Shown here: in pieces, positions 1-64,000 of the stretch
Numbering within the stretch: the stretch's first letter is position 1
Layout of the letters: each line of letters starts with the position of its first letter
Source of the DNA: Verrucomicrobiia bacterium
Lineage (GTDB): Bacteria; Verrucomicrobiota; Verrucomicrobiia; Verrucomicrobiales; DEV007
DNA length: 64,000 bases
Assembly (NCBI GenBank): GCA_030427505.1
Contig: JAUICH010000018.1
Coordinates: 62,001 to 126,000 of the forward strand
Direction: 5' to 3'
The notes under the pieces: generated by a model
Database searches by the model: none
Seen by the model: only the letters and a program-made list of their open reading frames with translations
What the model was told of the DNA's origin: nothing
Made by a program: the position numbers and the translations under genes

Positions 1-123
1 AGACAACCCAAGACCCGGCTCGGCCAGTATTTCTCACGCCCGGCTCCGGCGTGCTTGGTCGTCCGGAGCTTGCGAAGCGGCATAAATCAGGATGTTCGTA
101 TCCAGGAAAGCCTCAGCGGTCAT
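1..123 (-). pseudogene. PIN-domain toxin relic (VapC-like), partial, in-frame stop
   Basis: Reading the minus strand from an ATG at 123 gives a typical PIN-domain start: MTAEAFLDTNILIYAAS, with the first acidic catalytic residue in DTN. After 29 codons there is an in-frame TGA (rc codon near 97-99), then the same frame continues as EILAEPGLGLS to the window edge, so the stop looks like a CGA-to-TGA change inside a once longer gene. The start overlaps the end of the upstream antitoxin relic, the usual VapBC arrangement. VapC proteins are ribonucleases; this copy should not make a complete toxin unless the stop is a sequencing error. The rest lies outside the window. Confidence 0.6.
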
Positions 124-354
124 GAAGTTCGGCCCGGTTCAGCGGAGGCACTTTGCCATGGGATTCACAGACATCCAAAGAATCCAACAGTCTTCCAACG
201 CCTCTTTCCCGCTCTCGGACCAACTCCGAAAATTTAGTCTCCCTTTCGAGGAACTCGCGGACCATGCCAATGACCGTGGTTTTGTTTGAGCTGCTACTTT
301 GCGTGCCTCGGCCAGAAGCGCATCGTCCAGCCTCAGGGTCAAATCAGCCATCAA
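113..354 (-). pseudogene. VapB-like antitoxin relic with a frameshift
   Basis: The N-terminus MADLTLRLDDALLAEARKVA is typical of short ribbon-helix-helix-like antitoxins. The reading frame breaks near 277-284. Inserting one base there restores TVIGMVREFLERE, followed by further antitoxin-like sequence and a stop overlapping the toxin ATG. The corrected length of about 80 residues fits the family. The span is one base short of a whole number of codons, which agrees with a single-base deletion. With the nonsense codon in the toxin, this gives two independent lesions in one module. Start could be either of two adjacent ATGs (354 or 351). Confidence 0.65.
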
Positions 355-442
355 GACCCAGCCTATCCACTCCGTGGAGTCGAAAGGTTAGACAGCGGGT
401 CAACTTTCGCTAACTTCCGGCAGCGGACTCACGCGACGCTCT

Positions 443-1156
443 ATGAAGAAGGACGAAATCACAGCGATATTCGACAAACAGGCGTCCACCTATGACGAAA
501 AATGGAGCAAGACCGCTCCTATCAAGAACGCCTTGCACTTGCTGATTGGCACGGTGCTGTCGGAACTCCCACCGGATGCCAGGATACTGTGTGTCGGATC
601 GGGGACCGGATCGGAGATTTTGTATCTTGCAGAAAAGTTTCCGGGCTGGCGCTTCACCGCCGTCGAACCTTCCGCGCCCATGCTGGAGGTCTTCCAGAGC
701 CGGATGGAAGCACAAGGGCTCGCTTCCCGGTGCGAACTTCATTGCGGCTATGTCGAATCTCTCCAACCGGGCGCCAGATTCGATGCGGCAACGTCGATCC
801 TGGTTTCGCAATTCATCCTGGAGCGCCAGGAACGCGCTGAGTTCTTCCGGGGCATCGCGGACCGTCTTCTTCCTGAGGGCGTCTTGATTACCGCGGATCT
901 AACCGGGGACCTGAGAAATCCAGTTTGTCAAAGCCTCCTGGAGGTCTGGTTTCGGCTAACCAATACCGATGGCACTCTTGAAGGCCTCGAAAAACTGAAG
1001 GAGGCCTACACAAAGGACGTCGCAGTCCTTCCGCCTCGCGAAGTCTGTGACATTATTTCGCTGGGCGGATTTGAGACACCGGTGCAGTTCTACCAGGCGG
1101 GATTGATCGGCGCCTGGTTTGCGAACCGATTGTCAGATCTATCGCGCTCGGCGTAG
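443..1156 (+). CDS. class I SAM-dependent methyltransferase
   Basis: A 237-residue protein with a Rossmann methyltransferase fold. Motif I is VGSGTGSE at residues 51-58 (SAM-binding loop), the acidic residue after strand 2 lies in AVEPS (73-77), and a post-I region FDAATSILVSQF follows. The N-terminus (IFDKQASTYDEKW) resembles CmoA/UbiE-like enzymes that methylate small molecules or bind modified SAM. The substrate cannot be told from sequence. It is a lone gene; the next one downstream is unrelated. Family is secure, exact role unknown. Confidence 0.85.
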   Translation: MKKDEITAIFDKQASTYDEKWSKTAPIKNALHLLIGTVLSELPPDARILCVGSGTGSEILYLAEKFPGWRFTAVEPSAPMLEVFQSRMEAQGLASRCELHCGYVESLQPGARFDAATSILVSQFILERQERAEFFRGIADRLLPEGVLITADLTGDLRNPVCQSLLEVWFRLTNTDGTLEGLEKLKEAYTKDVAVLPPREVCDIISLGGFETPVQFYQAGLIGAWFANRLSDLSRSA

Positions 1157-1291
1157 AGTGAGGATTGGTGTTGATACCGTCCTCTGACTCAAGTGAGCGC
1201 TCTCCGGCGCATTGCCGGAAGTCTGGTGAGTCTCGCTCTTTTCTTGTAACCTGGGGCGCAAGACCCTGCGTCTTCCCTTCTCAAGAACGCA

Positions 1292-3079
1292 ATGCTTGCC
1301 CCCATGGAACGCGCGCCCGACTCCTCTCAAACCCTGCCGACCCCAACGAGACTGGGTCCGTTCTGGCGGAACGCCCTCTTCCTCTCTCTCTGCGCGGCGG
1401 GCCTGGGCGCGGTCGGTTGGGCCTACCTGACGGCGGATGCGATGCCCGCGTCTTCTCTGCTTTCTTCCCTTCAAAGCCCCAAGTCCCCAGCCACGGCAGG
1501 TGTTTCCGATTCTTCCTCTCCAGACCTTTCGGCGGAAGGCAAAGCCGGCTCTGGCGAGTATCCCGATCTCGCCACCACCCTTCGCCGCGTGAACGCGGCG
1601 TTTGAAACGCAGTGGACCGAAGCCGGTCTGGAGCCCGCGCCTCCCGCGCCGTCACTGACCGTGGCCCGCCGCCTTTCGCTGGCTCTGACAGGTACCATTC
1701 CCTCTCTGGAAGAAGTCCGCGCCCTGGAAGAGATCCCCGAGGAAGAACGCCTCACCTGGTGGCTGGACCATCTCTTTCAGGACCGGCGCCATGGCGACTA
1801 TTTGGCGGAGCGTTTGGCCCGCGCCTGCGTGGGGGTGGAAGACGGACCGTTCATCATCTATCGCCGCAGCCGCTTTGTCACCTGGCTGAGCGATCAGCTC
1901 ATGACGAACCGCCCCTATGACGACCTGGTACGCGACCTCATTACTTCTAAGGGGCTCTGGACCAGCGAGCCGGCGGTGAACTTCATCACCGTCACCGCCA
2001 ATCAGGCCGCCGTGGACGCAAAGAAAAAGGGACCGGACGAAGTGAAGCTGGCCGCCCGCGTCACCCGGGCCTTCCTCGGCCTGCGGATCGACTGCATGGA
2101 ATGCCATGACGACAAGTTCGGAGACCGCTGGAAGCAGGAGGACTTCCACCAGCTCGCCGCCTTCTTCGCGGGCACGGACCTCGCGCCCTTCGTGGGCGTG
2201 CGGGACCACGACCAAAACACTTACGAATTCCGTTTTAACGGAGAACTTAAACCGCGCCCCGTGGAAGCAAAGGTTCCTTTCGAGCCTGAGCTGCTGCCGG
2301 CGGATGGCCCCCTGCGCGCCCGGCTCGCTGCCTGGGTGACCGCCCCGGAGAACCGCTCCTTTGCCCGCGCCGCCGTGAACCGCGTGTGGACCCTGCTTTT
2401 CAATCAACCCCTGGTGGACCCGATAGACGACATCCCGCTGGACGGCCCCTGGCCCGGGGCCATGGAAGTGCTGGCGGACGACTTCACCGCCCACGGCTAC
2501 GATCTCCGGCGCCTCATCCGCGTCATCGCCGCCTCCCGCCCCTATCTGCTCGACAGCCGTTCGCTCTCAGACGGACCGCCAGTCACGGACGCTCACTACC
2601 AGAGCTTCGCCGCCTTCCCGCTCACCCGCCTACGGCCGGAGCAGGTCGCGGGCAGTCTTCTCCAGGCGTCCACCCTGAAGACCATCGACGCGGATTCCCA
2701 CATTCTGCGCCGCTTCATGCGCTATGGTCAGCAGAACGACTTCGTAAAACGCTTCGGCGACCTGGGCGAAGACGAATTCACCGACCGGGGCGGCACCATC
2801 CCCCAGCGTCTGCTGATGATGAACGGGAAGGTCGTCGACGAGCGCACCCAGGAAAACCTGGTCCTGAATGCCTCTACCCGCCTGGGCCTGCTCTCTCCCA
2901 CACTGGAAGCCACGGTGGAAACCGCCTACCTTTCCATCTTCACCCGCCGGCCGACGGACGCGGAGCGGGACTACTTCATCACCCAACTCCAGAACGTCCC
3001 CGAGAACCGGCGGAACCGCGCCATGGAAGACTTTTATTGGGTCCTCATGAACGCCACGGAGTTCTCATGGAACCACTGA
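1292..3079 (+). CDS. DUF1549/DUF1553 domain protein (PVC-specific, exported)
   Basis: A 595-residue protein with a hydrophobic N-terminal segment (about residues 27-47) acting as a signal or anchor. It carries the DUF1549 hallmark CMECHDDKFGDRW near residue 268, a CxxCH sequence that looks like a c-type heme site but is conserved in this family, and the DUF1553 tail with ENRSFARAAVNRVW and TDAERDYF. No separate Planctomycete cytochrome domain precedes it, so it is the short form. It sits 22 bp before a DUF1501 gene, the standard partner, and the two are probably co-transcribed. The biochemical role of this pair is not established. An alternative start is the ATG at 1304. Confidence 0.9.
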   Translation: MLAPMERAPDSSQTLPTPTRLGPFWRNALFLSLCAAGLGAVGWAYLTADAMPASSLLSSLQSPKSPATAGVSDSSSPDLSAEGKAGSGEYPDLATTLRRVNAAFETQWTEAGLEPAPPAPSLTVARRLSLALTGTIPSLEEVRALEEIPEEERLTWWLDHLFQDRRHGDYLAERLARACVGVEDGPFIIYRRSRFVTWLSDQLMTNRPYDDLVRDLITSKGLWTSEPAVNFITVTANQAAVDAKKKGPDEVKLAARVTRAFLGLRIDCMECHDDKFGDRWKQEDFHQLAAFFAGTDLAPFVGVRDHDQNTYEFRFNGELKPRPVEAKVPFEPELLPADGPLRARLAAWVTAPENRSFARAAVNRVWTLLFNQPLVDPIDDIPLDGPWPGAMEVLADDFTAHGYDLRRLIRVIAASRPYLLDSRSLSDGPPVTDAHYQSFAAFPLTRLRPEQVAGSLLQASTLKTIDADSHILRRFMRYGQQNDFVKRFGDLGEDEFTDRGGTIPQRLLMMNGKVVDERTQENLVLNASTRLGLLSPTLEATVETAYLSIFTRRPTDAERDYFITQLQNVPENRRNRAMEDFYWVLMNATEFSWNH

Positions 3080-3101
3080 AACACCTCCCCGCCATCCTGA
3101 C

Positions 3102-4406
3102 ATGACCACCAATCCTTCTCCCTTTTCCACTTGCGGCGGCGCGGATCACACCTCCCGCCGCCGTCTGCTGAAGGCCGCGGGCTGCTCCGGCCTGGCTTGG
3201 CTCACGTCTCTGGGCGACGTACTGGCTTTGGACGCGGAAAAGGCCCCCCGCGGAAAACCGGCTAAGTCGGTGATCTTCCTCTACATGGCGGGCGCGCCAA
3301 GCCAACTCGAAACCTTCGACCCACACCCCGGCTCCCCCATTGCTTACGGCACCGAAGCGATCGCCACCGCCGCGAAGGGCATCCAGATCGCCAAGGGCCT
3401 GGAACAGACCGCCACCGTCATGGGCGACGTCTCCCTGGTCCGCTCCGTGGTGAGCAAGGAGGGCGACCACGAGCGGGCTACCTATAATATTAAGACCGGT
3501 TTCCGTCCGAACCCTTCCGTGGTCCATCCCTCCATCGGCGCGGTCATCTGCCATGAACTGGACTCGTCCGGCGTGGAGATTCCCACCCACATCTCCATCC
3601 TGCCCAACCGCTTCGCCGCCCGAGGCGGGTACCTGGGCGCGAAGTATGACGCCTTTAGCATGTACGACCCCGCCCAACCGGTACCGGACGTCAGTCCCCG
3701 CGTCAGCGACGCCCGCCAGGACAAGCGGCTCGAGGCCCTGGACGTCGTGGAGGCCGCTTTTCAGGCCGGCCGCCCCGCCCACCTGGACGACAACAGAACC
3801 CTGCACCGCGACACCATGGCGCGGGCCCGCCGCATGATGACTTCGGACCAGGTGAAGGCCTTCGACATCAGCCTGGAACCCGAGGCCACCCGCGCCGCCT
3901 TCGGCGATTCTCCCTTTGGCCGCGGTTGCCTGGCGGCCCTGCGTCTGGTGGAGGCTGGCGCCCGCTGCATTGAGATCACCCTGCCCGGTTGGGACACACA
4001 CATCAACAACCACGAACTCCACGCCAAGCACATCGCCACCCTGGACCCCGCCTTCGCCGCCCTCATCCTGGGCCTGAAGGAGCGCGGCCTCTTCGACTCC
4101 ACCGTCGTCCTCTGGGGCGGCGAGTTTGGCCGCACGCCCAAGCTCAACGCCCTGGAAGGCCGCGACCACTGGCCGAACGGCTTTACTCTGGCATTAGCCG
4201 GTGGCGGGTTCAAAGGCGGCCGCGTCCTCGGCGCCACGGACCCGAATGGCGAGAACGAACACCCCGACAATCCCGTGGGCGTGGACGACATCCACGCCAC
4301 CATCCAACACGCCCTCGGCATCGATCCCGCCACCGAACTCATGACTCCCGCCGGCCGCCCCATGGCCCTGAGCGACGGGAAATTACTGCATGAGTTGCTG
4401 GCTTAG
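3102..4406 (+). CDS. DUF1501 protein with Tat signal
   Basis: A 434-residue protein. Residues 18-24 (SRRRLLK), followed by a hydrophobic stretch, form a twin-arginine signal. The mature part has the DUF1501 alkaline-phosphatase/sulfatase-like fold, with VIFLYMAGAPSQLETFDP, a central GWDTHINNHE segment, and WGGEFGRTPKLN near the C-terminus. DUF1501 genes are usually coupled to DUF1549/DUF1553 genes in Planctomycetes and Verrucomicrobia, as here. The substrate is unknown. The 3' end overlaps the convergent XRE gene by 4 bp. Confidence 0.9.
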   Translation: MTTNPSPFSTCGGADHTSRRRLLKAAGCSGLAWLTSLGDVLALDAEKAPRGKPAKSVIFLYMAGAPSQLETFDPHPGSPIAYGTEAIATAAKGIQIAKGLEQTATVMGDVSLVRSVVSKEGDHERATYNIKTGFRPNPSVVHPSIGAVICHELDSSGVEIPTHISILPNRFAARGGYLGAKYDAFSMYDPAQPVPDVSPRVSDARQDKRLEALDVVEAAFQAGRPAHLDDNRTLHRDTMARARRMMTSDQVKAFDISLEPEATRAAFGDSPFGRGCLAALRLVEAGARCIEITLPGWDTHINNHELHAKHIATLDPAFAALILGLKERGLFDSTVVLWGGEFGRTPKLNALEGRDHWPNGFTLALAGGGFKGGRVLGATDPNGENEHPDNPVGVDDIHATIQHALGIDPATELMTPAGRPMALSDGKLLHELLA

Positions 4407-4882
4407 CCAACGGGGTTCGACAACATTTTAAAGTACGCCCTCAGAGTCTGACGTTCTTCTGTCGAAAGTGCCTTCGGCGCTTCCTCAATCTCGGAATCGC
4501 TGGAAACGGGCGCCTCTCTCAGAACCGTGGTGCGCTCTCCTGACATCCGCCCAAGTTCGAACAGCTTCTCGGCGGATACGCCGAAGATTCCCGCCAACTT
4601 TCGAACCGTGTCCAGTGCAGTCGCCGTACGATGGCAATGATCTTGTTCGATACGCAATACATCGCCAGCTTCGATACCAGCACTTGCGGCGAGTTGCCGG
4701 ACACTCCATCCCCTGTCGCGGCGAGCCAATTCAACGAATTGTCCAAGAACAAAACCATCAGCGGATAGGTCTGAATCTTTTGCCGTTCTCCAGTGAATGG
4801 GAGGCGTTCCAGCTCCGACTTCGCTGTCGCCTTCGATCTCAGCGCGACTCGCGCACCACTCTTTCGACAGATCCAGTTTCAT
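4403..4882 (-). CDS. XRE-family helix-turn-helix protein
   Basis: A 159-residue protein whose middle part (about residues 46-108) is a Cro/C1-type HTH: ELARRDRGWSVRQLAASAGI is the recognition region, followed by LRIEQ and a helix ending FGVSAEKLFEL. The flanks look low in structure. It is the third gene of a tight minus-strand operon (RHH, GNAT, XRE), starting 5 bp after the GNAT stop codon. A regulator or antitoxin role for the acetyltransferase is plausible from position, but this is inference. Confidence 0.8.
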   Translation of the reverse strand: MKLDLSKEWCASRAEIEGDSEVGAGTPPIHWRTAKDSDLSADGFVLGQFVELARRDRGWSVRQLAASAGIEAGDVLRIEQDHCHRTATALDTVRKLAGIFGVSAEKLFELGRMSGERTTVLREAPVSSDSEIEEAPKALSTEERQTLRAYFKMLSNPVG

Positions 4883-4887
4883 AATGA

Positions 4888-5490
4888 CTATCGAGTAGTC
4901 CGGCGAAAAGCAGCCGCCTGTTCTGGCGTCATTTCAAAATAGAGGAGCCCTTCATGGGAGGAGTCAAAGCCAAGGCGGGTCATGCCGCATTTGTGTTCGT
5001 AAAACACCTCCGCCTTTGGCAGCGAATGAAGCCCGATCCTGCCCTTGAATTCAGCATCCAGGCTGGCCTGTATTGCCGCCGCAATCAGAATACTGCCTAC
5101 TCCCCGGTAGCGTGGGGGCTGTTTTAACTCCGGCCGATTCCACGGAGCCGTGGAAAGAAACTCGACATAGATCAATGGCTTTCCGAACTGATCCTTTAGC
5201 CTGGCCGAAGCCACGTTGTTGATCAACATCAATCCCTGCAACTCTTGCCGGCAGACCACCGCGCAGATTTCATATTTCAAAAGCCCTCGAATTTCCTGGG
5301 CCTTCGCTTTCCAATTCCAATGCGCGTCTTCTGGACCAGCATAGCTCCGGCAAAAAAAGCGCTCCTTCATGATCGGCAGCCACGTCTGAGACCACATCTC
5401 CAAATGTTCCTCTGACACCTCCGCCACAAAGACAGCCTCCACCATCTCTCCACTGCCAGTCTCCAGCAAGTGAACGGCGGACTCGTTCAT
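4888..5490 (-). CDS. GNAT-family N-acetyltransferase
   Basis: A 200-residue protein. The acetyl-CoA pyrophosphate-binding loop is RYRGVGSIL (128-135), preceded by a beta strand IYVEFLSTAPWN and followed by a helix, a strand and the FYEHKCGM segment (163-170) typical of GNAT C-termini. The first 70 residues are less typical. Its ATG overlaps the stop of the RHH gene (ATGA), so the two are translationally coupled. RHH-GNAT pairs of this kind include tRNA-acetylating toxins (TacAT, AtaRT). This protein is longer and more diverged, so it may instead acetylate a small molecule or protein. Confidence 0.8.
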   Translation of the reverse strand: MNESAVHLLETGSGEMVEAVFVAEVSEEHLEMWSQTWLPIMKERFFCRSYAGPEDAHWNWKAKAQEIRGLLKYEICAVVCRQELQGLMLINNVASARLKDQFGKPLIYVEFLSTAPWNRPELKQPPRYRGVGSILIAAAIQASLDAEFKGRIGLHSLPKAEVFYEHKCGMTRLGFDSSHEGLLYFEMTPEQAAAFRRTTR

Positions 5491-5699
5491 AAAATCACCA
5501 ACTCGCTCTTCTCGCGAGTGGCTTCATTCTCAATGAAGAGCTTGCTGCCCAGATCCACCCTGGCATCCACCGACTGCAGGAGCCGGAGCGCCAGCTTCAT
5601 CACGCCAGTTTTGCTCAACTCTTTTTTTTCGGCCAACTCTTCGAGTACCCGCATCTCTTTCTCGGAAAGATTCAGGGTCATGGTCCTTTTGGAATTCAC
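5487..5699 (-). CDS. small ribbon-helix-helix-like protein
   Basis: A 70-residue protein with TMTLNLSEKEMRVLEELAEK and SKTGVMKLALRLLQ, a strand followed by two helices as in CopG/MetJ-type RHH DNA-binding proteins. It ends KSELVIL. It is the first gene of the operon and overlaps the GNAT start by 4 bp. Probably an autorepressor and, if the module is a toxin-antitoxin system, the antitoxin. Start at 5699 is the first ATG; upstream DNA (5700-5770) is AT-rich and may hold the promoter. Confidence 0.7.
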   Translation of the reverse strand: MNSKRTMTLNLSEKEMRVLEELAEKKELSKTGVMKLALRLLQSVDARVDLGSKLFIENEATREKSELVIL

Positions 5700-5770
5700 A
5701 TTTCAACTTTAGCCGTTCTTTCTCCGGTCTCAATCTTTTTTGGCTATTTTTTAGCTAATTTTTCCTTATC

Positions 5771-7684
5771 CTAATCCTGCCGCGCAAAATACTTCCGCAC
5801 CAGCGCTCCATCCGGCGGCGGAGTGAGCAGCGAGACGCCGACACAGCACGCTATGGAGGCCACCAGGTCCCAGAGGAACGGCTGCACGCCGAGCAGTTCG
5901 TAAACCTGGAACTTACCCGTTCGCGCCCAGCCAATGAGATAGAGCGCCAGGTGCATGCCGCAGCCGCTTAGCATTCCCGCCACCGCGCCGGCGGCGGTCA
6001 TGCGTTGCCAGTAAAGGCAGAGAAACATCGGCACGAGAAAACCCGCCGCGAGACCCGCGCTGGCGAAGACGATCAATACCTGAAGGAACTCCGGCGGGTG
6101 CATCGCGATCACCATTGCCCCGCCACCCACCAACAGGGTAACCCCGTGGCTCAGCCGCCGCAGGGTCTTTTCCGAGGCACGCGGATTGATATCCCGCTGA
6201 TAGAAGTCCCGTACCACGGCGGAGGCCACCACCAGTAGAAAGCTGTCGACGCTGGACATCACCGCCGCGAAGGGCGCCGCCACCACCAGTCCCGCCAGCC
6301 AGGGCACCCCGGAGGCAGCCGTCACGTAGCGCGCCATCTCCGGCATCACCCGGTCCGGCGCGTATTCCATTCCCGGCAACAGCACCCGGGCGCAGACGAA
6401 CACCAGCACCAGCGCGACGTAGGTAAAACTGAAATACAGGGTCACCAACACCAGGGCGTGCCTCAGCACGCGGGTGTGGTCAAAGATCATCATCCGCACC
6501 ATGCTGCTGGGCTGCCCCACCCCGCCAAAGGGCCAGAACACAAAAAAGCTGAACGCCATGCCCAGGGCCAGGAAACCCGCGCCCTGTGTGGCGTGCGGCC
6601 CCGGCGCTTTCAGGTAGGCTCCCTTCTCCACCGCTCCTTGGGCATAGGGCCGGGCTTCCGTCAGCCGGAAACGGACGGCTTCCGCCACCGCGCCGCCGTG
6701 GAGTTCCGGACCCGCGCCCTGTTCCCGCTCCGCGATTTGAATCTGAATGGCCTCTGCTGGCTCGCTCTCGGTTTTCCCGGCAGGAACTAAAACGCGCTCC
6801 GCCAGGCGGTAGAGCTTTCCGTCTTCCTCACCCACCAGCCATTCTCCCCGAGCGATGACCAAGTCCTCCACGGCTCCACCGGCATCGCTCCTCACTACCA
6901 ATCCGGTTCCAGGCACGGGAGGCGTCATCTCCGCGAGACGCCGCGACGCGTTTTCCAGGCCACCCACCTGGCCAAGGGTCAACACTAACAAGACCACCAA
7001 GCCGCCCGCCATCACCACGCCCTGCATCACGTCCGTCCACACCACGGCGCGAAAGCCGCCATACGTCACATACGCCACCACCGCGATGCCGAAGACGATG
7101 AGACACAGCAGGTAGTCCGGCTCCGCCGTGCCCACCCACGGCAGGCCGGAAGTCAGGCTCGCGGTGCCCGCCACCGCCGCGTCGTAGGCGGGCGTGCCGG
7201 AAAGCAGCGTGTTCAGGATCTCGCTGCCCGCCTTGAACTGCGCCAGCAGGTAAAAAAACAGAAACAGCACGATGAGAAAGGTCGCCACGCCGCCCACCGT
7301 CCGGCTGGCGAAGCGCTCCCGCAGGATCTCCGGCACCGTGATCGCCCCCGCCCGGCGGGACACCTGGTTCAGCCGCTTACCCATCAGCGCCATGGACACC
7401 AGCGGCACCACCATGTAGCCCGCGATCCACAGGGCCAGCACCCACCCGTGTGTGTAAATGAGGGAGGGAAAGCCCATGAAACTCCCGCCCGACGCCGCCG
7501 TGGCCGCGAAGGTCAGCGCCACCGCCCACGCTCCGAAACCCCGGCCACCCAGGAAATAGTCCGATAAAAACCCGCCCCGCGCCGCGCTTCGGTTCGACAG
7601 CCAGGCCAGGACAAACACCCCGCCCATGTAGAGGGCAAAGGTCCACAGCACCGCGCTGCTCGCTTCTTCCGGGCCGCCATTCAT
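5771..7684 (-). CDS. sodium:solute symporter (SSS family) with an internal insert
   Basis: A 637-residue polytopic membrane protein. The N-terminal part matches the SSS/PutP-PanF fold: DYFLGGRGFGAWAVALTFAA, then ASGGSFMGFPSLIY and GKRLNQ. The C-terminal half has FAAVMSSVDSFLLVVAS, typical of the sodium-binding helix region. Between about residues 245 and 375 there is a soluble, charged insert that normal family members lack. The start overlaps the stop of a DUF997 gene by 4 bp, a frequent pairing (YhdT-PanF type). The substrate is uncertain; pantothenate-type or organic acid transport is possible. Confidence 0.88.
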   Translation of the reverse strand: MNGGPEEASSAVLWTFALYMGGVFVLAWLSNRSAARGGFLSDYFLGGRGFGAWAVALTFAATAASGGSFMGFPSLIYTHGWVLALWIAGYMVVPLVSMALMGKRLNQVSRRAGAITVPEILRERFASRTVGGVATFLIVLFLFFYLLAQFKAGSEILNTLLSGTPAYDAAVAGTASLTSGLPWVGTAEPDYLLCLIVFGIAVVAYVTYGGFRAVVWTDVMQGVVMAGGLVVLLVLTLGQVGGLENASRRLAEMTPPVPGTGLVVRSDAGGAVEDLVIARGEWLVGEEDGKLYRLAERVLVPAGKTESEPAEAIQIQIAEREQGAGPELHGGAVAEAVRFRLTEARPYAQGAVEKGAYLKAPGPHATQGAGFLALGMAFSFFVFWPFGGVGQPSSMVRMMIFDHTRVLRHALVLVTLYFSFTYVALVLVFVCARVLLPGMEYAPDRVMPEMARYVTAASGVPWLAGLVVAAPFAAVMSSVDSFLLVVASAVVRDFYQRDINPRASEKTLRRLSHGVTLLVGGGAMVIAMHPPEFLQVLIVFASAGLAAGFLVPMFLCLYWQRMTAAGAVAGMLSGCGMHLALYLIGWARTGKFQVYELLGVQPFLWDLVASIACCVGVSLLTPPPDGALVRKYFARQD

Positions 7685-8070
7685 GCGCCCGGGCCCGCCT
7701 CCGGTTTGGTGGCTTTGTCAGGGTCACCCAGTTCCGGATCGCGGCTCCATCCCTCCAGAGCCGCGTCCGCTCCCAGCGCTTCGTCCTTCATGAAAAACAG
7801 CGCAAACCACAGCGTGAACAGCGTGGCCACGCCCCACGGCAGCATGACACCCCAGAAGACCCAGGCCGGCATTCCCCACACCAGAGGCAGAGCCGCTGGA
7901 TCGTCTGGTACCGGCTTGTAGCCAAAGAGGCCCGCGTAACCTATTGTCCAGGCCGCGCCCAGCGCCCAGACCGCGAGCACCACCAGCATCTCCCGCCGCG
8001 CGCCGCGCAGTAGGGGGTCTAGCTCTTCCCGGGGCACCTTCCAGGCGGGACTAGAGGGGGAGTCATCCAT
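7681..8070 (-). CDS. DUF997 (YhdT-like) membrane protein
   Basis: A 129-residue protein with two transmembrane helices (about residues 29-48 and 70-95) and the DUF997-like pattern LPLVWGMPAWVFWGVMLPWG. This family sits next to SSS-type symporters and is thought to be an accessory subunit. Here it overlaps the symporter start by ATGA, so the pair is translationally coupled. The C-terminal tail is acidic and Pro-rich. Confidence 0.78.
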   Translation of the reverse strand: MDDSPSSPAWKVPREELDPLLRGARREMLVVLAVWALGAAWTIGYAGLFGYKPVPDDPAALPLVWGMPAWVFWGVMLPWGVATLFTLWFALFFMKDEALGADAALEGWSRDPELGDPDKATKPEAGPGA

Positions 8071-8163
8071 CGGTGCCCGGCATGTTGAAGGGCGCCAGGC
8101 CCCGCGGCCAAGGAAAATCGTCGCGCCAGGGGAAAGGCATTTTCACCCCCGCCCGGGCACGCC

Positions 8164-9249
8164 CTATCGCCGCGCCGCCCACGCCTCCCGCAGGAAGCGC
8201 AGGTAGTTTCCGTGAAAGATGCCTTTCACGTCTGCCTCGCTGTAGCCTTTCTGACTTAGGATTCCGGCCAGCTTTTGCAGATCCGCGATGGTGTCCAGGC
8301 CCAGCGGACTCTGCTCCAGTCCGAAGCCTCCGTCCAGATCGGAGCCAATGCCAACGTGCAGAGCATTCCCGGCAATCTGGCAGATGTGATCGATGTGCTC
8401 CACGATGTGCTCCAATGTCACGCCTTTCTCCTCCCGGACCGTCTTGCCCCGCACCCAGCCCGGCGCCATCATCCACGTATCGAAGACCGCGCCGATCACG
8501 GCGCCACGCTCGACGAGCGCTTCGATCTGATCGTCCTCAAACTGGCGCGGATCCGGCACCAGGGCGCGGCAGTTCGAGTGGCTCGCCCAGACGGGACCGT
8601 CAAAGTTATCCAGGGCATCCCAGAAACAGCGGTCGCACAGGTGAGTCACGTCCAGAATGAACCCCAGCCGGTCCATTTCTTTCACCAAGTCTTCACCTTC
8701 CGGGCTCAGAGGACCTTCCTGATCGTGCCCCAGGGCATAGCGCCCCACGCCGTAGTGCGCCGGACCGATGGCCCGCAGCCCGGCTTCCCAGGCCCGCTCC
8801 AGGTGCCCCGGCGTAAGGATGGAATCCGCGCCCTCCAGGCTGAGCACATACCCGATGGGCGCGCCGTCCGGCACCTCACCACCGGCCTTGCCCAGCAGTT
8901 CCAACTGCGAATTCAGGTCCGCCAGGTTGCGAATCTGCCGCATTTCACCCGCTTCTTCCATGGCCCGGTACCAGGCCAGTTGCGCTTGGGTCTGAGCCCA
9001 GGCCTGTTGGGGAGAGTTCCATCCGCTGGCCACGCCGCCCGGCTTCATGCAGCCGGCGATCAGCGTGGCCACGCACAGGCCCACGCCGCCCCGCCGCATT
9101 TCGGGAAACGCCACGGTGCCCGCGCCGCGTCCTTTCTTATCGGTCATGCCCTGCTCCTCCTCCCGGATGGCTGCCACGGGCTGACGCAGATCGCGGTTGA
9201 AGTCCACCGCGTTCAGGCTGAGATCCAGGTGGCAGTCGAAGAGGAGCAT
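8164..9249 (-). CDS. membrane dipeptidase-family metallopeptidase (M19)
   Basis: A 361-residue zinc hydrolase of the M19 renal dipeptidase family. Visible landmarks are CHLDL near the N-terminus (HxD metal ligands), SLEGADS (bridging Glu), DVTHLCD, WASHSNCRALVPDPR (the family's signature His/Arg region) and HVGIGSDLDGG near the C-terminus. There is no signal peptide, so it is probably cytoplasmic. It lies between the DUF6807 gene and the DUF997/symporter pair in the same direction, with gaps under 100 bp, suggesting uptake and breakdown of a dipeptide-like or D-amino-acid-containing substrate; the link is inferred. Confidence 0.88.
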   Translation of the reverse strand: MLLFDCHLDLSLNAVDFNRDLRQPVAAIREEEQGMTDKKGRGAGTVAFPEMRRGGVGLCVATLIAGCMKPGGVASGWNSPQQAWAQTQAQLAWYRAMEEAGEMRQIRNLADLNSQLELLGKAGGEVPDGAPIGYVLSLEGADSILTPGHLERAWEAGLRAIGPAHYGVGRYALGHDQEGPLSPEGEDLVKEMDRLGFILDVTHLCDRCFWDALDNFDGPVWASHSNCRALVPDPRQFEDDQIEALVERGAVIGAVFDTWMMAPGWVRGKTVREEKGVTLEHIVEHIDHICQIAGNALHVGIGSDLDGGFGLEQSPLGLDTIADLQKLAGILSQKGYSEADVKGIFHGNYLRFLREAWAARR

Positions 9250-9312
9250 ACGGTCTTGTCGTCGTCGGGCTCGAAAACGTCGTGGTCGGTTAACAGAACC
9301 TTCGCCGCTCCG

Positions 9313-10344
9313 CTATTCTTTTCCCCTGACGTATTCGTCATACTTCTCCGCGACCTTCGCCTCCTCCGCGGTGCGATGGTGAAAATACAGCCGGTGCCGC
9401 AGTGTCAGCGTCTCGCCCGCAGGCAGGGTGTAGTCCCCATCTCCTCGCTTCGCGCCATTCTTCTCTTCGAAATACCCGGTGCCGAAGCGATTCGCGGCGA
9501 TCAGCCCATAGGTCCGGGCGTGCCACCACGTAGGGTAGCGCAGGTTTTCCGGGTGATCGAATAGCGCGATCCCCGCCACCTGTCCGCTCGGGTCCGGCCC
9601 GTAGTAGTCCGCCCACTTGGCCCGCGTGCCCCAGCTGGCCTCGTCCTTCGCGCCCTCGCTGGTCACGATGTGGCCTTTCCCCTGGTCTTCAAATCCCTTG
9701 TGGCCTTTCACCTTCATGTCGCCCGCCACGCGCACGGCCATGCCGCCGTCCTTCGCGTCACCAAAGGTCACCGGCCCGTCCACGGCGGTCAGCGCCGTGT
9801 TGTAATCAAGCAGTACTTCCCCATTCTCCAGTGGGGTAAATACCATCTCCCGCCGCTCCCGCAGCATGGGCACGCCATCCACCTCCCAGCGGTTGATCAC
9901 CACCAGCGTGCCCGAAGTCTCGCCCGACTCCGCTTTCTCGATACTCTCCTGCACAATGCGGCGCTTGTGCCCTTCGCGTGGGCTTTGCGGCGCCCAAAAG
10001 TCCCGCCCATTCACCAACCCGTGCGCGAACCACAGGGACCGGTGGTGCTCGTGGTCCGTCGATTCTCCCTCCACCCCTTCCTCCATGGGATAGTGCCGCG
10101 TCACTGGCGCGCCATTCGGCCCAATGACCGGATAGCAGTAGGGAAAATACCACGCCTCATAGAGATACTCGGTGAAAAGCTGGCCATTGATCTCCACCCG
10201 CACCCGGCCGTCCAGTTTCTTCAGCGTCACTTCCGCGCTCGCCACATTCGGAATCGAGAAACCTCCGGCAATCGAAAGGGAGAGGAGTGCCATGGACAAA
10301 CAGCGGGCGGGAGACAGCATGATAGCAAGAGGGTTCCTGTTCAT
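9313..10344 (-). CDS. DUF6807 (PmoA-like) exported protein
   Basis: A 343-residue protein from the ATG at 10344, chosen because it places a signal peptide (MALLSLSIAGGFSIPNVASA) near the N-terminus; an in-frame ATG exists at 10386. The mature part has TRHYPMEEG, STDHEHHRSLWFAHG and LFDHPENLRYPTWWHAR, the conserved His/Trp pattern of the family named 'methane oxygenase PmoA' in databases. The name is misleading: these are predicted beta-sandwich proteins of PVC and Bacteroidetes genomes, often found with sugar-catabolic genes. Function is not known. Confidence 0.85.
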   Translation of the reverse strand: MNRNPLAIMLSPARCLSMALLSLSIAGGFSIPNVASAEVTLKKLDGRVRVEINGQLFTEYLYEAWYFPYCYPVIGPNGAPVTRHYPMEEGVEGESTDHEHHRSLWFAHGLVNGRDFWAPQSPREGHKRRIVQESIEKAESGETSGTLVVINRWEVDGVPMLRERREMVFTPLENGEVLLDYNTALTAVDGPVTFGDAKDGGMAVRVAGDMKVKGHKGFEDQGKGHIVTSEGAKDEASWGTRAKWADYYGPDPSGQVAGIALFDHPENLRYPTWWHARTYGLIAANRFGTGYFEEKNGAKRGDGDYTLPAGETLTLRHRLYFHHRTAEEAKVAEKYDEYVRGKE

Positions 10345-10559
10345 TATCAGTAACTTATAGAGAGGGCTTCCAAGGTGGCGAACCATTTTTCTGGCGCAAT
10401 GCCGCCCCTGCGGCTGGGCTCGTCCTCGCCACCCGCCAGCGACTTTCCTTTAGTCCTCCGCCCAGTGGGCCGCGTTCAATCCCTACCACAGCCCACGGCG
10501 AGACGGCTGGGAATAACCTTGACCCCTTCCGCACTCCATCCGCTAACCTGACCAGCGTG

Positions 10560-11432
10560 ATGAACACCCACCTGTGGCGGAAACTGGAGGCCTTCACGCT
10601 CGACGATCCCGGGGCCGGTCTCACCTTCACCCGGCGCCTCGCCCGGGAAAATGGCTGGACCGCCCCCTACGCCCGGCGCGTCGTGGATGAATACAAACGC
10701 TTCCTCTACCTCTGCGTGGAAGCCGGCCACTCCGTCACCCCCTCGGACGAAGTGGACCAGGCCTGGCACCTGCACCTCTGCTACACCCGCGGCTACTGGG
10801 ACGAACTCTGCGGCAACATCCTCGAAAAGCCCCTCCACCACGGCCCCACCAAAGGCGGCACGGCGGAACAGGCGAAATACCACGACTGGTACGAGCGCAC
10901 CTTGGCAGACTACCGCCAACATTTCGGAGAAGAACCCCCGGCCGATATCTGGCCGCCCGCGGCCGTCCGCTTCTCGCCCCGGCAGCGCTTCCAGCGCGTG
11001 GACCGCGGCCGCTATCTCCTCCTTCCGCGACTCCGGCTTCCTTCCCGGCGCGCCACGATGTTAGGGTTCGCCGCCACGGCCTGCGCCTGCCTCTTGGCTT
11101 TCCTTATCAGTTGCGCGGCTCACGCGGCTCAGCATGACAAGAACCCCGATGATGAAATCACCTCCTTGTCCGAGCTTTTCGTCTACGGCCTCCCCATCAT
11201 CATTCCCTCCGTCGCGCTGCTGTTTATCATTTCCATCTTCAGTAAAAAGGATCGCAGACGCCTCCGAGGCCGTGGCCGCGGCCGGGCTGGAGATTCCTAC
11301 CTGCCCTTTGGCGGCTCCGGTTGCGGTCCCGACAGCGACGGTGGTGGCGATTGCGGAGGCGACGGAGGAGGAAGCGGCTGTGGCGGTGGTTGCGGCGGAG
11401 GAGGTTGTGGAGGCGGCGGCTGCGGGAGCTGA
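10560..11432 (+). CDS. TIGR04222-like protein with Gly/Cys-rich tail
   Basis: About 290 residues. The first 140 form the conserved N-terminal domain, with ENGWTAPYARRVVDEYKRFL, DEVDQAWHLHLCYTRGYWDE and HHGPTKGG; plant and bacterial glycine-rich-domain proteins share this segment. Two transmembrane helices follow (about 165-185 and 205-225). The last 45 residues are almost only Gly, Cys, Ser and Asp. A GTG at 10557 directly precedes the ATG. Known members are of unknown function. A Cys/Gly tail after a membrane anchor could bind metal or be processed, but this is speculation. Confidence 0.8.
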   Translation: MNTHLWRKLEAFTLDDPGAGLTFTRRLARENGWTAPYARRVVDEYKRFLYLCVEAGHSVTPSDEVDQAWHLHLCYTRGYWDELCGNILEKPLHHGPTKGGTAEQAKYHDWYERTLADYRQHFGEEPPADIWPPAAVRFSPRQRFQRVDRGRYLLLPRLRLPSRRATMLGFAATACACLLAFLISCAAHAAQHDKNPDDEITSLSELFVYGLPIIIPSVALLFIISIFSKKDRRRLRGRGRGRAGDSYLPFGGSGCGPDSDGGGDCGGDGGGSGCGGGCGGGGCGGGGCGS

Positions 11433-11536
11433 CGGCAGCCCTCCACTACGGCGCGTGTCGGTACTACCGCCTACCCCGGATTTCCCCCATTCCCCGCTGG
11501 CCCCGGCGTAACCAAAGCGCTAGCATTATCACCGAC

Positions 11537-11872
11537 ATGCGCTCTAAGACCACCAGCATCAAGCAACCCTGGGCTCTCGCCGAGGCCGGCAAGCGCCGGG
11601 CCGAGCAGCTCGGTTACCCCTCTTTCAACGCCTACATTTCCGGCCTCATCCGCTACGACCTCCTCGTCCGGGGCGAACACACCATCACCCGCCCCATCGC
11701 CCAGATGGACCTCGATGCCCAGGACAAGGTGGACTCCGAACTCCTCGAAATCGAAAAGTCCGGCAAAGGCCGCCGCGGCGTCCTCCTAGAAGCCCTCATC
11801 GACCGCGCCATGACGCGGGGAGCGAAGACGAAGGAGGAAGTGAGAAAGCAGCTACCGAAGGAACTGGGCTGA
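11537..11872 (+). CDS. small conserved protein, unknown function
   Basis: A 111-residue hydrophilic protein starting at the ATG at 11537; the open frame extends upstream but only as an Arg-rich shadow of the Gly/Cys-coding region. Sequence features are AGKRRAEQLGYPSFNAYISGLIRYDLLVRG, which resembles a ribbon-helix-helix fold (helix-turn-helix with a short N-terminal strand), and a charged helical C-terminus. It may be a small DNA-binding protein. It has no operon partner; the next unit is the palindrome-flanked ATPase relic. Confidence 0.6.
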   Translation: MRSKTTSIKQPWALAEAGKRRAEQLGYPSFNAYISGLIRYDLLVRGEHTITRPIAQMDLDAQDKVDSELLEIEKSGKGRRGVLLEALIDRAMTRGAKTKEEVRKQLPKELG

Positions 11873-11953
11873 CCCTTCTACCTGGCTACAAGGAGCGAAG
11901 TAAGCGCTCTTTTCGCCTCCAGACCTTGCGGCTATTGCACGCCTCTCCTCATT

Positions 11954-12000
11954 TATAAGTGGCCAAATCTGGCATTTTTGGCCACTTTTGGCCACTTATA
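11954..12000. repeat. palindromic repeat upstream of ATPase gene (left flank)
   Basis: A 47-bp imperfect palindrome beginning TATAAGTGGCCAAA and ending TTTTGGCCACTTATA, with an extra internal TTTTGGCCACTT half. A near-identical 48-bp palindrome lies at the other end of the ATPase gene (13649-13696). The ATPase ATG is 5 bp after this repeat, so it must cover the promoter or 5' leader. It may be a regulatory operator, the end of a mobile cassette, or both. Confidence 0.85.
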
Positions 12001-12004
12001 CCTT

Positions 12005-13653
12005 ATGTCCGTTATCGGCCGCAGGCAGGAAATCAAGACGCTGAATCGCTTACTCCAAAGCAAGGAAGCTGAATTTCTAGCCATCTATGGCAGGCGGCGG
12101 GTGGGAAAAACGTTTCTGATCCGCCAGCATTTTGCCAAGCACTTGGCCTTTGAGCTAACCGGCCAGAAGGACGGCTCCTTACCCGAGCAACTCAATAACT
12201 TTCAGCGCGAACTCCAGAGGCATAGCCCCGGCCGGAAACAGATAGAGACACCCCGGTCCTGGCAGGAGGCCTTTCAGCTACTCGCGGATTACCTCCAGCG
12301 CCTCCGGAGCCAGAAGAAGCAGGTCATCTTTCTGGACGAGCTTCCCTGGCTGGCCAGCCCTCGCTCCCGCTTTCTGCCAGCGCTCGATCACTTCCAGTGT
12401 GGTGTTTTGCGAAATAGGTGGACGAAATTCGCGAGGATTCTTTTTCAAATTCAAGGCGCGAGGAGGGAGTTGAGCTAGCTCAACGACTGATCGAGCAACG
12501 CGGAAATTGGAAAAGAAGACCGCGATCACAAAAAATATCCGAGCGAAGCGAGCAAATTTCCGGCCTTAATACTTAATTGATTTCGTCTAGATATTTCGCA
12601 AACGCCACACTGGAATAGCTTCCTCTCCCGGAATCCGCGCTTCATTCTCGTCATCTGCGGCTCCGCGGCGTCTTGGATGATTGCCAAGGTCATCGACCAC
12701 AAGGGCGGTCTGCACAACCGGGTCACCGCCCGGATCAGACTGGAACCCTTCACCCTTGCGGAAAGCTCGCGGTTTCTGCGTTCCCGGAATATTAAGCTGA
12801 CCGGGTATGACCAACTCACCCTCGCCATGGTCATGGGTGGCGTGCCGCACTATCTGAAAGAGGCAACCCCTGGCAAGTCCGCGGCGCAGATCATCGATGC
12901 CGCGTGTTTTCGGCAGAACGGCCTGCTGCGCGATGAGTTTGAGAGACTCTACGCGTCACTCTTCGATCATGCGGACCGCCATGTGGACCTCGTCCGGCTT
13001 CTGGCGAAACACCCCAGGGGCCTGACCCGCACCACCCTCACCAAAGCCTACACCACCGGCGGCCGTCTCACTCAAACCCTGACAGAACTCGAAGAAGCGG
13101 GGTTCCTCAGCACCCAACTTCCATTTGAGAAGAAGAGCAAAGACACGCTCTACCGGCTGGCGGACGAGTATTCCCTGTTCTATCTGAAGTGGATCGAAAA
13201 CCGGCGAGACTCCGGGCCCAGACGCTTCCTAAAGCTCGCCAGTTCTCCCGCCTGGCATGCGTGGAGTGGCTACTGGAATCCCTGGTCCACAAACACCTCC
13301 CCCAGCTCAAACAAGCGCTCGGCATCGCCCAAGTAGAGACCACTCATTGCAGCTGGGTTCACCGCCCGGACAAGACTTGGCCCAAGGGCACTCAGATCGA
13401 TCTTCTCCTCGACCGCGCCGATCACTCCATCAACGTAGTCGAGATCAAGTTCTCTCAGGGCCCGTTCACCATCACCAAGAAATACGCCGAAGAACTTCGT
13501 CAGAAACTGGCCACCTTCCGCGGCGTCACGGCCACCCGAAAGAACGTGTTCCTGACCTTTCTCACCACCCAAGGCATCACCCAAAACGCTTACGCAAAGG
13601 AACTGATACAGGAATCGATTCTGGCCGAAACGCTTTTCGAAGAAACCTTATAA
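12005..13653 (+). pseudogene. AAA ATPase of the DUF234 type, interrupted and frameshifted
   Basis: The gene encodes an archaeal-type ATPase: Walker A is IYGRRRVGKT in the first 40 codons, Walker B is VIFLDELPWL, sensor-like CGSAASWMI follows, then a winged-helix segment, and the DUF234 nuclease-like tail with IDLLLDRADHSINVVEIKFS. It is broken twice. A 216-bp inverted-repeat element (12395-12610) splits it exactly between codons, so that HF resumes as WNSFLSRNP. Near 13271-13273 a one-base deletion shifts the last third into another frame. Such ATPases are common in variable numbers and their job is unclear. The two lesions imply no full-length product. Confidence 0.85.
12395..12610. mobile_element. 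216-bp MITE-like insertion in the ATPase gene
   Basis: The insert begins CAGTGTGGTGTTTTGCGAAAT and ends with the reverse-complement-like ATTTCGCAAACGCCACAC, giving terminal inverted repeats of about 20 bp with one substitution and one base of length difference. Inside are a short palindrome (TTGAGCTAGCTCAA) and AT-rich sequence; there is no gene. The host reading frame resumes without loss. No target duplication could be identified with confidence. It has the structure of a non-autonomous miniature element moved by a transposase elsewhere. Confidence 0.75.
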
Positions 13654-13696
13654 GTGGCCAAAAGTGCCCCAAATCACCCACTTTTGGCCACTTATA
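13649..13696. repeat. palindromic repeat downstream of ATPase gene (right flank)
   Basis: A 48-bp palindrome with the same ends as the left flank (TATAAGTGGCCAAAA and TTTTGGCCACTTATA), differing only in the centre. It overlaps the last codons of the ATPase gene, whose TAA is part of the repeat. As an RNA hairpin it could also end transcription, but it lacks a U tract on the plus strand. Confidence 0.85.
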
Positions 13697-13884
13697 ATTC
13701 CTACTTTATTTGCTAACCATCTTTCTCCGTCGCGCACCCTTGTAGCCCAGCACTTCTCCCCGTCTCCCCATCTCCCCATCTCCTTGTTTGACTTCACTTC
13801 GTTCCGTCCATCTACGCTGCGCTCCGATTCCTTGTCTGGCGCAAACCTCCCGCCACCCAACCGCCGCTCCCTCAACCCCGCTCC

Positions 13885-16740
13885 TCACTCCACGTGCATC
13901 ACCCCGCGCATCACCGTCCAGTGGCCGGGGAAGGTGCAAATGTAAGGATACTCCCCCGGCTCCTCCGGAGCGAAGAACTGCAAGGTATGCGTCCGCGCGA
14001 TCCCCAGGCAAAGCTGCGGGGTGAAGTGCAGCACACCGGGATGATCCGGCACGTAGTTTTTCTCCAGCCCCTTCGGGTCCGCCGCCATGGCGATGGAGAG
14101 GTTGCCGATCTCTTCCACGCTCCCGGACGTGGTGATAACCAGGTTATGATACATGTTATCCGGATTAAAGAAGCGCAACTCCACCGCGCTGCCCGCTTTT
14201 ACGGTGAACTCGTTCGGCTCGAACTTCAGGTCTGGCGTGGCGGAAATGCTTACCTTCGTCAGCCCTTTGCCCACGTATTCCGGCGGCCAGAGATCGCGCG
14301 GGATGCGTTTCATGGACTCCAGCGCGGCAAAGCTGAGCCCCAGGTCCGTCGCCGCCGTTTCATCCACCGTGTGGCCCAGCAGCGCCACCGCGTCCGCGTC
14401 TTCCTTCGGGAAACAGGACGCCGCGTCGATCGCGGCTAGGCGCACCGCGCGGGCCTGCCCGTTGGCCATCCATTCCGGGATGCGCGCATACAGCGCGTCC
14501 GGCGCGCGGCTCCGGCCCAGCAGCGTCACCGCCTTCAGCCAGGACGCGATCTGCCCCGGCGACTTCGCGGCCGCGACGGGCGCTTCGTATTTCCCGGCGC
14601 GGATCAATCCCGCCGCCGCGTAGGACCTCACGGCAGGGTCCGTGGCCTCGTTCAACAAGGCGTCCAGCCGCCCTTCCCTCGCCGCCAGTTCCTCCGGCTC
14701 GTCCCAGGTCAGCAGCAGGCGGCTTAGCACCTGCGTCCGGCTGGAGCCAGAGGCTTCGTCATCCGCTTGCGCCGTGACCAGCGCGTCCAGCAGCCAGTCC
14801 GCCGGTTCCTTCCCGGCCCCGCCCGCCAGCAGGTCCAGCGCGGCGCGATGCTCCGCTACCGGCACGCTCAGCCGGGTCAGCCGTTCCTTCGCCACTGGCG
14901 CGGTGAGGTCTTTCGTCAGGAGTTGCTCATCTTTCAAGTAAGGCAGGAGAAAGAGGTCCACTGGCTCCGGCACCTTATCTGTCCGCTTCACCAGGTAAGT
15001 AAAAGTCTGCTGCGCCGCGTAGCGGAAGCGGTGATCCATCTCCTGCTCCAGCACGCGGGCCGCGGTCTTCAGGCCGGTCTCCGGCTTCCCGTGAAAGCCG
15101 CACGCGATCAGCCCCTCCAGCCGCACCCGCTGGCTTTCGTCCGTCACGGCAGACTCTAACAAAGCCACCACCTCGTCCTCATCCGGCATCGCCGCCTGCC
15201 AATAGCGCAGCACCCGCACCGCCGCCGTGCGGGCGTGGTGATCGTCCGCCGCCAGGAGTTTCCGCAGCAGGTCCAGGTCGTAGTCGTTAAAGCTCTGGTG
15301 CATCCACAGCGCTTCCGTCAGGTGGTGCAGGTAGTCCGGGTCCTTCGGGTCCTGCGCGGCGGTCCATTCCTTCAACGAGGGCAAGACCTCCTCCGCCGGG
15401 CGTTCCTGGAGTTCGCGCCGCGCGTGGTAGCGGGTGCGGTAGTTCGGGTTCTTCAGCAGGTCTAACAAAACCCCCACCGGCTGGCCCGCGATCTCCGGCT
15501 GCCAGACCAGCGGCCGGTCCTTGCAGGTGATCCGCCAGACGCGCCCGTGGGTCTGGATGCGGCGCGGGTCGCGGAAGTTATACGTCGTGTGGCCCACGAT
15601 GGGGTTGTAGTAGTCCAGCACGTAGAGCGCGCCGTCCGGGCCCAGTTGCATGGCCACGGGGCGGAAGGTGATGTCCGAGGTCGTCATCAGTTCCTCCTCC
15701 CCTTTCGGTTGGGAACTTTCCACGCCGCAGCCTTCCTCATTCAGCTGATACCACCGCACACCGTGCCAGCCTTTCATCTGGTTCGTCACATACCAGCCGC
15801 GCACGTCTTCCGGAAAATGCTCGCTCAGAAGCAACTCATTCCCGCAGGACGGGCGGCGGCCCGCCGGAGTGAAGCTCTGCTGATCCCGGCTGTCGCGCGC
15901 CTTGTCATATTTCCCCTCCCGCGGGTAGTCGCCCGGCGCGGTGTAGGCCGGCAGGTAGTAGTTCAGCGCCGGCGAGGCATCCGCCAGCAGCGGCTGCCCC
16001 CAGTGATCGAAGATGATGCCCCAGACGTTCGACCAGCCGTATTCCGCGAACACCTCCAGCCGCTGATCGCGCGGGTCCAGGCGGAACACCGCCGCCTCAA
16101 ACGCGCGCACCGGGCCATACGGCGTCTCCACCTGCGTATTCAAAAACAGGCCCTGTCCAAAGTAGAGCCGCCCGCCCGGCCCCCACTGAAAGGCAGAGAT
16201 GACGTGGTGATTGTCCTCCGTGCCGAAGCCGTGCATCTCGATCCGCTCCTCGTCCGCCACGCCGTCGCCGTCCGTGTCACGCAGCCGCATCAGGTTTGGC
16301 TCGCTCACCGTGTAAACCGTCCGCCCGCCATCCGTCAGCGCGATGCCCATGGGCAGATACAGCTTATCATAAAAAGTAGTGCTCTTGTCCGCCTTCCCAT
16401 CCCGGTCCGTGTCTTCCAGGATAATCACCGAATCATGCGGCTCCACGTCCGGCAACGCATGCGGATGCGTCGGCACATTCGTCACCCACAACCGCCCCCG
16501 CGCATCAAACGTCATCGCCGCCGGACTGTGCAACGGAAAGTCCACCTCCGACGCATAAAGACTCACCTCATACCCCTCCGCCATCACAAACGCCTCCCGC
16601 GCCTCCTCAGGAGAAAGCATCTCCGGCTGCGCCCCCCCAATCAGGTCCGTCGCGTGGCTTATTTCAGTGAACAAACACGACAATCCAATAGCAGCCATCA
16701 CCGCCACCAGCACCCGAACACTCAAAAAGTTTCTCCTCAT
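13885..16740 (-). CDS. PVC-type beta-propeller/HEAT protein with azurin-like copper domain
   Basis: A 951-residue exported protein. The start at 16740 places a signal peptide (VLVAVMAAIGLSCLF) at the N-terminus; an ATG at 16800 would bury it. Residues about 60-420 match the 'putative membrane-bound dehydrogenase' propeller of Planctomycetes and Verrucomicrobia (FDARGRLWVTNVP, DTDRDGKAD, DTDGDGVADEE). The middle is a helical HEAT-like region. The last 110 residues form a cupredoxin of the azurin type, with MYHNLVIT, then YICTFPGHW and MRGVMHVE supplying His, Cys, His and Met copper ligands. There is no CxxCH heme site, unlike many relatives, so copper is the likely redox cofactor. Confidence 0.88.
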   Translation of the reverse strand: MRRNFLSVRVLVAVMAAIGLSCLFTEISHATDLIGGAQPEMLSPEEAREAFVMAEGYEVSLYASEVDFPLHSPAAMTFDARGRLWVTNVPTHPHALPDVEPHDSVIILEDTDRDGKADKSTTFYDKLYLPMGIALTDGGRTVYTVSEPNLMRLRDTDGDGVADEERIEMHGFGTEDNHHVISAFQWGPGGRLYFGQGLFLNTQVETPYGPVRAFEAAVFRLDPRDQRLEVFAEYGWSNVWGIIFDHWGQPLLADASPALNYYLPAYTAPGDYPREGKYDKARDSRDQQSFTPAGRRPSCGNELLLSEHFPEDVRGWYVTNQMKGWHGVRWYQLNEEGCGVESSQPKGEEELMTTSDITFRPVAMQLGPDGALYVLDYYNPIVGHTTYNFRDPRRIQTHGRVWRITCKDRPLVWQPEIAGQPVGVLLDLLKNPNYRTRYHARRELQERPAEEVLPSLKEWTAAQDPKDPDYLHHLTEALWMHQSFNDYDLDLLRKLLAADDHHARTAAVRVLRYWQAAMPDEDEVVALLESAVTDESQRVRLEGLIACGFHGKPETGLKTAARVLEQEMDHRFRYAAQQTFTYLVKRTDKVPEPVDLFLLPYLKDEQLLTKDLTAPVAKERLTRLSVPVAEHRAALDLLAGGAGKEPADWLLDALVTAQADDEASGSSRTQVLSRLLLTWDEPEELAAREGRLDALLNEATDPAVRSYAAAGLIRAGKYEAPVAAAKSPGQIASWLKAVTLLGRSRAPDALYARIPEWMANGQARAVRLAAIDAASCFPKEDADAVALLGHTVDETAATDLGLSFAALESMKRIPRDLWPPEYVGKGLTKVSISATPDLKFEPNEFTVKAGSAVELRFFNPDNMYHNLVITTSGSVEEIGNLSIAMAADPKGLEKNYVPDHPGVLHFTPQLCLGIARTHTLQFFAPEEPGEYPYICTFPGHWTVMRGVMHVE

Positions 16741-16876
16741 AACAAAGTCTCCAAATCGCTCAACTTCCAAAAAATCACTCTCCCCATTCATTTGCCCCAA
16801 CCAATCCTAGCCCGGCGCCAATTTCCTTGTCTCCCCTTCTCCCCCTCTCCTTGTCTGTCGCAACGCGCCCGCCAGC

Positions 16877-17881
16877 TCACTTCCCAGCCTCCACCCAAAT
16901 CTCTTCCTCCAGCCCAGCGATAATCGAATCGAGTTCCCGCATCTCCGGCGGAAACGAAATCACCCCAAACGGTTCCTTCCGCCGTCCAAACACATACTCC
17001 GCGTTGATCGGCCGCCAGCGCAGGAAGAACTTCCGGTTCTTCTTCAGGATCAGTTCCCGCAGCGGCTCGTCCGCCTTCGTCACCGGCTGGGTAATGCCAA
17101 AGCCTTCCGCCGCCAGCATCTCCGACACCGCGCGATAGCCCCGCTCGTTCAGGTGCACGCCGTTGATCGTATAAAAGTCGTCCCCCGCCGGCCGATGCTC
17201 CATCAGCGCCAGCGACGGCGTGAAAAGATCCACAAAAGGCAGGTCCCGCGCCGCCGCGAGCTCCCGGATGCGCTCCGTGTAGCGCTTCAGGTCCGCGTTG
17301 TGCGCCGCCGGGTCCGGGAACGGCGGGTCCAGCTTTTCCTGCGCGATCGGCGAGACCAGCACCAGCCGCGCCTTCGCCTCCCCATGAAACGGCTGCGCCT
17401 CCAGCCGGTCGATCAGCGCCCCATACGCCTCCGCGAACCCGTCCAGCCCCGCATCGCCCTTAAACGCCTCGTTCGCCCCAAAACACAGCAGGATGACGTC
17501 CGCCTTCTTATCCGCCAAATGCTCCTCCAGCGTCCCAAAGTCCAGCGGCCGGGGCATCAGCCCCACCTCATCCCCGCTCCACCCCATGTGCCGCAGCGTG
17601 ATCCGCTCCCCCGAGAAATGCCGCTGTAGCGCCACCTCAAAAAACCCAAAGTGCTGCATCCGCTCCGCAAACGTCCCCCCCAGGACAACGACCCGGTCAC
17701 CGGGCTGAAGCGTGATGGGCGCCGTGGACTTCGACGAGGCCCCCGGCTTCGGCCCGTCCGCCGCCTCCGCAAGACCCGCGAAGGGCCAGGGCCCAACCAG
17801 CCAGACACAAAAACAACAAAGCCCAGCCAGGCCCAACACCAGCCCGGCCAGAAAGGAGGGATTTTTTCCTGAATGCCGCAT
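16877..17881 (-). CDS. SGNH/GDSL-fold hydrolase-like exported protein
   Basis: A 334-residue protein with a signal peptide (hydrophobic residues about 9-38). The core follows the SGNH fold: block I region VVVLGGTFAERM, GWSGDE, block III CFGANEAF, and TINGVHLNERGY at block V. The usual GDS serine is replaced by GGT, and the Asp before the block V His is Asn, so the classical triad looks incomplete, as in a PVC subgroup found beside propeller proteins. It lies 136 bp upstream of the copper propeller gene in the same direction, consistent with one operon. Hydrolase activity is doubtful. Confidence 0.8.
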   Translation of the reverse strand: MRHSGKNPSFLAGLVLGLAGLCCFCVWLVGPWPFAGLAEAADGPKPGASSKSTAPITLQPGDRVVVLGGTFAERMQHFGFFEVALQRHFSGERITLRHMGWSGDEVGLMPRPLDFGTLEEHLADKKADVILLCFGANEAFKGDAGLDGFAEAYGALIDRLEAQPFHGEAKARLVLVSPIAQEKLDPPFPDPAAHNADLKRYTERIRELAAARDLPFVDLFTPSLALMEHRPAGDDFYTINGVHLNERGYRAVSEMLAAEGFGITQPVTKADEPLRELILKKNRKFFLRWRPINAEYVFGRRKEPFGVISFPPEMRELDSIIAGLEEEIWVEAGK

Positions 17882-17889
17882 GAGCTATC

Positions 17890-18105
17890 TTAGATAGCAG
17901 CCGGACAGAATTCGCTCGAGAATTCTTTAAGATTATTGAGGTCAAGACGCGCTACTGAATACTGGTTCCTTTCGAATCTCGCGCGCCACGTCAGAGCAGC
18001 AATGTCGACGACTGTTCTCGGATCTGTTGCGATATCACGGCCAACCCTAGAGCCAATCAGACAATCAGTTTCGCCAAAGACTATTCGGCATCAACCACTT
18101 CCGAA
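17890..18105 (-). pseudogene. possible remnant of an unknown coding sequence
   Basis: Between the SGNH gene and the island gene at 18219 no start-to-stop gene is convincing. The minus strand holds a 63-codon open stretch ending at 17890 with protein-like composition (VFGETDCLIGSRVGRD near its start, LDLNNLKEF near its end). It has no start codon, and a neighbouring frame gives SEVVDAE just upstream, as if a frameshift separated the parts. The family is not recognised. The stretch is AT-richer than the SGNH gene and resembles the island to its right. Confidence 0.25.
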
Positions 18106-18218
18106 GAACGCGCTATGTTGCCCCATCACCACATCTATCTACGCGTCTTTACGACTAACCTAAGCACTTGATTCTCAGTCTATTTCTGACCAAGATAGAA
18201 AAAACTTCCCGCCACCCA

Positions 18219-19487
18219 ATGAACCCAGACGACGAGCTAGTCGAAATCGTAGTCGAGCATTACCTAGAATCCGATGATTTCAACGGTCTTCCGGCTCATG
18301 AGTTTATGGAAGACACCGAAACGGAGCTAGAAAATCTGCGTGAGTGGCTCCGGACTCTCGTCGAATCCGACAAGATTGTCCTCAGGTTCAGAGAAGATGG
18401 AAACCCCCACATTAAGAGACTACCAGATCTACCAATTGACACTCAAATCGAGATTCTTCGGAACACCGATTTATTCTACACAGTCATCTACCCGTCGAAC
18501 TCCGTACTTTCCAAATCGGTCGACCGCTCAAAGTACTCTGACAAACCTTTCTCCCTTCGCTTAGCTCTCGGGGAGGCCCAGATGGATTTCCATTCCTTTG
18601 ATCTTAGCGTCCTAGAATTCTACAGAAACGATCCACGCTATTACTACAACGTCGACGATGTTCATGGAAAGATTTACCTCCAAGATAAACATGCAAAAGG
18701 AAACCAGATTCAAGACAAGGACGATGTCTATCTTGAAACATTTGGATTTTCTTATGGTGAAGACATGAATCGTTCTGTGGCAACATATACCCGATATCTT
18801 TGCAAACTGAGCCCAGAACATCAACAGATATGGGAAGCAAAACGACTACCTCACCGAGGCAAAATTCACCCGGATTACTACAAGAGCACTATTCGGGCAA
18901 TGTTTTCAGACCATATACCAATCCTAACCGCCTTCACCTTCGAATTGCATCACATTAATGAAATGGCAAAAGCAATGGGGCGCTCTCCTTTATTTCGAAG
19001 AACATTCAAAGCGCCGGAACGGCCCAGCCATTTCAATTTTCTTATCCGGCCAACAGCAAAGGAATACAATGATTTTGTACTATTGTTAGATCAGACTATG
19101 TCGGACAATCTAAACAAAAAATTCTTCAATACCGAAATAGATCTCGTAGAAGAGATACAACGAAAGGATGGAAAGATAGAAGTCCGCCAAAAGGGAACAA
19201 TTGCGCTACTAGAAGAATGGCTGTCCAAAAACTTTCACCCTGAAGACCCTTCTCCGATTCAGAAAATGATCGAAACTTTCAAGAAAGTGAGAAGACTGAG
19301 ACAAAAGCCAGCACATTCGGTAGTAGAGAACGAGTTTGATCAAAAGTTCTTCAAGGAGCAGCGTCTTCTGATCATCGAAGCATACGAGGCCATTAGATTG
19401 CTTCGGCTAATTTTCTCAAATCATCCAAGCTGTCATGAATACAAGGTCGAAGAGCTTCTCTACGAGGGCCGCATTCGAGACTTCTGA
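18219..19487 (+). CDS. unknown protein with HEPN-like C-terminus
   Basis: A 422-residue soluble protein from the ATG at 18219; a TTG at 18168 is an alternative start. The family is not recognised. The sequence is AT-rich and uses codons unlike its neighbours, suggesting transfer. The last 70 residues are helical and contain RLRQKPAHSV, where R361 and H366 form an R-x4-H motif as in HEPN RNases (RX4-6H). The N-terminus has an acidic helical region (DDELVEIVVEHYLE). There are no membrane helices and no P-loop. A defence or toxin role is possible but rests on the short motif and the island location. Confidence 0.7.
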   Translation: MNPDDELVEIVVEHYLESDDFNGLPAHEFMEDTETELENLREWLRTLVESDKIVLRFREDGNPHIKRLPDLPIDTQIEILRNTDLFYTVIYPSNSVLSKSVDRSKYSDKPFSLRLALGEAQMDFHSFDLSVLEFYRNDPRYYYNVDDVHGKIYLQDKHAKGNQIQDKDDVYLETFGFSYGEDMNRSVATYTRYLCKLSPEHQQIWEAKRLPHRGKIHPDYYKSTIRAMFSDHIPILTAFTFELHHINEMAKAMGRSPLFRRTFKAPERPSHFNFLIRPTAKEYNDFVLLLDQTMSDNLNKKFFNTEIDLVEEIQRKDGKIEVRQKGTIALLEEWLSKNFHPEDPSPIQKMIETFKKVRRLRQKPAHSVVENEFDQKFFKEQRLLIIEAYEAIRLLRLIFSNHPSCHEYKVEELLYEGRIRDF

Positions 19488-19599
19488 AGAGATTTAAGCT
19501 CAGCAACTAATAGAATCAAAGAGGGCTAAAGCCATTGTTGACTACCAGATTTTTTCTAAACCTTTGTGCAAGAACTCAACATTTCATCCAATGAGGACC

Positions 19600-19791
19600 T
19601 CACCTACCCGAAGGCTCATAAAGGGACCAATCCACGTCGACGTAGCCGGCTTCTTCCAGCTTGTCGGTCTTGACGTTCCAGCAGAAGAGGCCGGGGCGGT
19701 TGCCGCGCCAGTTGCCGAACTTCAGGGTGTAGTGGTAGCCGGTTGGTGCCAGGTCTCGCCGTCGAAACTCCAGGCGAAGGTGGCTTGGCAC
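19600..19791 (-). pseudogene. duplicated C-terminal fragment of a GH43-type beta-sandwich domain
   Basis: This stretch is a second copy of the last ~60 codons of the gene relic at 20636-21340: both contain NWRGNRPGLFCWNVKTDKL and end YVDVDW.. YEP, with only scattered base differences. Similarity starts at the stop-codon side and fades near 19787. One base is missing relative to the other copy (DGETWH region), shifting the frame. It has no start codon, so it is a dead fragment. The two copies flank the two small genes between them as direct repeats about 1 kb apart. Confidence 0.8.
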
Positions 19792-19817
19792 GGGCTCTGA
19801 TTATGCGATTCTAGGAT

Positions 19818-20267
19818 ATGATCCGGACCTCGATGCTCGAAATCGCGAGAAGTGGCGACGGCGCGCTCGGCTGCATGGGGCTGGATCATTCAGCTCTTCA
19901 AGACCAGCTGGGCTTACCCACCATGTGGGGGCCGGAAGATGACGTTCAGCGTGCCCACATCTGGCGCTATGGAGACATTGAGTTTCACTTCCATGACTGG
20001 AAGGTCTGCCTGATCTGTTCAGACCATGGAGAACTGACGGACGGCGGAGAGTCCCTGACGATTAATCCATGGGTAGTCAATGCAGGCCTGCCGCTATCAG
20101 ACTTCGAGAAGGCTCTGAAGGATCACTCTATCGAGTTTGAGAAGACTTCTCCGGTCTCAGATCCCTCCATGGTTTGGGTAGTGACCCAAGAAAGCGTGAA
20201 GTTCACTTTTGCTCAAGATTCAGACTCCGCCCCAATGAGGCTGGCTGGTTGGTCTCTTGATAGGTAA
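19818..20267 (+). CDS. conserved hypothetical protein
   Basis: A 149-residue acidic soluble protein. It contains IWRYGDIEFHFHDWKVCLI and INPWVVNAGLPLSDFEKAL, a strand-rich pattern with paired His and Trp. Short proteins with a similar WKYGDIELHF pattern occur in several bacterial groups as stand-alone unknowns; I recall the pattern but cannot name a domain. Starts at 19818 or 19833 are both possible. It lies between two direct repeats and overlaps nothing. Function unknown. Confidence 0.6.
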   Translation: MIRTSMLEIARSGDGALGCMGLDHSALQDQLGLPTMWGPEDDVQRAHIWRYGDIEFHFHDWKVCLICSDHGELTDGGESLTINPWVVNAGLPLSDFEKALKDHSIEFEKTSPVSDPSMVWVVTQESVKFTFAQDSDSAPMRLAGWSLDR

Positions 20268-20274
20268 CAAAGAA

Positions 20275-20625
20275 ATGAAACTCAACATTGTGGATGTCAA
20301 CGAAAGACTATGCGGTCTATCGGAAGAAGAGACTCGATTCGGACCAGATCTAAAGAATCTTCTTACTTGTCTACCAAAGTATTGGTGCCCAAAATGCGAT
20401 GTTGTCACACCATATGAAACTTCCCCTATGTCGATAGAGGAATTCTCAGAATCGGTGCGGCTAAATTTCGAGAATCAAAGACCCACCAAGAAATCCGAAA
20501 GCTTTACCGAACTAAAGTGCCGCATTTGCGGGCGGCTTGTCCGAGTCTACTATGTAGCGAACGAATTCGCCATGGGTGCTTACAAATACTATGCAACTGG
20601 CTTGGTTGAAGAAGAAGCTACCTAG
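20275..20625 (+). CDS. small zinc-ribbon-like hypothetical protein
   Basis: A 116-residue protein from the ATG at 20275, 7 bp after the previous stop and preceded by AAAGAA. It has two Cys pairs, CPKC near residue 40 and CRIC near residue 80, spaced as in a zinc ribbon, and a C-terminal Tyr-rich segment (YKYYATGL). It probably shares a transcript with the upstream gene. The family is not recognised. Composition is AT-richer than the surrounding genome. Confidence 0.55.
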   Translation: MKLNIVDVNERLCGLSEEETRFGPDLKNLLTCLPKYWCPKCDVVTPYETSPMSIEEFSESVRLNFENQRPTKKSESFTELKCRICGRLVRVYYVANEFAMGAYKYYATGLVEEEAT

Positions 20626-20635
20626 CGCAGCTTTC

Positions 20636-21340
20636 TCACCTCGCCGAAGGCTCATACCGGAACCAGTCCACGTCGACGTAGCCGGCATCCTCCAGCTTGT
20701 CGGTTTTGACGTTCCAGCAGAAGAGGCCGGGGCGGTTGCCGCGCCAATTGCCGAACTTTAGGGTGTAGTGGTAGTCGGTTTCGTGCCAGGTCTCGCCGTC
20801 GGGGCTCCAGGCGAAGGTGGCCTGGTCGAAGTCGGTATCGGAGCGGAGGTAGAGGGTGTCGGTGGTGATCTCGGGGCCGGTTTTTGCGCCGTCCTGGGTG
20901 ACGAAGAAGAGGACTCGCTTGGTGGCGGTGTTGGTCTCGGCTTCCCCCTCCCCATCCCCTGCAGCGGCGACGGTTGCTGCTGATGTTGCTTCTTCCGCTG
21001 CTTTGCTGGAGGCTCGTCCTCCGGCTCCCACCTCTCCTTCTTCCCGGACGCCGAAGATGGCGTACTGGCCGCCGTATTTCTGGAAGGAGCCGGAAAAGTG
21101 AGTGATGCCGGTGCGGGCGCCGGGCTTCAGGCCGGTGAGGTCGAGCTTCGCCTCCACGCGGGTCTGGCCGATGCCGAGCTGGCGCTGGGAGAGGGTGTTT
21201 GGCGCGCCCCAGAAGGGACCTTTCAGCTTGCCGCCGGATTCCCGTTCGGCGGAGGGGATGGGTTTTGACGCGATGAGGCGCAGGAAGCCGGGCCGGGCGG
21301 TGAGGGAGTCGAGCCAGTTGGCGAGACGAATGCCTTCTCC
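20636..21340 (-). pseudogene. 5'-truncated GH43-family C-terminal beta-sandwich
   Basis: Similarity to the C-terminal concanavalin-like domain of GH43 beta-xylosidase/arabinofuranosidase proteins begins at LDSLTARPGFLRLIASKPIP and continues through FWGAPNTLSQRQLG, EAKLDLTGLKPG and SGSFQKYGGQYAIFGV to the stop at 20636. A low-complexity Ala/Glu/Gly stretch interrupts the middle. The catalytic propeller is missing: upstream of about 21340 the frame enters a REP-like palindrome doublet, with no start codon of its own in homologous sequence. The gene was therefore truncated at the repeat. An ATG at 21454 lies inside the repeat and is unlikely to be used. Confidence 0.7.
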
Positions 21341-21545
21341 CCCCACCACGCCTCCGGCTACATGCCGCAGAGCGGCAAAAGGAAATTTGCCGCACTCAAG
21401 AGACGCTTCGCGTCCCCGGGAACTTTTTGGGTAGTCCCTTTGGCAAACACTCACCGGACCACCCCAAGACTAACGGGGAAGCGAAGCTTCCTTGGACTGC
21501 GGTGATCCAAATCACCGCTTTGCGGCATGCAGCCGGAGGCGCGGC
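21341..21545. repeat. inverted REP-like doublet with covarying hairpins
   Basis: Two arms in inverted orientation (about 21349-21420 and 21466-21544) both read CGCCTCCGGCTRCATGCCGC from the outer end inward. Each arm then has two hairpins. Hairpin 1 is GCGGCAAA/TTTGCCGC at 21372-21393 on the left and GCGGTGAT/ATCACCGC at 21499-21518 on the right. Hairpin 2 is GACGC/GCGTC at 21402-21414 and GAAGC/GCTTC at 21478-21490. The stems differ in sequence but keep pairing, so the structure has been maintained. This is the build of a REPIN-type element. Confidence 0.8.
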
Positions 21546-22045
21546 GGGGACGGAAGGCGTTCGGAAGTCCCCCACCCCATCTCCGCCCTCTATTCTTTCA
21601 GAGCCGCCACGACGGAATGACAGCATAACGGAACCAGATTCGAGGTTTACCGGTCGGGATTCGGGATGGCTCGCGTTCGCCAGTGGACTTTCAGCCCGCA
21701 ATATATGTTATGGACGTGTTCCCAGGCCTAAAGGCCTGGGCTTTGCGCTATCGGGCCTCCAGCCCTTGTTTGCCAGCCGGATCTTACGATCCGGTGGACC
21801 GGAATTTCTCAGAAGTTCTCAAATTGCGTCCTCGCCGCGAACTCCAGCACGGGGCAAGGACTTCCACTGCCTTCCAAGCGATGGAAGATCCACTCACTGG
21901 CCAAACGGTTATGAAAACCTTCAACAGAACCGGCAGACTCGGAGGGGAGACAAGCTCCTATACCGTCCTTCCCCCGGCAGACCGGGGGTATCCATTGGAC
22001 TTCCCCTCCCCCGGCGGAACCGGGGTTCCCATTGGAACACTGTAT
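21546..22045. repeat. non-coding region with several REP-like hairpins
   Basis: No gene is visible here. The region holds CCCAGGCCTAAAGGCCTGGG at 21721-21740, CCGGATCTTACGATCCGG near 21777-21794, and two tandem copies (about 21968-21999 and 22006-22038) of a unit with a CCCCCGG...CCGGGG stem followed by CCATTGGA. These are intergenic palindromes of the kind mobilised by REP-associated transposases. Together with the doublet to the left they fill the space between the GH43 relic and the reductase gene. Confidence 0.65.
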
Positions 22046-22078
22046 TAGGATGCTAAGCCCTCGCCTTTCCCCACAATC

Positions 22079-23185
22079 TCACACCCCCGCCAATTCTCCC
22101 ACTTCCTCCAGCGCGGGGTAATCCGTGTAGCCTTCCGGTCCATTGCCGTAGAAGGTCGCGGGATTGGGCGTGTTCAGTTCCGCGCCCAGAGCGAAGCGTT
22201 TGGGCAGGTCGGGATTGGCGATGAACAGCTGGCCCCAGGACACGGCGTCCGCTTCGCCGGAGGCGAGGAGTTGCTCGCCTTCTTCGCGGGTCAGGCCCTG
22301 GTTGGCGATGAAGGCGCCGCCGAACTCGCGTTTCATCATGGGTCCCTGACGAGGCTCGGTCATCCCTTCGCGGGCGAAGAGGAAGGCCAAGCCCCGGCGG
22401 CCGGTCTCGCGGGCCACATACCCGAATGTGGCGGCGAGATCGGAGTCGCCCATGTCATGCGCGTCGCCACGCGGGGCGAGGTGCAGGCCCACGCGATCCG
22501 GCCCCCACACGCTGACGACGGCGTCCACCACTTCCAGCATGAGCCGGGCGCGATTTTCCATGGAGCCGCCGTACTGATCCGTCCGGTGGTTCGTACTGTC
22601 CTGGAGGAACTGGTCCAGCAGGTAGCCGTTCGCGCCGTGAATCTCCACGCCATCAAACCCGGCGGCTTTGGCGTTTTCCGCGCCCTTGCGGAAGGCTTCC
22701 ACGATGCCCGGGATCTCGTCCGTTTCCAGAGCACGCGGCGTCTCATAGGGTTTCTCCGGCCGCACCAGGCTCACGTGGCCGGCGGGCTGGATGGCGCTGG
22801 GCGCGACGGGAAGTTCGCCATTCAGGTAGATGGGGTCCGAGATACGTCCCACATGCCAGAGCTGAAGAAGAATGCGTCCGCCGGCCTCGTGTACGGCTTT
22901 CGTGACCAGCTTCCAGCCTTCCACCTGCACCTCCGACCAGATGCCCGGCGTGCCGGGATACCCCACGCCCATGGGCGTGACGGAGGTAGCTTCCGTCAGA
23001 ATCAGCCCCGCTGAGGCGCGCTGGCGGTAGTATTCCGCCATCATGGCGTTCGGCACCCGCGACTCGCCCGCGCGCGTCCGCGTAAGCGGCGCCATGACAA
23101 TGCGGTTCGGCAGCTCCCAGGCGCCGATCTTCACCGGCTGCTGGAGTAAGGATGCGGACGTGTTGGCGGTCTCAGTAGTGTTCAT
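22079..23185 (-). CDS. Old Yellow Enzyme-family alkene reductase
   Basis: A 368-residue FMN-dependent NAD(P)H oxidoreductase of the NemA/OYE family. Landmarks are ELPNRIVMAPLTRTRA at the N-terminus, QLWHVGRIS, the substrate-binding HGANGYLLDQFLQDSTNHRT (His and Asn that orient the electrophile), and the YGGSMENRARLMLEV segment. Such enzymes reduce activated C=C bonds in electrophiles such as N-ethylmaleimide or enones. It is transcribed divergently from an ArsR-type regulator, with inverted repeats in between, so it is likely induced by electrophile stress. Cytoplasmic. Confidence 0.93.
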   Translation of the reverse strand: MNTTETANTSASLLQQPVKIGAWELPNRIVMAPLTRTRAGESRVPNAMMAEYYRQRASAGLILTEATSVTPMGVGYPGTPGIWSEVQVEGWKLVTKAVHEAGGRILLQLWHVGRISDPIYLNGELPVAPSAIQPAGHVSLVRPEKPYETPRALETDEIPGIVEAFRKGAENAKAAGFDGVEIHGANGYLLDQFLQDSTNHRTDQYGGSMENRARLMLEVVDAVVSVWGPDRVGLHLAPRGDAHDMGDSDLAATFGYVARETGRRGLAFLFAREGMTEPRQGPMMKREFGGAFIANQGLTREEGEQLLASGEADAVSWGQLFIANPDLPKRFALGAELNTPNPATFYGNGPEGYTDYPALEEVGELAGV

Positions 23186-23211
23186 GTTAGCAAAAAGACA
23201 GGATCGTTGAA

Positions 23212-23278
23212 TTTGGTTCGAAGGAACGGCGGCGACCCGCCGTCACGTATTCGATTGTTTGATGATTGTCGAACCAAA
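23212..23278. promoter_or_regulatory. inverted-repeat operator region between reductase and ArsR-type regulator
   Basis: The divergent promoter region carries a perfect 10-bp inverted pair, TTTGGTTCGA at 23212-23221 and TCGAACCAAA at 23269-23278. A second, shorter dyad TTCGA...TCGAA spans 23250-23273. The sites lie just upstream of both genes and are good candidates for binding the dimeric regulator encoded next door. Which half-sites are used is inference. Confidence 0.55.
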
Positions 23279-23296
23279 ACGAGATACCTTTCACCC

Positions 23297-23638
23297 GTGC
23301 CTCCGAAAACTTCACGAACCTACACCCACCCCGACTTGAACGAGGTGCCCCTGGCCGCCGCCATGCAGGCGCTGGCGGACCCCAGCCGGGTCGCCATCGT
23401 GCGCACTCTCATGGCGGACGGCGGCCGGGAACTGGCCTGCAATGAGTTCGACCTCTGCCAGAGCAAGGCCACAATCTCTCACCACTTCGACATCCTGCGC
23501 GAGGCGGGCATCATCCACACCCGCACAGAGGGACGCCGCTGCCTGTCAAAGGTACGCCAGGGCGAACTGGAAAAGCGTTTTCCAGGTTTGCTGAAACTCG
23601 TGCTCGCCGAAGAAGCAGCGACACCAGCAAAGGCCTAG
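23297..23638 (+). CDS. ArsR-family HTH transcriptional regulator
   Basis: About 113 residues from the GTG at 23297, the best start because it precedes the conserved domain by 30 residues and leaves the operator region free. The winged helix is clear: AAAMQALADPSRVAIVRTLM, then the recognition helix in SKATISHHFDILREAGII, and the wing TRTEGRRC. A Cys pair in ELACNEFDLC may sense electrophiles. It presumably represses the divergent OYE reductase. Its stop codon TAG lies inside the target duplications of two nested inserted elements. Confidence 0.88.
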   Translation: MPPKTSRTYTHPDLNEVPLAAAMQALADPSRVAIVRTLMADGGRELACNEFDLCQSKATISHHFDILREAGIIHTRTEGRRCLSKVRQGELEKRFPGLLKLVLAEEAATPAKA

Positions 23639-23641
23639 CCT

Positions 23642-24121
23642 GAATGGCACTCGGTTAAGCGGGGTGACCGGTCAAGTCGAGCCCTTCAACGGCGGCGACT
23701 GGCACTGACAGATCCCCGGTGAAATCGCTTCTCCGGGGTCTCAGGGCCGGAGGGCCAAGGGCCCGGCGCATACCAGCCTGGGGCGCGAGCCCCAGGAAAA
23801 CGGGTCCCTATGAATATCGAGGGCCGTAGGTCCGGCGCATCCCCCCGGGGATGGCGGCGGAGTCACGGCGCGGCCCGCATGCGCCGGGCCTTCAGCCCTC
23901 GAAATTTGTCAATCCGCCTCACCTGGGCCTTCGGCCCAGGCTGGTATGCGGCGCGCCGTTGGCGCTCATGTCCCGCGAGGACGATCAGCCAGGCCCGGCG
24001 AGCGAAACTTTGGGGCGCACATCCGGCGAGAAGGCCACGCGATACCTTTACCTGTCCGGCAATTGCATCGCAATTGGATCCCGCAACAGAGCCTGTCACC
24101 CCGCTTATCCGAGTGCCATTC
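23642..24121. mobile_element. 480-bp MITE-like element with 27-bp TIRs and 10-bp target duplication
   Basis: The element starts GAATGGCACTCGG and ends CCGAGTGCCATTC. The terminal inverted repeats run about 27 bp with a single mismatch (GGTTAAGC against GGATAAGC). It is flanked by the exact direct repeat GGCCTAGCCT at 23632-23641 and 24122-24131. It has no credible gene. It therefore looks like a non-autonomous DNA transposon. Its centre holds an inverted REP-like doublet (23752-23967). It sits inside the left edge of an older, smaller element. Confidence 0.88.
23752..23967. repeat. inverted REP-like doublet with three hairpins per arm
   Basis: Both arms, read inward, contain GCATACCAGCC, a Pro-Trp-like GC hairpin and TCGAGGGC. 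Hairpins correspond arm to arm but differ in sequence while still pairing: GGGCC/GGCCC against GCGCC/GGCGC, CCTGGGGC/GCCCCAGG (23777-23796) against CCTGGGCC/GGCCCAGG (23922-23940), and GGGCC/GGTCC against GGGCT/GGCCC. This arrangement matches REPIN-type elements. It lies wholly inside the 480-bp element, so either it travelled with it or was inserted into it. Confidence 0.75.
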
Positions 24122-24128
24122 GGCCTAG

Positions 24129-24302
24129 CCTGTATTTCTCACCAGTTCTCGTGGCGAGACGCCGCGAGGCGCGCATTGGCAAGGCGCGCGAAGATTATTT
24201 CGTGGAACTGTATGAGTACATACTGTTCAAGGAAAATTCGAGCGGAACGCCGGCAATGCGGGCCACAGCAAGTCGCAGCCGAAAACTGGTGAGAAATGCA
24301 GG
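24129..24302. mobile_element. 174-bp MITE-like element with CTAG target duplication
   Basis: The ends are CCTGTATTTCTCACCAGTT on the left and, on the right, the reverse complement of CCTGCATTTCTCACCAGTT, followed inward by matching TCG. Flanking CTAG occurs at 24125-24128 and 24303-24306. Removing the element joins the arsR-type gene's GCC-TAG directly to CTAACTGGG. A CTAG duplication fits the YTAR target of IS5-like transposases, though the source transposase is not in the window. The 480-bp element landed later across this element's left edge. Confidence 0.75.
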
Positions 24303-24455
24303 CTAGCTAACTGGGCTTATTTGGGGGCAGGCCCAATGCCGCTCACCGCGCCTTGCCAGCCCAAAAATGGTCTCGCGCCGGTCCGGCCCCAATTTGTCCA
24401 CACTGCCTAGACCAGCGGAAGGCACTGTGTCGTCGATATCGGCAAAAGAATCAGC

Positions 24456-25346
24456 TTAGTTAGCGCCTGACTCGGCGCCCGGAGCCGCCGGAGCTTCGCC
24501 AGTGGACCCGCCACCGCTCCGGCCTTTGTAGGTTTCCAGGGCCAGCTTGGCCTGAACTTGCACGGAACTGGCGGCCACGGTGCCCAGCAGGCCGGTACGA
24601 TTTCCCTCAATGATGCGCTCCACCGTGATCCCAATGGGTTTACCGTCCATCCCGAAGACCGGAACGCCTTGGGTGGTACCAGCAGTCGTCACATAAAACA
24701 CGCGATCCTGCTGAAACACACCGGTAATACGGCCAGGAATGACTGTGGGCATGTAGGCATAGGCCTGGGAAGAACGGGAAAGACCAATGACGGGGTCGCC
24801 GGGATTTGGCGCCGCGCTGGGCTCGCTCAGGTTCAGGCTTTCGATGACTTTGCCCAGTTCCTTGGCTTTAGCCTCATCAGGAAGAATGAAGGCCAGATCC
24901 GCCTCCACCTCTTGGCGAATGACCGTGCCGGGAAGCAAGGAGCCGTCTCCGTAGCTGATCTCCACACGGCTGTACTCCGTCTTGGCGGAGAGAATCTTCA
25001 CGGGATCTTTGTCAGCGCTCACCCGGGCCTGCTGCCCCACCAGCCCCACACTGGGATCGATGGCGCTGTTGGAAACGACGACCAGCCCATTCTCCTCAAT
25101 GGTCACGCCCAAGGTGCGGCGTTGCTGAGGCCGGGCCGGCAATTCGTCTCCCGTGGTCCGGGCGGTCAGATTGCCTTCGATGGTTACGATGACCAAAATG
25201 CCTTTCTTTTCCTCGATCAGCTTCAGGGCCAGATCGCCGATTTCATCAGCTCGCGCCGCTTGACTGAAGATTGCCGACCCAGCGGCCAGCGAAGCGCACA
25301 ACAGCAATGTCAGGAAGGAAGAAAGGGGGAATCTTCTATGGTTCAT
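24456..25346 (-). CDS. exported trypsin-fold pseudoprotease
   Basis: A 296-residue protein with a signal peptide (residues 1-33). The order of features follows a DegP-like chymotrypsin fold: GVTIEENGLVVVSNSAID (80-97) where active enzymes have the catalytic His, EADLAFILPDE (148-158) keeping the Asp strand, GDPVIGL (183-189), and TTQGVPVFGMDGKPIGI (224-240) where active enzymes have GNSGGP. His and Ser are both replaced, so it should be proteolytically inactive and may act as a binding or scaffold protein in the periplasm. No PDZ domain is present. It lies after the rpsD terminator, so it is probably separately transcribed. Confidence 0.7.
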   Translation of the reverse strand: MNHRRFPLSSFLTLLLCASLAAGSAIFSQAARADEIGDLALKLIEEKKGILVIVTIEGNLTARTTGDELPARPQQRRTLGVTIEENGLVVVSNSAIDPSVGLVGQQARVSADKDPVKILSAKTEYSRVEISYGDGSLLPGTVIRQEVEADLAFILPDEAKAKELGKVIESLNLSEPSAAPNPGDPVIGLSRSSQAYAYMPTVIPGRITGVFQQDRVFYVTTAGTTQGVPVFGMDGKPIGITVERIIEGNRTGLLGTVAASSVQVQAKLALETYKGRSGGGSTGEAPAAPGAESGAN

Positions 25347-25466
25347 GGGAATTGGGGGGAATTCGGAAATAGCCTGTTTTTAAAAGGGCAGCCACGTTAT
25401 CGTGGGAAGAAAAGATACGCCAGAGCTTTTTCCAGCGAAGCGGGAAAGAAGTGTCGCGAATAGTTA

Positions 25467-25499
25467 CGAAAAAGCCGGTTCTGATGACGAACCGGCTTT
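25467..25499 (-). terminator. intrinsic terminator after rpsD
   Basis: A perfect 11-bp stem, AAAGCCGGTTC paired with GAACCGGCTTT around a 7-nt loop, spans 25471-25499. On the minus strand the stem is followed by TTTTTCG, giving the U tract of a Rho-independent terminator. It lies about 50 bp after the rpsD stop codon and marks the end of the ribosomal-protein transcript. The right arm also ends in T residues on the plus strand. Confidence 0.8.
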
Positions 25500-25550
25500 C
25501 TAAATTTCGTACTATTGCCACTTTCGCGGCAACCCGGGCCATGCCCGGAA

Positions 25551-26162
25551 TTAGCGGGAGTAAAGCTCCACGACCAACTGTTCGTTGACCAGCGGATCGA
25601 TCTCTTCGCGCTCGGGTTCGCGAACCACCACGCCGGAAAGCTTGTCACGATCCACCGTGAGCCATTCGAGCACCGGACGGGCCTGGGTGCTGTCTAGAAG
25701 ACGCATGCCCAATTGCTGAGAGTTGTTGCCTGGGCAAACCGAGATCACATCACCGGGTTTGCACTGGTAAGAAGGAATGTCCACGCGGTGACCGTTCACC
25801 TGCACGTGGCCGTGGCCGACAAACTGACGGGCGGCACGGCGAGTATTGCCGAAGCCAAGACGATAACACACGTTGTCCAGACGAAGCTCCAGAAGCTGCA
25901 ACAGCACGTGACCGGTAATGCCACGGCGGCGGGCGGCCTCATGGAAGTAGCGGCGGAATTGCTTTTCCAGAACGCCGTATTGGAAACGCAGCTTCTGCTT
26001 TTCCGAAAGCGCGATGGCGAAGTCTGACTGCTTGCGGCGACCGCTCCGGACGCCGTGCTGTCCGGGAGGATAGGCACGCCGTTCAAGCGCTTTGGAAGGA
26101 CCGAACAACGGCACACCAAACCGGCGGCTGATCTTATCTGTGGGACCTGTGCATCTCGCCAT
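25551..26162 (-). CDS. rpsD: 30S ribosomal protein S4
   Basis: A 203-residue primary 16S rRNA-binding protein with the standard start MARCTGPTDKISRRFG, the LERRAYPPGQHG segment, and an S4 RNA-binding domain at about 93-155 (LQLLELRLDNVCYRLGF, GHVQVNGHRVDIPSYQCKPGD). There are no zinc-type Cys clusters, so it is the C-minus form. It is the last gene of the ribosomal cluster; rpoA and rplQ, which normally follow, are absent and a terminator follows instead. Confidence 0.97.
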   Translation of the reverse strand: MARCTGPTDKISRRFGVPLFGPSKALERRAYPPGQHGVRSGRRKQSDFAIALSEKQKLRFQYGVLEKQFRRYFHEAARRRGITGHVLLQLLELRLDNVCYRLGFGNTRRAARQFVGHGHVQVNGHRVDIPSYQCKPGDVISVCPGNNSQQLGMRLLDSTQARPVLEWLTVDRDKLSGVVVREPEREEIDPLVNEQLVVELYSR

Positions 26163-26206
26163 ATACTAAAACTAGCTGAAATTTTCTAAGAGTTCCGGAA
26201 CGGCGA

Positions 26207-26794
26207 CTAGACGCGGCGGGCTTTGGGAGGACGACAGCCATTGTGCGGCACCGGAGTCACGTCCTTGATGCGGATGATCTCAATTCCCAGGGCCTGCACG
26301 GCACGAACCGCGGACTCACGGCCGGCGCCCGGCCCTTTGACCCGCACCTCCGCTTGCTTCAGCCCGTGCCCCATGGCCTGGCGGCACGCGTCTTGAGACA
26401 CCAACTGCGCGGCGTAGGCCGTGCTCTTCCGGCTACCCCGGAAGCCCATCTTGCCCGCGCTGGACCAACCCAGCACGTTGCCATTCTGATCCGTCACGGA
26501 GACGATGGTATTGTTGAAAGTCGCGCGAACATGCACGATGCCGGCATAAACGTTCTTGCTGCCCTTGGCCTTGAGAACTTTCGGCTTTTCCTCTTCGGAA
26601 GGGTCCAGTTCCAGGAAAATATCGCGAGCGGTTTTACCCTTCTCTTTTTCTTTTTCCTTTTCTTCTTCGGCGGGCTTGGTTTCTTCAGCCGCGGGAGCGG
26701 GCTCCGCCTTTGTTTCCTGGGGCGCCGCCTCAGACGCCGGAGCCGCTTTGGGCTCTTCCACGGGCGTCTCTTTCGTTTCCTTTTCGTCAGCCAT
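26207..26794 (-). CDS. rpsK: 30S ribosomal protein S11 with long acidic N-terminal extension
   Basis: A 195-residue protein. The S11 core starts near residue 76 ([20 protein letters not shown]) and ends with [12 protein letters not shown], all typical. The first ~70 residues are an extra low-complexity tail rich in Glu, Ala, Pro and Lys (KEKEKEKGK), making it about 65 residues longer than most S11. The tail is in frame, with no internal ATG near the core, so it is translated. The upstream leader lacks an obvious Shine-Dalgarno sequence. Role of the tail unknown. Confidence 0.95.
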
Positions 26795-26886
26795 TGCTAT
26801 AAGAATTTAAATCGTTTCGTGTCCGGCGGATTCCACGTGGCGCGAATTCCTTCATTCGCCCAGTCTCCAGCCATGCGGCCCGTTTA

Positions 26887-27282
26887 TCAGACCTTGCCCT
26901 TCTTGGCTCCGGCGGCCCTTACCACCCCGACGGTGCGGCGCTTGCCCTTGCGGGTGCGGGCATTGGTGGAGGTGCGCTGACCGCGCACCGGCAACCCCTT
27001 ACGATGACGCAGCCCACGGTAGCAGTTGATGGACTGAATGCGCTTCATGTGGCCCTGCAACTCGCGGCGCAGGTCGCCTTCAATCACAATCTTGTTCGTC
27101 GTGATGACGTGAATGATCCGGGCAATTTGGTCATCCGTCAGTTCACCCGTGCGGATATCGGGATCCACATCCGCCTGTTCCAGAATCTCTTTGGCCGTGG
27201 AGCGGCCAATTCCGTAGATATAGGGCAGAGAAGCTTCCACGCGCTTCTCGTTCGGGATTTCAACTCCAAGGACTCTGGCCAT
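26887..27282 (-). CDS. rpsM: 30S ribosomal protein S13
   Basis: A 131-residue protein with the S13 helix-hairpin-helix region ([14 protein letters not shown]), the conserved [27 protein letters not shown] block, and a basic C-terminal tail ([10 protein letters not shown]). S13 sits in the head of the 30S subunit and contacts the P-site tRNA. The tail is slightly longer than usual. It follows rpmJ and precedes rpsK in the usual alpha-operon order. Confidence 0.97.
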
Positions 27283-27327
27283 AGATCAATTTGGTGCCGT
27301 TAGAACAAAACTCGGGACGCTGCCCAA

Positions 27328-27441
27328 TCAGCCCTGACGCTGTTTATGACGGGGGTTCTTGCAGATGACACGAACCACCCCGTGCCGGCGGATAATCCGG
27401 CACTCACTACACAGGCGTTTCACTGAAGGTCTTACTTTCAT
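27328..27441 (-). CDS. rpmJ: 50S ribosomal protein L36
   Basis: A 37-residue protein, [20 protein letters not shown] then [17 protein letters not shown], with the zinc-ribbon residues Cys11, Cys14, Cys27 and His32. It matches the C-plus form of L36 in length and pattern. It lies just upstream of rpsM as in most alpha operons; infA, its usual upstream neighbour, is absent. Confidence 0.97.
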
Positions 27442-27556
27442 TTGAAGAGTCTCCAAACAAAGGTTTGGAAGGGTTAGGTTTTCCCGCCCGGAACGTCTCC
27501 TTACCGTCTAACCGAAATCGCCGAGATGGCGCCAGCCGCAGCGGGAGAGCACCTGT

Positions 27557-27586
27557 ATCATACTTTTTCCGGGTGGCAAGGTTTCA
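27557..27586 (-). promoter_or_regulatory. possible promoter for rpmJ-rpsM-rpsK-rpsD
   Basis: On the minus strand, TGAAAC (rc of 27581-27586) and TATGAT (rc of 27557-27562) are separated by 18 bp and lie about 115 bp before rpmJ, in the only gap over 200 bp within this part of the cluster. The -35 match is weak. A short stem CCAAAC/GTTTGG sits between the promoter and the rpmJ start and could serve feedback control. Confidence 0.3.
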
Positions 27587-27665
27587 TTGTTATTTCTGAG
27601 ACTTTTTCTCGCTGATTTTGCGTGGAAAAGGCGGATTCGAGCCGCTTTCCGTTTCTCCCACCCAT

Positions 27666-28484
27666 TCAGGCGGTGGGAACCGTCAATCCACCTGTCAATT
27701 TCGGCACCAGCCGGGGCCGGGCCGTCAGGATCTCCGGCTCGTCTTTGGTCACGAGCACGGTGTGTTCGAAATGCGCGGAAAGTTTCCGGTCCAGGGTCAC
27801 GACCGTCCATCGGTCCTCGAGAATCTTCACTTCATGGGTACCGGCATTTACCATGGGTTCGATGGCCAGAACCATGCCAGCACGCAGCCGGGGGCCCCGC
27901 CCGCCCTTGCTGGACATCGTGTTGTCCCAGTGGTTCGGCACCTGGGGCTCTTCGTGAAGTTTCCGGCCCACGCCGTGGCCCACAAACTCCCGCACCACGG
28001 TAAATCCGTGCTCCACCACACACTGTTCCACGGAGGCACACAGATCTCCCAGGCGCACGCCTTCCCGCGCGTGGTCGATGGCCACGGCCAGGGATTCCTC
28101 CGTGGCGAACAGCAGGCGCTCGGTTTCCGAATTCAGCGAGCCCACCGGCACGGTGATCGCGTTGTCCCCCACCCAACCGTCTTTAAAAATGCCGACATCT
28201 ATTTTCACGATGTCTCCAAATTGAATGCGGCGTTCGCCACCAATGCCGTGCACCACCTCTTCATTGATGGAAATGCAGATCTGCCCGGGAAATCCCCGAT
28301 ATCCCTTAAAAGCGGAGGTACAGCCCCGCTCTTTCATGAACTGAAGGGCCGCCTGATCCACTTCCCGGGTGGTCACGCCGGGCCGGACTTCCTTTGCCGC
28401 CAGTTTCAGGATCTCCGCCGCGAGAGCTCCGGCTTCCCGGAGTTTGTCGAGCTGCCGCCCTTTCCTGATGGGAATGTCACTCAT
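27666..28484 (-). CDS. map: methionine aminopeptidase, type I
   Basis: A 272-residue M24 metallopeptidase that removes N-terminal Met from new proteins. All five metal ligands are visible in context: DVGIFKDGWVGDNA (two Asp), GHGVGRKLHEEP (His), MVLAIEPM (Glu) and HFEHTVLVT (Glu). The His in FKGYRGFPGQICISINEEVVHG is also conserved. It follows secY with about 100 bp spacing, as in many spc operons, but adk is missing between the two. Confidence 0.96.
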   Translation of the reverse strand: MSDIPIRKGRQLDKLREAGALAAEILKLAAKEVRPGVTTREVDQAALQFMKERGCTSAFKGYRGFPGQICISINEEVVHGIGGERRIQFGDIVKIDVGIFKDGWVGDNAITVPVGSLNSETERLLFATEESLAVAIDHAREGVRLGDLCASVEQCVVEHGFTVVREFVGHGVGRKLHEEPQVPNHWDNTMSSKGGRGPRLRAGMVLAIEPMVNAGTHEVKILEDRWTVVTLDRKLSAHFEHTVLVTKDEPEILTARPRLVPKLTGGLTVPTA

Positions 28485-28584
28485 GGTTCGCTAGCGGAAG
28501 GCCACGGCGAGAAAGCAGCCGCGGAGAGCAATCGCCCTTTTCAAACAACCTACGGCAGAATCATTCCCTGGAAACAGGACCCGT

Positions 28585-30096
28585 CTATTTTCCGGCGACC
28601 TGAGAGTAGATGAAGGCGCAGATGCCGAACAAGATCAGAAGCGCGACAACCACATAGAGCCACAGCATGGAATTGCCGGAGGCGCCAGCGGCCTTGCCGG
28701 GCGTGGTCCGTTCGAACCGTCCCTTGATACGTCCCTTTCTCAGGAACCCGTCGTAGTGCCGTTGAATGAGGTGAGTTTCCACCTGGCGCATCACGTCCAG
28801 CAACACACCCACCATGATGAGCAGGCTGGTGCCGCCGAAAAACTGCGCCGCCAGCGGTGGCACTTGCATGAACTTACTCAAAATGTTCGGCAGCACGGCG
28901 ATGATGGTCAGGAAAATGGCCCCGGCAAACGTCAGCCGACTCATGGTGTAGTCGAGGAACTCCGCCGTCGGTTTGCCTGGACGCACGCCGGGTATGTAAC
29001 CGCCGTTCCGCTTCAGGTCCTCAGCGATCTGGTTGGGCTGGAACATGGTCGCCACCCAGAAGTAGCTGAAGAAGAAGATCATCAAGGCGGAAAGAGAGTA
29101 GTAGAGAGGCCCCCCGCCACCCAGCTGGGAAGCGATGTTATTCGCCAGTTCGGATTGCGGGAACGCCATGTAAAGAATCTGGGACGGGAACAGCAGAATG
29201 GCCGAGGCAAAGATGATCGGCATAACGCCCGCGTAGTTCACTTTCAGCGGCATGTACTGAGTCTGACCGCCATACATCTTCCGGCCCACGACGCGCTTCG
29301 CATACTGAATGCTGATACGCCGCTGTGCCTGGGTGATCGCGATGACACCCGCCACCACCAGGAAAAGGAATGCAATGAGGGCCACCAGCTTAAAGGGCTT
29401 CACCACATCGTCCGCCGCGCCGATCACAAAAGTCTGGAATACCTGCACCAGCGCCGCCGGCAGGTTGAAAATGATGTTCACCGTAATAATCAGGGAAACC
29501 CCGTTCCCGATTCCTTTTTCGGTAATCATCTCGCCCAGCCACATCAGGAGCATGGTCCCACCGGTAATGATGATGACCGTGGTGATAATAAAACCCATGC
29601 CTCCATTGGGGACCAGCTCCTGCCCCTCACCGGCAATGTGCCGCAGCATGAAGTTCGACTGCGGATGCAACAGCATGCGCGCCAGCATATAGCCCTGAAA
29701 CAGACAGAGCACGATGGTGGTATAGCGCGTGTACATCGTGATCTTCTGCCGGCCACCCTCTTCCCGGGCCAGCTTGCCCAGCCGCGGGATGACCGCCGTG
29801 AGCAACTGAATCATGATGGACGCGCTGATGTAGGGCATGATGCCGAGCGAAAACAGCGCGCAGTTCTGGAGACCGCCTCCACTGAAGACGTTCATCAGGG
29901 CCGCGACCGTGGCCAGGCCCTCGTTTTCGTTCGCCCGGCGCTGAGCTTCCTGCAGCCAGCTTTCGAGAACGGTGATGTCAATCCCCGGAAGCGTGATGGA
30001 CGCGCCCAGTCGCACCACCACGATCATTACCATGGTGAAGAAAATGCGCTGACGCAGTTCCGGGATCTTAAGGCTGTTGGAAAAGGCGGAAATCAT
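28585..30096 (-). CDS. secY: protein translocase subunit SecY
   Basis: A 503-residue inner-membrane channel protein with about ten transmembrane helices. It begins with LKIPELRQRIFFTMVMIVVVRLG and has the SecY signatures NVFSGGGLQNCALFSLGIMPYISASI, AEDLKRNGGYIPGVRPGKPT and RRISIQYAKRVVGRKMYGG. It is 50-60 residues longer than most SecY, mainly in loops near NENEGLATVAA and between TM4 and TM6. It lies between rplO and map, as in most spc operons. Confidence 0.96.
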   Translation of the reverse strand: MISAFSNSLKIPELRQRIFFTMVMIVVVRLGASITLPGIDITVLESWLQEAQRRANENEGLATVAALMNVFSGGGLQNCALFSLGIMPYISASIMIQLLTAVIPRLGKLAREEGGRQKITMYTRYTTIVLCLFQGYMLARMLLHPQSNFMLRHIAGEGQELVPNGGMGFIITTVIIITGGTMLLMWLGEMITEKGIGNGVSLIITVNIIFNLPAALVQVFQTFVIGAADDVVKPFKLVALIAFLFLVVAGVIAITQAQRRISIQYAKRVVGRKMYGGQTQYMPLKVNYAGVMPIIFASAILLFPSQILYMAFPQSELANNIASQLGGGGPLYYSLSALMIFFFSYFWVATMFQPNQIAEDLKRNGGYIPGVRPGKPTAEFLDYTMSRLTFAGAIFLTIIAVLPNILSKFMQVPPLAAQFFGGTSLLIMVGVLLDVMRQVETHLIQRHYDGFLRKGRIKGRFERTTPGKAAGASGNSMLWLYVVVALLILFGICAFIYSQVAGK

Positions 30097-30215
30097 CGGC
30101 TACGAGGGTCGTCTCTTGGGGGGAAAACAAAGAGGGTGAAGCGGGAAATGAGGCCGGGCCGCCCCATTGCCACGCGGCAGTGGGGAATGGGTTCATTTGG
30201 GCCAGACCTTAAACC

Positions 30216-30659
30216 CTAGGCGTCAATTTTGCCGCCAGCTTTCTCAATCTTCTCGCGAGCCGATTCGCTAACCTTGTCTGCCTTTACCGTCAACGACTTC
30301 GTCAGTTCTCCGTTGCCGAGAATTTTGATACCCTGGAACTGGCCTTTTACCAGGCCCGCGGCGCGCAGCGTTTCTTCGTTCACTTCCGCTCCGGCTTCGA
30401 ACTTTGCTTCCAGGGAAGCCACGTTCACAATAGCGTAGTCGGTCTTGAACTGGGTGTTGTTAAAACCCCGCTTCGGCAGACGGCGCATGAGGGGCATCTG
30501 GCCACCTTCAAAACTCGGGCGAATGTTACCGCCGCTACGTGCTTTCTGGCCCTTGTGGCCTTTACCGCTGGTCTTACCATGCCCAGAGCTCTCCCCGCAG
30601 CCCAGCCGTTTCCGGCGGTGCTTGGCGCCCGGGTTGGGTTTCAGATTGTGAAGTCTCAT
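30216..30659 (-). CDS. rplO: 50S ribosomal protein L15
   Basis: A 147-residue protein with the Gly-rich basic N-terminus ([20 protein letters not shown], then [17 protein letters not shown]) and the C-terminal globular domain. L15 is a late-assembling large-subunit protein. In most bacteria rpmD (L30) precedes it; here rpsE is directly upstream with an 88-bp gap and no L30. Confidence 0.96.
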
Positions 30660-30747
30660 TGGATATTACCTCCTAAAACGTGATGATTTTCCGGGCTCAC
30701 CGCGCACCGGAAAAAAATCCAGGGCGGCAGCCAAGCAAAAACTCTGA

Positions 30748-31581
30748 CTATATGGCTTTCTTGTCCGCGGTCTTCTTCCCGCGCAGAGACAGGATCTCGT
30801 CGCGGCTGCGCAGAGAACCCAGGGCGTCCAGCGTGGCCTTCACCACGTTAGCGTGATTGTTGGAACCCAAGGACTTGGCCAGGATGTCCTTGATGCCGGC
30901 GGCTTCCACCACCGCGCGGACACTGCCGCCGGCGATGATGCCCGTCCCCGGAGAAGCCGGACGCAGCAGCACGCGGCCGCCACCATGTTGGCCCACCACT
31001 TCGTGCGGGATGGTGTTCTCCTTGAGACACACGGACATCATGGACCGCTTCGAAGAATCGCTGGCCTTACGGATGCACTCCGCGACTTCCCCAGCCTTGC
31101 CAAATCCATAACCCACGCGGCCTCCACGGTCGCCACACACCACCAGGGCGCTGAAGCTGAACCGGCGGCCACCTTTTACCACTTTGGCGCAACGGTTGAT
31201 GAAGACCACTTTCTCCGTCAGTTCCGGACCGGAGTCTTCGTCGCGGGTTTCACCCACCCGGCGGCGGGCCTGCTCCACGCGCGATTCCCGCACCTTCACA
31301 CCGGCGCCTGCTTTGCTGTCGGAGGCGCCCGAACTGGCAGCTTCGGCTTTTGCTTCCACTTTTGCTTCCACTTTCTCGGCGGAAGCTTCTTCTTTAGCCT
31401 CGGCCTTGGGTGCTTCCTCGGCAGCCGCGGTTACCGTTTCCTCTTTGGGAGCGGTTTCCACGGGCGTTTCCGCCTTCTCTTCAGGAGCCGCAGCCGTGGT
31501 TTCCGTCTCCTCTTTGGGAGCCGTTTCCACGGGCGTTTCCTGCTCAGCCGCTTCGCTCGTCTTTTCCTTATCGGTGTCCAT
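30748..31581 (-). CDS. rpsE: 30S ribosomal protein S5 with long acidic N-terminal extension
   Basis: A 277-residue protein. The S5 core begins near residue 112 ([22 protein letters not shown]) with the family's double-stranded RNA-binding fold and [20 protein letters not shown]. The preceding 100 residues are Glu/Ala/Thr-rich and contain a near-duplicated segment ([12 protein letters not shown] occurs twice). Standard S5 is about 165 residues. There is no alternative start near the core, so the tail is likely made. It resembles the acidic tails on S11 and L22 in this same cluster. Confidence 0.95.
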
Positions 31582-31592
31582 TATCGCGATTC

Positions 31593-31949
31593 TTAAAATT
31601 CCAGTCCGTTCTCCCGGGCCGCGTCGGCCAAAGCTTTCACCTTGCCGTGGTAGATGTGTCCGCCGCGGTCGAAGACCACGGTGTTCACTTTGGCGTCCTT
31701 CGCCCGCTTGGCGATCAACGCTCCCACCTTGGCGGCCGTTTCCTCACTGGCCTTGTGGGTGCCCACTTCCTTGTCCAGAGTGGATGCCGAAACCAGGGTC
31801 TTGCCGGCCAGGTCGTCAATGACCTGCGCATAAACATTCTTGTTGGAAAAATGCACCGCCAGACGGGGCCGTTCCGGGGAACCCGACAGCTTTTTCCGAA
31901 TGCGGAATCGGACCTTGGCCCGAATGTTTTTGCGATTGAGCTGACTCAT
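31593..31949 (-). CDS. rplR: 50S ribosomal protein L18
   Basis: A 118-residue 5S rRNA-binding protein with [24 protein letters not shown] and the C-terminal [26 protein letters not shown], both near-invariant in L18. Normal length. It follows rplF and precedes rpsE with an 11-bp gap. Confidence 0.97.
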
Positions 31950-32009
31950 CGTGGTCTCTTGCCTCTAAACAGTGAAGTTAAATGGGAAAAAAGGAAATCC
32001 AGAGGGCTA

Positions 32010-32552
32010 CTACTTCTGAACGCTCTTACCGGCTTTCCGGCGCACGTATTCATCCTTGTAGCGTACCCCCTTGCCTTTGTAGGGCTCCGGCGGGTAGTAG
32101 GCGCGCACGTCGGACGCGAACTGACCCACCAGTTGTTTGTCGATACCTTCGACTTTGATGTTGGTGTTCTCCGTGACGGTCACGGTCAATTCAGACGGAA
32201 TCGGGTGCTCCAGCGGGTGGGAGTAGCCCAGACTCAGGTCCAGGACGCTGCCTTTGACGGCGGCACGGAAACCCACGCCCAAGATGGTCAGTTCCTTGGC
32301 GAAGCCTTCGCTCACGCCTTGGATCATATTGGAGATCAGGCTGCGGGCCGTGCCATGCAGGGCCTTCAGCTTGCGGTCTTCGCTCGCCCGCGTCAGCGCC
32401 AGCGTGCCGTCTTCTTCTTTGAGAGAAATGCCTTCCGGCAGGTCCCACTCCAGCTTGCCCTTGGGGCCTTCCACCGTGACGTGGGCGGAGTCGTCCACCT
32501 GGACCGTCACCTTCTCGGGAAGGGCAATAGCTTTGTTACCAATGCGTGACAT
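32010..32552 (-). CDS. rplF: 50S ribosomal protein L6
   Basis: A 180-residue protein with the two tandem L6 folds: MSRIGNKAIALPEKVTVQVD at the start, VTVEGPKGKLEWDLP, and the signature DKQLVGQFASDVRAYYPPEPYKGKG-type C-terminal motif followed by VRRKAGK. It binds 23S rRNA near the sarcin-ricin loop and EF-G. Normal length and order. Confidence 0.97.
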   Translation of the reverse strand: MSRIGNKAIALPEKVTVQVDDSAHVTVEGPKGKLEWDLPEGISLKEEDGTLALTRASEDRKLKALHGTARSLISNMIQGVSEGFAKELTILGVGFRAAVKGSVLDLSLGYSHPLEHPIPSELTVTVTENTNIKVEGIDKQLVGQFASDVRAYYPPEPYKGKGVRYKDEYVRRKAGKSVQK

Positions 32553-32627
32553 CGTTCTACAGCGTTAAAATGTTCCGAATAAACTCTTACCTCAGGGGCT
32601 GAATGAGCGGGCAAAGGGGAAGCGCGC

Positions 32628-33032
32628 TTACCAGACCTGCGCCAGCAATTCGCCGCCGACGTTCTCTTTTTTGGCCTTCTGGCCGGAAAGGATACCTTTC
32701 GAAGTCGAAAGAATGGCGATCCCCATGCCACCAAGCACGCGGGGGACATCATTCGCGCCAACGTAGTGGCGGCGGCCCGGACGGCTGATCCTTTTCACAT
32801 CCGTCAGCGCCGGCGTTCTGTCAACAAACTTCGTTTTGACCTTCAACTCCGGAAACTTGCCAGTCTTGACCACTTCATAGGACCACACGTAACCCTCTTC
32901 CTGAAGGATGCGGGCGATCTCTTCCTTGATCTTGGAATAGGGGGAAACGAACTCCTCCTTCTCCGCCATGCAGGCGTTCTTGAGCCGGATGAGAAAATCT
33001 CCGATCGGATCTGTTAAAACTCCATTAGACAT
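32628..33032 (-). CDS. rpsH: 30S ribosomal protein S8
   Basis: A 134-residue 16S rRNA-binding protein with DPIGDFLIRLKNACMAEKEE, PGRRHYVGANDVPRVLGGMGIAILSTSKG, and a C-terminal GGELLAQVW. S8 is a primary binder that also controls spc-operon translation in E. coli. It directly follows rplE with 40 bp between; rpsN (S14), which normally separates them, is missing. Confidence 0.97.
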   Translation of the reverse strand: MSNGVLTDPIGDFLIRLKNACMAEKEEFVSPYSKIKEEIARILQEEGYVWSYEVVKTGKFPELKVKTKFVDRTPALTDVKRISRPGRRHYVGANDVPRVLGGMGIAILSTSKGILSGQKAKKENVGGELLAQVW

Positions 33033-33071
33033 TGCTTTATCTCCTTGTCCTAAATCTGATTCATTAACCGC

Positions 33072-33638
33072 TTAGGCGGCGGCGGCCTGGCTGGCCGGCT
33101 TGCGGAAGGGCATTCCCATCATGGTCAGCAGTTCCCGGGCGTGATCGTCGTTCTTCGCCGAAGTCACGATGGTGATGTCAAAACCGACAGTCCGCTTCAC
33201 CTTGTCCAGTTCAATTTCCGGAAAGATGGTGTGATCGTTCACGCCGATGGTGTAGTTACCCCGGCCATCGAAGCTCTTGTAAGGCACGCCGCGAAAGTCG
33301 CGGATGGTCGGGACAGCCACGTTGATGAAACGGTCCAGAAACTCCCACATGCGCCGCCCGCGCAACGTGACCTTGGCGCCAATCACTTCGCCCTGGCGCA
33401 GTTTGAAGTTTGAAATGCTCACCTTGGACACCGTCGGGACCGGCTTCTGCCCCGTGATGATCGTCAGGTCAGCCATGACTTCTTCCGCCGCCTGCTTGCG
33501 TTCGCCATCGCGGCCGAAGCCACTGTTCAGCACCACTTTTTCGATGCGTGGCACTTCATGGACGTTGGCCAACTGAAGCTGTTCCTTCAGCGCCGGCGCC
33601 ACCGCTTCGCGGTATTTGATTTGTAGGGTTGGTTGCAT
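33072..33638 (-). CDS. rplE: 50S ribosomal protein L5
   Basis: A 188-residue 5S rRNA-binding protein with VPRIEKVVLNSGFG, ITGQKPVPTVSKVSISNFKLR, RDFRGVPYKSFDGRGNYTIGV and IFPEIELDKV, all typical of L5. The final eight residues (PASQAAAA) are a short extra tail. Order rplX-rplE-rpsH is usual except for the missing rpsN. Confidence 0.97.
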   Translation of the reverse strand: MQPTLQIKYREAVAPALKEQLQLANVHEVPRIEKVVLNSGFGRDGERKQAAEEVMADLTIITGQKPVPTVSKVSISNFKLRQGEVIGAKVTLRGRRMWEFLDRFINVAVPTIRDFRGVPYKSFDGRGNYTIGVNDHTIFPEIELDKVKRTVGFDITIVTSAKNDDHARELLTMMGMPFRKPASQAAAA

Positions 33639-33692
33639 CTCCTCTGCCTGACTTTCTGGTTTCTGGGGTGGACCTCACGTGCCTCGCGCCGC

Positions 33693-33947
33693 TTACTTCT
33701 TGGCGGCGGGCTCGACGAGCTTCACGTTCGAAATGTGAATGGGTCCTTCTCTTTCAATAATGCCGCCTTCGGGGCGGTCCTGGCTCTTCCGCGCATGCTT
33801 CTTGATCATGCGCACGCCTTCCACGATCACCTGGCTCTTTTCCGGGTACACCTGCAGCACTTTGCCGCGGGCGCCCTTGTGGTTGCCGGCGATGACCTCC
33901 ACTTCGTCGTTCTTCTTAACGTGCGTTTTGATGCGCGTGCCTTTCAT
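33693..33947 (-). CDS. rplX: 50S ribosomal protein L24
   Basis: An 84-residue protein with the KOW motif ([33 protein letters not shown]) and [16 protein letters not shown]24 starts large-subunit assembly. Its ATG overlaps the rplN stop by 4 bp (33944-33947), so the pair is translationally coupled. Slightly shorter than E. coli L24. Confidence 0.96.
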
Positions 33948-34309
33948 AGTACTTCCGGGGCCAGGGACACGATCTTCATGAAATTCTTCTCGCGAAGTTC
34001 GCGAGCCACGGGGCCGAAGATACGGGTGCCCCGAGGGTTTTTGTCTTTGTCGATGATGACAATGGCGTTGCGGTCGAAGCGCAGCACGGAGCCATCCGCG
34101 CGGCGGATGGGGGCCGCCGTTCTCACCACCACGGCGCGAACCACTTCGCCCTTCTTCACGTTGGCCGTGGGTGTGGCCTCGCGAACGTGCGCGGTGATGA
34201 TGTCTCCCACGCCAGCGGATCGGGACCGCTTGCCAAGAACGGTAATCATCTTGGCCACGCGGGCGCCGGTGTTGTCCGCCACCTGCAATTTGCTTTCCAT
34301 CTGGATCAT
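33944..34309 (-). CDS. rplN: 50S ribosomal protein L14
   Basis: A 121-residue protein with [41 protein letters not shown] and [20 protein letters not shown], nearly invariant in bacterial L14. The start at 34309 keeps the usual MIQ; a second Met follows at residue 4. It overlaps rplX by 4 bp. Confidence 0.97.
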
Positions 34310-34361
34310 ATGACCAGTCCTCTAAATAAATTGGATTGTTAGATTCGGAGTATCCGCCGCC

Positions 34362-34670
34362 TTAGTGCGCCAGGACCTTTACCAGGCGCCAGCACTTCTT
34401 CTTGCTGATCGGGCGCGTTTCCGTCACCAGAACCTTGTCGCCGATCTCCGCTTCTTCGTTTTCGTCGTGCGCGTAGATCTTGGTCGTCAACTTAATGATC
34501 TTCTGGAACTTCGGGTGCGGCACGCGGCGCACCACGTCCACGACGATAGTCTTCGTCATCTTGTTGGAAGTGACCACGCCCACGCGCGTCTTGCGCAAGC
34601 CGCGGGAAGCCGTGGTGCTCTCCGCCGTGGTTTCCTCAGTTTTCTGTGCAGTGTCTTCGCTCATGCCCAA
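34362..34670 (-). CDS. rpsQ: 30S ribosomal protein S17
   Basis: A 102-residue protein. The OB-fold core runs from [20 protein letters not shown] to [20 protein letters not shown]. The first ~22 residues ([19 protein letters not shown]) are a short acidic, Thr-rich extension compared with the usual 85-residue S17; the second Met at 34664 could also start translation. Confidence 0.95.
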
Positions 34671-34695
34671 TGCTTTCTATAAATTCCTTCTGTGT

Positions 34696-34917
34696 TCAGG
34701 CGGCCGGTTCCGCGACCTTGGCCTGCTTCCGGCGGTCGGACAGAATCGTTTCGATCCGCGCCACTTCACGCCGGGTCTGACGAATCAGCGACGGATTTTC
34801 CAACTGACCGCTCTCCTGCTGCACGCGCAGATTGAGCATTTCTTCTTTGAGGTCGCGACGCTTCGTCGCCAATTCCTCGCTGCTCATTTCGCGCAAGTCT
34901 TCGATCTTCTTTTTCAT
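34696..34917 (-). CDS. rpmC: 50S ribosomal protein L29
   Basis: A 73-residue helical protein, MKKKIEDLREMSSEELATKR followed by LKEEMLNLRVQQESGQLENPS and IRQTRREVARIETIL, matching L29. It lies at the polypeptide exit. Normal position between rplP and rpsQ; the last residues (KVAEPAA) are a short extra tail. Confidence 0.96.
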   Translation of the reverse strand: MKKKIEDLREMSSEELATKRRDLKEEMLNLRVQQESGQLENPSLIRQTRREVARIETILSDRRKQAKVAEPAA

Positions 34918-34981
34918 TTCCTCAATTCGATAAGTCAGTCGTCCTGTGTGTATATCCTGCCTGCTTCGTCCGCTCCAGGTG

Positions 34982-35389
34982 TTAGCGGGTCAGGAAGCGG
35001 CAGCGCACGCCCAGCTTATTGGAAGCCAGGCGCATGGCTTCCTTGGCGGCGGTTTCCGACACGCCGGCAATCTCAAACAAAACGTTCCCCGGGCGGACCA
35101 CCGCCACCCAGAATTCCGGAGCGCCCTTACCCTTACCCATACGGGTTTCCGGGGGACGGGCGGTGACCGGCTTGTGCGGGAAGATGCGGATCCAGACCTT
35201 GCCTTTACGTTTCAGGTAGCGGTTGATCGCGATACGGCAGGCTTCAATCTGGTTGTTCGTGATCCAGCCGCGTTCCAGCGTCTGGAGACCGAACTCACCG
35301 AAGCTCACCTTCGTTCCGCGCTTCGCGTTCCCCGCGCGGCTGCCGCGCTGGGTCTTGCGAAACTTCACTCTTTTGGGCATCAAGGGCAT
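34982..35389 (-). CDS. rplP: 50S ribosomal protein L16
   Basis: A 135-residue protein with [40 protein letters not shown] and [16 protein letters not shown], all standard. L16 helps place the A-site tRNA. The start may be either Met (35389 or 35380). Order rpsC-rplP-rpmC is canonical. Confidence 0.97.
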
Positions 35390-35464
35390 GGCTCTATCTC
35401 CTGCTTAGTAAAAGGTTTTCTGGGAATCGGGCCCTGGTTTCGTTCCGGCCCGAAAATGGACAAC

Positions 35465-36166
35465 TTAGCGGTTTCCACCGCCACCACCGGGACGGCGGCG
35501 GCCTCTATGGCCACCCGGCGCGGCGACCGTGGCCTGAAGGTTTTCCTCTTTCTTGTTCAACCAAACTTTCACGCCAATGATGCCCCACACGGTGCGGGCT
35601 TCGGAAAACCCATAGTCCAGAGGCACGCGCAGGGTCTGCAACGGCACCTTGCCTTCGCGATACCACTCGGCGCGAGCGATGTCGGAACCACCCAGCCGGC
35701 CAGCGCAACGAATCCGGATGCCATCGCAACCGAAGTCCATCGCGGTCTGCACGGCGCGCTTCATCGCGCGGCGGAAAGAAATACGGCGTTCCAACTGAAG
35801 GCCCACGCTCTCGGCCACCAACTGGGCGTCCACTTCCGGCTGCTTGATTTCAACGATGTCCAGCTTGACCTGCTTGCCGCCGGACATTTTGGAGATTTCG
35901 TTGGTCATGCGCTCGATCTCCGAGCCCTTACGGCCAATCACCAGACCCGGACGGGCGGTGTGCAGGGTGACGCGGACGCTGTTCCAGGCGCGCTCGATGA
36001 CGATCTTCGCCACGGCGGCAAACTGCAGCTTCTCCTTCAGGTAGCGGCGGATGCGCAGGTCGCTGTGCAGGTTGTCGGCGAAGTCGGACTCCGGCGAGTA
36101 CCATTTCGAGCGCCACTCCTTGTTGAAGGCGAGGCGGTAGCCAATTGGATTTACTTTCTGACCCAT
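35465..36166 (-). CDS. rpsC: 30S ribosomal protein S3
   Basis: A 233-residue protein with MGQKVNPIGYRLAFNKEWRS, the KH domain (ARPGLVIGRKGSEIERM), and the C-terminal motif GCDGIRIRCAGRLGGSDIAR followed by DYGFSEARTVWGIIGVKVWL. The tail ends in an Arg/Gly-rich segment (GRRRPGGGGGNR). S3 sits at the mRNA entry site. Normal position after rplV. Confidence 0.97.
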   Translation of the reverse strand: MGQKVNPIGYRLAFNKEWRSKWYSPESDFADNLHSDLRIRRYLKEKLQFAAVAKIVIERAWNSVRVTLHTARPGLVIGRKGSEIERMTNEISKMSGGKQVKLDIVEIKQPEVDAQLVAESVGLQLERRISFRRAMKRAVQTAMDFGCDGIRIRCAGRLGGSDIARAEWYREGKVPLQTLRVPLDYGFSEARTVWGIIGVKVWLNKKEENLQATVAAPGGHRGRRRPGGGGGNR

Positions 36167-36205
36167 GATTCTGAAAAGGTTCGTTCCTGGTTTGTTCCGG
36201 GAGGG

Positions 36206-36934
36206 TTACTTGCCGTATTTTTCTTCGTGTAGTTCGCTGGCTTTCGCGACCCATTCGTCACGCTCCACCCGGCCCTTAAAGGCAAGCAACTCGTCAAAAG
36301 CCGCGATGTTTTCCTCGGTCCAGTTCGCGATCTGTTCGAAACGGTACACCCCGTGTTCGTTAAGTTTTTCTTCCAGCACTTTGCCCACGCCGTTGATCAG
36401 TTTCAGATCGTCCACTTCAGCGGGGGCGCTGGCATAAATGGTTCCCAATTTTTCGTCCACCGTGGCCTCTCCGGGAGCGGCGGCTTCCGCGGCTTTGGGC
36501 TCTTTGGCCTTCTGGGGAGCTTCTTCTTTGGGTTGGCTCGCCGCCTTGGCGGGCTTTTGAGCCTTCTTCTTGTCGCCACGCTGGCGCGGTTCGGGAAGTT
36601 CGATTTCGTCGGTCAGGACAATGCGGATGTGGCTGGTGCGCTTCCGGATGGGAGCGGCGGAACCGCGGGCCCGGGGACGGAAGCGGCGGAAGGTCGGGCC
36701 TTCGCCCACGGTGGCTTCCTTAATCACCAGGGACTCCAAGGCCAGCTCGAAATTGTTTTCCGCGTTCGCCATGGCGGAGCGCACGGTCTTGCCCACCAAC
36801 TGAGCGGCCTTCCGGGGAGTGAAGGTCAGCACGTCCAGCGCCTGGGAAACCGGCAAGCCCTGAATGGCTCGCGTGACGTCACGAACTTTCCGCGCCGAAA
36901 TGCGGGCGTATTTGTATGTCGAATGAACTTCCAT
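36206..36934 (-). CDS. rplV: 50S ribosomal protein L22 with C-terminal helical domain
   Basis: A 242-residue protein, over twice the usual L22. Residues 1-115 are L22 (ARISARKVRDVTRAIQGLPV, then RPRARGSAAPIRKRTSHI). Residues about 116-165 are a Lys/Ala/Pro-rich linker. Residues about 170-242 form an extra domain, DDLKLINGVGKVLEEKLNEH, GVYRFEQIANWTEENIAAFD, resembling the helix-hairpin-helix domain seen fused to L21 and to NADH dehydrogenase subunits in alphaproteobacteria. Its function on the ribosome is unknown. Confidence 0.94.
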   Translation of the reverse strand: MEVHSTYKYARISARKVRDVTRAIQGLPVSQALDVLTFTPRKAAQLVGKTVRSAMANAENNFELALESLVIKEATVGEGPTFRRFRPRARGSAAPIRKRTSHIRIVLTDEIELPEPRQRGDKKKAQKPAKAASQPKEEAPQKAKEPKAAEAAAPGEATVDEKLGTIYASAPAEVDDLKLINGVGKVLEEKLNEHGVYRFEQIANWTEENIAAFDELLAFKGRVERDEWVAKASELHEEKYGK

Positions 36935-36976
36935 GGTCCTCTTTCCTGCTAAAAGTGTGGTTCCTAAAAATGTCTG

Positions 36977-37807
36977 TTAGAGCGCCTGCTGCGGTCTGGG
37001 CCGGACACGGTCTCCTACCCTCACGTCGTCGCCTTCCAGCGCCAGTTCCTGGAGCAGGGCTCCGGAAACGGAATCGCGGGTGTCCACCACCAGCGCGGTC
37101 CCGACCGGCCGGTCTTCTCTAAATACTTGCAAGGGCATGCCCACGCGCACGCCGCTGTTCTTGCCGACGTTCAGCACCACCAGGCCCACTTCGGGATCGA
37201 TGCTGACGACTCGCGCTTCGGAAAGCGAAGTCGGGGCGGAGTCCGGACGGGTCGCGGTCAGACCCAGCACTTCGTCCACGTTGTGCAACTCGGCGGTCAC
37301 GGCTTCGCGGGTTTCGTCGTTGGAGCCCACCGTGGTCTGCATGTAGGCCACCACGGTTTCGCTGAGGCGCAGCAACTGCTCGGACAGCTTTTCGTTCTCC
37401 TGGTTTACCAGGTCCAAGTCACGAACCGCCTTCAGAAGGCGCTGCTGAAGGCCGGAAGGATCCGGGCTCAGCACGTCGATCCCCAGGGCTTCCATGCTAA
37501 TGAGGAGATCGCGATACGCCTTGCGGTTGGTCTCGGCTTCCGCGTTGGCCTGCGCCAAGCTCTCGGCCATCACGTCCCGTGACTTCTCCAAATCCGCCAG
37601 TTTCGCCTGGGAAGCTTTCAGCTTCTTCAATGCGGTCTCCAGCGCGGCCTTCAGTTCCGTGACTTCCACCGAATCGTAACCGCTCGCTCCCTGCGCCCAG
37701 CTCGCTGAAGGAGCGAACGCGAGGCCACAGACACACAGCGCCGCGGCCACGAGCGCCGCCAAAGCGGTCCCGCGCGGGTCTGTGTTTCTGTGAAGGGCCG
37801 GTTTCAT
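36977..37807 (-). CDS. exported coiled-coil protein with FlgT-C-like domain, inside the S10 operon
   Basis: A 276-residue protein between rplV and rpsS, in the same direction with gaps of about 40 bp. It has a signal peptide ending ASWAQ (1-39), a coiled coil (about 47-110, LKAALETALKKLKASQAKLADL) and a second helical part (120-150), then a small beta domain (about 196-270) with EARVVSIDPEVGLVVLNVG and VRVGMPLQVFREDRPVG. A similar C-terminal domain occurs in the protein at 61994-62896. It is not a ribosomal protein; why it is co-transcribed with them is unknown. Confidence 0.8.
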   Translation of the reverse strand: MKPALHRNTDPRGTALAALVAAALCVCGLAFAPSASWAQGASGYDSVEVTELKAALETALKKLKASQAKLADLEKSRDVMAESLAQANAEAETNRKAYRDLLISMEALGIDVLSPDPSGLQQRLLKAVRDLDLVNQENEKLSEQLLRLSETVVAYMQTTVGSNDETREAVTAELHNVDEVLGLTATRPDSAPTSLSEARVVSIDPEVGLVVLNVGKNSGVRVGMPLQVFREDRPVGTALVVDTRDSVSGALLQELALEGDDVRVGDRVRPRPQQAL

Positions 37808-37842
37808 GATTCGGTATAAAGTAAAAGCCAGACGGCCTGGGC

Positions 37843-38121
37843 TTAGCCCTTGATCTTCGGATTGTGTCCGCTGTGTCCGTGGAACTTACGGGTCGGGGAG
37901 AACTCTCCCAGCTTGTGTCCCACCATGTTTTCCGTGACGAACACGGAGATGAAATCTTTGCCGTTGTGCACCAGGAAGGTATGGCCCACAAAGTCCGGCG
38001 TGATCATCGAGCGGCGCGACCAAGTCTTGATCGGGCGCTTCTGGCTATTGTCGTTCAGCACCTCAATCTTGTAGAGGAGCTTCTGGTCGACGAAGGGACC
38101 TTTTTTCAGTGATCTACCCAT
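37843..38121 (-). CDS. rpsS: 30S ribosomal protein S19
   Basis: A 92-residue protein, [45 protein letters not shown], and [15 protein letters not shown], all diagnostic of S19. It binds the 16S rRNA head with S13. In other bacteria rplV follows directly; here a non-ribosomal gene lies between. Confidence 0.97.
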
Positions 38122-38174
38122 GACAACGGATTCGGTTGCGTTTCTTTCTTAAAAGGGTTGGCTTTCTGCCCGCG

Positions 38175-39020
38175 TTAGCGGCGTTTCTTGGCCTTGCGGC
38201 CCTGCACGATAAATTTGTCGCTGCTCTTCTTCGGCTGGCGCGTTTTCTGCCCCTTGGTGTGGCCCCACGGGCTCTTCAAGTGCTGGCGTCCACCACCGGA
38301 TTTACTCTTACCCTCACCACCACCGTTCGGGTGATCGACAGGATTCATACACATGCCACGCACGGTGGGGCGCACGCCCTGCCAGCGGGTCCGGCCCGCC
38401 TTGGCGCTCTGCTGGTTCATGTGGTCGGTGTTCCCCACCACGCCAATGGTCGCGTAGCAGTTGTCCTGAATCTTCCGGATCTCCCCAGAGGGCATCTTCA
38501 CCAGCGCGTAACCGCCTTCGCGGTTGGACAGCGTGGCGGACTGACCGGCGCTGCGCGCCACCTGGCCGCCCTTGCCGGGCTGGATTTCGATGTTGTGGAT
38601 GGCGCTGCCCGGAGGGATGTGGGACAGCGGCAGAGCGTTGCCCGGCTTGATCGGCGCTTTTTCGCCAGCCTGCACTTTATCGCCCACTTCCAGTTTCCGG
38701 GGGGCCAGGATGTAACTCTTCTGACCGTCCTTGTATTCCAGCAGTGCGATGCGGGCGGAACGGTTCGGATCGTATTCGATCGCCACCACTTTGGCCGCTT
38801 CGTCACGGCGCAGGCGCTTGAAGTCGATCAGCCGGTACTTCCGCTTGTGCCCACCACCACGGTGACGGCAGGTAATGCGGCCGGTATTGTTGCGCCCCCC
38901 GCTCTTCTTCAAAGACACCGTCAAGCTCTTCTCGGGCTTGCTCTTGGTGATCTCCGCGAAGTCGGGCAGCAGCTTGTAGCGGCTGGACGGGGTGACGGGC
39001 TGATGTTGTTTCAGAGGCAT
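38175..39020 (-). CDS. rplB: 50S ribosomal protein L2
   Basis: A 281-residue protein with [20 protein letters not shown], the RNA-binding core [20 protein letters not shown], the peptidyl-transferase-region [19 protein letters not shown] (conserved His), and a basic C-terminus. Its N-terminus is slightly shorter than in E. coli. Order rplW-rplB-rpsS is canonical. Confidence 0.97.
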
Positions 39021-39089
39021 GGCTGAAAATTCAGGTTAAACGTTTTCTCCTGGGGGGATGCTGGCGTCGCGATTCGCTGGCTCGAGGAA

Positions 39090-39374
39090 TTACACGAGGT
39101 CGATCGTCTCGCCCTCTTTCAGTTTCACAATGGCTTTCTTCCAGTGGGCGGTGCGTCCGAAGTCGGCGCGGCGTTCGCGCTTCTTCTTCCCCTGGTAGTT
39201 ACAGGTGCGCACGTCTTCGACCTTCTTGCCGAAGAGCTTTTCCACCGCCTGCTTGATCTCCAGCTTGTTGGCGCGGCGGTCGACCTTGAACACGTACTCG
39301 TTGTTCAGTTCGCTCAGGAGCGTCGCCTTTTCGCTAAGCTGGATGTTTTTGATTACTTGGAAAATATCTTTCAT
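39090..39374 (-). CDS. rplW: 50S ribosomal protein L23
   Basis: A 94-residue protein, LSEKATLLSELNNEYVFKVD, RRANKLEIKQAVEKLFGKKV and AIVKLKEGETIDL, as in L23. It lies at the exit tunnel and docks trigger factor and SRP. Normal length and position. Confidence 0.96.
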   Translation of the reverse strand: MKDIFQVIKNIQLSEKATLLSELNNEYVFKVDRRANKLEIKQAVEKLFGKKVEDVRTCNYQGKKKRERRADFGRTAHWKKAIVKLKEGETIDLV

Positions 39375-39419
39375 CGTCTCTTACCTCGATGGTTGGGTGG
39401 TCGTCGCTCCTGTGGGGAA

Positions 39420-40046
39420 TCAGTCTTTCTTCTTACCGCCGGTGCGGGTGGCCAGGACTTCCATGGCATCGTCCACCAGGATGATTTTGTCGAAATAAAG
39501 CAGGTGCTCCACGTTCACTTCACCGGCGGACATCAGCAGAGCGCTGGCGTAATTGCGGCCCGCCAGCTTGGTGCTGTCGTCAAAGTCCTTGGCCACGATC
39601 AAGACACGCTTGCCGTCCGTCAGACCGGTCACTTCCTTGGCGAAAGACTTGGTCTTGCCGTCGGAAATGGAGAAGGCCGGGACGGAAAGCACGTCGCCTT
39701 CCGCGATGCGCTCGCTGAGCGCCTTGGCGAAAGCCAGGCGGCGCACGCTCTTGTTCACCAGCTTGGAGTAGTCGCGATTGCGCGGACCGAACACCACGCC
39801 ACCACCCCGCCACACGGGGGAGGAGGTGCGGCCGGAACGGGCGCGGCCCGTGCCTTTCTGGCGCCAGGGCTTGCGGTTGGAGGCGGACACCTCACCCCGC
39901 GTCTTGGCCTGGGCGGTACCGGAGCGGCGGTTGGCGCGCATGGCGGTAATCACCTCATGCACGGCCTGCACCCCGCGATCACCCTCTTCGATGATGCCGA
40001 TGTTCGCGTTCTTCGCGTCTTCGATGGATAAAACGTTCGTAGCCAT
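39420..40046 (-). CDS. rplD: 50S ribosomal protein L4
   Basis: A 208-residue protein with TRGEVSASNRKPWRQKGTGR, ARSGRTSSPVWRGGGVVFGP and KFAKEVTGL-like C-terminal parts (FAKEVTGLTDGKRVLIVAKD). L4 lines the exit tunnel and in E. coli represses the S10 operon. It follows rplC and precedes rplW. Confidence 0.97.
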   Translation of the reverse strand: MATNVLSIEDAKNANIGIIEEGDRGVQAVHEVITAMRANRRSGTAQAKTRGEVSASNRKPWRQKGTGRARSGRTSSPVWRGGGVVFGPRNRDYSKLVNKSVRRLAFAKALSERIAEGDVLSVPAFSISDGKTKSFAKEVTGLTDGKRVLIVAKDFDDSTKLAGRNYASALLMSAGEVNVEHLLYFDKIILVDDAMEVLATRTGGKKKD

Positions 40047-40117
40047 TGTCTCAGCTCCTCTTGGGACTTTTTGCCCGGATCGCTCCGGACTCTGCGCTCC
40101 CGATTAAATTCTCTTCG

Positions 40118-40804
40118 TTACGCCTCGCTGGTTTCGCCACCGTTGGCCTGCTTCTTCAGGTTCTGCGCGGGCGCTTCTTTTTTCACCGCCGGACGCACGA
40201 TCACGTAACCGCCGTTGTGACCGGGAACCGCGCCGCTGATGAGCAGCACTTTGTCCTCGGACCGCTTCTTCACAATCTTCAGGTTCTGCACCGTCTTCCG
40301 GTAATTACCGTGCTGACCAGGCATTGTCTTGTTCTTCCAAACGCGGCCCGGCGTCGTGCCCGGACCCACGGAACCCGTCCGGCGGTGCATCATGGAACCG
40401 TGCGTCTGGGGAAGACCTCCGAAACCGTAGCGCTTCACTACGCCCTGGAAACCCTTACCCTTGCTGGTACCAATAACGTCCACCCACTGACCTTCCTCAA
40501 AGAGGTCGATGCCGGGATGATCCACTTCCGGAAGCTGCTCGTCGCTGTCCAGGCGGAACTCGCGAACCACACGCTTCGGCGCGGCGCCGTTACTCTTGAA
40601 ATGACCCGTCTCCGGTTTATTCACCCGGCTTTCCTTTACCGTTTCAAATCCGACCTGCACCGCGGAGTAACCGTCTTTCTCCTGAGTCTTGCTCTGGATG
40701 AAAACGTTATCGCTGATGTCGATCACAGTCACGGCAATGGCCTCGCCTTCGTCGTTGAAGACGCGAGTCATTCCTACTTTCTTTCCAATTAATCCGATGC
40801 TCAT
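40118..40804 (-). CDS. rplC: 50S ribosomal protein L3
   Basis: A 228-residue protein with GLIGKKVGMTRVFNDEGEAI, the FQGVVKRYGFGGLPQTHGSM loop that reaches towards the peptidyl-transferase centre, and HRRTGSVGPGTTPGRVWKNK. The C-terminal 20 residues (QNLKKQANGGETSEA) are a short extra tail. Usual position after rpsJ. Confidence 0.97.
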   Translation of the reverse strand: MSIGLIGKKVGMTRVFNDEGEAIAVTVIDISDNVFIQSKTQEKDGYSAVQVGFETVKESRVNKPETGHFKSNGAAPKRVVREFRLDSDEQLPEVDHPGIDLFEEGQWVDVIGTSKGKGFQGVVKRYGFGGLPQTHGSMMHRRTGSVGPGTTPGRVWKNKTMPGQHGNYRKTVQNLKIVKKRSEDKVLLISGAVPGHNGGYVIVRPAVKKEAPAQNLKKQANGGETSEA

Positions 40805-40846
40805 AGTTAAGCCCTCGGCTCCTAACCGTTGGTGTTAGTAAAAGTT

Positions 40847-41155
40847 CTAAATCTTGATGGTGATGTCCACGCCGGCGGGAAGGTTGAGCTTTTTAAGCTC
40901 ATCCACCGTGCGCGCCGTGGGATCCACGATGTCCAGCAACCGCTTGTGAGTCCGAATCTCGAACTGTTCGGCGGATTTCTTGTTCACGTGAGGGGAACGG
41001 TTCACGCTGAATTTTTCAATACGCGTAGGCAACGGTATGGGCCCCGCCACTTTGGCGCCAGTACGCTTGGCCGTTTCCACGATGTCCGCGGTGGACTTAT
41101 CGAGGATCCGGTGGTCGTAAGCCCGAAGCCTTATTCTAATGCTGGTGTTTTGCAT
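40847..41155 (-). CDS. rpsJ: 30S ribosomal protein S10
   Basis: A 102-residue protein with [40 protein letters not shown] and [20 protein letters not shown], matching S10. In many bacteria tuf lies between fusA and rpsJ; here fusA is directly upstream with 72 bp between. The start lies after AGGAG-rich sequence. Confidence 0.97.
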
Positions 41156-41227
41156 GCCGCTGTCTCCTCAGTAGGGAAATTGGGTGAGTGATGGGGCGCT
41201 ACGCCCGGAAAGGGTTTCTGATTAGGG

Positions 41228-43411
41228 TTAGTTGGAGTTACCGCCGCGTTGTTCCACGATGTCGTCCACGATGTTGCGCGGCACTTCCTCAAAGTGAGAG
41301 GGCTCCATGGAGAAACTCGCCCGGCCGGAGGACAAACTCCGCATGTCAGTGGAGTAACCGAACATTTCAGCCAGAGGCACTTCGGACTTCACCAGGCTCA
41401 GACCGTTCTTGGTGTCGATCTGATTGATCTTGCCCCGGCGGCGATTCAAGTCGCCAATGATGTCGCCTTGGTAATCTTCCGGAGTCGCCACTTCCACACC
41501 CATGATGGGCTCAAGAAGGATGCACTTGGCTTTCTTGAAGGCGTTCTTCACGGCGAAGATGGCCGCCATCTTGAAGGCCTGCTCGTTGGAGTCCACGTCG
41601 TGGCTGGAACCGCCAATGATCTCGACGGCCACGTCCACCACCGGGAACCCGGCGATGATGCCGTTGAGCATGGACTCTTTTACCCCGGCGATACAGGCGT
41701 TGATGTATTCCTTCGGAATGTCACCACCCACGACCTTGTTCTCCACTTCCAGCCCCTTGCCTTTTTCATTCGGCCGGATGTTGACGATGACGTGCCCGTA
41801 TTGACCGCGGCCACCCGTCTGCTTAACCAGCTTACCTTCCACGCCATCGGCGGCGGCGGTAATGGTTTCGCGGTAAGCGATCTGCGGCTTACCAGCATTG
41901 GTTTCCACGCTGAATTCCCGCTTCATGCGGTCCTGGATCACCTCCAGGTGAAGCTCACCCATTCCAGCAATGATGGTCTGACCGGTCTCTTCGTCGGTCT
42001 TCACCACGAAGGTGGGATCTTCCTCAGACAAGCGTTGCAGCGCGTTGGCCATCTTCTCCTGGTCGGCCTTGGTCTTCGGCTCGACAGACATGGAGATAAC
42101 CGGCTCCGGGAAGGCCGGCGGCTCAAGAACCACATCAAACCCATCCAGAGCCAGAGTATCGCCAGTGGTGATGTTTTTGATACCAACGATGGCGGCAATG
42201 TCACCGGAGTAACAGGTTTCAATGTCCGTGTGCTGGTTGGACTGAATCTGAATCAGGCGGCCAATGCGTTCCCGCTTACGGGTCCGGGGGTTATAAACCG
42301 TGTCACCCTTGGACACGCAGCCGGAGTAAACCCGGATGAAAACCAGCTTACCGACGAATTTGTCGGACCAGAGCTTGAATGCCAAGGCGCAGAACTTCGC
42401 GCTGTCATCGGAAACAACTTCGATCTTGATGTTCTCGTCGTCCGGATCCATCCCGACGGCGGCCGGGATCTCAATGGGGCTGGGCAGGTAGTCAACGACC
42501 GCGTCCACCAAGTACTGAACGCCCTTGTTTTTGAAGGCGGAACCACCCACCACCGGGATGATCTTGTTGGCAATGGTCGCGCGGCGCAGCGCCTGCTTCA
42601 CATCCTTGACGGAAATGTCCGCCTCTTCCAGGAACATCATGCCGATCTCTTCATCGGCATCCACCAGGGCTTCCACCAGTTCGTCGTAGGCCGCGTCCGC
42701 AATAGCCTGCTGATCTTCGGTCAATTCCTTGACGTCATAAGTGGAACCAAAAACATCGTCATCCTTGTAAATGACCGCCTTCTTGTTGATGACGTCGATC
42801 TGCCCCTTGAGCTGATCTTCGGCGCCGATCGGGATCAGGATGGGATGCGCGTTCGCGCCGAGCTTTTCGCGCACTTCCGTGACCACGGAATCGAAATTTG
42901 CGCCGGTGCGGTCCATCTTGTTTACGAAGACAATGCGCGGCACCTTATACTTGGTCGCCTGACGCCAAACCGTTTCGGACTGAGGCTGCACACCCGCCAC
43001 CCCGCAGAACACCACGATGGCGCCATCCAGAACACGAAGAGAACGCTCCACCTCCGCGGTGAAGTCCACGTGACCGGGAGTGTCGATAATGTTAACCCGC
43101 TGATCCTGACCCGCGAACAGCTTGAAGATATTCTCTTCTTCCAACTGCTTCCAGGTACAGGTAACGGCGGCGGAAGTAATCGTAATGCCACGCTCGCGCT
43201 CCTGCTCCATCCAGTCCGTGGTGGCGGCGCCATCGTGCACCTCACCGATTTTATGGATCATGCCGGTGTAGAACAGAATACGCTCCGTCAGCGTGGTCTT
43301 ACCGGCGTCAATGTGCGCGGCAATCCCAATATTACGGGTCTTCTCCAGCGTTACGGGACGCTTCGGAGAATTCAGATTCTTGGTCTTAGGTTCTTGAACG
43401 GTGGCACTCAT
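41228..43411 (-). CDS. fusA: elongation factor G
   Basis: A 727-residue translational GTPase that drives translocation. G1 is [12 protein letters not shown] near residue 33, G3 is DTPGHVDF, G4 is NKMDR; domain II ([16 protein letters not shown]), domain III/IV ([18 protein letters not shown]) and the C-terminal [20 protein letters not shown] complete the fold. Slightly longer than the usual 700 residues, mainly at the N-terminus and in the G domain ([18 protein letters not shown]). It is part of the str-type operon rpsL-rpsG-fusA. The leader has no clear Shine-Dalgarno sequence. Confidence 0.97.
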
Positions 43412-43517
43412 CGGTCGAAGAGAGAGAAGGCGTTAGTGTTTCGGTGTGACCGGGGGTCTCGGCACAAACTCAAAGTTAAAGGGTCTGAGGCAATAAGGCC
43501 GCCCAGAGGCGGACGAA

Positions 43518-43991
43518 CTACCAGCGGAAATGGGCAAACGCGCGGTTAGCCTGCGCCATTTTGTGAGTGTCGTCGCGCTTGCGAACGACGTTGCCAGAAT
43601 TGGAACTGGCATCCTTGATCTCAGTCGCCAGAGCCACATGCATCGGGATGCCACGGCGGCCGCGGGCCGCGCTTACCAGCCAACGCATGGCCAGAGACTC
43701 CTGACGGTCCGGATCGACTTCCAGCGGCACCTGATAGGTGGCGCCACCCACGCGGCGGCTTTTGACTTCCACGCGAGGCTTCGCGTTTTCCACGGCGCGA
43801 TTGAGGATCTCCAGGGGATCCACGGCGTCCGAGCCCTCGTTGGCACGCTCGATGGCGGCATACACAATCCGCTCGGACAGGGCCTTTTTACCACGGCCCA
43901 TAACCTTGGCGATCAATCTCGCCACCAGAACGCTATCGTACCGGGGATCCCGGTGCTCAGGCTTATGAAAGATTTTTTTTCTTCGTGACAT
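43518..43991 (-). CDS. rpsG: 30S ribosomal protein S7
   Basis: A 157-residue primary 16S rRNA-binding protein with MSRRKKIFHKPEHRDPRYDS, VLVARLIAKVMGRGKKALSERIVY, ALEILNRAVENAKP-like DPLEILNRAVENAKPRVEVK, and RRVGGATYQVPLEV. The C-terminus (DDTHKMAQANRAFAHFRW) is the standard one. Usual position between rpsL and fusA. Confidence 0.97.
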   Translation of the reverse strand: MSRRKKIFHKPEHRDPRYDSVLVARLIAKVMGRGKKALSERIVYAAIERANEGSDAVDPLEILNRAVENAKPRVEVKSRRVGGATYQVPLEVDPDRQESLAMRWLVSAARGRRGIPMHVALATEIKDASSNSGNVVRKRDDTHKMAQANRAFAHFRW

Positions 43992-44068
43992 AGGATAATC
44001 CTCAGAGTTTCTAAGAACTTTCGTATCGCGAAGAAGCAGTTGATCACGCTCCTGTTACCAGGATCCGA

Positions 44069-44455
44069 TCAACCACCTCCCGTTTTACGCGGTCGTTTAG
44101 TTCCGTATTTGGAGCGGGACTGGCCGCGGCCATCGACACCCAGGGTGTCCAAAGCGCCACGGACCACATGGTAACGCACACCCGGCAAGTCCTTCACACG
44201 TCCGCCGCGCACCAGCACGATGGAGTGTTCTTGCAAGTTGTGCCCTTCCCCTCCGATGTAAGCGATCACCTCGTAGCCATTGGTCAGACGCACCTTCGCC
44301 ACCTTACGCAAGGCGGAGTTGGGCTTCTTCGGCGTGCGGGTGTAAACCTGAAGGCACACCCCGCGCCGCTGGGGACAGCTCTGGAGGGCGGGAGACTTTG
44401 ATTTCTCCGCCTTGTCCGCGCGTCCTTTCCGGACCAGTTGGTTGATCGTTGGCAT
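44069..44455 (-). CDS. rpsL: 30S ribosomal protein S12
   Basis: A 128-residue decoding-centre protein, [60 protein letters not shown] and [20 protein letters not shown]. The lysines corresponding to E. coli K42/K43 and K88 are all present, the form normally sensitive to streptomycin. It is the first gene of the whole cluster; the 312-bp gap upstream holds a candidate promoter and no gene. Confidence 0.98.
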
Positions 44456-44638
44456 ATCTAAGTTCTACAAAATTTTCGGTTTCAGTCTTTCCACGAGACG
44501 CCACCTCACCCTTATGACTTGCAGACAGCTCGCCCCTCCTTTCTGAGTCAGAGGGGGCGCACGCCGCGGCGGCACTCAGGGTTGAAAACAGTCTCCCCGG
44601 CCTTTTCGCAAACCGAAGGCGGCTGCGGGGAGGGCGGG

Positions 44639-44666
44639 AATATATGTCCGCACCCCAAGGGCGCAA
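44639..44666 (-). promoter_or_regulatory. candidate promoter for the rpsL-led ribosomal cluster
   Basis: On the minus strand TTGCGC (rc of 44661-44666) and TATATT (rc of 44639-44644) are spaced by 16 bp, about 185 bp before rpsL. This fits a sigma-70 type promoter with a long leader. The leader DNA (44456-44638) is GC-rich with an inverted CCGCCCTCCCCGCAGCC/GGCTGCGGGG-like segment and holds no gene. Confidence 0.4.
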
Positions 44667-44767
44667 GATCATTTTGAGGAAATTTTGAAGAATTTGTCAC
44701 TCCTCAAACTTCCAGGTGGTCCCACTGCCTGAACGGAGTCTGGCAAATCCCTAAATTTCCGGTCTTT

Positions 44768-44842
<75 letters not shown>

Positions 44843-45058
44843 CTTTCAGACCAAAAAATTTGGCATTCCCTCCCGGTTGTCAACCCGGAAAGGGCGGGCC
44901 GTGACTGTCCCACAGACCGCCCTTTCGTCAACTGGCAAGTGCGGGTTTGGGCCCCGGTTGCCGCAATTTTTGCCTAAAGCCCTTTCTTTTCCTTCTTCTT
45001 GCGTCTTTTTGCGGGCGGTTCATCCTCTACGGCTCCTATCTTCATTCTTCGTTTACGC

Positions 45059-45925
45059 ATGATCATCGCGCGCATCAAAGGCGGCCTCGGCAACCAACTC
45101 TTCCAGTATTCCATGGCCCGCCACTTGGCGGACCGCCTGAACGCCTCTCTCTCTCTGGACCTCGGGCATTTCGACAGCTTTCCCCTCCGGCAGTTCGAGC
45201 TGGGCCGTTTTCAGATCCGTGCCGAGCTGACGAAGCTCGTCCACCGGGACAAGGAGGTCCCCGGCCACGACTTTGCCGCCGAGAACCTGACCCTGGTCCG
45301 GGAAGCCGGGTCCGGTTTCGATCCCGCCTACCTGGAACTGGCCGCCCCTGAAAATGGCTCCGGCATCTACCTGGACGGCTACTGGGACGCCTGGAGATAC
45401 GTGGAAGCGTCTCAAAACACCGGATTCCTCGCCGAAGATCTGACCCTGAACACCCCTCCCCCGGCTGAGGTTCAGTCTCTAATAGAGGAAGCGTCCGGCT
45501 CGGAATCCGTCTGTGTCCACTTTCGCCGGGGGGATTACGTGGCCAGCCCGGTTATCAATCAGATCTTCGGGGTGTGCGGGCTGGACTACTATAAAGCAGC
45601 CCTGGAATCGCTGCGCCCTCACCTGACCTCCCCCACCCCCAGGCTGTATGTCTTTTCGGACGACATTGCCTGGGTGAAGGAAAACTTCACTCCCACGGAC
45701 GCCGCCATCACCTTCGTCTCGGGGCAGACGGCTGGGGATGTCATCCACGACTTCGCCATCATGCGCAGTTGCCGTCACTTCATCACCGCCAACAGCACGC
45801 TCTCCTGGTGGGCTGCCTGGATGGGCGCCGCGCCGGACAAACAGGTCCGCTGCCCCGCCCGCTGGATGGCTCAGGAGGACAAAGGCAAGCCCCACCTGGT
45901 GCCGCCAACCTGGATGAAGGTCTGA
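45059..45925 (+). CDS. GT11 alpha-1,2-fucosyltransferase-like glycosyltransferase
   Basis: A 288-residue protein starting at the ATG at 45059, where the conserved GT11 start MIIARIKGGLGNQLFQYSMA begins. The family signature VCVHFRRGDYV (HxRRGDY, GDP-fucose binding) lies near residue 150, and the C-terminal ITANSTLSWWAAWMG motif is also typical. GT11 enzymes add fucose in alpha-1,2 linkage to surface or secreted glycans. It is a single gene without other polysaccharide genes beside it, except the deacetylase downstream. Confidence 0.92.
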   Translation: MIIARIKGGLGNQLFQYSMARHLADRLNASLSLDLGHFDSFPLRQFELGRFQIRAELTKLVHRDKEVPGHDFAAENLTLVREAGSGFDPAYLELAAPENGSGIYLDGYWDAWRYVEASQNTGFLAEDLTLNTPPPAEVQSLIEEASGSESVCVHFRRGDYVASPVINQIFGVCGLDYYKAALESLRPHLTSPTPRLYVFSDDIAWVKENFTPTDAAITFVSGQTAGDVIHDFAIMRSCRHFITANSTLSWWAAWMGAAPDKQVRCPARWMAQEDKGKPHLVPPTWMKV

Positions 45926-45967
45926 GCCTTTCACCTATCAATATGGTAAGGTGGTCATCGCAATCCC

Positions 45968-46777
45968 ATGCAATCTCTCAAGTCACATTGGAAAGACAGC
46001 CTTCCGGCCGCACTGATTTTCCTGGCGCTGAGCTTGGCCATCATACCGGTTTCCTTGGCCGGACCGGAGCCCGCCCCTCTCCTCAGCGGCGGCGTGGTAC
46101 TGACCTTTGATGACCGGAATTTTGACGACTGGCTGGCCGCGCTGCCCCTCTTCGAAAAATACGGCGCCAAGGCGACTTTCTTCATCAGCGGCGAGATCGA
46201 CGGGAAGACGCTGACGACGGCGCGGGAATTGAAGCGGCACGGTCACGCCATCGGCTGCCACAGCGTGCATCACTACAGCGCCGTGAATTATGCGGCGGAA
46301 CACTCAGCGGAAGACTACGTCCGAGACGAGGTGCTGCCCCAGTTGGAGGCCTTCCGGGCCGAGGGCTTTGAACCGGTCTCCTTCGCCTATCCGATGAGCC
46401 AGAACAATGAGGAGACGGATGCCGCTCTACTCAAAGTGTTTCGCCATCTCCGTACCGGGAAAAGCCTGGCCACCGGCCGCAACCTTCGGGACGACAATCC
46501 GTTCTTTGTCCCAAGGGACGGAATCGCAGATCCCGAAAACGGCTGCCTGGAGGCCAAGGGCATCGACTTCGCGCCAGAAAAGGAAGACCGCACCTTCGAG
46601 CAGATCGACGGAGCCCTCGCCCGGGCGGCGAAAAACGGAGAGGTGCTGGTGCTTTACGCCCACCGCATCGCGGACTCAGGAAAAGGGAACCGCCTCAGCC
46701 CGGCGGCGCTGGAACACGTCCTTCAAACCGCGAAGCAACTGAAGCTGCCCTTCTATACCATGGACGACCTGCCATAG
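45968..46777 (+). CDS. exported polysaccharide deacetylase-like protein
   Basis: A 269-residue protein with a signal peptide (hydrophobic residues 12-31, SLAIIPVSLAG). The NodB-type fold (carbohydrate esterase 4) shows VVLTFDDRNFDDW (motif 1, catalytic and metal Asp), GCHSVHHYS (motif 2, H-x3-H metal ligands) and FAYPMSQN (motif 3). Near the end VLVLYAHRI supplies the motif-5 His. Such enzymes remove acetyl groups from amino sugars. It follows the fucosyltransferase by about 40 bp, but sharing a pathway is inference. Confidence 0.88.
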   Translation: MQSLKSHWKDSLPAALIFLALSLAIIPVSLAGPEPAPLLSGGVVLTFDDRNFDDWLAALPLFEKYGAKATFFISGEIDGKTLTTARELKRHGHAIGCHSVHHYSAVNYAAEHSAEDYVRDEVLPQLEAFRAEGFEPVSFAYPMSQNNEETDAALLKVFRHLRTGKSLATGRNLRDDNPFFVPRDGIADPENGCLEAKGIDFAPEKEDRTFEQIDGALARAAKNGEVLVLYAHRIADSGKGNRLSPAALEHVLQTAKQLKLPFYTMDDLP

Positions 46778-46917
46778 AAGATTTGGCTCTTGTCCCGGCC
46801 TGTTCTAAACATACTAAGCTGGCACACTCTCTGCGGGAAGGATCGGAGCGCGATGTTCCGCCCCCAAGAGCCATGAGCCGCCACCTTTTTCTGAAACCCT
46901 GACCCTCTTCCTCCGCG

Positions 46918-47469
46918 ATGCCAGCCAACCCTCTCATCAAAGCCATGGTGCGAACCAAGTTCGCCCTGCAATCGCCCAAGGCGGCAACGGAAGAAATCCG
47001 CCGGGAATACGAGCTCACCCTGAAGGTGGCGGAAGACCTGGGAACGGAGCTGGCCGCCCGGCCGGTTCGGGTGCCGGAACTGATGGGCATCGATGAAGAC
47101 ATGCGCGACTGGTCGGTTTACCAGATGCTGGAGCACAACCTGATCGTGAACGGGGAGATCACGCGAGTCGTCGCAAGCCTGGCGCGCGGAACGCCCTACG
47201 AGACCACGTTCAACGCCAAAACCGACACCGTTCCCTCCGCCAGTCCCGGACCGGAGCAGGTCGAGGCATTCCGAACTTCCGTGGAAGATTTTCTCGCCCT
47301 GGTGGAAGGTGAATTGGCGGACATCAATCTGCGAAAGTCGACAAAGCGTCAACACCCGCAGTTCGGACTCATGACCGCGCATGACTGGCACTGCATGTTC
47401 GGTTTTCACCTCATGCTCCACCGGCAACAGGCGGAGAAAGCGGCGGAGCTACTCGCGAGTTCGGCCTGA
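46918..47469 (+). CDS. DinB/DUF1569-like four-helix protein
   Basis: A 183-residue protein. The helical pattern with WSVYQMLEHNLIVNGEITRV in the middle and MTAHDWHCMFGFHLMLHRQQ near the C-terminus places three His residues as in the DinB metal-binding superfamily; HPQFGLMTAHDWH resembles DUF1569. These proteins are thiol-dependent transferases or of unknown function. It overlaps nothing and is convergent with the amidoligase gene (4-bp gap). Confidence 0.72.
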   Translation: MPANPLIKAMVRTKFALQSPKAATEEIRREYELTLKVAEDLGTELAARPVRVPELMGIDEDMRDWSVYQMLEHNLIVNGEITRVVASLARGTPYETTFNAKTDTVPSASPGPEQVEAFRTSVEDFLALVEGELADINLRKSTKRQHPQFGLMTAHDWHCMFGFHLMLHRQQAEKAAELLASSA

Positions 47470-47473
47470 GCGT

Positions 47474-48556
47474 TTACGGTTGCGGCTGCAAATTCAGAAA
47501 GCCGGACAGGTCTTCAGGGACGGGCTTGAGGCCACCCCCGGCGTGATCCTTCGCCCAGCCGAGAATACCCGCGAAGACAGTCGCCGCTTCCAGGATCTTC
47601 ACGGCATCCAGCCACACGGGCAGGATACGGACCTCGAAGGTGTGTTTGTCAGGCAGCGGCAGGACCAGGTTGCGAAGGTTGAAGTCGCAGTACTTGGTCA
47701 GCTTCAGTTCGATGAGTTGCTCACGGGCCCCTTCCCAGTCGAGGGCGAGGAACCCAGGGTAGCTGACAAACTCCAGCAGTTCAGGCGGCCATCCGCCGAG
47801 ACGGCGGCAGCGGGGGTTGGTCCCGAAGTGGTCCTTCAGGGCCTCTCCGTGGGCGCTGAAGAAACGCACCAGGTGGGCCACGGTGACGGGGTGGCACAGC
47901 GGAGCGCCGTCAAAGTGAATGTGGATGGCGCCCTCCGCCGGGACGGTGAAGCCCAGCTCCAACGCCAGCCCCAACAAGGTTTCCACCTGGTGAAGATGAT
48001 CGGACGCGATGGGCGGGGTGATGAGTTCGCAGGGACGCTCGCGCTCCCCCGGAAGCGTGGCCCCGAGCACGATGGGGGCGCCCGTGACATCCGCCACGCG
48101 CCGCATTCCCGCCACGCCTTCCTCCACCTGCGTGCCGAAGAGACCGGCAATGGGCTGGAGCACGGTTTCCAGCGGAGCCGTGGGATCCGCCTGCCGCATG
48201 GTCAAGTGCAGCATCCGTGAATCGTCACTGACGATGCGGTACCAACCCGGCCGTGGCGGGTGGCGCCGGTCCAGGTCGTCCTGGAGGGTCAGGTCGTCCA
48301 CGCACTGCGCGAGGAGCCGCCCTTCAGCGTCTTCCACGGCGAAGCCGAGCGTCAGGTTCTCAAAGAAAGGCGTGTTCGGCGCCTTGCTCGGCTCGCCTTG
48401 AGGATGAAAGAAACGCCTTACGTTCCCACCATGGTGACGGGCGATCGCCTTCGCCAAGTCCTCCCGGCTATTTCCGGGAGGAGCCAGCAGTTCGATCTCC
48501 AGCCCCAGGGGACCCAGGTCCACCGGACCCCGCTGGTCGCTGGCGGAGAAACTCAT
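47474..48556 (-). CDS. putative amidoligase (COOH-NH2 ligase family)
   Basis: A 360-residue protein matching the amidoligase fold, related to glutamine synthetase and GCS2. Visible parts are LGLEIELLAPPG (metal Glu near residue 20), ELITPPIASDHLHQVETLL, EGAIHIHFDGAPL, and LTKYCDFNLRNLV with FEVRILP near the C-terminus. Such enzymes are predicted to form amide bonds on peptides or cell-wall components; few have been tested. Its start overlaps the stop of a small exported protein gene (4 bp), so the two are translated together and probably act together. Confidence 0.85.
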   Translation of the reverse strand: MSFSASDQRGPVDLGPLGLEIELLAPPGNSREDLAKAIARHHGGNVRRFFHPQGEPSKAPNTPFFENLTLGFAVEDAEGRLLAQCVDDLTLQDDLDRRHPPRPGWYRIVSDDSRMLHLTMRQADPTAPLETVLQPIAGLFGTQVEEGVAGMRRVADVTGAPIVLGATLPGERERPCELITPPIASDHLHQVETLLGLALELGFTVPAEGAIHIHFDGAPLCHPVTVAHLVRFFSAHGEALKDHFGTNPRCRRLGGWPPELLEFVSYPGFLALDWEGAREQLIELKLTKYCDFNLRNLVLPLPDKHTFEVRILPVWLDAVKILEAATVFAGILGWAKDHAGGGLKPVPEDLSGFLNLQPQP

Positions 48557-49101
48557 TGGCCGGCGTGGGCGGACCGCAGCGCCGCTTTGATGACGACGTC
48601 ATTGCCACCGATGAGGAGGCGAGTCATACGGATCTTGGAATCGGAAATGCCGGTGCCCCAGTACTGGCCGAGCAGCTCGGCATCGTCATAGGAGTAGCCA
48701 CCATCCGTGTACCAGCAGGGCAGTTCTTCGACAGGCTTCTTCAGCGCTTCGCCCCGGGCCTGACGCACATGAAACTCTCCATCCGAGGGGCCCCAGGCCA
48801 GAATTTTATGACCCAGGCGCACTTTCGCGTCATATGGCGTGGACTCTTTCCAGAAGTCCGCCAGGACCATGGCGTCGCAGTAGTTGTAACCCCGGATGTA
48901 GAACTTGCTGACGGCGTCCTGGTCACTGAACTGCACGGCACCCGGCTTGGCTTTGGGAGCCTGGGGCGGCTGAGCCTGCGCTTCCTGGGTCATCTGCGCG
49001 GAAGCCATGATGGCCGCGGTCACCGCGGAAGCAGCCACCGCGGCGGTGCGGGGAGAAGCCTGGAACGGGCGGCGGACGGAGTCTGGTTGTTGGCGTTTCA
49101 T
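48553..49101 (-). CDS. exported small protein with two repeats, coupled to the amidoligase
   Basis: A 182-residue protein with an N-terminal signal peptide (RRPFQASPRTAAVAASAVTA..., cleavage near AQAQ). The mature part has two related units: IRGYNYCDAMVLADFWKEST (about 70-90) and GGYSYDDAELLGQYWGTG (about 133-150), each followed by a strand of the form D-x-K-[VI]-R. A short basic/Pro linker precedes them. The family is not recognised. Its stop overlaps the amidoligase ATG, so it is a candidate partner or substrate of that ligase; this is inference. Confidence 0.7.
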   Translation of the reverse strand: MKRQQPDSVRRPFQASPRTAAVAASAVTAAIMASAQMTQEAQAQPPQAPKAKPGAVQFSDQDAVSKFYIRGYNYCDAMVLADFWKESTPYDAKVRLGHKILAWGPSDGEFHVRQARGEALKKPVEELPCWYTDGGYSYDDAELLGQYWGTGISDSKIRMTRLLIGGNDVVIKAALRSAHAGQ

Positions 49102-49198
49102 GATAAGGGATGTGACCGGTGAAGAGTTTAATTGTCAAGCATTGGCACTCAGTCTTGGAGTAACGGTCTTGGCACTGGAAACCCAGTCCGTTTATCCG

Positions 49199-50494
49199 TC
49201 ACGCCGCGGCAAAATCCTCTACGAAAGAGACCGCTTCCTGGACGCCATCCTCCGCGCGGATTTCTCGTCCCAGTTTCTGTGCGTTCGTCAGGATCGCGGA
49301 ATCCGTGGTGACTTCGCGAAGCGCTTGGGTCAATTTCTCCACGGTCAGCTTCTTTTGCGGGATGGGTTCGCTGCCTGCTCCCAAGTCACGAACGCGCTGG
49401 CCCCAGTATGGCTGATCTCCGAAAAAGGGGACAACCACGGAAGGTTTCCCCGCGCGTAGAGCAGCGGCGGTGGTGCCGGCTCCCCCATGGTGGACGATGG
49501 CGGCCATTCGTGGAAAGAGCCAATGATGCGGCGCTTGATCGATTTTCAGAATGGAGTCCGGCAGTTGGTCTGCCTTCAATCCTCCCCACCCCGTGACCAG
49601 GATGCCGCGCAGCCCCGCCTTTTCAAGTGAAGCAGTGGCGATGCTTGCCAATCGAGCCGGGTCTTTCCCCGCCATGGACCCAAAACCAACGTAAACCGGG
49701 GGCGGTCCCGCCTCCAGGAAGGCGCTCAGTTCGGGAGGCGGCGGCCAACTCTCTCCAGCCGCGCCGTCCTCTGGCGACTCGTCGAGAAACCAGTAGCCTG
49801 TCAGCCTGGCGGTGTCCGGCCAATCGGAGGGCACGGGAACGACATGGCGGCTGATGGCGTGGAGCACGGGAATGGGCTCTCCCCCGGCCGTGTGAAGGAG
49901 ATCGAAACGCTTCTGCCGGGGCAGGCCGTGTGCATCGCGCCAAGCTCTCACATACTTTCCGGCCGATACTCCGGTGAGCCAGTTTACGAAATGGTAGGTC
50001 CAGCGATTGTATCCAGCGCCAAGCTTCAGTTTCGGGAACCCCATGTTCGGGTACTCCGCGGTAGGAACCAGCATGGGAATGGCAAGGCCCAGAATGACGG
50101 GAACGCCCAGCTTTTCGGCAAAGTGGGGGCCTCCGTACGCCTTCGGGTGGAAAAGGATGAGATCCGGCTCCGCCTCCTGGGCGGCGTTCCAACCATCCCG
50201 GAGCAACTCCTCCTGCAGAGGGCCCACCTGCTTCATCATGCTGAAAGTGCGGCGGAGAACCTGGAAGAGATTCGACGTATTCTCCATCAGGTCGCGGCCC
50301 TGGCCAGTATCCATAATGGCGAGAAGGCCATCGCTCAAACCAGCGAATGAAAGACCATTGGCCCTGACAAAATCCTCAAACCGCGTGCTGGTGGCGACCG
50401 TCACATGGTGACCCGCCCGCCGCAGCCCTACTCCCAAGGCGGCGTATGGCTGCACGTCGCCCCGCGAACCGTAGGTGAGAATCAGAATCTTCAT
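49199..50494 (-). CDS. GT1-family glycosyltransferase (UGT/sterol glucosyltransferase type)
   Basis: A 431-residue protein starting at the ATG at 50494, which opens the conserved N-terminal fold (MKILILTYGSRGDVQPYAALG, donor-independent GT-B half). The C-terminal nucleotide-sugar site is PVYVGFGSM and the plant-type loop IVHHGGAGTTAAALRAGKPSVVVP followed by GDQPYWGQRV. Enzymes of this group move sugars onto lipids, sterols or macrolides. It is monocistronic. An in-frame ATG at 50632 adds only a low-quality extension. Confidence 0.9.
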   Translation of the reverse strand: MKILILTYGSRGDVQPYAALGVGLRRAGHHVTVATSTRFEDFVRANGLSFAGLSDGLLAIMDTGQGRDLMENTSNLFQVLRRTFSMMKQVGPLQEELLRDGWNAAQEAEPDLILFHPKAYGGPHFAEKLGVPVILGLAIPMLVPTAEYPNMGFPKLKLGAGYNRWTYHFVNWLTGVSAGKYVRAWRDAHGLPRQKRFDLLHTAGGEPIPVLHAISRHVVPVPSDWPDTARLTGYWFLDESPEDGAAGESWPPPPELSAFLEAGPPPVYVGFGSMAGKDPARLASIATASLEKAGLRGILVTGWGGLKADQLPDSILKIDQAPHHWLFPRMAAIVHHGGAGTTAAALRAGKPSVVVPFFGDQPYWGQRVRDLGAGSEPIPQKKLTVEKLTQALREVTTDSAILTNAQKLGREIRAEDGVQEAVSFVEDFAAA

Positions 50495-50768
50495 GAAGCC
50501 GTCCCCATGAATTACGACAGGGAACGCCATGTTGTCGACTTCCCCCGCCCTTCGGGTAAGTCTATCCGGGACCGGAGCTTCCGTTTCCCGGATAGACAAG
50601 ATACCTGCACCCGTGCCTCTGGCGGGTTCCACACGAGGTCCGGTTTCCGTTTGTTCGAGCCATCAGAAGAAATAGGGAAACCCCGCGGGCTGGCGCGATG
50701 GCACACCCAGTGCTAAGAAGTAGAAACGGTCACCAGAGCCGCCTCAATAGCCGTCACTTCCGCCTCCC

Positions 50769-51167
50769 ATGAACCTCTTCACCTACGGCACGCTGATGTT
50801 CGATACCGTGTGGCTGAGGGTGACGGGACGGCCGTTTCCTTCGGTGGAAGCCACGCTGCCCGGGTACCGCATCTTTGGCGTTCGGGACGAATTGTTCCCC
50901 GGCATTGTCGTGGATGAAAGCGCCACTGATGGGGTGAAAGGACGGCTCTACCGGGAGATCGACCCGGGCACCATGGCGCGGCTGGATACCTTTGAAGACT
51001 GGTTTTATGTCCGCGAACTGGTGCCGGTTCTCACGGCCGAAAATGAGGCCTTGCACGCGCACGCCTACGTCGTGCCTCCGGAAAACGTCCATGTGCTGAC
51101 GGAAGCCTTTTGGGACCCGGCGGACTTCGCCGCCAGCCACCTGAACCGCTTTCTTTCCGGCCGGTAG
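50769..51167 (+). CDS. gamma-glutamylcyclotransferase/AIG2-like protein
   Basis: A 132-residue protein with the family's YGTLM motif at residues 6-10, LPGYRIFGVRDELFPGIV, GRLYREIDP and the acidic DTFEDWFYVRE with the catalytic-type Glu. AIG2-like proteins cleave gamma-glutamyl compounds to 5-oxoproline, though many members are untested. Usual length. Preceded by a short AT-rich gap at 50650-50768; nothing else is visible in that gap. Confidence 0.9.
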   Translation: MNLFTYGTLMFDTVWLRVTGRPFPSVEATLPGYRIFGVRDELFPGIVVDESATDGVKGRLYREIDPGTMARLDTFEDWFYVRELVPVLTAENEALHAHAYVVPPENVHVLTEAFWDPADFAASHLNRFLSGR

Positions 51168-51276
51168 TGCCGCCCAATGGCGGCGCGGATTGAAGTTACA
51201 AAGCCCAGACACCATTGTAATGGCGGGCGCGAAGGTCCGCGACAATAGTTAGCTGCACCCCTCCTCAATTCTCCTC

Positions 51277-51495
51277 ATGAATGTCATTTCCATCCTGATG
51301 GCTGTTGTCAGCCTCATCTTGCTGATTGTTGGCCTCATTCCCCTGCTGGGCTGGCTGCAATGGATCGTCGTGGCGGGAACGGTGGTTGGCGTCTTCTTTG
51401 GCGCACTCAGCAAAGAGCGCTCCGGCCTGATCATCAACCTGGTCTTTCTTGCCGTGGCCCTGTTCCGCTTGTTCATCGGCGGAGGAATCGTTTAG
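51277..51495 (+). CDS. small two-helix membrane protein
   Basis: A 72-residue hydrophobic protein with two transmembrane segments: ILMAVVSLILLIVGLIPLLG and IINLVFLAVALFRLFI, with WLQWIVVAGTVVGVFFG between. Such short membrane proteins occur widely as unknowns. There is no neighbour in the same operon. The following gap (51496-51769) holds no gene that I can see. Confidence 0.6.
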   Translation: MNVISILMAVVSLILLIVGLIPLLGWLQWIVVAGTVVGVFFGALSKERSGLIINLVFLAVALFRLFIGGGIV

Positions 51496-51769
51496 GGGGG
51501 TGCGGGCAACTTGGCGGGCTACCCGGCGCGTGACCAATTCCCGTCTGGCAAGGCGCGCCGGGCGCCGTTGAGTGGTCCCCATAAAGGAAGGCGGAAAATA
51601 GACTGCTTGCGGCGCTGATTCGATTTCCTCTTTTCATCCCATCCAGCCAGTTCGAGAATTTGTCCACACACCCCAATTGCCTGGCTTCCAGGCCCGAATC
51701 CCCAGGCGGTATCCGGAGAACCTTTCGCCTACCGCATGCAGGATATTCCATGCTACTTTTCCGCAGTCC

Positions 51770-52528
51770 ATGAAAACACCCCTCCTCAACCCCCAGTCTT
51801 TCCCGGTCCCTGTTCTGTCCGTCATCCTGGTTCTGGTACTTGCCTGCGTTTGCCTGATCCCGCTGTCTGCCCAAGCACAGCAGACCCATGAAGGCTTCAG
51901 CGAAAAAAAGACGGAAAAGGTGGGCCTGAACTACCTGCTCTACCTGCCGCCAGGCTACGAAAACAACAAGAGCGAACGCTGGCCCCTGGTGGTGTTTCTC
52001 CATGGCGCCGGCGAACGGGGTAACGATCTCAACCTGGTCAAGGTCCACGGTCCTCCGAAACTGGTGGAAGCTGGCGAATCCTTTCCCTTCATCCTCGTCT
52101 CGCCCCAATGCCCGGAAGACGACTGGTGGCCCTGGCAGCCGGTCATGGAACTGATCGAGCACATTAAGAAGAAACAGCGCGTCGATCCCGATCGCGTCTA
52201 CCTTACGGGGCTTAGCATGGGAGGGTATGGTACCTGGCACTTTGCGACCCGCTACCCGGACAAGTTTGCCGCCGTGGCCCCCATTTGCGGTGGCGGCACT
52301 CCCTACCTTTGCAAACGCATGCCTCACCTGCCCGTGTGGGCCTTTCATGGAGCCAAAGATCAAACCGTGCCGCTGGAGGAATCCAGCCGGATGATCGAGG
52401 CCTTGAAAAAAGCCGGTTCCACAACGGCCAAGCTGACCGTCTATCCGGAAGCCACGCACGATTCCTGGACGGAGGCCTACAATACAAAGGAACTCTATGA
52501 TTGGCTCCTGAGCCAGCGCCGGAAGTAG
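51770..52528 (+). CDS. secreted alpha/beta-hydrolase (PHB depolymerase/phospholipase-like)
   Basis: A 252-residue protein starting at the ATG at 51770, which places a signal peptide (residues about 8-33) at the N-terminus. The hydrolase core shows oxyanion-type VVFLHGAGERGN, nucleophile elbow TGLSMGGYGTWHFA (Ser), AFHGAKDQTVPLEES (Asp), and EATHDSWTEAY (His). This is the esterase group often annotated as predicted peptidase or LpqC-like. It precedes a metallophosphoesterase by 101 bp. Confidence 0.9.
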   Translation: MKTPLLNPQSFPVPVLSVILVLVLACVCLIPLSAQAQQTHEGFSEKKTEKVGLNYLLYLPPGYENNKSERWPLVVFLHGAGERGNDLNLVKVHGPPKLVEAGESFPFILVSPQCPEDDWWPWQPVMELIEHIKKKQRVDPDRVYLTGLSMGGYGTWHFATRYPDKFAAVAPICGGGTPYLCKRMPHLPVWAFHGAKDQTVPLEESSRMIEALKKAGSTTAKLTVYPEATHDSWTEAYNTKELYDWLLSQRRK

Positions 52529-52629
52529 GCCGGCGGGATTTACGGCCCTCCCACGCCTGCCAGGTAGCACGCCAGCCTGTCAGCGGCCTACTTCAGTCCT
52601 CTGTCTTTCCCCAATCCATTCTCCCGTCC

Positions 52630-53439
52630 ATGCCTCTCCATCTGATTCATCTCAGCGATACTCATCTGGGACCCAGTGCGGACTACGAAGTGCGGGGCGT
52701 GAGAACTCAACCGGTGGTGGAACAACTGGTCGAGGCGGTCAACACGCTCGACTTCACCCCGGACCTCATCGTTCATACGGGCGACGTGACCGACTACCCC
52801 ACGGCGGAGGCCTACCAGGTAGCGGCGAAGTGTTTCGGCCAGTTGAAAGCCCCCTGCGCCTACATCACGGGAAACCATGACTACGCCCATCTCATCCGGG
52901 AGCACCTGACCTTTCCTCCTGGCACGGTATTTCTGACAGAGGAGCCCAACCGCGTCTTCTACCGCATCGACCTTCCCGGACTCCGCGTCTATGGACTGGA
53001 CGCCCGCCTGGAAAATGACGAAGAGCCCTGCGGCGAATTGCCAGAGTCTCAACTGGATCTTTTGGAAACCGATGCCCTGGCGCATGAGGGTCCCGTGGCC
53101 CTTTTCGTTCACTTTCCGCCCCTGCCCCTTCATACGCCCTGGATGGACCGCTACCTCCTGATGAAGAATGGCGAATCCTTCCACGCCCGGCTCTCAAAGT
53201 GGCCGGGCGGGAAGCTGCGGGGCGTCTTCTTTGGTCACGTCCACCGTGGCGTTCAGCTTTTCAGGGACGGCGTGTTCTACAGCGGCGTGGCGAGTAGCGT
53301 CTGCCAGTTCACTACCCCCGCCACTGAAGAGAAGATCGAATTTCTCACGGACGTTCCCCTGGTCTTCAATCACCTCATTATTTCCGATAGCGGCGTGGTC
53401 GTGAAAGAACAGATTGCCCCACGCCGGCCCCTCGCCTAA
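52630..53439 (+). CDS. metallophosphoesterase (CpdA/Icc-like)
   Basis: A 269-residue calcineurin-like phosphoesterase. Metal motifs are HLSDTHLG (D, H), TGDVTD, GNHDYAHL, VHFPPLPLH and FFGHVHRG, all in order. CpdA-like enzymes cleave cyclic nucleotides; others are phosphodiesterases of unclear target. The start at 52630 is chosen because the conserved fold begins directly after it. Its stop is followed by a run of ten C and then the next gene. Confidence 0.92.
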   Translation: MPLHLIHLSDTHLGPSADYEVRGVRTQPVVEQLVEAVNTLDFTPDLIVHTGDVTDYPTAEAYQVAAKCFGQLKAPCAYITGNHDYAHLIREHLTFPPGTVFLTEEPNRVFYRIDLPGLRVYGLDARLENDEEPCGELPESQLDLLETDALAHEGPVALFVHFPPLPLHTPWMDRYLLMKNGESFHARLSKWPGGKLRGVFFGHVHRGVQLFRDGVFYSGVASSVCQFTTPATEEKIEFLTDVPLVFNHLIISDSGVVVKEQIAPRRPLA

Positions 53440-53440
53440 G

Positions 53441-53450
53441 CCCCCCCCCC
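53441..53450 (+). repeat. C10 homopolymer just before the ribosome-binding site of the next gene
   Basis: Ten consecutive C lie between the metallophosphoesterase stop and AAGGA (53451-53455), the likely Shine-Dalgarno of the membrane-protein gene at 53460. Runs of this length can slip in replication and change transcript or spacing; here they do not sit in a reading frame. Confidence 0.9.
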
Positions 53451-53459
53451 AAGGACCTC

Positions 53460-53936
53460 ATGATCTCCGCCTTCATAGATCAGGCCACCGAATGGATGAA
53501 AGACCACAAGGCCATCACCGGTCTCGCGGTGACACTGTCTTTCTTCACCTTTCTCGCCTCCCTCATCGTCACTCCCGCGATCGTCATCCGGATGAGTCCG
53601 GACTACTTTCTGCGCCCGCGCGCCCGGCCCCATACCTTTCGGCAACAGCACCCCACGCTCCGGTGGACTGGCCTGGTTCTGAAAAACTTTCTCGGGTTCT
53701 TCCTGATTCTTGCCGGAATCGCCATGCTCGCTTTGCCGGGCCAGGGGCTCCTCACCATTTTCATGGGACTGGTCCTCGCCAACTTTCCAGGAAAGAACCG
53801 CTTGGAACTGTACCTGGTCAGGCTCCCGGCCATCGCCAAGTCCATCAACTGGATGCGAAAAAAGGCCGGCCGGGAACCGCTTCAGATTCCTCCCAAGGAG
53901 TCCGGCATTCCCTCCGCCCACTGCAGCGGATCGTAA
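53460..53936 (+). CDS. PGPGW-like membrane protein
   Basis: A 158-residue protein with a hydrophobic segment at about 20-47 (VTLSFFTFLASLIVTPAIVI) and another at 78-112 with LVLKNFLGFFLILAGIAMLALPGQGLLTIFMGL, close to the PGPGW pattern of a small integral-membrane family of unknown role. A charged C-terminal tail follows. AAGGA lies 5 bp before the ATG. It is not clearly co-transcribed with the copper genes downstream. Confidence 0.75.
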   Translation: MISAFIDQATEWMKDHKAITGLAVTLSFFTFLASLIVTPAIVIRMSPDYFLRPRARPHTFRQQHPTLRWTGLVLKNFLGFFLILAGIAMLALPGQGLLTIFMGLVLANFPGKNRLELYLVRLPAIAKSINWMRKKAGREPLQIPPKESGIPSAHCSGS

Positions 53937-53984
53937 CCGCGCGAAACCACCACAAGCTTCTGAAAGAAAATTTTGCCGGTTGCC

Positions 53985-54006
53985 TTATACCCATACCCCC
54001 TATATG
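53985..54006 (+). promoter_or_regulatory. candidate CsoR operator
   Basis: The 30 bp before the regulator start read TTATACCCATACCCCCTATA. Tandem TACCC/ACCCCC boxes beside AT-rich flanks are typical of operators bound by CsoR-family repressors. The promoter and translation start of the copper operon overlap this stretch, so binding would block transcription. A match by eye only. Confidence 0.45.
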
Positions 54007-54015
54007 TAAACAAGC

Positions 54016-54291
54016 ATGAAGCGTGACGAGAGCCAGAAAAAGAAACTGAACGGCCGCGTCGCCCGCATCGCCGGGCAGGTCGCCGGCGTGGGCCGGATGA
54101 TCGAGGAAGACCGCTACTGTCCGGATATCCTTCACACCATTTCCGCCATACACGCCGCCCTCCGTGGCCTGGAAGCCACCTTGCTGGAAGACCACGTCCG
54201 CCACTGCGTCATGGAAAGCACCGGCAGCAAGAAAGCCGCGAAAGAAAAGCTGGAAGAACTCCTTCAACTCTACCGGAGACGCCTGTCATGA
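54016..54291 (+). CDS. csoR: metal-sensing transcriptional repressor, CsoR/RcnR family
   Basis: A 91-residue four-helix protein (DUF156 family). The copper(I) set is visible: Cys35 in DRYCPDIL, and His60 and Cys64 in LEDHVRHCV, the C-H-C pattern of copper-sensing Cso[21 protein letters not shown] is typical of the DNA-binding face. It overlaps the copper ATPase start by 4 bp (ATGA) and most likely represses its own operon until copper binds. Confidence 0.88.
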
Positions 54292-56780
54292 AACACGGTC
54301 ACGAAGATTCCCACTCTCATCACCACGGTCACGGCGAACGCCCTGCCGCCTCAAATCCAGAAGACGGCAACGAAACGGAGTCTTGCTGTCACCACGAGTC
54401 TCACGAGCCCGGCCATCACCCGGAAGACGAAGCCTCTCACGCCTGCCATCACGGCAAGCCGGAAAAGGAAGCCCATTCCTGCTGTGGCGGGCACAGCCCG
54501 TCCGGCGGCGAGGCGGCGTCCGGCGCCCGCTACACTTGCCCCATGCACCCGGAGGTGATTTCCACTAAACCTGGCGACTGCCCGAAGTGCGGGATGTCCC
54601 TGGAGCCGCTGTCGCTTCCCCCCGGAAAAACGCTCTACACCTGTCCCATGCACCCGGAGATCGTCCGCGACGAGCCGGGCGATTGTCCCAAGTGCGGCAT
54701 GGCGCTGGAGCCCATGAACGCCGGAGCGGATGGTGATGCCGCGGCGGAAGAGGAGATCCGCTACCTTAACCGCCGCTTCTGGATTGCCGCCGCGCTCTCC
54801 CTGCCCGTGTTGATCCTGGCCATGGCGCCGATGATTCCGGGACTGGGCCTGGAGCATCTCATACCACACTCGGTTTCCAAATGGATCCAGTTCGCCCTCG
54901 CCACGCCGGTGGTTCTGTGGGCCGGTGCGCTGTTTTTCCGGCGTGGCTGGAACTCCATCGTCAACCGCAGTCTTAATATGTTCACCCTCATCTCCATGGG
55001 GGTCGGCGCGTCCTGGGGGTTCAGCGCCGCGGCGGTCCTTGCGCCGGGTATCTTCCCGGAGAGCTTTCGCCAGCACGGCGAAGTGGGCGTGTACTTTGAG
55101 TCCGCCGCCATCATCACCGTCCTGGTCTTGCTGGGGCAACTCCTGGAAGCCCGGGCCCGGTCCAGGACCGGCCAGGCCATCAAGTCCCTTCTCGGGCTCG
55201 CGGCCAAAACAGCCCACCGCGTGGGAGCGAACGGCAAGGAAGAAGACGTGCCCGTGGATGACATCCAGCCCGGTGACGTGCTCCGTGTCCGCCCCGGCGA
55301 AAAAGTACCGCTGGACGGCGTCATCACGGAAGGCTCCAGCCATGTGGACGAGTCCATGATCACTGGCGAACCCGTGCCCGTGCGCAAGGCGGCGGGAGAT
55401 GCCGTCATCGGCGCCACGGTTAACCAGACCGGCTCCTTCCTGATGCGGACGGAAAAAGTCGGCGGCGACACCCTGCTCTCCCAGATCGTCCACCTCGTGG
55501 CGGAGGCGCAGCGCAGCCGCGCCCCCATCCAGAAACTGGCGGACACGGTGTCCGGCTACTTTGTGCCCGCCGTGCTGCTGGCGGCGGTGGCGGCCTTCGT
55601 CATCTGGGCGGTATGGGGCCCCTCGCCCGCGCTGGCCCATGCCCTGGTGAATGCCGTCGCGGTCCTCATCATCGCCTGCCCCTGCGCCCTCGGACTGGCC
55701 ACGCCCATGTCCATCATGGTGGGCGTGGGCCGCGCCGCTACCGCCGGCGTCTTGGTGAAAGACGCGGAGGCCATCGAGACCGCCGAAAAGGTGGACACTC
55801 TCATCACCGACAAGACCGGCACCCTCACCGCCGGAAAACCGCGCGTAACCGCCATCCTCGCCGCGGGCGGCGGAGACGAAGAGTCCCTGCTCCGGCTGGC
55901 GGCGGCAGTGGAAACCCACAGCGAACACCCCCTGGCCCGCGCCATCGTGGAAGCGGCGGAAGAACGCGGCCTGTCTCTTCCGGACGCGAAGGACTTCCAG
56001 TCCACCACGGGCGGCGGCGTGACCTGCCGGGTGGAAGGGGCAAGCGTGCGCGTGGGACAACGCCGCTTTGTGGAAGAGGAAGCCGGCGCTGAAATTCCCG
56101 AAGAACTAAGCCAAAAAGCGGAAGAACTCCAGGCCCAAGGCCAGACCGCCGTGTGGGTGACGAAAGGCGAGACCGCCTTAGGCGTGCTCGGCATTTCCGA
56201 TCCCGTCAAAGACACCACTCCGGACGCCATCGCCGCCTTGCATGGGCGCGGTATCCGCGTCGTCATGGCCACGGGCGACAACGAAAAGACCGCCGCCGCC
56301 GTGGCGAAGGAACTGGGCATCGACGAGGTCCGCGCCGGTCTCTCCCCCCAAGACAAGATCGATCTGGTCAAAGAGCTCAAGTCCAGTGGCGCCATCGTGG
56401 CCATGGCCGGAGACGGCATCAACGACGCTCCCGCGCTGGCGGAGGCCCACGTCGGCATCGCCATGGGCACCGGCACGGACGTCGCGATCGAAAGCGCCAG
56501 CATCACCCTGGTGAAGGGCGATCTTCAGGGCATCGTCAATGCCTTCACGCTCAGCCGGTCCGTCATGCGGAACATCCGGCAGAACCTGTTCTTCGCCTTC
56601 ATCTACAACGCCATCGGCGTCCCCATCGCGGCGGGCGTGCTCTACCCCCTCACCGGCACCCTGCTCAGCCCCATGATCGCCGGAGCGGCGATGAGCTTTT
56701 CCAGCGTGTCCGTCATCGCCAATGCCCTGCGCCTGCGTCGCCTGAAGCTGACTCGCGCGACCCCCAGGCGAGGGGCTTGA
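54288..56780 (+). CDS. copA: P1B-type copper-exporting ATPase with two heavy-metal-binding repeats
   Basis: An 830-residue membrane pump. The N-terminus is His/Cys-rich ([14 protein letters not shown]) and is followed by two copies of the heavy-metal-binding motif ([11 protein letters not shown]... and [12 protein letters not shown]..., each with PKCGM). After about eight transmembrane helices come the ion-site CPC in [14 protein letters not shown] (about residue 463), the phosphorylation site [10 protein letters not shown] (Asp508), and [10 protein letters not shown] (about 707). It exports Cu(I), and possibly Ag(I). It is coupled to the CsoR-like gene. Confidence 0.94.
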
Positions 56781-56798
56781 GACGCCGCTTCCAGAGGG

Positions 56799-57329
56799 CT
56801 ACCCGAGCAGGGCCCAATGATCGCTGTGGCGCCTGCGGGAGCGGGCCTTTACTTCATAACGGCCATCGCCCACGGAGATCACTTCTATCCGCACCTTCGT
56901 CAGGCCCCGGTCCCGAAATCCCAAGTCATGCGCCACCGCGGGCGTCACGTCCAGGATGCGCCCGGAAATGAACGGCCCCCGGTCATTCAAACGCAGCACC
57001 GTCGTCCGGCCGTTCTCAAGGTTGGTCACCCGCACCTTGCAGGGCAGCGGCAGGGTCTTGTGCGCTCCCGCGCGAGCCCCCGGACGGAAAGATTCCCCCA
57101 AAGCCGTTGTACCGCGTTTCAACCCGAAAAACCGGCGCTCGTCGTACCAGGACGCGACTCCCTCCTCCCGGAACACCAGGGCCTCCTCTACTTCCAGAGG
57201 GTAGTAGCGCTGGCCCCGGATCGTGTAGGGCGCTCTCTTATAGCCTGGATACTTGGAGGCGCAGGAAGAGAACAACAGGCAAGCCAGGCTTGCTGAAGTC
57301 ACTAAGAAAATCGACGAACGCAATGACAT
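56799..57329 (-). CDS. rlpA: RlpA-like lipoprotein (double-psi beta-barrel)
   Basis: A 176-residue protein with a lipoprotein signal ending LLFSSCAS (Cys22 or so). The RlpA core is EGVASWYDERRFFGLKRGTT, ESFRPGARAGAHKTLPL, VTNLENGRTTVLRLNDRGPF and ISGRILDVTPAVAHDLGF. These enzymes cleave naked glycan strands at the septum. The C-terminal SPOR domain is absent, as in some non-proteobacterial members. It is convergent with the copper ATPase (18-bp gap). Confidence 0.93.
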   Translation of the reverse strand: MSLRSSIFLVTSASLACLLFSSCASKYPGYKRAPYTIRGQRYYPLEVEEALVFREEGVASWYDERRFFGLKRGTTALGESFRPGARAGAHKTLPLPCKVRVTNLENGRTTVLRLNDRGPFISGRILDVTPAVAHDLGFRDRGLTKVRIEVISVGDGRYEVKARSRRRHSDHWALLG

Positions 57330-57593
57330 CAGAATATCGGGATTTTACTTAAGAGATATTAAGATAAGCACATTTTTCTTCTTTCGAAAAGATCAGCCTC
57401 GCCCGTCATGAAAGGCGTAACTCTTACGACTCCATCGAATCCGCTCCCTGGCTTCCAAATTCCGGAGCCCTGGTCCTGGCGTTTCGATTGTCAACCGCCA
57501 CATTGCGAGAGAGATTGGTCTGAAGCGCCCGTGGAATGGCCTCTCCGCATGTTCCGGATTGCCTGTTCCTCCCAATCCTAACCATTCCTCACC

Positions 57594-58034
57594 ATGTCAG
57601 ACGCTGAGATCAATCTGAAAGACAAGCTCACTCCCTTGCAGTTCCGGGTGACGCAGCAATGCGGCACCGAACCGCCCTTCGACAATGAGTTCTGGGCTAA
57701 CAAGCAGCCGGGACTCTACGTGGACATCGTGTCCGGTAAGCCACTGTTCTCTTCCCAGGACAAATACGACTCCGGCACGGGCTGGCCGAGTTTCTTCCAG
57801 CCAATCGACCAGGACGAAGTCGTCGAGGTCGAGGACCTTAGCCACGGCATGCACCGCACCGAAGTCCGGTCCCGCACGGGCAGCTCTCACCTGGGCCATG
57901 TCTTCCCCGATGGCCCGAAACCCACCGGCCTGCGCTACTGCATCAACTCTGCCTCGCTTCGCTTCATTCCCGTGGAAAACCTGGAAAGTGAAGGCTACGG
58001 AGAATACCTGAAGCTCTTCGGGAAAGCGGAGTGA
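57594..58034 (+). CDS. msrB: peptide-methionine (R)-S-oxide reductase
   Basis: A 146-residue protein with [52 protein letters not shown] and the active-site [13 protein letters not shown] (Cys116). The two CxxC zinc sites of many MsrB are replaced (SGKPLFSS and [10 protein letters not shown]), so this is the zinc-free form. It repairs oxidised methionine R-sulfoxides. Monocistronic; the upstream gap 57330-57593 shows no gene. Confidence 0.96.
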
Positions 58035-58072
58035 ACGCCTTGGGTCTCTAACCGGAATCCCAGGCTCAGGCT

Positions 58073-58609
58073 TTAAAACTTATTCCGCCACATCATGGAC
58101 TCCACTGGGCGGTCCGTTTTGGCATTGTATTTCGCGGAACCCTTGTCCCCGTATGACGTCAAGATCTCCCCTTCCACCTGGAAGTAGATGAGCTGACCGA
58201 TCGGCATGCCGGCATAGACGCGCACGGGCTGCTTCACGGAAATCTCCAGCGTCCAGTAGTTGCAGAAACCAACGTCTCCCTTCCCCGCGGTGGCGTGGAT
58301 ATCGATCCCCAGGCGGCCCACACTGGACTTGCCCTCTAGAAACGGCACGCAAGTGTGCGTCTCAGTGTATTCCTGGGTAGCGCCCAGGTAGTTAATCTGC
58401 GGTTCCAGGACGTAGCCATCCGGCGGAATCTCAAAATGCACGATCTCGTTGTGTTTCTTGGCGTCCAGAACCCGCTCTTTGTAGGTGGCGAGGTGGCCGC
58501 TGAGATGCACATCGTAGCTGTTGGTGCCAAGCTTTTCGCGGTCGAAGGGCTCGATCACGATTTCGCCGCGCTCCATGGCTTCGAGGATGGATTTGTCCGA
58601 TAATATCAT
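58073..58609 (-). CDS. dcd: dCTP deaminase
   Basis: A 178-residue trimeric dUTPase-fold enzyme that turns dCTP into dUTP. It starts MILSDKSILEAMERGEIVIE, has the substrate loop FLEGKSSVGRLGIDIHATAG, and TLEISVKQPVRVYAGMPIGQ with the catalytic Glu. It ends in the flexible tail PVESMMWRNKF. Convergent with msrB. Confidence 0.95.
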   Translation of the reverse strand: MILSDKSILEAMERGEIVIEPFDREKLGTNSYDVHLSGHLATYKERVLDAKKHNEIVHFEIPPDGYVLEPQINYLGATQEYTETHTCVPFLEGKSSVGRLGIDIHATAGKGDVGFCNYWTLEISVKQPVRVYAGMPIGQLIYFQVEGEILTSYGDKGSAKYNAKTDRPVESMMWRNKF

Positions 58610-58834
58610 GGCAAAAAGGCCCGGGCCGGGTGTCCCGTTCCGTCCGGATAAGAGCCCTCTCCACCCGGTTCGTCAAGGCCGGAGGGCACGGAGCCCCCGT
58701 TGGGTTGTTTTTGGCAAATCGCTTCCCTCTTGAGCCGGCGGGAACTTTCTCGCATCGTTTTCCCCTCACCTGCCTCCCCGAATTTCCTCACCTTGAAGAC
58801 TCCCCTTCCCGCGCTTCTTTCCCGTCAGGCCCCG

Positions 58835-60199
58835 ATGATCTTTCTGCTGGCCGCCCTTTCCTGCTGGGCCTGTTGGCTTCCGCCAGGCATTCACGCTCAG
58901 GAACCCAGGCATCTGGTCACTTATGAAGAAGCCTACGCCGGGCTGGCTCCCCTGGCGGCCAGCCCGGAGGTCCCGGCGAACCGGTCCATGGTCCAGGACG
59001 CGTTCACCGGCGGTAGAGTCTACTGCGGCTACCAAGGGTGGTTCTCCTGCCCAGGTGACGGCTCGGAAACGGGGTGGACGCACTACCAGGGGGTGGATGG
59101 AAAATTCGAGCCCGGACACTGCTCCATCGACCTCTGGCCGGACGTTTCGGAACTTTCGGAAGCGGAGAAATTCAAAACCCTTTTCCGCCACGCGGACGGT
59201 TCTCAGGCTCATGTTTTCAGTTCCCAAAATGCCGCCACGGTGGTCCGGCACTTTCGCTGGATGGCGGAGTATGGAATAGACGGCGCTTTCGTGCAGCGTT
59301 TCGCCAACGCCGCCTCTCCCCACCTCTCGGACTACCGCCAACTCCGCCGGACCAATCGCGTACTGCTCAACTGCCGTGCCGCCGCGAACGCCCACGGCCG
59401 CGCCTGGGCGCTGATGTACGACTTGAGCGGCATGGGCGACGCGGACATGGACCGCGTCTATGCCGACTGGAAGCACCTGCGCACCCAGATGAACCTGGGT
59501 CTCGACCCGGCGGACCGCGCCTACCTCTACCACCTGGGCAAGCCCCTGGTCGCGGTCTGGGGAATCGGCTTTTCAGATTCCGACGGCAAAACACGCCCCA
59601 CCCTGGAGAAGCAGGCGGAGTTCCTCCGCCTCCTCAAGCACAACCCGGACTGGGGCGGTTTCTCAATCATGATCGGCGTACCCACCGGCTGGCGAAGCGG
59701 AGACCGAGACGCCACGGCGAATCCCACCCTATTGGAAGAAATCGCCAAGCTCGCGGACGTCATCAGCCCCTGGACCGTCGGCCGCTATTCCACGCCAGAG
59801 GAAGCCCGGCGTCATCGCCAACGCGACTGGGAACCGGATCTCGCCTGGTGCGCGGAACGGAACACCAGCTACCTGCCCGTCGTGTTCCCCGGCTTCAGTT
59901 GGCGCAACCTCCACCAAGGCGGAGAACCCCTGGGCCAGATTCCCCGGCTGGGCGGAAAGTTCCTCTGGGAACAATTCATCCAAGCCAGAGCCTCCGGCGC
60001 CGAAGCCGTTTACGTAGCGATGTTCGACGAGATGGACGAAGGCACCGCCATCTTTAAATGCACGAACGAACCGCCCACGGGTGAAGCTGGCGCGGGCGGC
60101 AGCGAGTTCCTGACCCATGAGGGACTGCCGAGTGACTTCTATTTGCGGCTTTGTGGCGAGGGCGGGCGTTTGTTGCGGGGGGAGGTCTTAGGACGGTGA
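58835..60199 (+). CDS. glycoside hydrolase family 71/99-like exported protein
   Basis: A 454-residue protein from the ATG at 58835, which gives a signal peptide (LLAALSCWACWLPPGIHAQ). The mature part begins VYCGYQGWFSCPGD and continues with a (beta/alpha) barrel: VVRHFRWMAEYGIDGAFVQR, WALMYDLSGM, GGFSIMIGVPTGW, PVVFPGFSWRN and YVAMFDEMDEGT near the end. The YCGYQGWF start and FDEMDEGT pattern match the GH71/99-like group (endo-acting alpha-glycosidases). The substrate is not determined. It is monocistronic. Confidence 0.85.
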   Translation: MIFLLAALSCWACWLPPGIHAQEPRHLVTYEEAYAGLAPLAASPEVPANRSMVQDAFTGGRVYCGYQGWFSCPGDGSETGWTHYQGVDGKFEPGHCSIDLWPDVSELSEAEKFKTLFRHADGSQAHVFSSQNAATVVRHFRWMAEYGIDGAFVQRFANAASPHLSDYRQLRRTNRVLLNCRAAANAHGRAWALMYDLSGMGDADMDRVYADWKHLRTQMNLGLDPADRAYLYHLGKPLVAVWGIGFSDSDGKTRPTLEKQAEFLRLLKHNPDWGGFSIMIGVPTGWRSGDRDATANPTLLEEIAKLADVISPWTVGRYSTPEEARRHRQRDWEPDLAWCAERNTSYLPVVFPGFSWRNLHQGGEPLGQIPRLGGKFLWEQFIQARASGAEAVYVAMFDEMDEGTAIFKCTNEPPTGEAGAGGSEFLTHEGLPSDFYLRLCGEGGRLLRGEVLGR

Positions 60200-60318
60200 G
60201 CGATCCGCTTCAGCGCGCCAGAATCTCTATTTCAAAAATACGCACCGCTTCGCCACGGGTTTGAGACAGAAATCGACTTGAACGCGACAGATTCCCGAAG
60301 ACCTGCTACACTTTCCCC

Positions 60319-60570
60319 ATGGCCAAGACCCTGAGAGCGATTGAAGCCATCCTGAATCCGGATGGCCGAGTCGAGATGGTGTCCTCCCTCCTGACCATTA
60401 CCAAACCAACTCAGGTAATTTTGACGGTGGTGGTGGACGACGGTGGCGCCGGGGGTGAAGAAAATGACGTCAACCTGGCGAGCGCCAGCGAAACCGCTTG
60501 GGCCAAAGACTGGAACCGAAACGAGGAAGATGACGCATGGGCCAGTTTGCAAGAGGAGACGTCGTCCTAG
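60319..60570 (+). CDS. antitoxin of a MazEF-type module
   Basis: An 83-residue acidic protein (MAKTLRAIEAILNPDGRVEM) whose C-terminal part is rich in Glu and Asp (SETAWAKDWNRNEEDDAWAS). Its 3' end overlaps the toxin start by 34 bp, in the same direction. Short acidic proteins placed like this in front of MazF-type genes are antitoxins. The fold is not a clear AbrB or RHH domain. Module is intact, unlike the pair at the window start. Confidence 0.75.
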   Translation: MAKTLRAIEAILNPDGRVEMVSSLLTITKPTQVILTVVVDDGGAGGEENDVNLASASETAWAKDWNRNEEDDAWASLQEETSS

Positions 60571-60872
60571 TCCGGTTTCCCTTCTCCGACCTGAGCCAAA
60601 CCAAGCGGCGTCCGGCGCTGGTTCTGGCCGTGGTGGAGTATGGGGATTTGGTCCTTTGCCAGATCACAAGCAAGCACTACGGAGACCGGAGAGCGGTAAG
60701 ACTGGAGGCTGCCGATTTCGAGAAAGGTTCTCTGCCTCTTACCAGCTATGCCCGGCCAGGCCGCCTGCTAACCGGAGACCCCGGCCTGATCGACAAGTCA
60801 CTCGGTTCCCTGTTTGAATCCAAGCGAATGGAAGTCGTGGGTGCCGTCCGGGCTTTGCTGGAGAAAGGATAG
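60537..60872 (+). CDS. MazF/PemK-family toxin
   Basis: A 111-residue protein with the CcdB/MazF fold: FARGDVVLVRFPFSDLSQTK, RRPALVLAVVEYGDLVLCQI, TSKHYGDRRAVRL and a C-terminal RMEVVGAVRALLEKG. The RRPALVL Arg and the ITS Thr match the endoribonuclease active site. It starts inside the antitoxin gene (34-bp overlap). It should cut mRNA at specific short sequences when free of its antitoxin. Confidence 0.9.
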   Translation: MGQFARGDVVLVRFPFSDLSQTKRRPALVLAVVEYGDLVLCQITSKHYGDRRAVRLEAADFEKGSLPLTSYARPGRLLTGDPGLIDKSLGSLFESKRMEVVGAVRALLEKG

Positions 60873-60887
60873 GTTTCTCTCCTAACT

Positions 60888-61856
60888 CTAAAACTTATCC
60901 GCCGCCACATAGGCCTGCACCACGGCTTCTTCGCCTTCAGTCCCTTTCATGGAATTTCCGTGCTCCATTCCGATGATGAAGTCGCGGCCTTCCTTGGTGC
61001 TGCGTTCGTGGATGTATTTAAAGACGTTGCGGAAATTGATCTCGCCCGTGCCGGGTTCTTTACGTCCCGGATTGTCACCCACCTGGAAGTAACCGATTTC
61101 CTCCCAGCACATCTCGATGTTCGGGATGAGGTTTCCTTCGGTAATTTGCTGGTGGTAAATGTCGAAAAGCGTCTTGCAGGCCGGGCTGCCGACGGCGCGG
61201 CAAATCTGGTAGCTCTGCGGCGACTCGTGGAGGAACATGGTGGGGTGATTGGCGTGGTGGTTCAGCGGTTCCAGCACCATCACCAGGCCGTGCGGTTCCA
61301 GGATCTCGGAGCAGCGCTTCAGCAGCTCGATGCAGTTGGCGGTCTGGTAGTTCCAGTCCAGCTTCAGGTCATACGCCCCCGGAACCACGGTCATCCAGGT
61401 GGCGTTGACGCGCTTGGCGACTTCGATGCCCGCCGTGATCTCGTCCAGGACACCTTTCCAGATGTCTTCGTTCTTTACCGTAAAGGTAGGCTCCGTCGCA
61501 CCGGCATTACCAGTGACCACGAAGACCCCCATCGACATTCCCAGATCGCTCATGGCCTTGGCGATGCGCTCCTGCTCAGCCACCTCGCGGGTCATCATGC
61601 GGTTGTCTTCCCAGGCGGTGAAGCCACGGTCCGCGGCCCACTTCAACTGATCCACGGGATCGTCCCCCGCGCTGGCCTTGAACATGTTGAAGTGCGGCGC
61701 GTACTTCAGTTTGAAGGAATGCTTTTCCGCCTTCCCTTCCTCCGCGGCGATTGCGCTCCGGCCCTGGCTGACAGCTGCTCCCACAGCCGCCGCTCCCAGG
61801 GCGGTTTTGGCGAGAAAATTCCGGCGATTCAGGTGGTTTTCAGGGGGCATGGCCAT
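60888..61856 (-). CDS. Tat-exported TIM-barrel protein (hydroxypyruvate isomerase-like)
   Basis: A 322-residue protein. The start at 61856 gives a twin-arginine signal (NRRNFLAKTALGAAAVGAAV). The barrel (AP endonuclease 2/hydroxypyruvate isomerase superfamily) shows MVLEPLNHHANHPTMFL, CKTLFDIYHQQITEGNLI, GYFQVGDNPGRKEPGTGEI and IGMEHGNS, with the paired Glu, Asp, His and Glu of the metal site. PVC genomes hold many such exported members. The substrate is unknown. Confidence 0.85.
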   Translation of the reverse strand: MAMPPENHLNRRNFLAKTALGAAAVGAAVSQGRSAIAAEEGKAEKHSFKLKYAPHFNMFKASAGDDPVDQLKWAADRGFTAWEDNRMMTREVAEQERIAKAMSDLGMSMGVFVVTGNAGATEPTFTVKNEDIWKGVLDEITAGIEVAKRVNATWMTVVPGAYDLKLDWNYQTANCIELLKRCSEILEPHGLVMVLEPLNHHANHPTMFLHESPQSYQICRAVGSPACKTLFDIYHQQITEGNLIPNIEMCWEEIGYFQVGDNPGRKEPGTGEINFRNVFKYIHERSTKEGRDFIIGMEHGNSMKGTEGEEAVVQAYVAADKF

Positions 61857-61993
61857 GGTAGGAGGGGTGTGGGTTTTGAGGAAACGGCAAGTCGCCGCCG
61901 ACATCCTTTTGACATAAGAGCCGTCCAACCGTGGCGCAACCCTCAAGTCATCCAATGTAAACGGGCATTCAGGAGCACACCGCGAGCCGCGAG

Positions 61994-62896
61994 CTAAAAC
62001 AAAGGCCAGCCGATCACGTCGTCGCCCGGCTGGGGTTTCACCGCGGTTTCGCTGTAAAAGTTCGAACTGGAACCAGAAGCAATGGAGGAAGTGTCGCCCA
62101 CCTCCTTTACCTTCAGATACCCCACGATCATGTCGCCCCGGCGTACCGCCAGGCGTTGATCCACGGCAATGTTGTTCTGTTTTCCGGCGCTGATCTCCAC
62201 GATCCCCCATTGCGGATCGAAATAAACCACCCGGCCGATCGCCGTGGCGTTTCTAATCTGCCGGGCCAACCCCGAATTCTGAGTGGAAGCAGGCATCGCG
62301 GCCGGTGGCGCCGTGCCGGGTAAGGGGCCGGACGTGCCCGGGGCGCCGGGGCTCTCGTTGCCGGTCCACTTGGGCAACTCTCCATACTGGCTTCCCGGCG
62401 CCTGCCCAGTGGAGGTGGCGGCGGGAGCGGAGGTTCCGTTTCCATTCACCTGATTGTAGCGTTCCATTACCGCCCTGTTCTGCTGCTCAAGCATCTCGCG
62501 CTCCTGGCGCATCCGCTCAAGGTCCGGGTCCACGGGCATGGCTGGTACTGCCGGGGTTGAGGCCAGAGCATTCGCGGGCGCCTGGGGCGGGTTCGGATAC
62601 GCTGGCACGGAAGCGGGCGAGGGAACGGGTGCCGGAACCGCGCTCGGTGCTGGGGCAGGTGCCGGAACGGAAGAACTGGCTGGAGCGGGAGCCGGTTCGG
62701 GTGTTTCCGGTTTCAGAGTCCCGCCGGATTGTTGCGCTTTGTTCTCGATATCACTGAGGTGCTTTTTCAGCACCATTTCCCGTTCCGTCAGTTCCAGTTC
62801 CCGCTGCTGAATGCCTTTCAACCAGAAGTGATTGACGCCGATCCCGCAGATCACCAGGACGACAATGAAAGACACAATGAGAAACGCAATTTTCAT
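61994..62896 (-). CDS. membrane-anchored coiled-coil protein with Pro/Ala linker
   Basis: A 300-residue protein from the ATG at 62896, giving an N-terminal anchor (IAFLIVSFIVVLVICGIGVN). A coiled coil (about 30-52) is followed by a long Pro/Ala-rich linker (about 55-135), a helical patch (LERMRQEREMLEQQNRAV), and a C-terminal beta domain (about 220-298): ATAIGRVVYFDPQWGIVEIS, QRLAVRRGDMIVGYLKVK, DDVIGWP. The last domain resembles that in the protein inside the S10 operon. Upstream gap 62897-63133 shows no gene. Confidence 0.7.
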   Translation of the reverse strand: MKIAFLIVSFIVVLVICGIGVNHFWLKGIQQRELELTEREMVLKKHLSDIENKAQQSGGTLKPETPEPAPAPASSSVPAPAPAPSAVPAPVPSPASVPAYPNPPQAPANALASTPAVPAMPVDPDLERMRQEREMLEQQNRAVMERYNQVNGNGTSAPAATSTGQAPGSQYGELPKWTGNESPGAPGTSGPLPGTAPPAAMPASTQNSGLARQIRNATAIGRVVYFDPQWGIVEISAGKQNNIAVDQRLAVRRGDMIVGYLKVKEVGDTSSIASGSSSNFYSETAVKPQPGDDVIGWPLF

Positions 62897-63133
62897 AAGG
62901 CCACCTTTCTTTCGGGGGAGTCCCTGAGCCTGCTGCAAACTGGGGTGATTCTGGCGCATGTCGAGGGGCGGTTAGCTTACACCAATTGTCCGGATTTGGG
63001 AATGGCTCGTTTTTCAAGGCGCTCCCCCCGCGGAAAGGGAGTTTCAAGGCCCGGTTGACCCTAAATTTTGCGGGTGCTACGTTCCCGCTCCCCGGCGGAA
63101 ACTGCCCGTGGACCCCAGTAGAAGAAAATTTCG

Positions 63134-64000
63134 ATGAGCCAGGACGCGCCCAATTACAAAGACACCCTGAACCTGCCCAAGACGGACTTCCCCATGCGGG
63201 GAGATCTTGTGAAGCGGGAACCTACCCGGCTGAAGGCCTGGGAAGACGCGGGACTCTACGGTCAGATCGTGACCAAACGGAAGGCTGAGGGGGCGCCGGA
63301 CTTCATCCTGCACGACGGTCCTCCCTTCGCGAATGGCGACGTGCACATGGGCACCGCCCTGAACAAAGTGCTGAAGGACCTGGTCGTGAAAAGCCGCACC
63401 ATGGCGGGTTACCACGCCCCCTACGTGCCCGGCTGGGACTGCCACGGCCTGCCCATTGAGTTCAAGGTCGTCAAGGCCACGCGCGGCCTGGCCCCGGCGG
63501 AGATCCGCACCCAGTCCGAGGCCTACGCCCGGAAATACATCGACATCCAGCGAAACTCCTTCAAGCGCCTCGGCGTATTCGGCGACTGGGGGAAGCCCTA
63601 CCTGACCCTCGATCCCTCCTACGAGGCGGACATCGTCCGCACCTTCGCAAAGTTCGTGGAAAACGACCTTGTTTACCGCAGCAAGAAGCCCGTGCTCTGG
63701 AGCTACGGCGCCCAGACCGCGCTGGCGGAGGCGGAGGTGGAATACCAGAAGCGGACCGACCCGGCCATCTTCGTGAAATTCCCCCTCGCCACCGGCGAGC
63801 TGGCGGGCAAGTCCTCTCTGGTCATCTGGACCACCACCCCCTGGACGCTCCCGGCGAACCTCGGCATCGCCCTGCATCCGGACTTTAAGTACGTCCGCGC
63901 GGACTTCACCAATGAGTCCGGCGAACACACCGAGAACCTCATCATCGCGGAAGACCTGCTGGAGCAGTTCACCGCCAAGACCGGCTGGAAGCCCGTCGAG
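63134..64000 (+). CDS. ileS: isoleucyl-tRNA synthetase, 5' part (runs off the window)
   Basis: The ATG at 63134 opens a frame of 289 codons that stays open to the last base. It shows MSQDAPNYKDTLNLPKTDFP, the HIGH-type motif PPFANGDVHMGTALNKVLKD, the PGWDCHGLPIEFKVVK segment, and WTTTPWTLPANLGIALHP of the editing (CP1) domain. It charges tRNA-Ile. The KMSKS motif and C-terminus lie beyond the window. Preceded by a small gap without an obvious T-box. Confidence 0.97.
   Translation, partial: MSQDAPNYKDTLNLPKTDFPMRGDLVKREPTRLKAWEDAGLYGQIVTKRKAEGAPDFILHDGPPFANGDVHMGTALNKVLKDLVVKSRTMAGYHAPYVPGWDCHGLPIEFKVVKATRGLAPAEIRTQSEAYARKYIDIQRNSFKRLGVFGDWGKPYLTLDPSYEADIVRTFAKFVENDLVYRSKKPVLWSYGAQTALAEAEVEYQKRTDPAIFVKFPLATGELAGKSSLVIWTTTPWTLPANLGIALHPDFKYVRADFTNESGEHTENLIIAEDLLEQFTAKTGWKPVE

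Follow-up and report, generated by a model that had tools for sequence, protein, structure and literature searches.

The closest described counterparts of the two elements reported here are found in the IS4 subgroup, in the IS1380 family, and in a short element of Pseudomonas syringae. For the IS4 subgroup, Table 1 of PMC2266710 gives an end of the form -AATR--------WTW---- and direct repeats of 10–13 bp. MITEPsy1 of P. syringae is a non-autonomous element of 100 nt, which duplicates CTAG or YTAA and was tied by its authors to ISPsy2 (PMC3189936); the passages of that paper on MITEPsy1 describe no stop-codon pattern or stacking. In our literature search, which covered titles and abstract openings, no listed paper reported systematic MITE insertion at stop codons. 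In plant MITE multimers with a TA target, the element's own duplicated target is the site for the next element. These nested MITEs are eukaryotic, whereas elements of the IS4, IS5, and IS1380 types share one bacterial target in the genome described here.

Within the window (the whole stretch of 64,000 nucleotides that was analysed), a 480-bp element of IS4 type (element A) and a 174-bp element of IS1380 type (element B) are nested at the stop codon of an ArsR/SmtB-type regulator gene. Element A is like the IS4 subgroup of PMC2266710 in its end and its 10-bp duplication, and IS4-family transposases are encoded by full-length elements with related ends, which are 1554 and 1621 bp long. However, A has no transposase, and its duplication is centred on YTAR, in contrast to the targets of the full-length elements, which are GGGTCAGTCAA or resemble ATGCCTGRCAT. 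Element B resembles MITEPsy1 in being non-autonomous and in its 4-nt target of the CTAG/YTAA type, but its ends are different (PMC3189936). The end of B, CC[T/C]GCATTTCTCA, recurs together with YTAR flanks in a related genome, on an IS1380 element of 1773 bp, from which B differs in being 174 bp long and in coding for no transposase. A and B are new members of known families; what stands out is that the elements have one target in common and stack at element junctions and stop codons.

Two insertions at the end of an ArsR-type gene

The regulator gene (23207–23638, plus strand) matches HTH_20 (32 bits) and HTH_5 (27 bits); its product, 143 aa as listed with a TTG start, scored 49.1 bits against HTH_metalloreg, under the cut-off of 55. 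The gene terminates GCC-TAG, and this stop codon (23636–23638) lies within the targets of both elements. Element B occupies 24129–24302 (plus strand), has the ends CCTG[C/T]ATTTCTCACCAG, and stands between two copies of CTAG at 24125–24128 and 24303–24306, both read directly. Its inverted repeats (arms 24125–24151 and 24280–24306, 27 nt) are 93% complementary. Element A occupies 23642–24121 (plus strand), has the ends GAATGGCACTCGG[T/A]TAAGC, and is flanked by GGCCTAGCCT at 23632–23641 and 24122–24131, a duplication that is perfect over 10 bp when read directly and by script. The left copy consists of GGC from the gene, then CTAG, then the three bases with which B begins, while the right copy overlaps the left CTAG of B and the same three bases. 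With the target counted in, the arms of A (23635–23671 and 24092–24128, 37 nt) are 89% complementary. Since A and B are both multicopy, with the same ends and different duplications at their other sites, these inverted repeats are not due to chance. The two longest open reading frames in this region, of 160 and 151 aa, both extend from A into B and, thus, are not element genes. Further downstream, a partial copy of an IS5-type family of about 211 bp at full length (family C; 24321–24407, minus strand) has one end only, followed by TAG.

The first-pass annotation had described a 174-bp element with a CTAG duplication at the ArsR-type stop and a 480-bp element with a 10-bp duplication across the left edge of the former. 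Both lengths were exact, and the description of both elements was confirmed to the base. When A and B were excised by script with one duplication each, the joined sequence ...AAAGGCCTAGCTAACTGGG... was recovered, as had been predicted.

The 480-bp element had also been named as the later of the two, and the duplications agree with this order. The left duplication of A contains the first three bases of B, and its two copies match at 10/10 positions; because both copies are identical and hold the first bases of B, we place B before A. It is very improbable that A inserted first and that B later entered the right duplication of A. Either order needs CTAG at the site, but an earlier A predicts, in the window, a left copy of GGCCTAGCTA, which agrees with the actual copy at 8/10 positions, and it predicts 9/10 and 7/10 at two other nested sites in the genome (on contigs C51 and C6), whereas an earlier B gives 10/10 at all three. 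Overlapping duplications make it possible to read the order of insertion.

The sequence shows that B inserted first into the CTAG that holds the ArsR-type stop, duplicating CTAG, and that A later inserted over the left CTAG copy, duplicating 10 bp centred on CTAG. The gene-side copy of the target stays in place at each insertion, so the stop codon is retained. The reading frame had been described as unharmed, and the gene indeed looks intact: its product extends five residues past the C-terminus of the nearest relative.

Relatives were sought in 74 genomes of the family, including the host's own, among which no other genome represented the genus of the window and none gave an empty site at nucleotide level; one locus (L303) that is letter for letter a part of another (L016) was counted with it as one. 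A syntenic locus in another genus (G009) has kept the OYE–ArsR gene pair, at 78% and 58–59% identity. Blastn found no match to A, B, or C in 3.3 kb of this locus, and the DNA past the stop was unmatched to the window. Searches of plasmids and genome contigs with the ArsR-type protein returned no closer relative, all matches being below 60%.

Copies, ends, and family affiliation of the elements

The annotation had proposed a search for other copies of both ends and for transposases with matching termini. Both elements proved to be multicopy in their own genome (6.4 Mb in 56 contigs, an incomplete assembly), and in related genomes an IS4-family transposase was found with the end of A (G059) and an IS1380 transposase with B-type ends (G182).

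Element A is present at 25 places in the host genome. End-to-end pairing gave 14 copies, of which 7 have perfect 10/10 duplications, 2 have 9/10, and 4 have only 5–6/10. The one left was mis-paired (C21); the true pair at 3006–3557 has a 9/10 duplication by its flanks. The four copies with mismatched duplications are at C4:17439–17922, C4:155954–156428, C36:10774–11249, and C52:5067–5610. Recombination or inversion between copies, or faulty assembly joins, are possible explanations for these copies, and the right flank at C4:17922 matches the left flank of the A copy at the end of contig C30. Two short copies of 257 and 282 bp are devoid of the internal part and differ in their break points; the loss looks like independent palindrome deletion, although the internal part may instead be a third nested insert that the short copies lack. 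With its inverted repeats, target duplications, and multiple copies, and with no transposase gene, A is a MITE-like non-autonomous insertion element.

Element B is represented in the host genome by 13 end-paired copies and by fragments. The duplications are identical (4/4) in 11 of the 13 pairs, all of them YTAR; one pair has 3/4, and an 81-bp copy has 2/4. In the order as a whole, the end of B next to YTAR was found in 43 of 239 genomes, the host's own included. By its inverted repeats and target duplications, and without a transposase gene, B is likewise a MITE-like non-autonomous insertion element.

The end of A, GAATGGCACTCGG[TA]TAAG, fits the IS4-subgroup end, and its 10-bp duplication is within the range of 10–13 bp given for that subgroup (PMC2266710, Table 1). 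The element in G059 is 1621 bp long and is bounded by the exact 18-base end of A; its frame of 498 codons encodes an IS4-family transposase (NF033592, 208.4 bits; cut-off 115). Another element, in G101, has the end of A with one mismatch. The host genome contains an IS4 element of its own (NF033592, 169.5 bits; cut-off 115), with an end, GAATGGCACGTAG, that is similar to that of A; this end and its duplication, GGGTCAGTCAA, both differ from those of A. The Y(2)R(3)E(6)K motif was seen by eye in the translated transposases of G059 and of the host. Among elements of other genomes with the end of A, the targets resemble ATGCCTGRCAT, and ATGTCAGGAG is the target of one in the same family. Our search found no full-length insertion sequence combining the exact end of A with a YTAR target. 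We infer that A is moved in trans by an IS4-family transposase.

The host's IS4-family element is present in full at C48:53866–55419 (L133), in GGGTCAGTCAA. Derivatives of about 90 bp at C56:218117–218208, C36:1438–1529, and C52:10656–10746 occupy the same sequence or close variants of it, the C52 copy only on one side; this target is very narrow.

The IS1380 element of G182 (L287:251–2023, 1773 bp) is bounded by B-type ends and encodes a transposase that scored 360.4 bits against NF033539 (cut-off 180). The end that it has in common with B spans about 13–14 bases, and its flanks, CTAG and TTAA, are both YTAR but unequal. No IS1380 transposase (PF13701) was found in the host genome, in a search whose control was positive in 3 of 14 genomes. 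B would be moved in trans by an IS1380-family transposase. An IS5-type parent, suggested by the YTAR target, was dropped when B-type ends were found around an IS1380 transposase. These comparisons support the assignment of A to the IS4 family and of B to the IS1380 family.

Stacking on a shared target and positions at stop codons

Both the nesting in the window and its position at a stop codon recur elsewhere in the genome, which could not be seen by the first-pass annotation. Element A spans a junction of B four times in the host genome: over the left junction in the window (C22), at C45:189203, and on C51, and over the right junction at C6:432. The four 10-bp duplications (GGCCTAGCCT, GCGTTAGCCT, CCGTTAGCCT, and TGGCTAATCC) are all different, and the gene-side flanks have no similarity; by these two features, the nestings look like separate events. 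The existence of four adjacent pairs might suggest that A and B form a composite unit that moves as a whole and whose adjacency was copied around the genome, and the right flanks at C22 and C45 do have 62 bp in common at 82%. This likeness is due to a partial family C fragment in each. In addition, A stands to the left of B in three cases and to the right in one, one of the four pairs has the opposite relative orientation, and most paired copies of A and B do not touch. Given the differences in side, orientation, duplications, and gene-side flanks, we have ruled out a composite unit as extremely improbable, and we retain separate insertions.

These nestings involve 4 of the 25 A copies, against about 0.05–0.11 expected (P 3e-7 to 4e-6) by a chance estimate that takes about 18,400 YTAR sites in the genome and estimated pool sizes. 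Three further repeat families, C (about 211 bp), D (about 192 bp), and E (about 207 bp), start and finish at (Y)TA(R), which A and B also use as a target. In the 433 kb fetched, 22 TA targets are common to two element ends and 122 have one end; 8 of the 22 double junctions involve A. The fetched stretches contain fewer CTAG sites than expected (297 versus 574). Family C occurs at a minimum of 41 main places (a first look gave 136 candidates, and 40 of these were scored), and its parent is an IS5-type element at C48:24434–25289. The IS5 transposase of this parent (G000:C48:24431–25126, L256, minus strand) is without a stop of its own: its stop codon TAG is the flanking target copy beside the element end (TCT GCC TAG).

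An inserted element re-presents the (Y)TA(R) target on either side of itself, where the next element can land; since TAR is a stop codon, gene ends fit the target as well. Insertions at junctions and stops would persist because they do little harm, and A may have some added preference for B junctions. Duplication of the target on insertion seeds stacks of elements.

Stop codons could be counted across the genome. Paired copies were grouped into 53 clusters, and genes were called with a crude script of our own that places gene starts too far upstream. The stop codon of a predicted gene was overlapped by 14 of the 53 clusters, including that of the window. Among control YTAR sites, 511 of 1233 were genic, and stops were overlapped by 62 of the 722 non-genic sites (8.6%; P 1.1e-4 versus the clusters) or 62 of all 1233 (P 2.5e-7). 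Under five gene-calling settings and a slightly different rule, 13–19 of the 53 clusters were at stops (P 2.5e-6 to 6.4e-5) over a non-genic background of 7.1–11.3%. An ORF-length test that uses no gene calls gave 28 of 122 ends versus 231 of 2281 at a minimum of 120 codons (P 5e-5), 36 of 122 versus 396 of 2281 at 80 codons (P 9e-4), and 23 of 122 versus 167 of 2281 at 150 codons (P 5e-5). By family, P at 120 codons was below 0.05 for A and for B and above it for C, which exceeded 0.05 at all three lengths; B did so at 80 codons. For B-like ends in other genomes, where several ORFs run off the fetched stretch, the signal was weak (7 of 47 versus 43 of 740, P 0.024 at 120 codons; for 80 and 150 codons, P was 0.10 and 0.057). 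Nineteen element ends lie on stops; of 17 genes besides that of the window that were run against Pfam, 13 were above the family cut-off, which indicates that most of the overlapped genes are real.

The stop-codon hypothesis was framed after the data had been seen, and purging alone is a serious alternative. Insertions within genes would be lost, and stop codons would merely be among the remaining harmless sites, with no target preference. No predicted gene enters any of the 53 clusters with its 3' part, although 511 of the control sites are genic, and some control sites classed as non-genic may belong to genes that were missed, in which case the true background would be higher. On the other hand, the excess over non-genic YTAR sites was present at all five gene-calling settings and also in the test without gene calls. 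We consider purging alone to be quite possible, somewhat short of an even chance. The excess at stop codons is moderate, and the loss of harmful insertions by purging may account for some or all of it. The low number of clusters inside genes (0 and 1–2 of 53) was dropped as an argument because an inserted element itself breaks the ORF.

The account as a whole, with B and then A at the ArsR-type stop, shared (Y)TA(R) targets, stacking, and stop codons as targets, is in our judgement very probable. It offers a countable rule, by which mobile elements whose target includes a stop codon have a harmless landing place at gene ends.

An apparent excess of clusters between convergent genes (20 of 43 versus 136 of 478, P 0.02) was rejected after a recount (16 of 47, P 0.41) because the neighbour rule had skipped 13 genes with predicted 5' ends inside an element. 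Either the caller over-extends the starts of these 13 genes or the elements supply start codons.

RNA motifs and folds carried by the elements

Element A contains a match to the Acido-Lenti-1 RNA motif (RF01687) at 23751–23796 on the minus strand (40.6 bits; gathering threshold 37) and a second, sub-threshold match at 23922–23966 on the plus strand (33 bits; gathering threshold 37). The motif was above threshold in 7 of 10 further paired A copies. Three more matches at one locus (L138) were outside its A copy. With A, a described RNA motif is thus copied around the genome by an IS4-type element.

Elements A and B both fold strongly (z −8.5 and −9.6). For B, 22 copies were aligned, with 11 from the host genome and another 11 from the genera g2 and g18, at 57–97% pairwise identity. 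Over these three genera, 93.5% of cells pair, and changes on both sides occurred in 38 of 64 pairs; the covariation score was 0.388, versus 0.171 in shuffled and 0.06–0.12 in slid alignments. The copies are related, so there are fewer independent events than cells. The fold favours the plus strand in its consensus energy (−88.9 versus −58.0), and 20 of the 22 members favour plus-strand RNA. Interior pairs found on both strands gave 21 G-U versus 12 A-C, which is not decisive; an earlier count of 58 versus 16 was set aside because it leaned on the plus-strand structure. The compensatory changes could also be created by template-switch repair of imperfect palindromes, but the kept bulges would speak against this repair as the sole cause. 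Selection may act on the fold as RNA or as single-stranded DNA. Element B is a candidate for a structured sequence that is mobile and has undergone compensatory evolution in three genera. The relatives of B with the covarying fold are at L203–L210 and L290–L301.

The strong folds, the Acido-Lenti-1 matches in A, and the covarying fold in B could also be taken to mean that A and B are palindromic repeats or extragenic RNA genes instead of transposable elements. We regard this as very unlikely in view of the exact target duplications, the conserved ends, and the relatives with transposases; structure that is carried by the elements does not displace their reading as mobile DNA. Rfam gave no match over B at E <= 5, and at E <= 0.5 over the loci of four relatives its only match was a tRNA at L298:23–94, outside the B copy at 176–359. 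No intrinsic terminator was predicted in A or B within 23300–24700, where shuffled sequences gave a mean of 1.7.

Mobile elements with folds at gene ends may invite a broader proposal. Three IS families would form a guild on palindromic YTAR, which is a stop on both strands; they would keep the stop, re-present the target, and add folded sequence (the fold of B and Acido-Lenti-1 of A) to the 3' ends of transcripts, and they would be kept for acting on transcripts. We consider this proposal unlikely, and its probability was lowered when the excess between convergent genes was dropped.

Related repeats are also found in arrays. The array at C52:31000–36000 (L139) is without an Acido-Lenti-1 match above the threshold. 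On contig C44, an unpaired A copy has three Acido-Lenti-1 matches in tandem, and at 2237–2420 of the corresponding locus (L129) an internal unit of A is tandemly repeated, together with Acido-Lenti-1 motifs.
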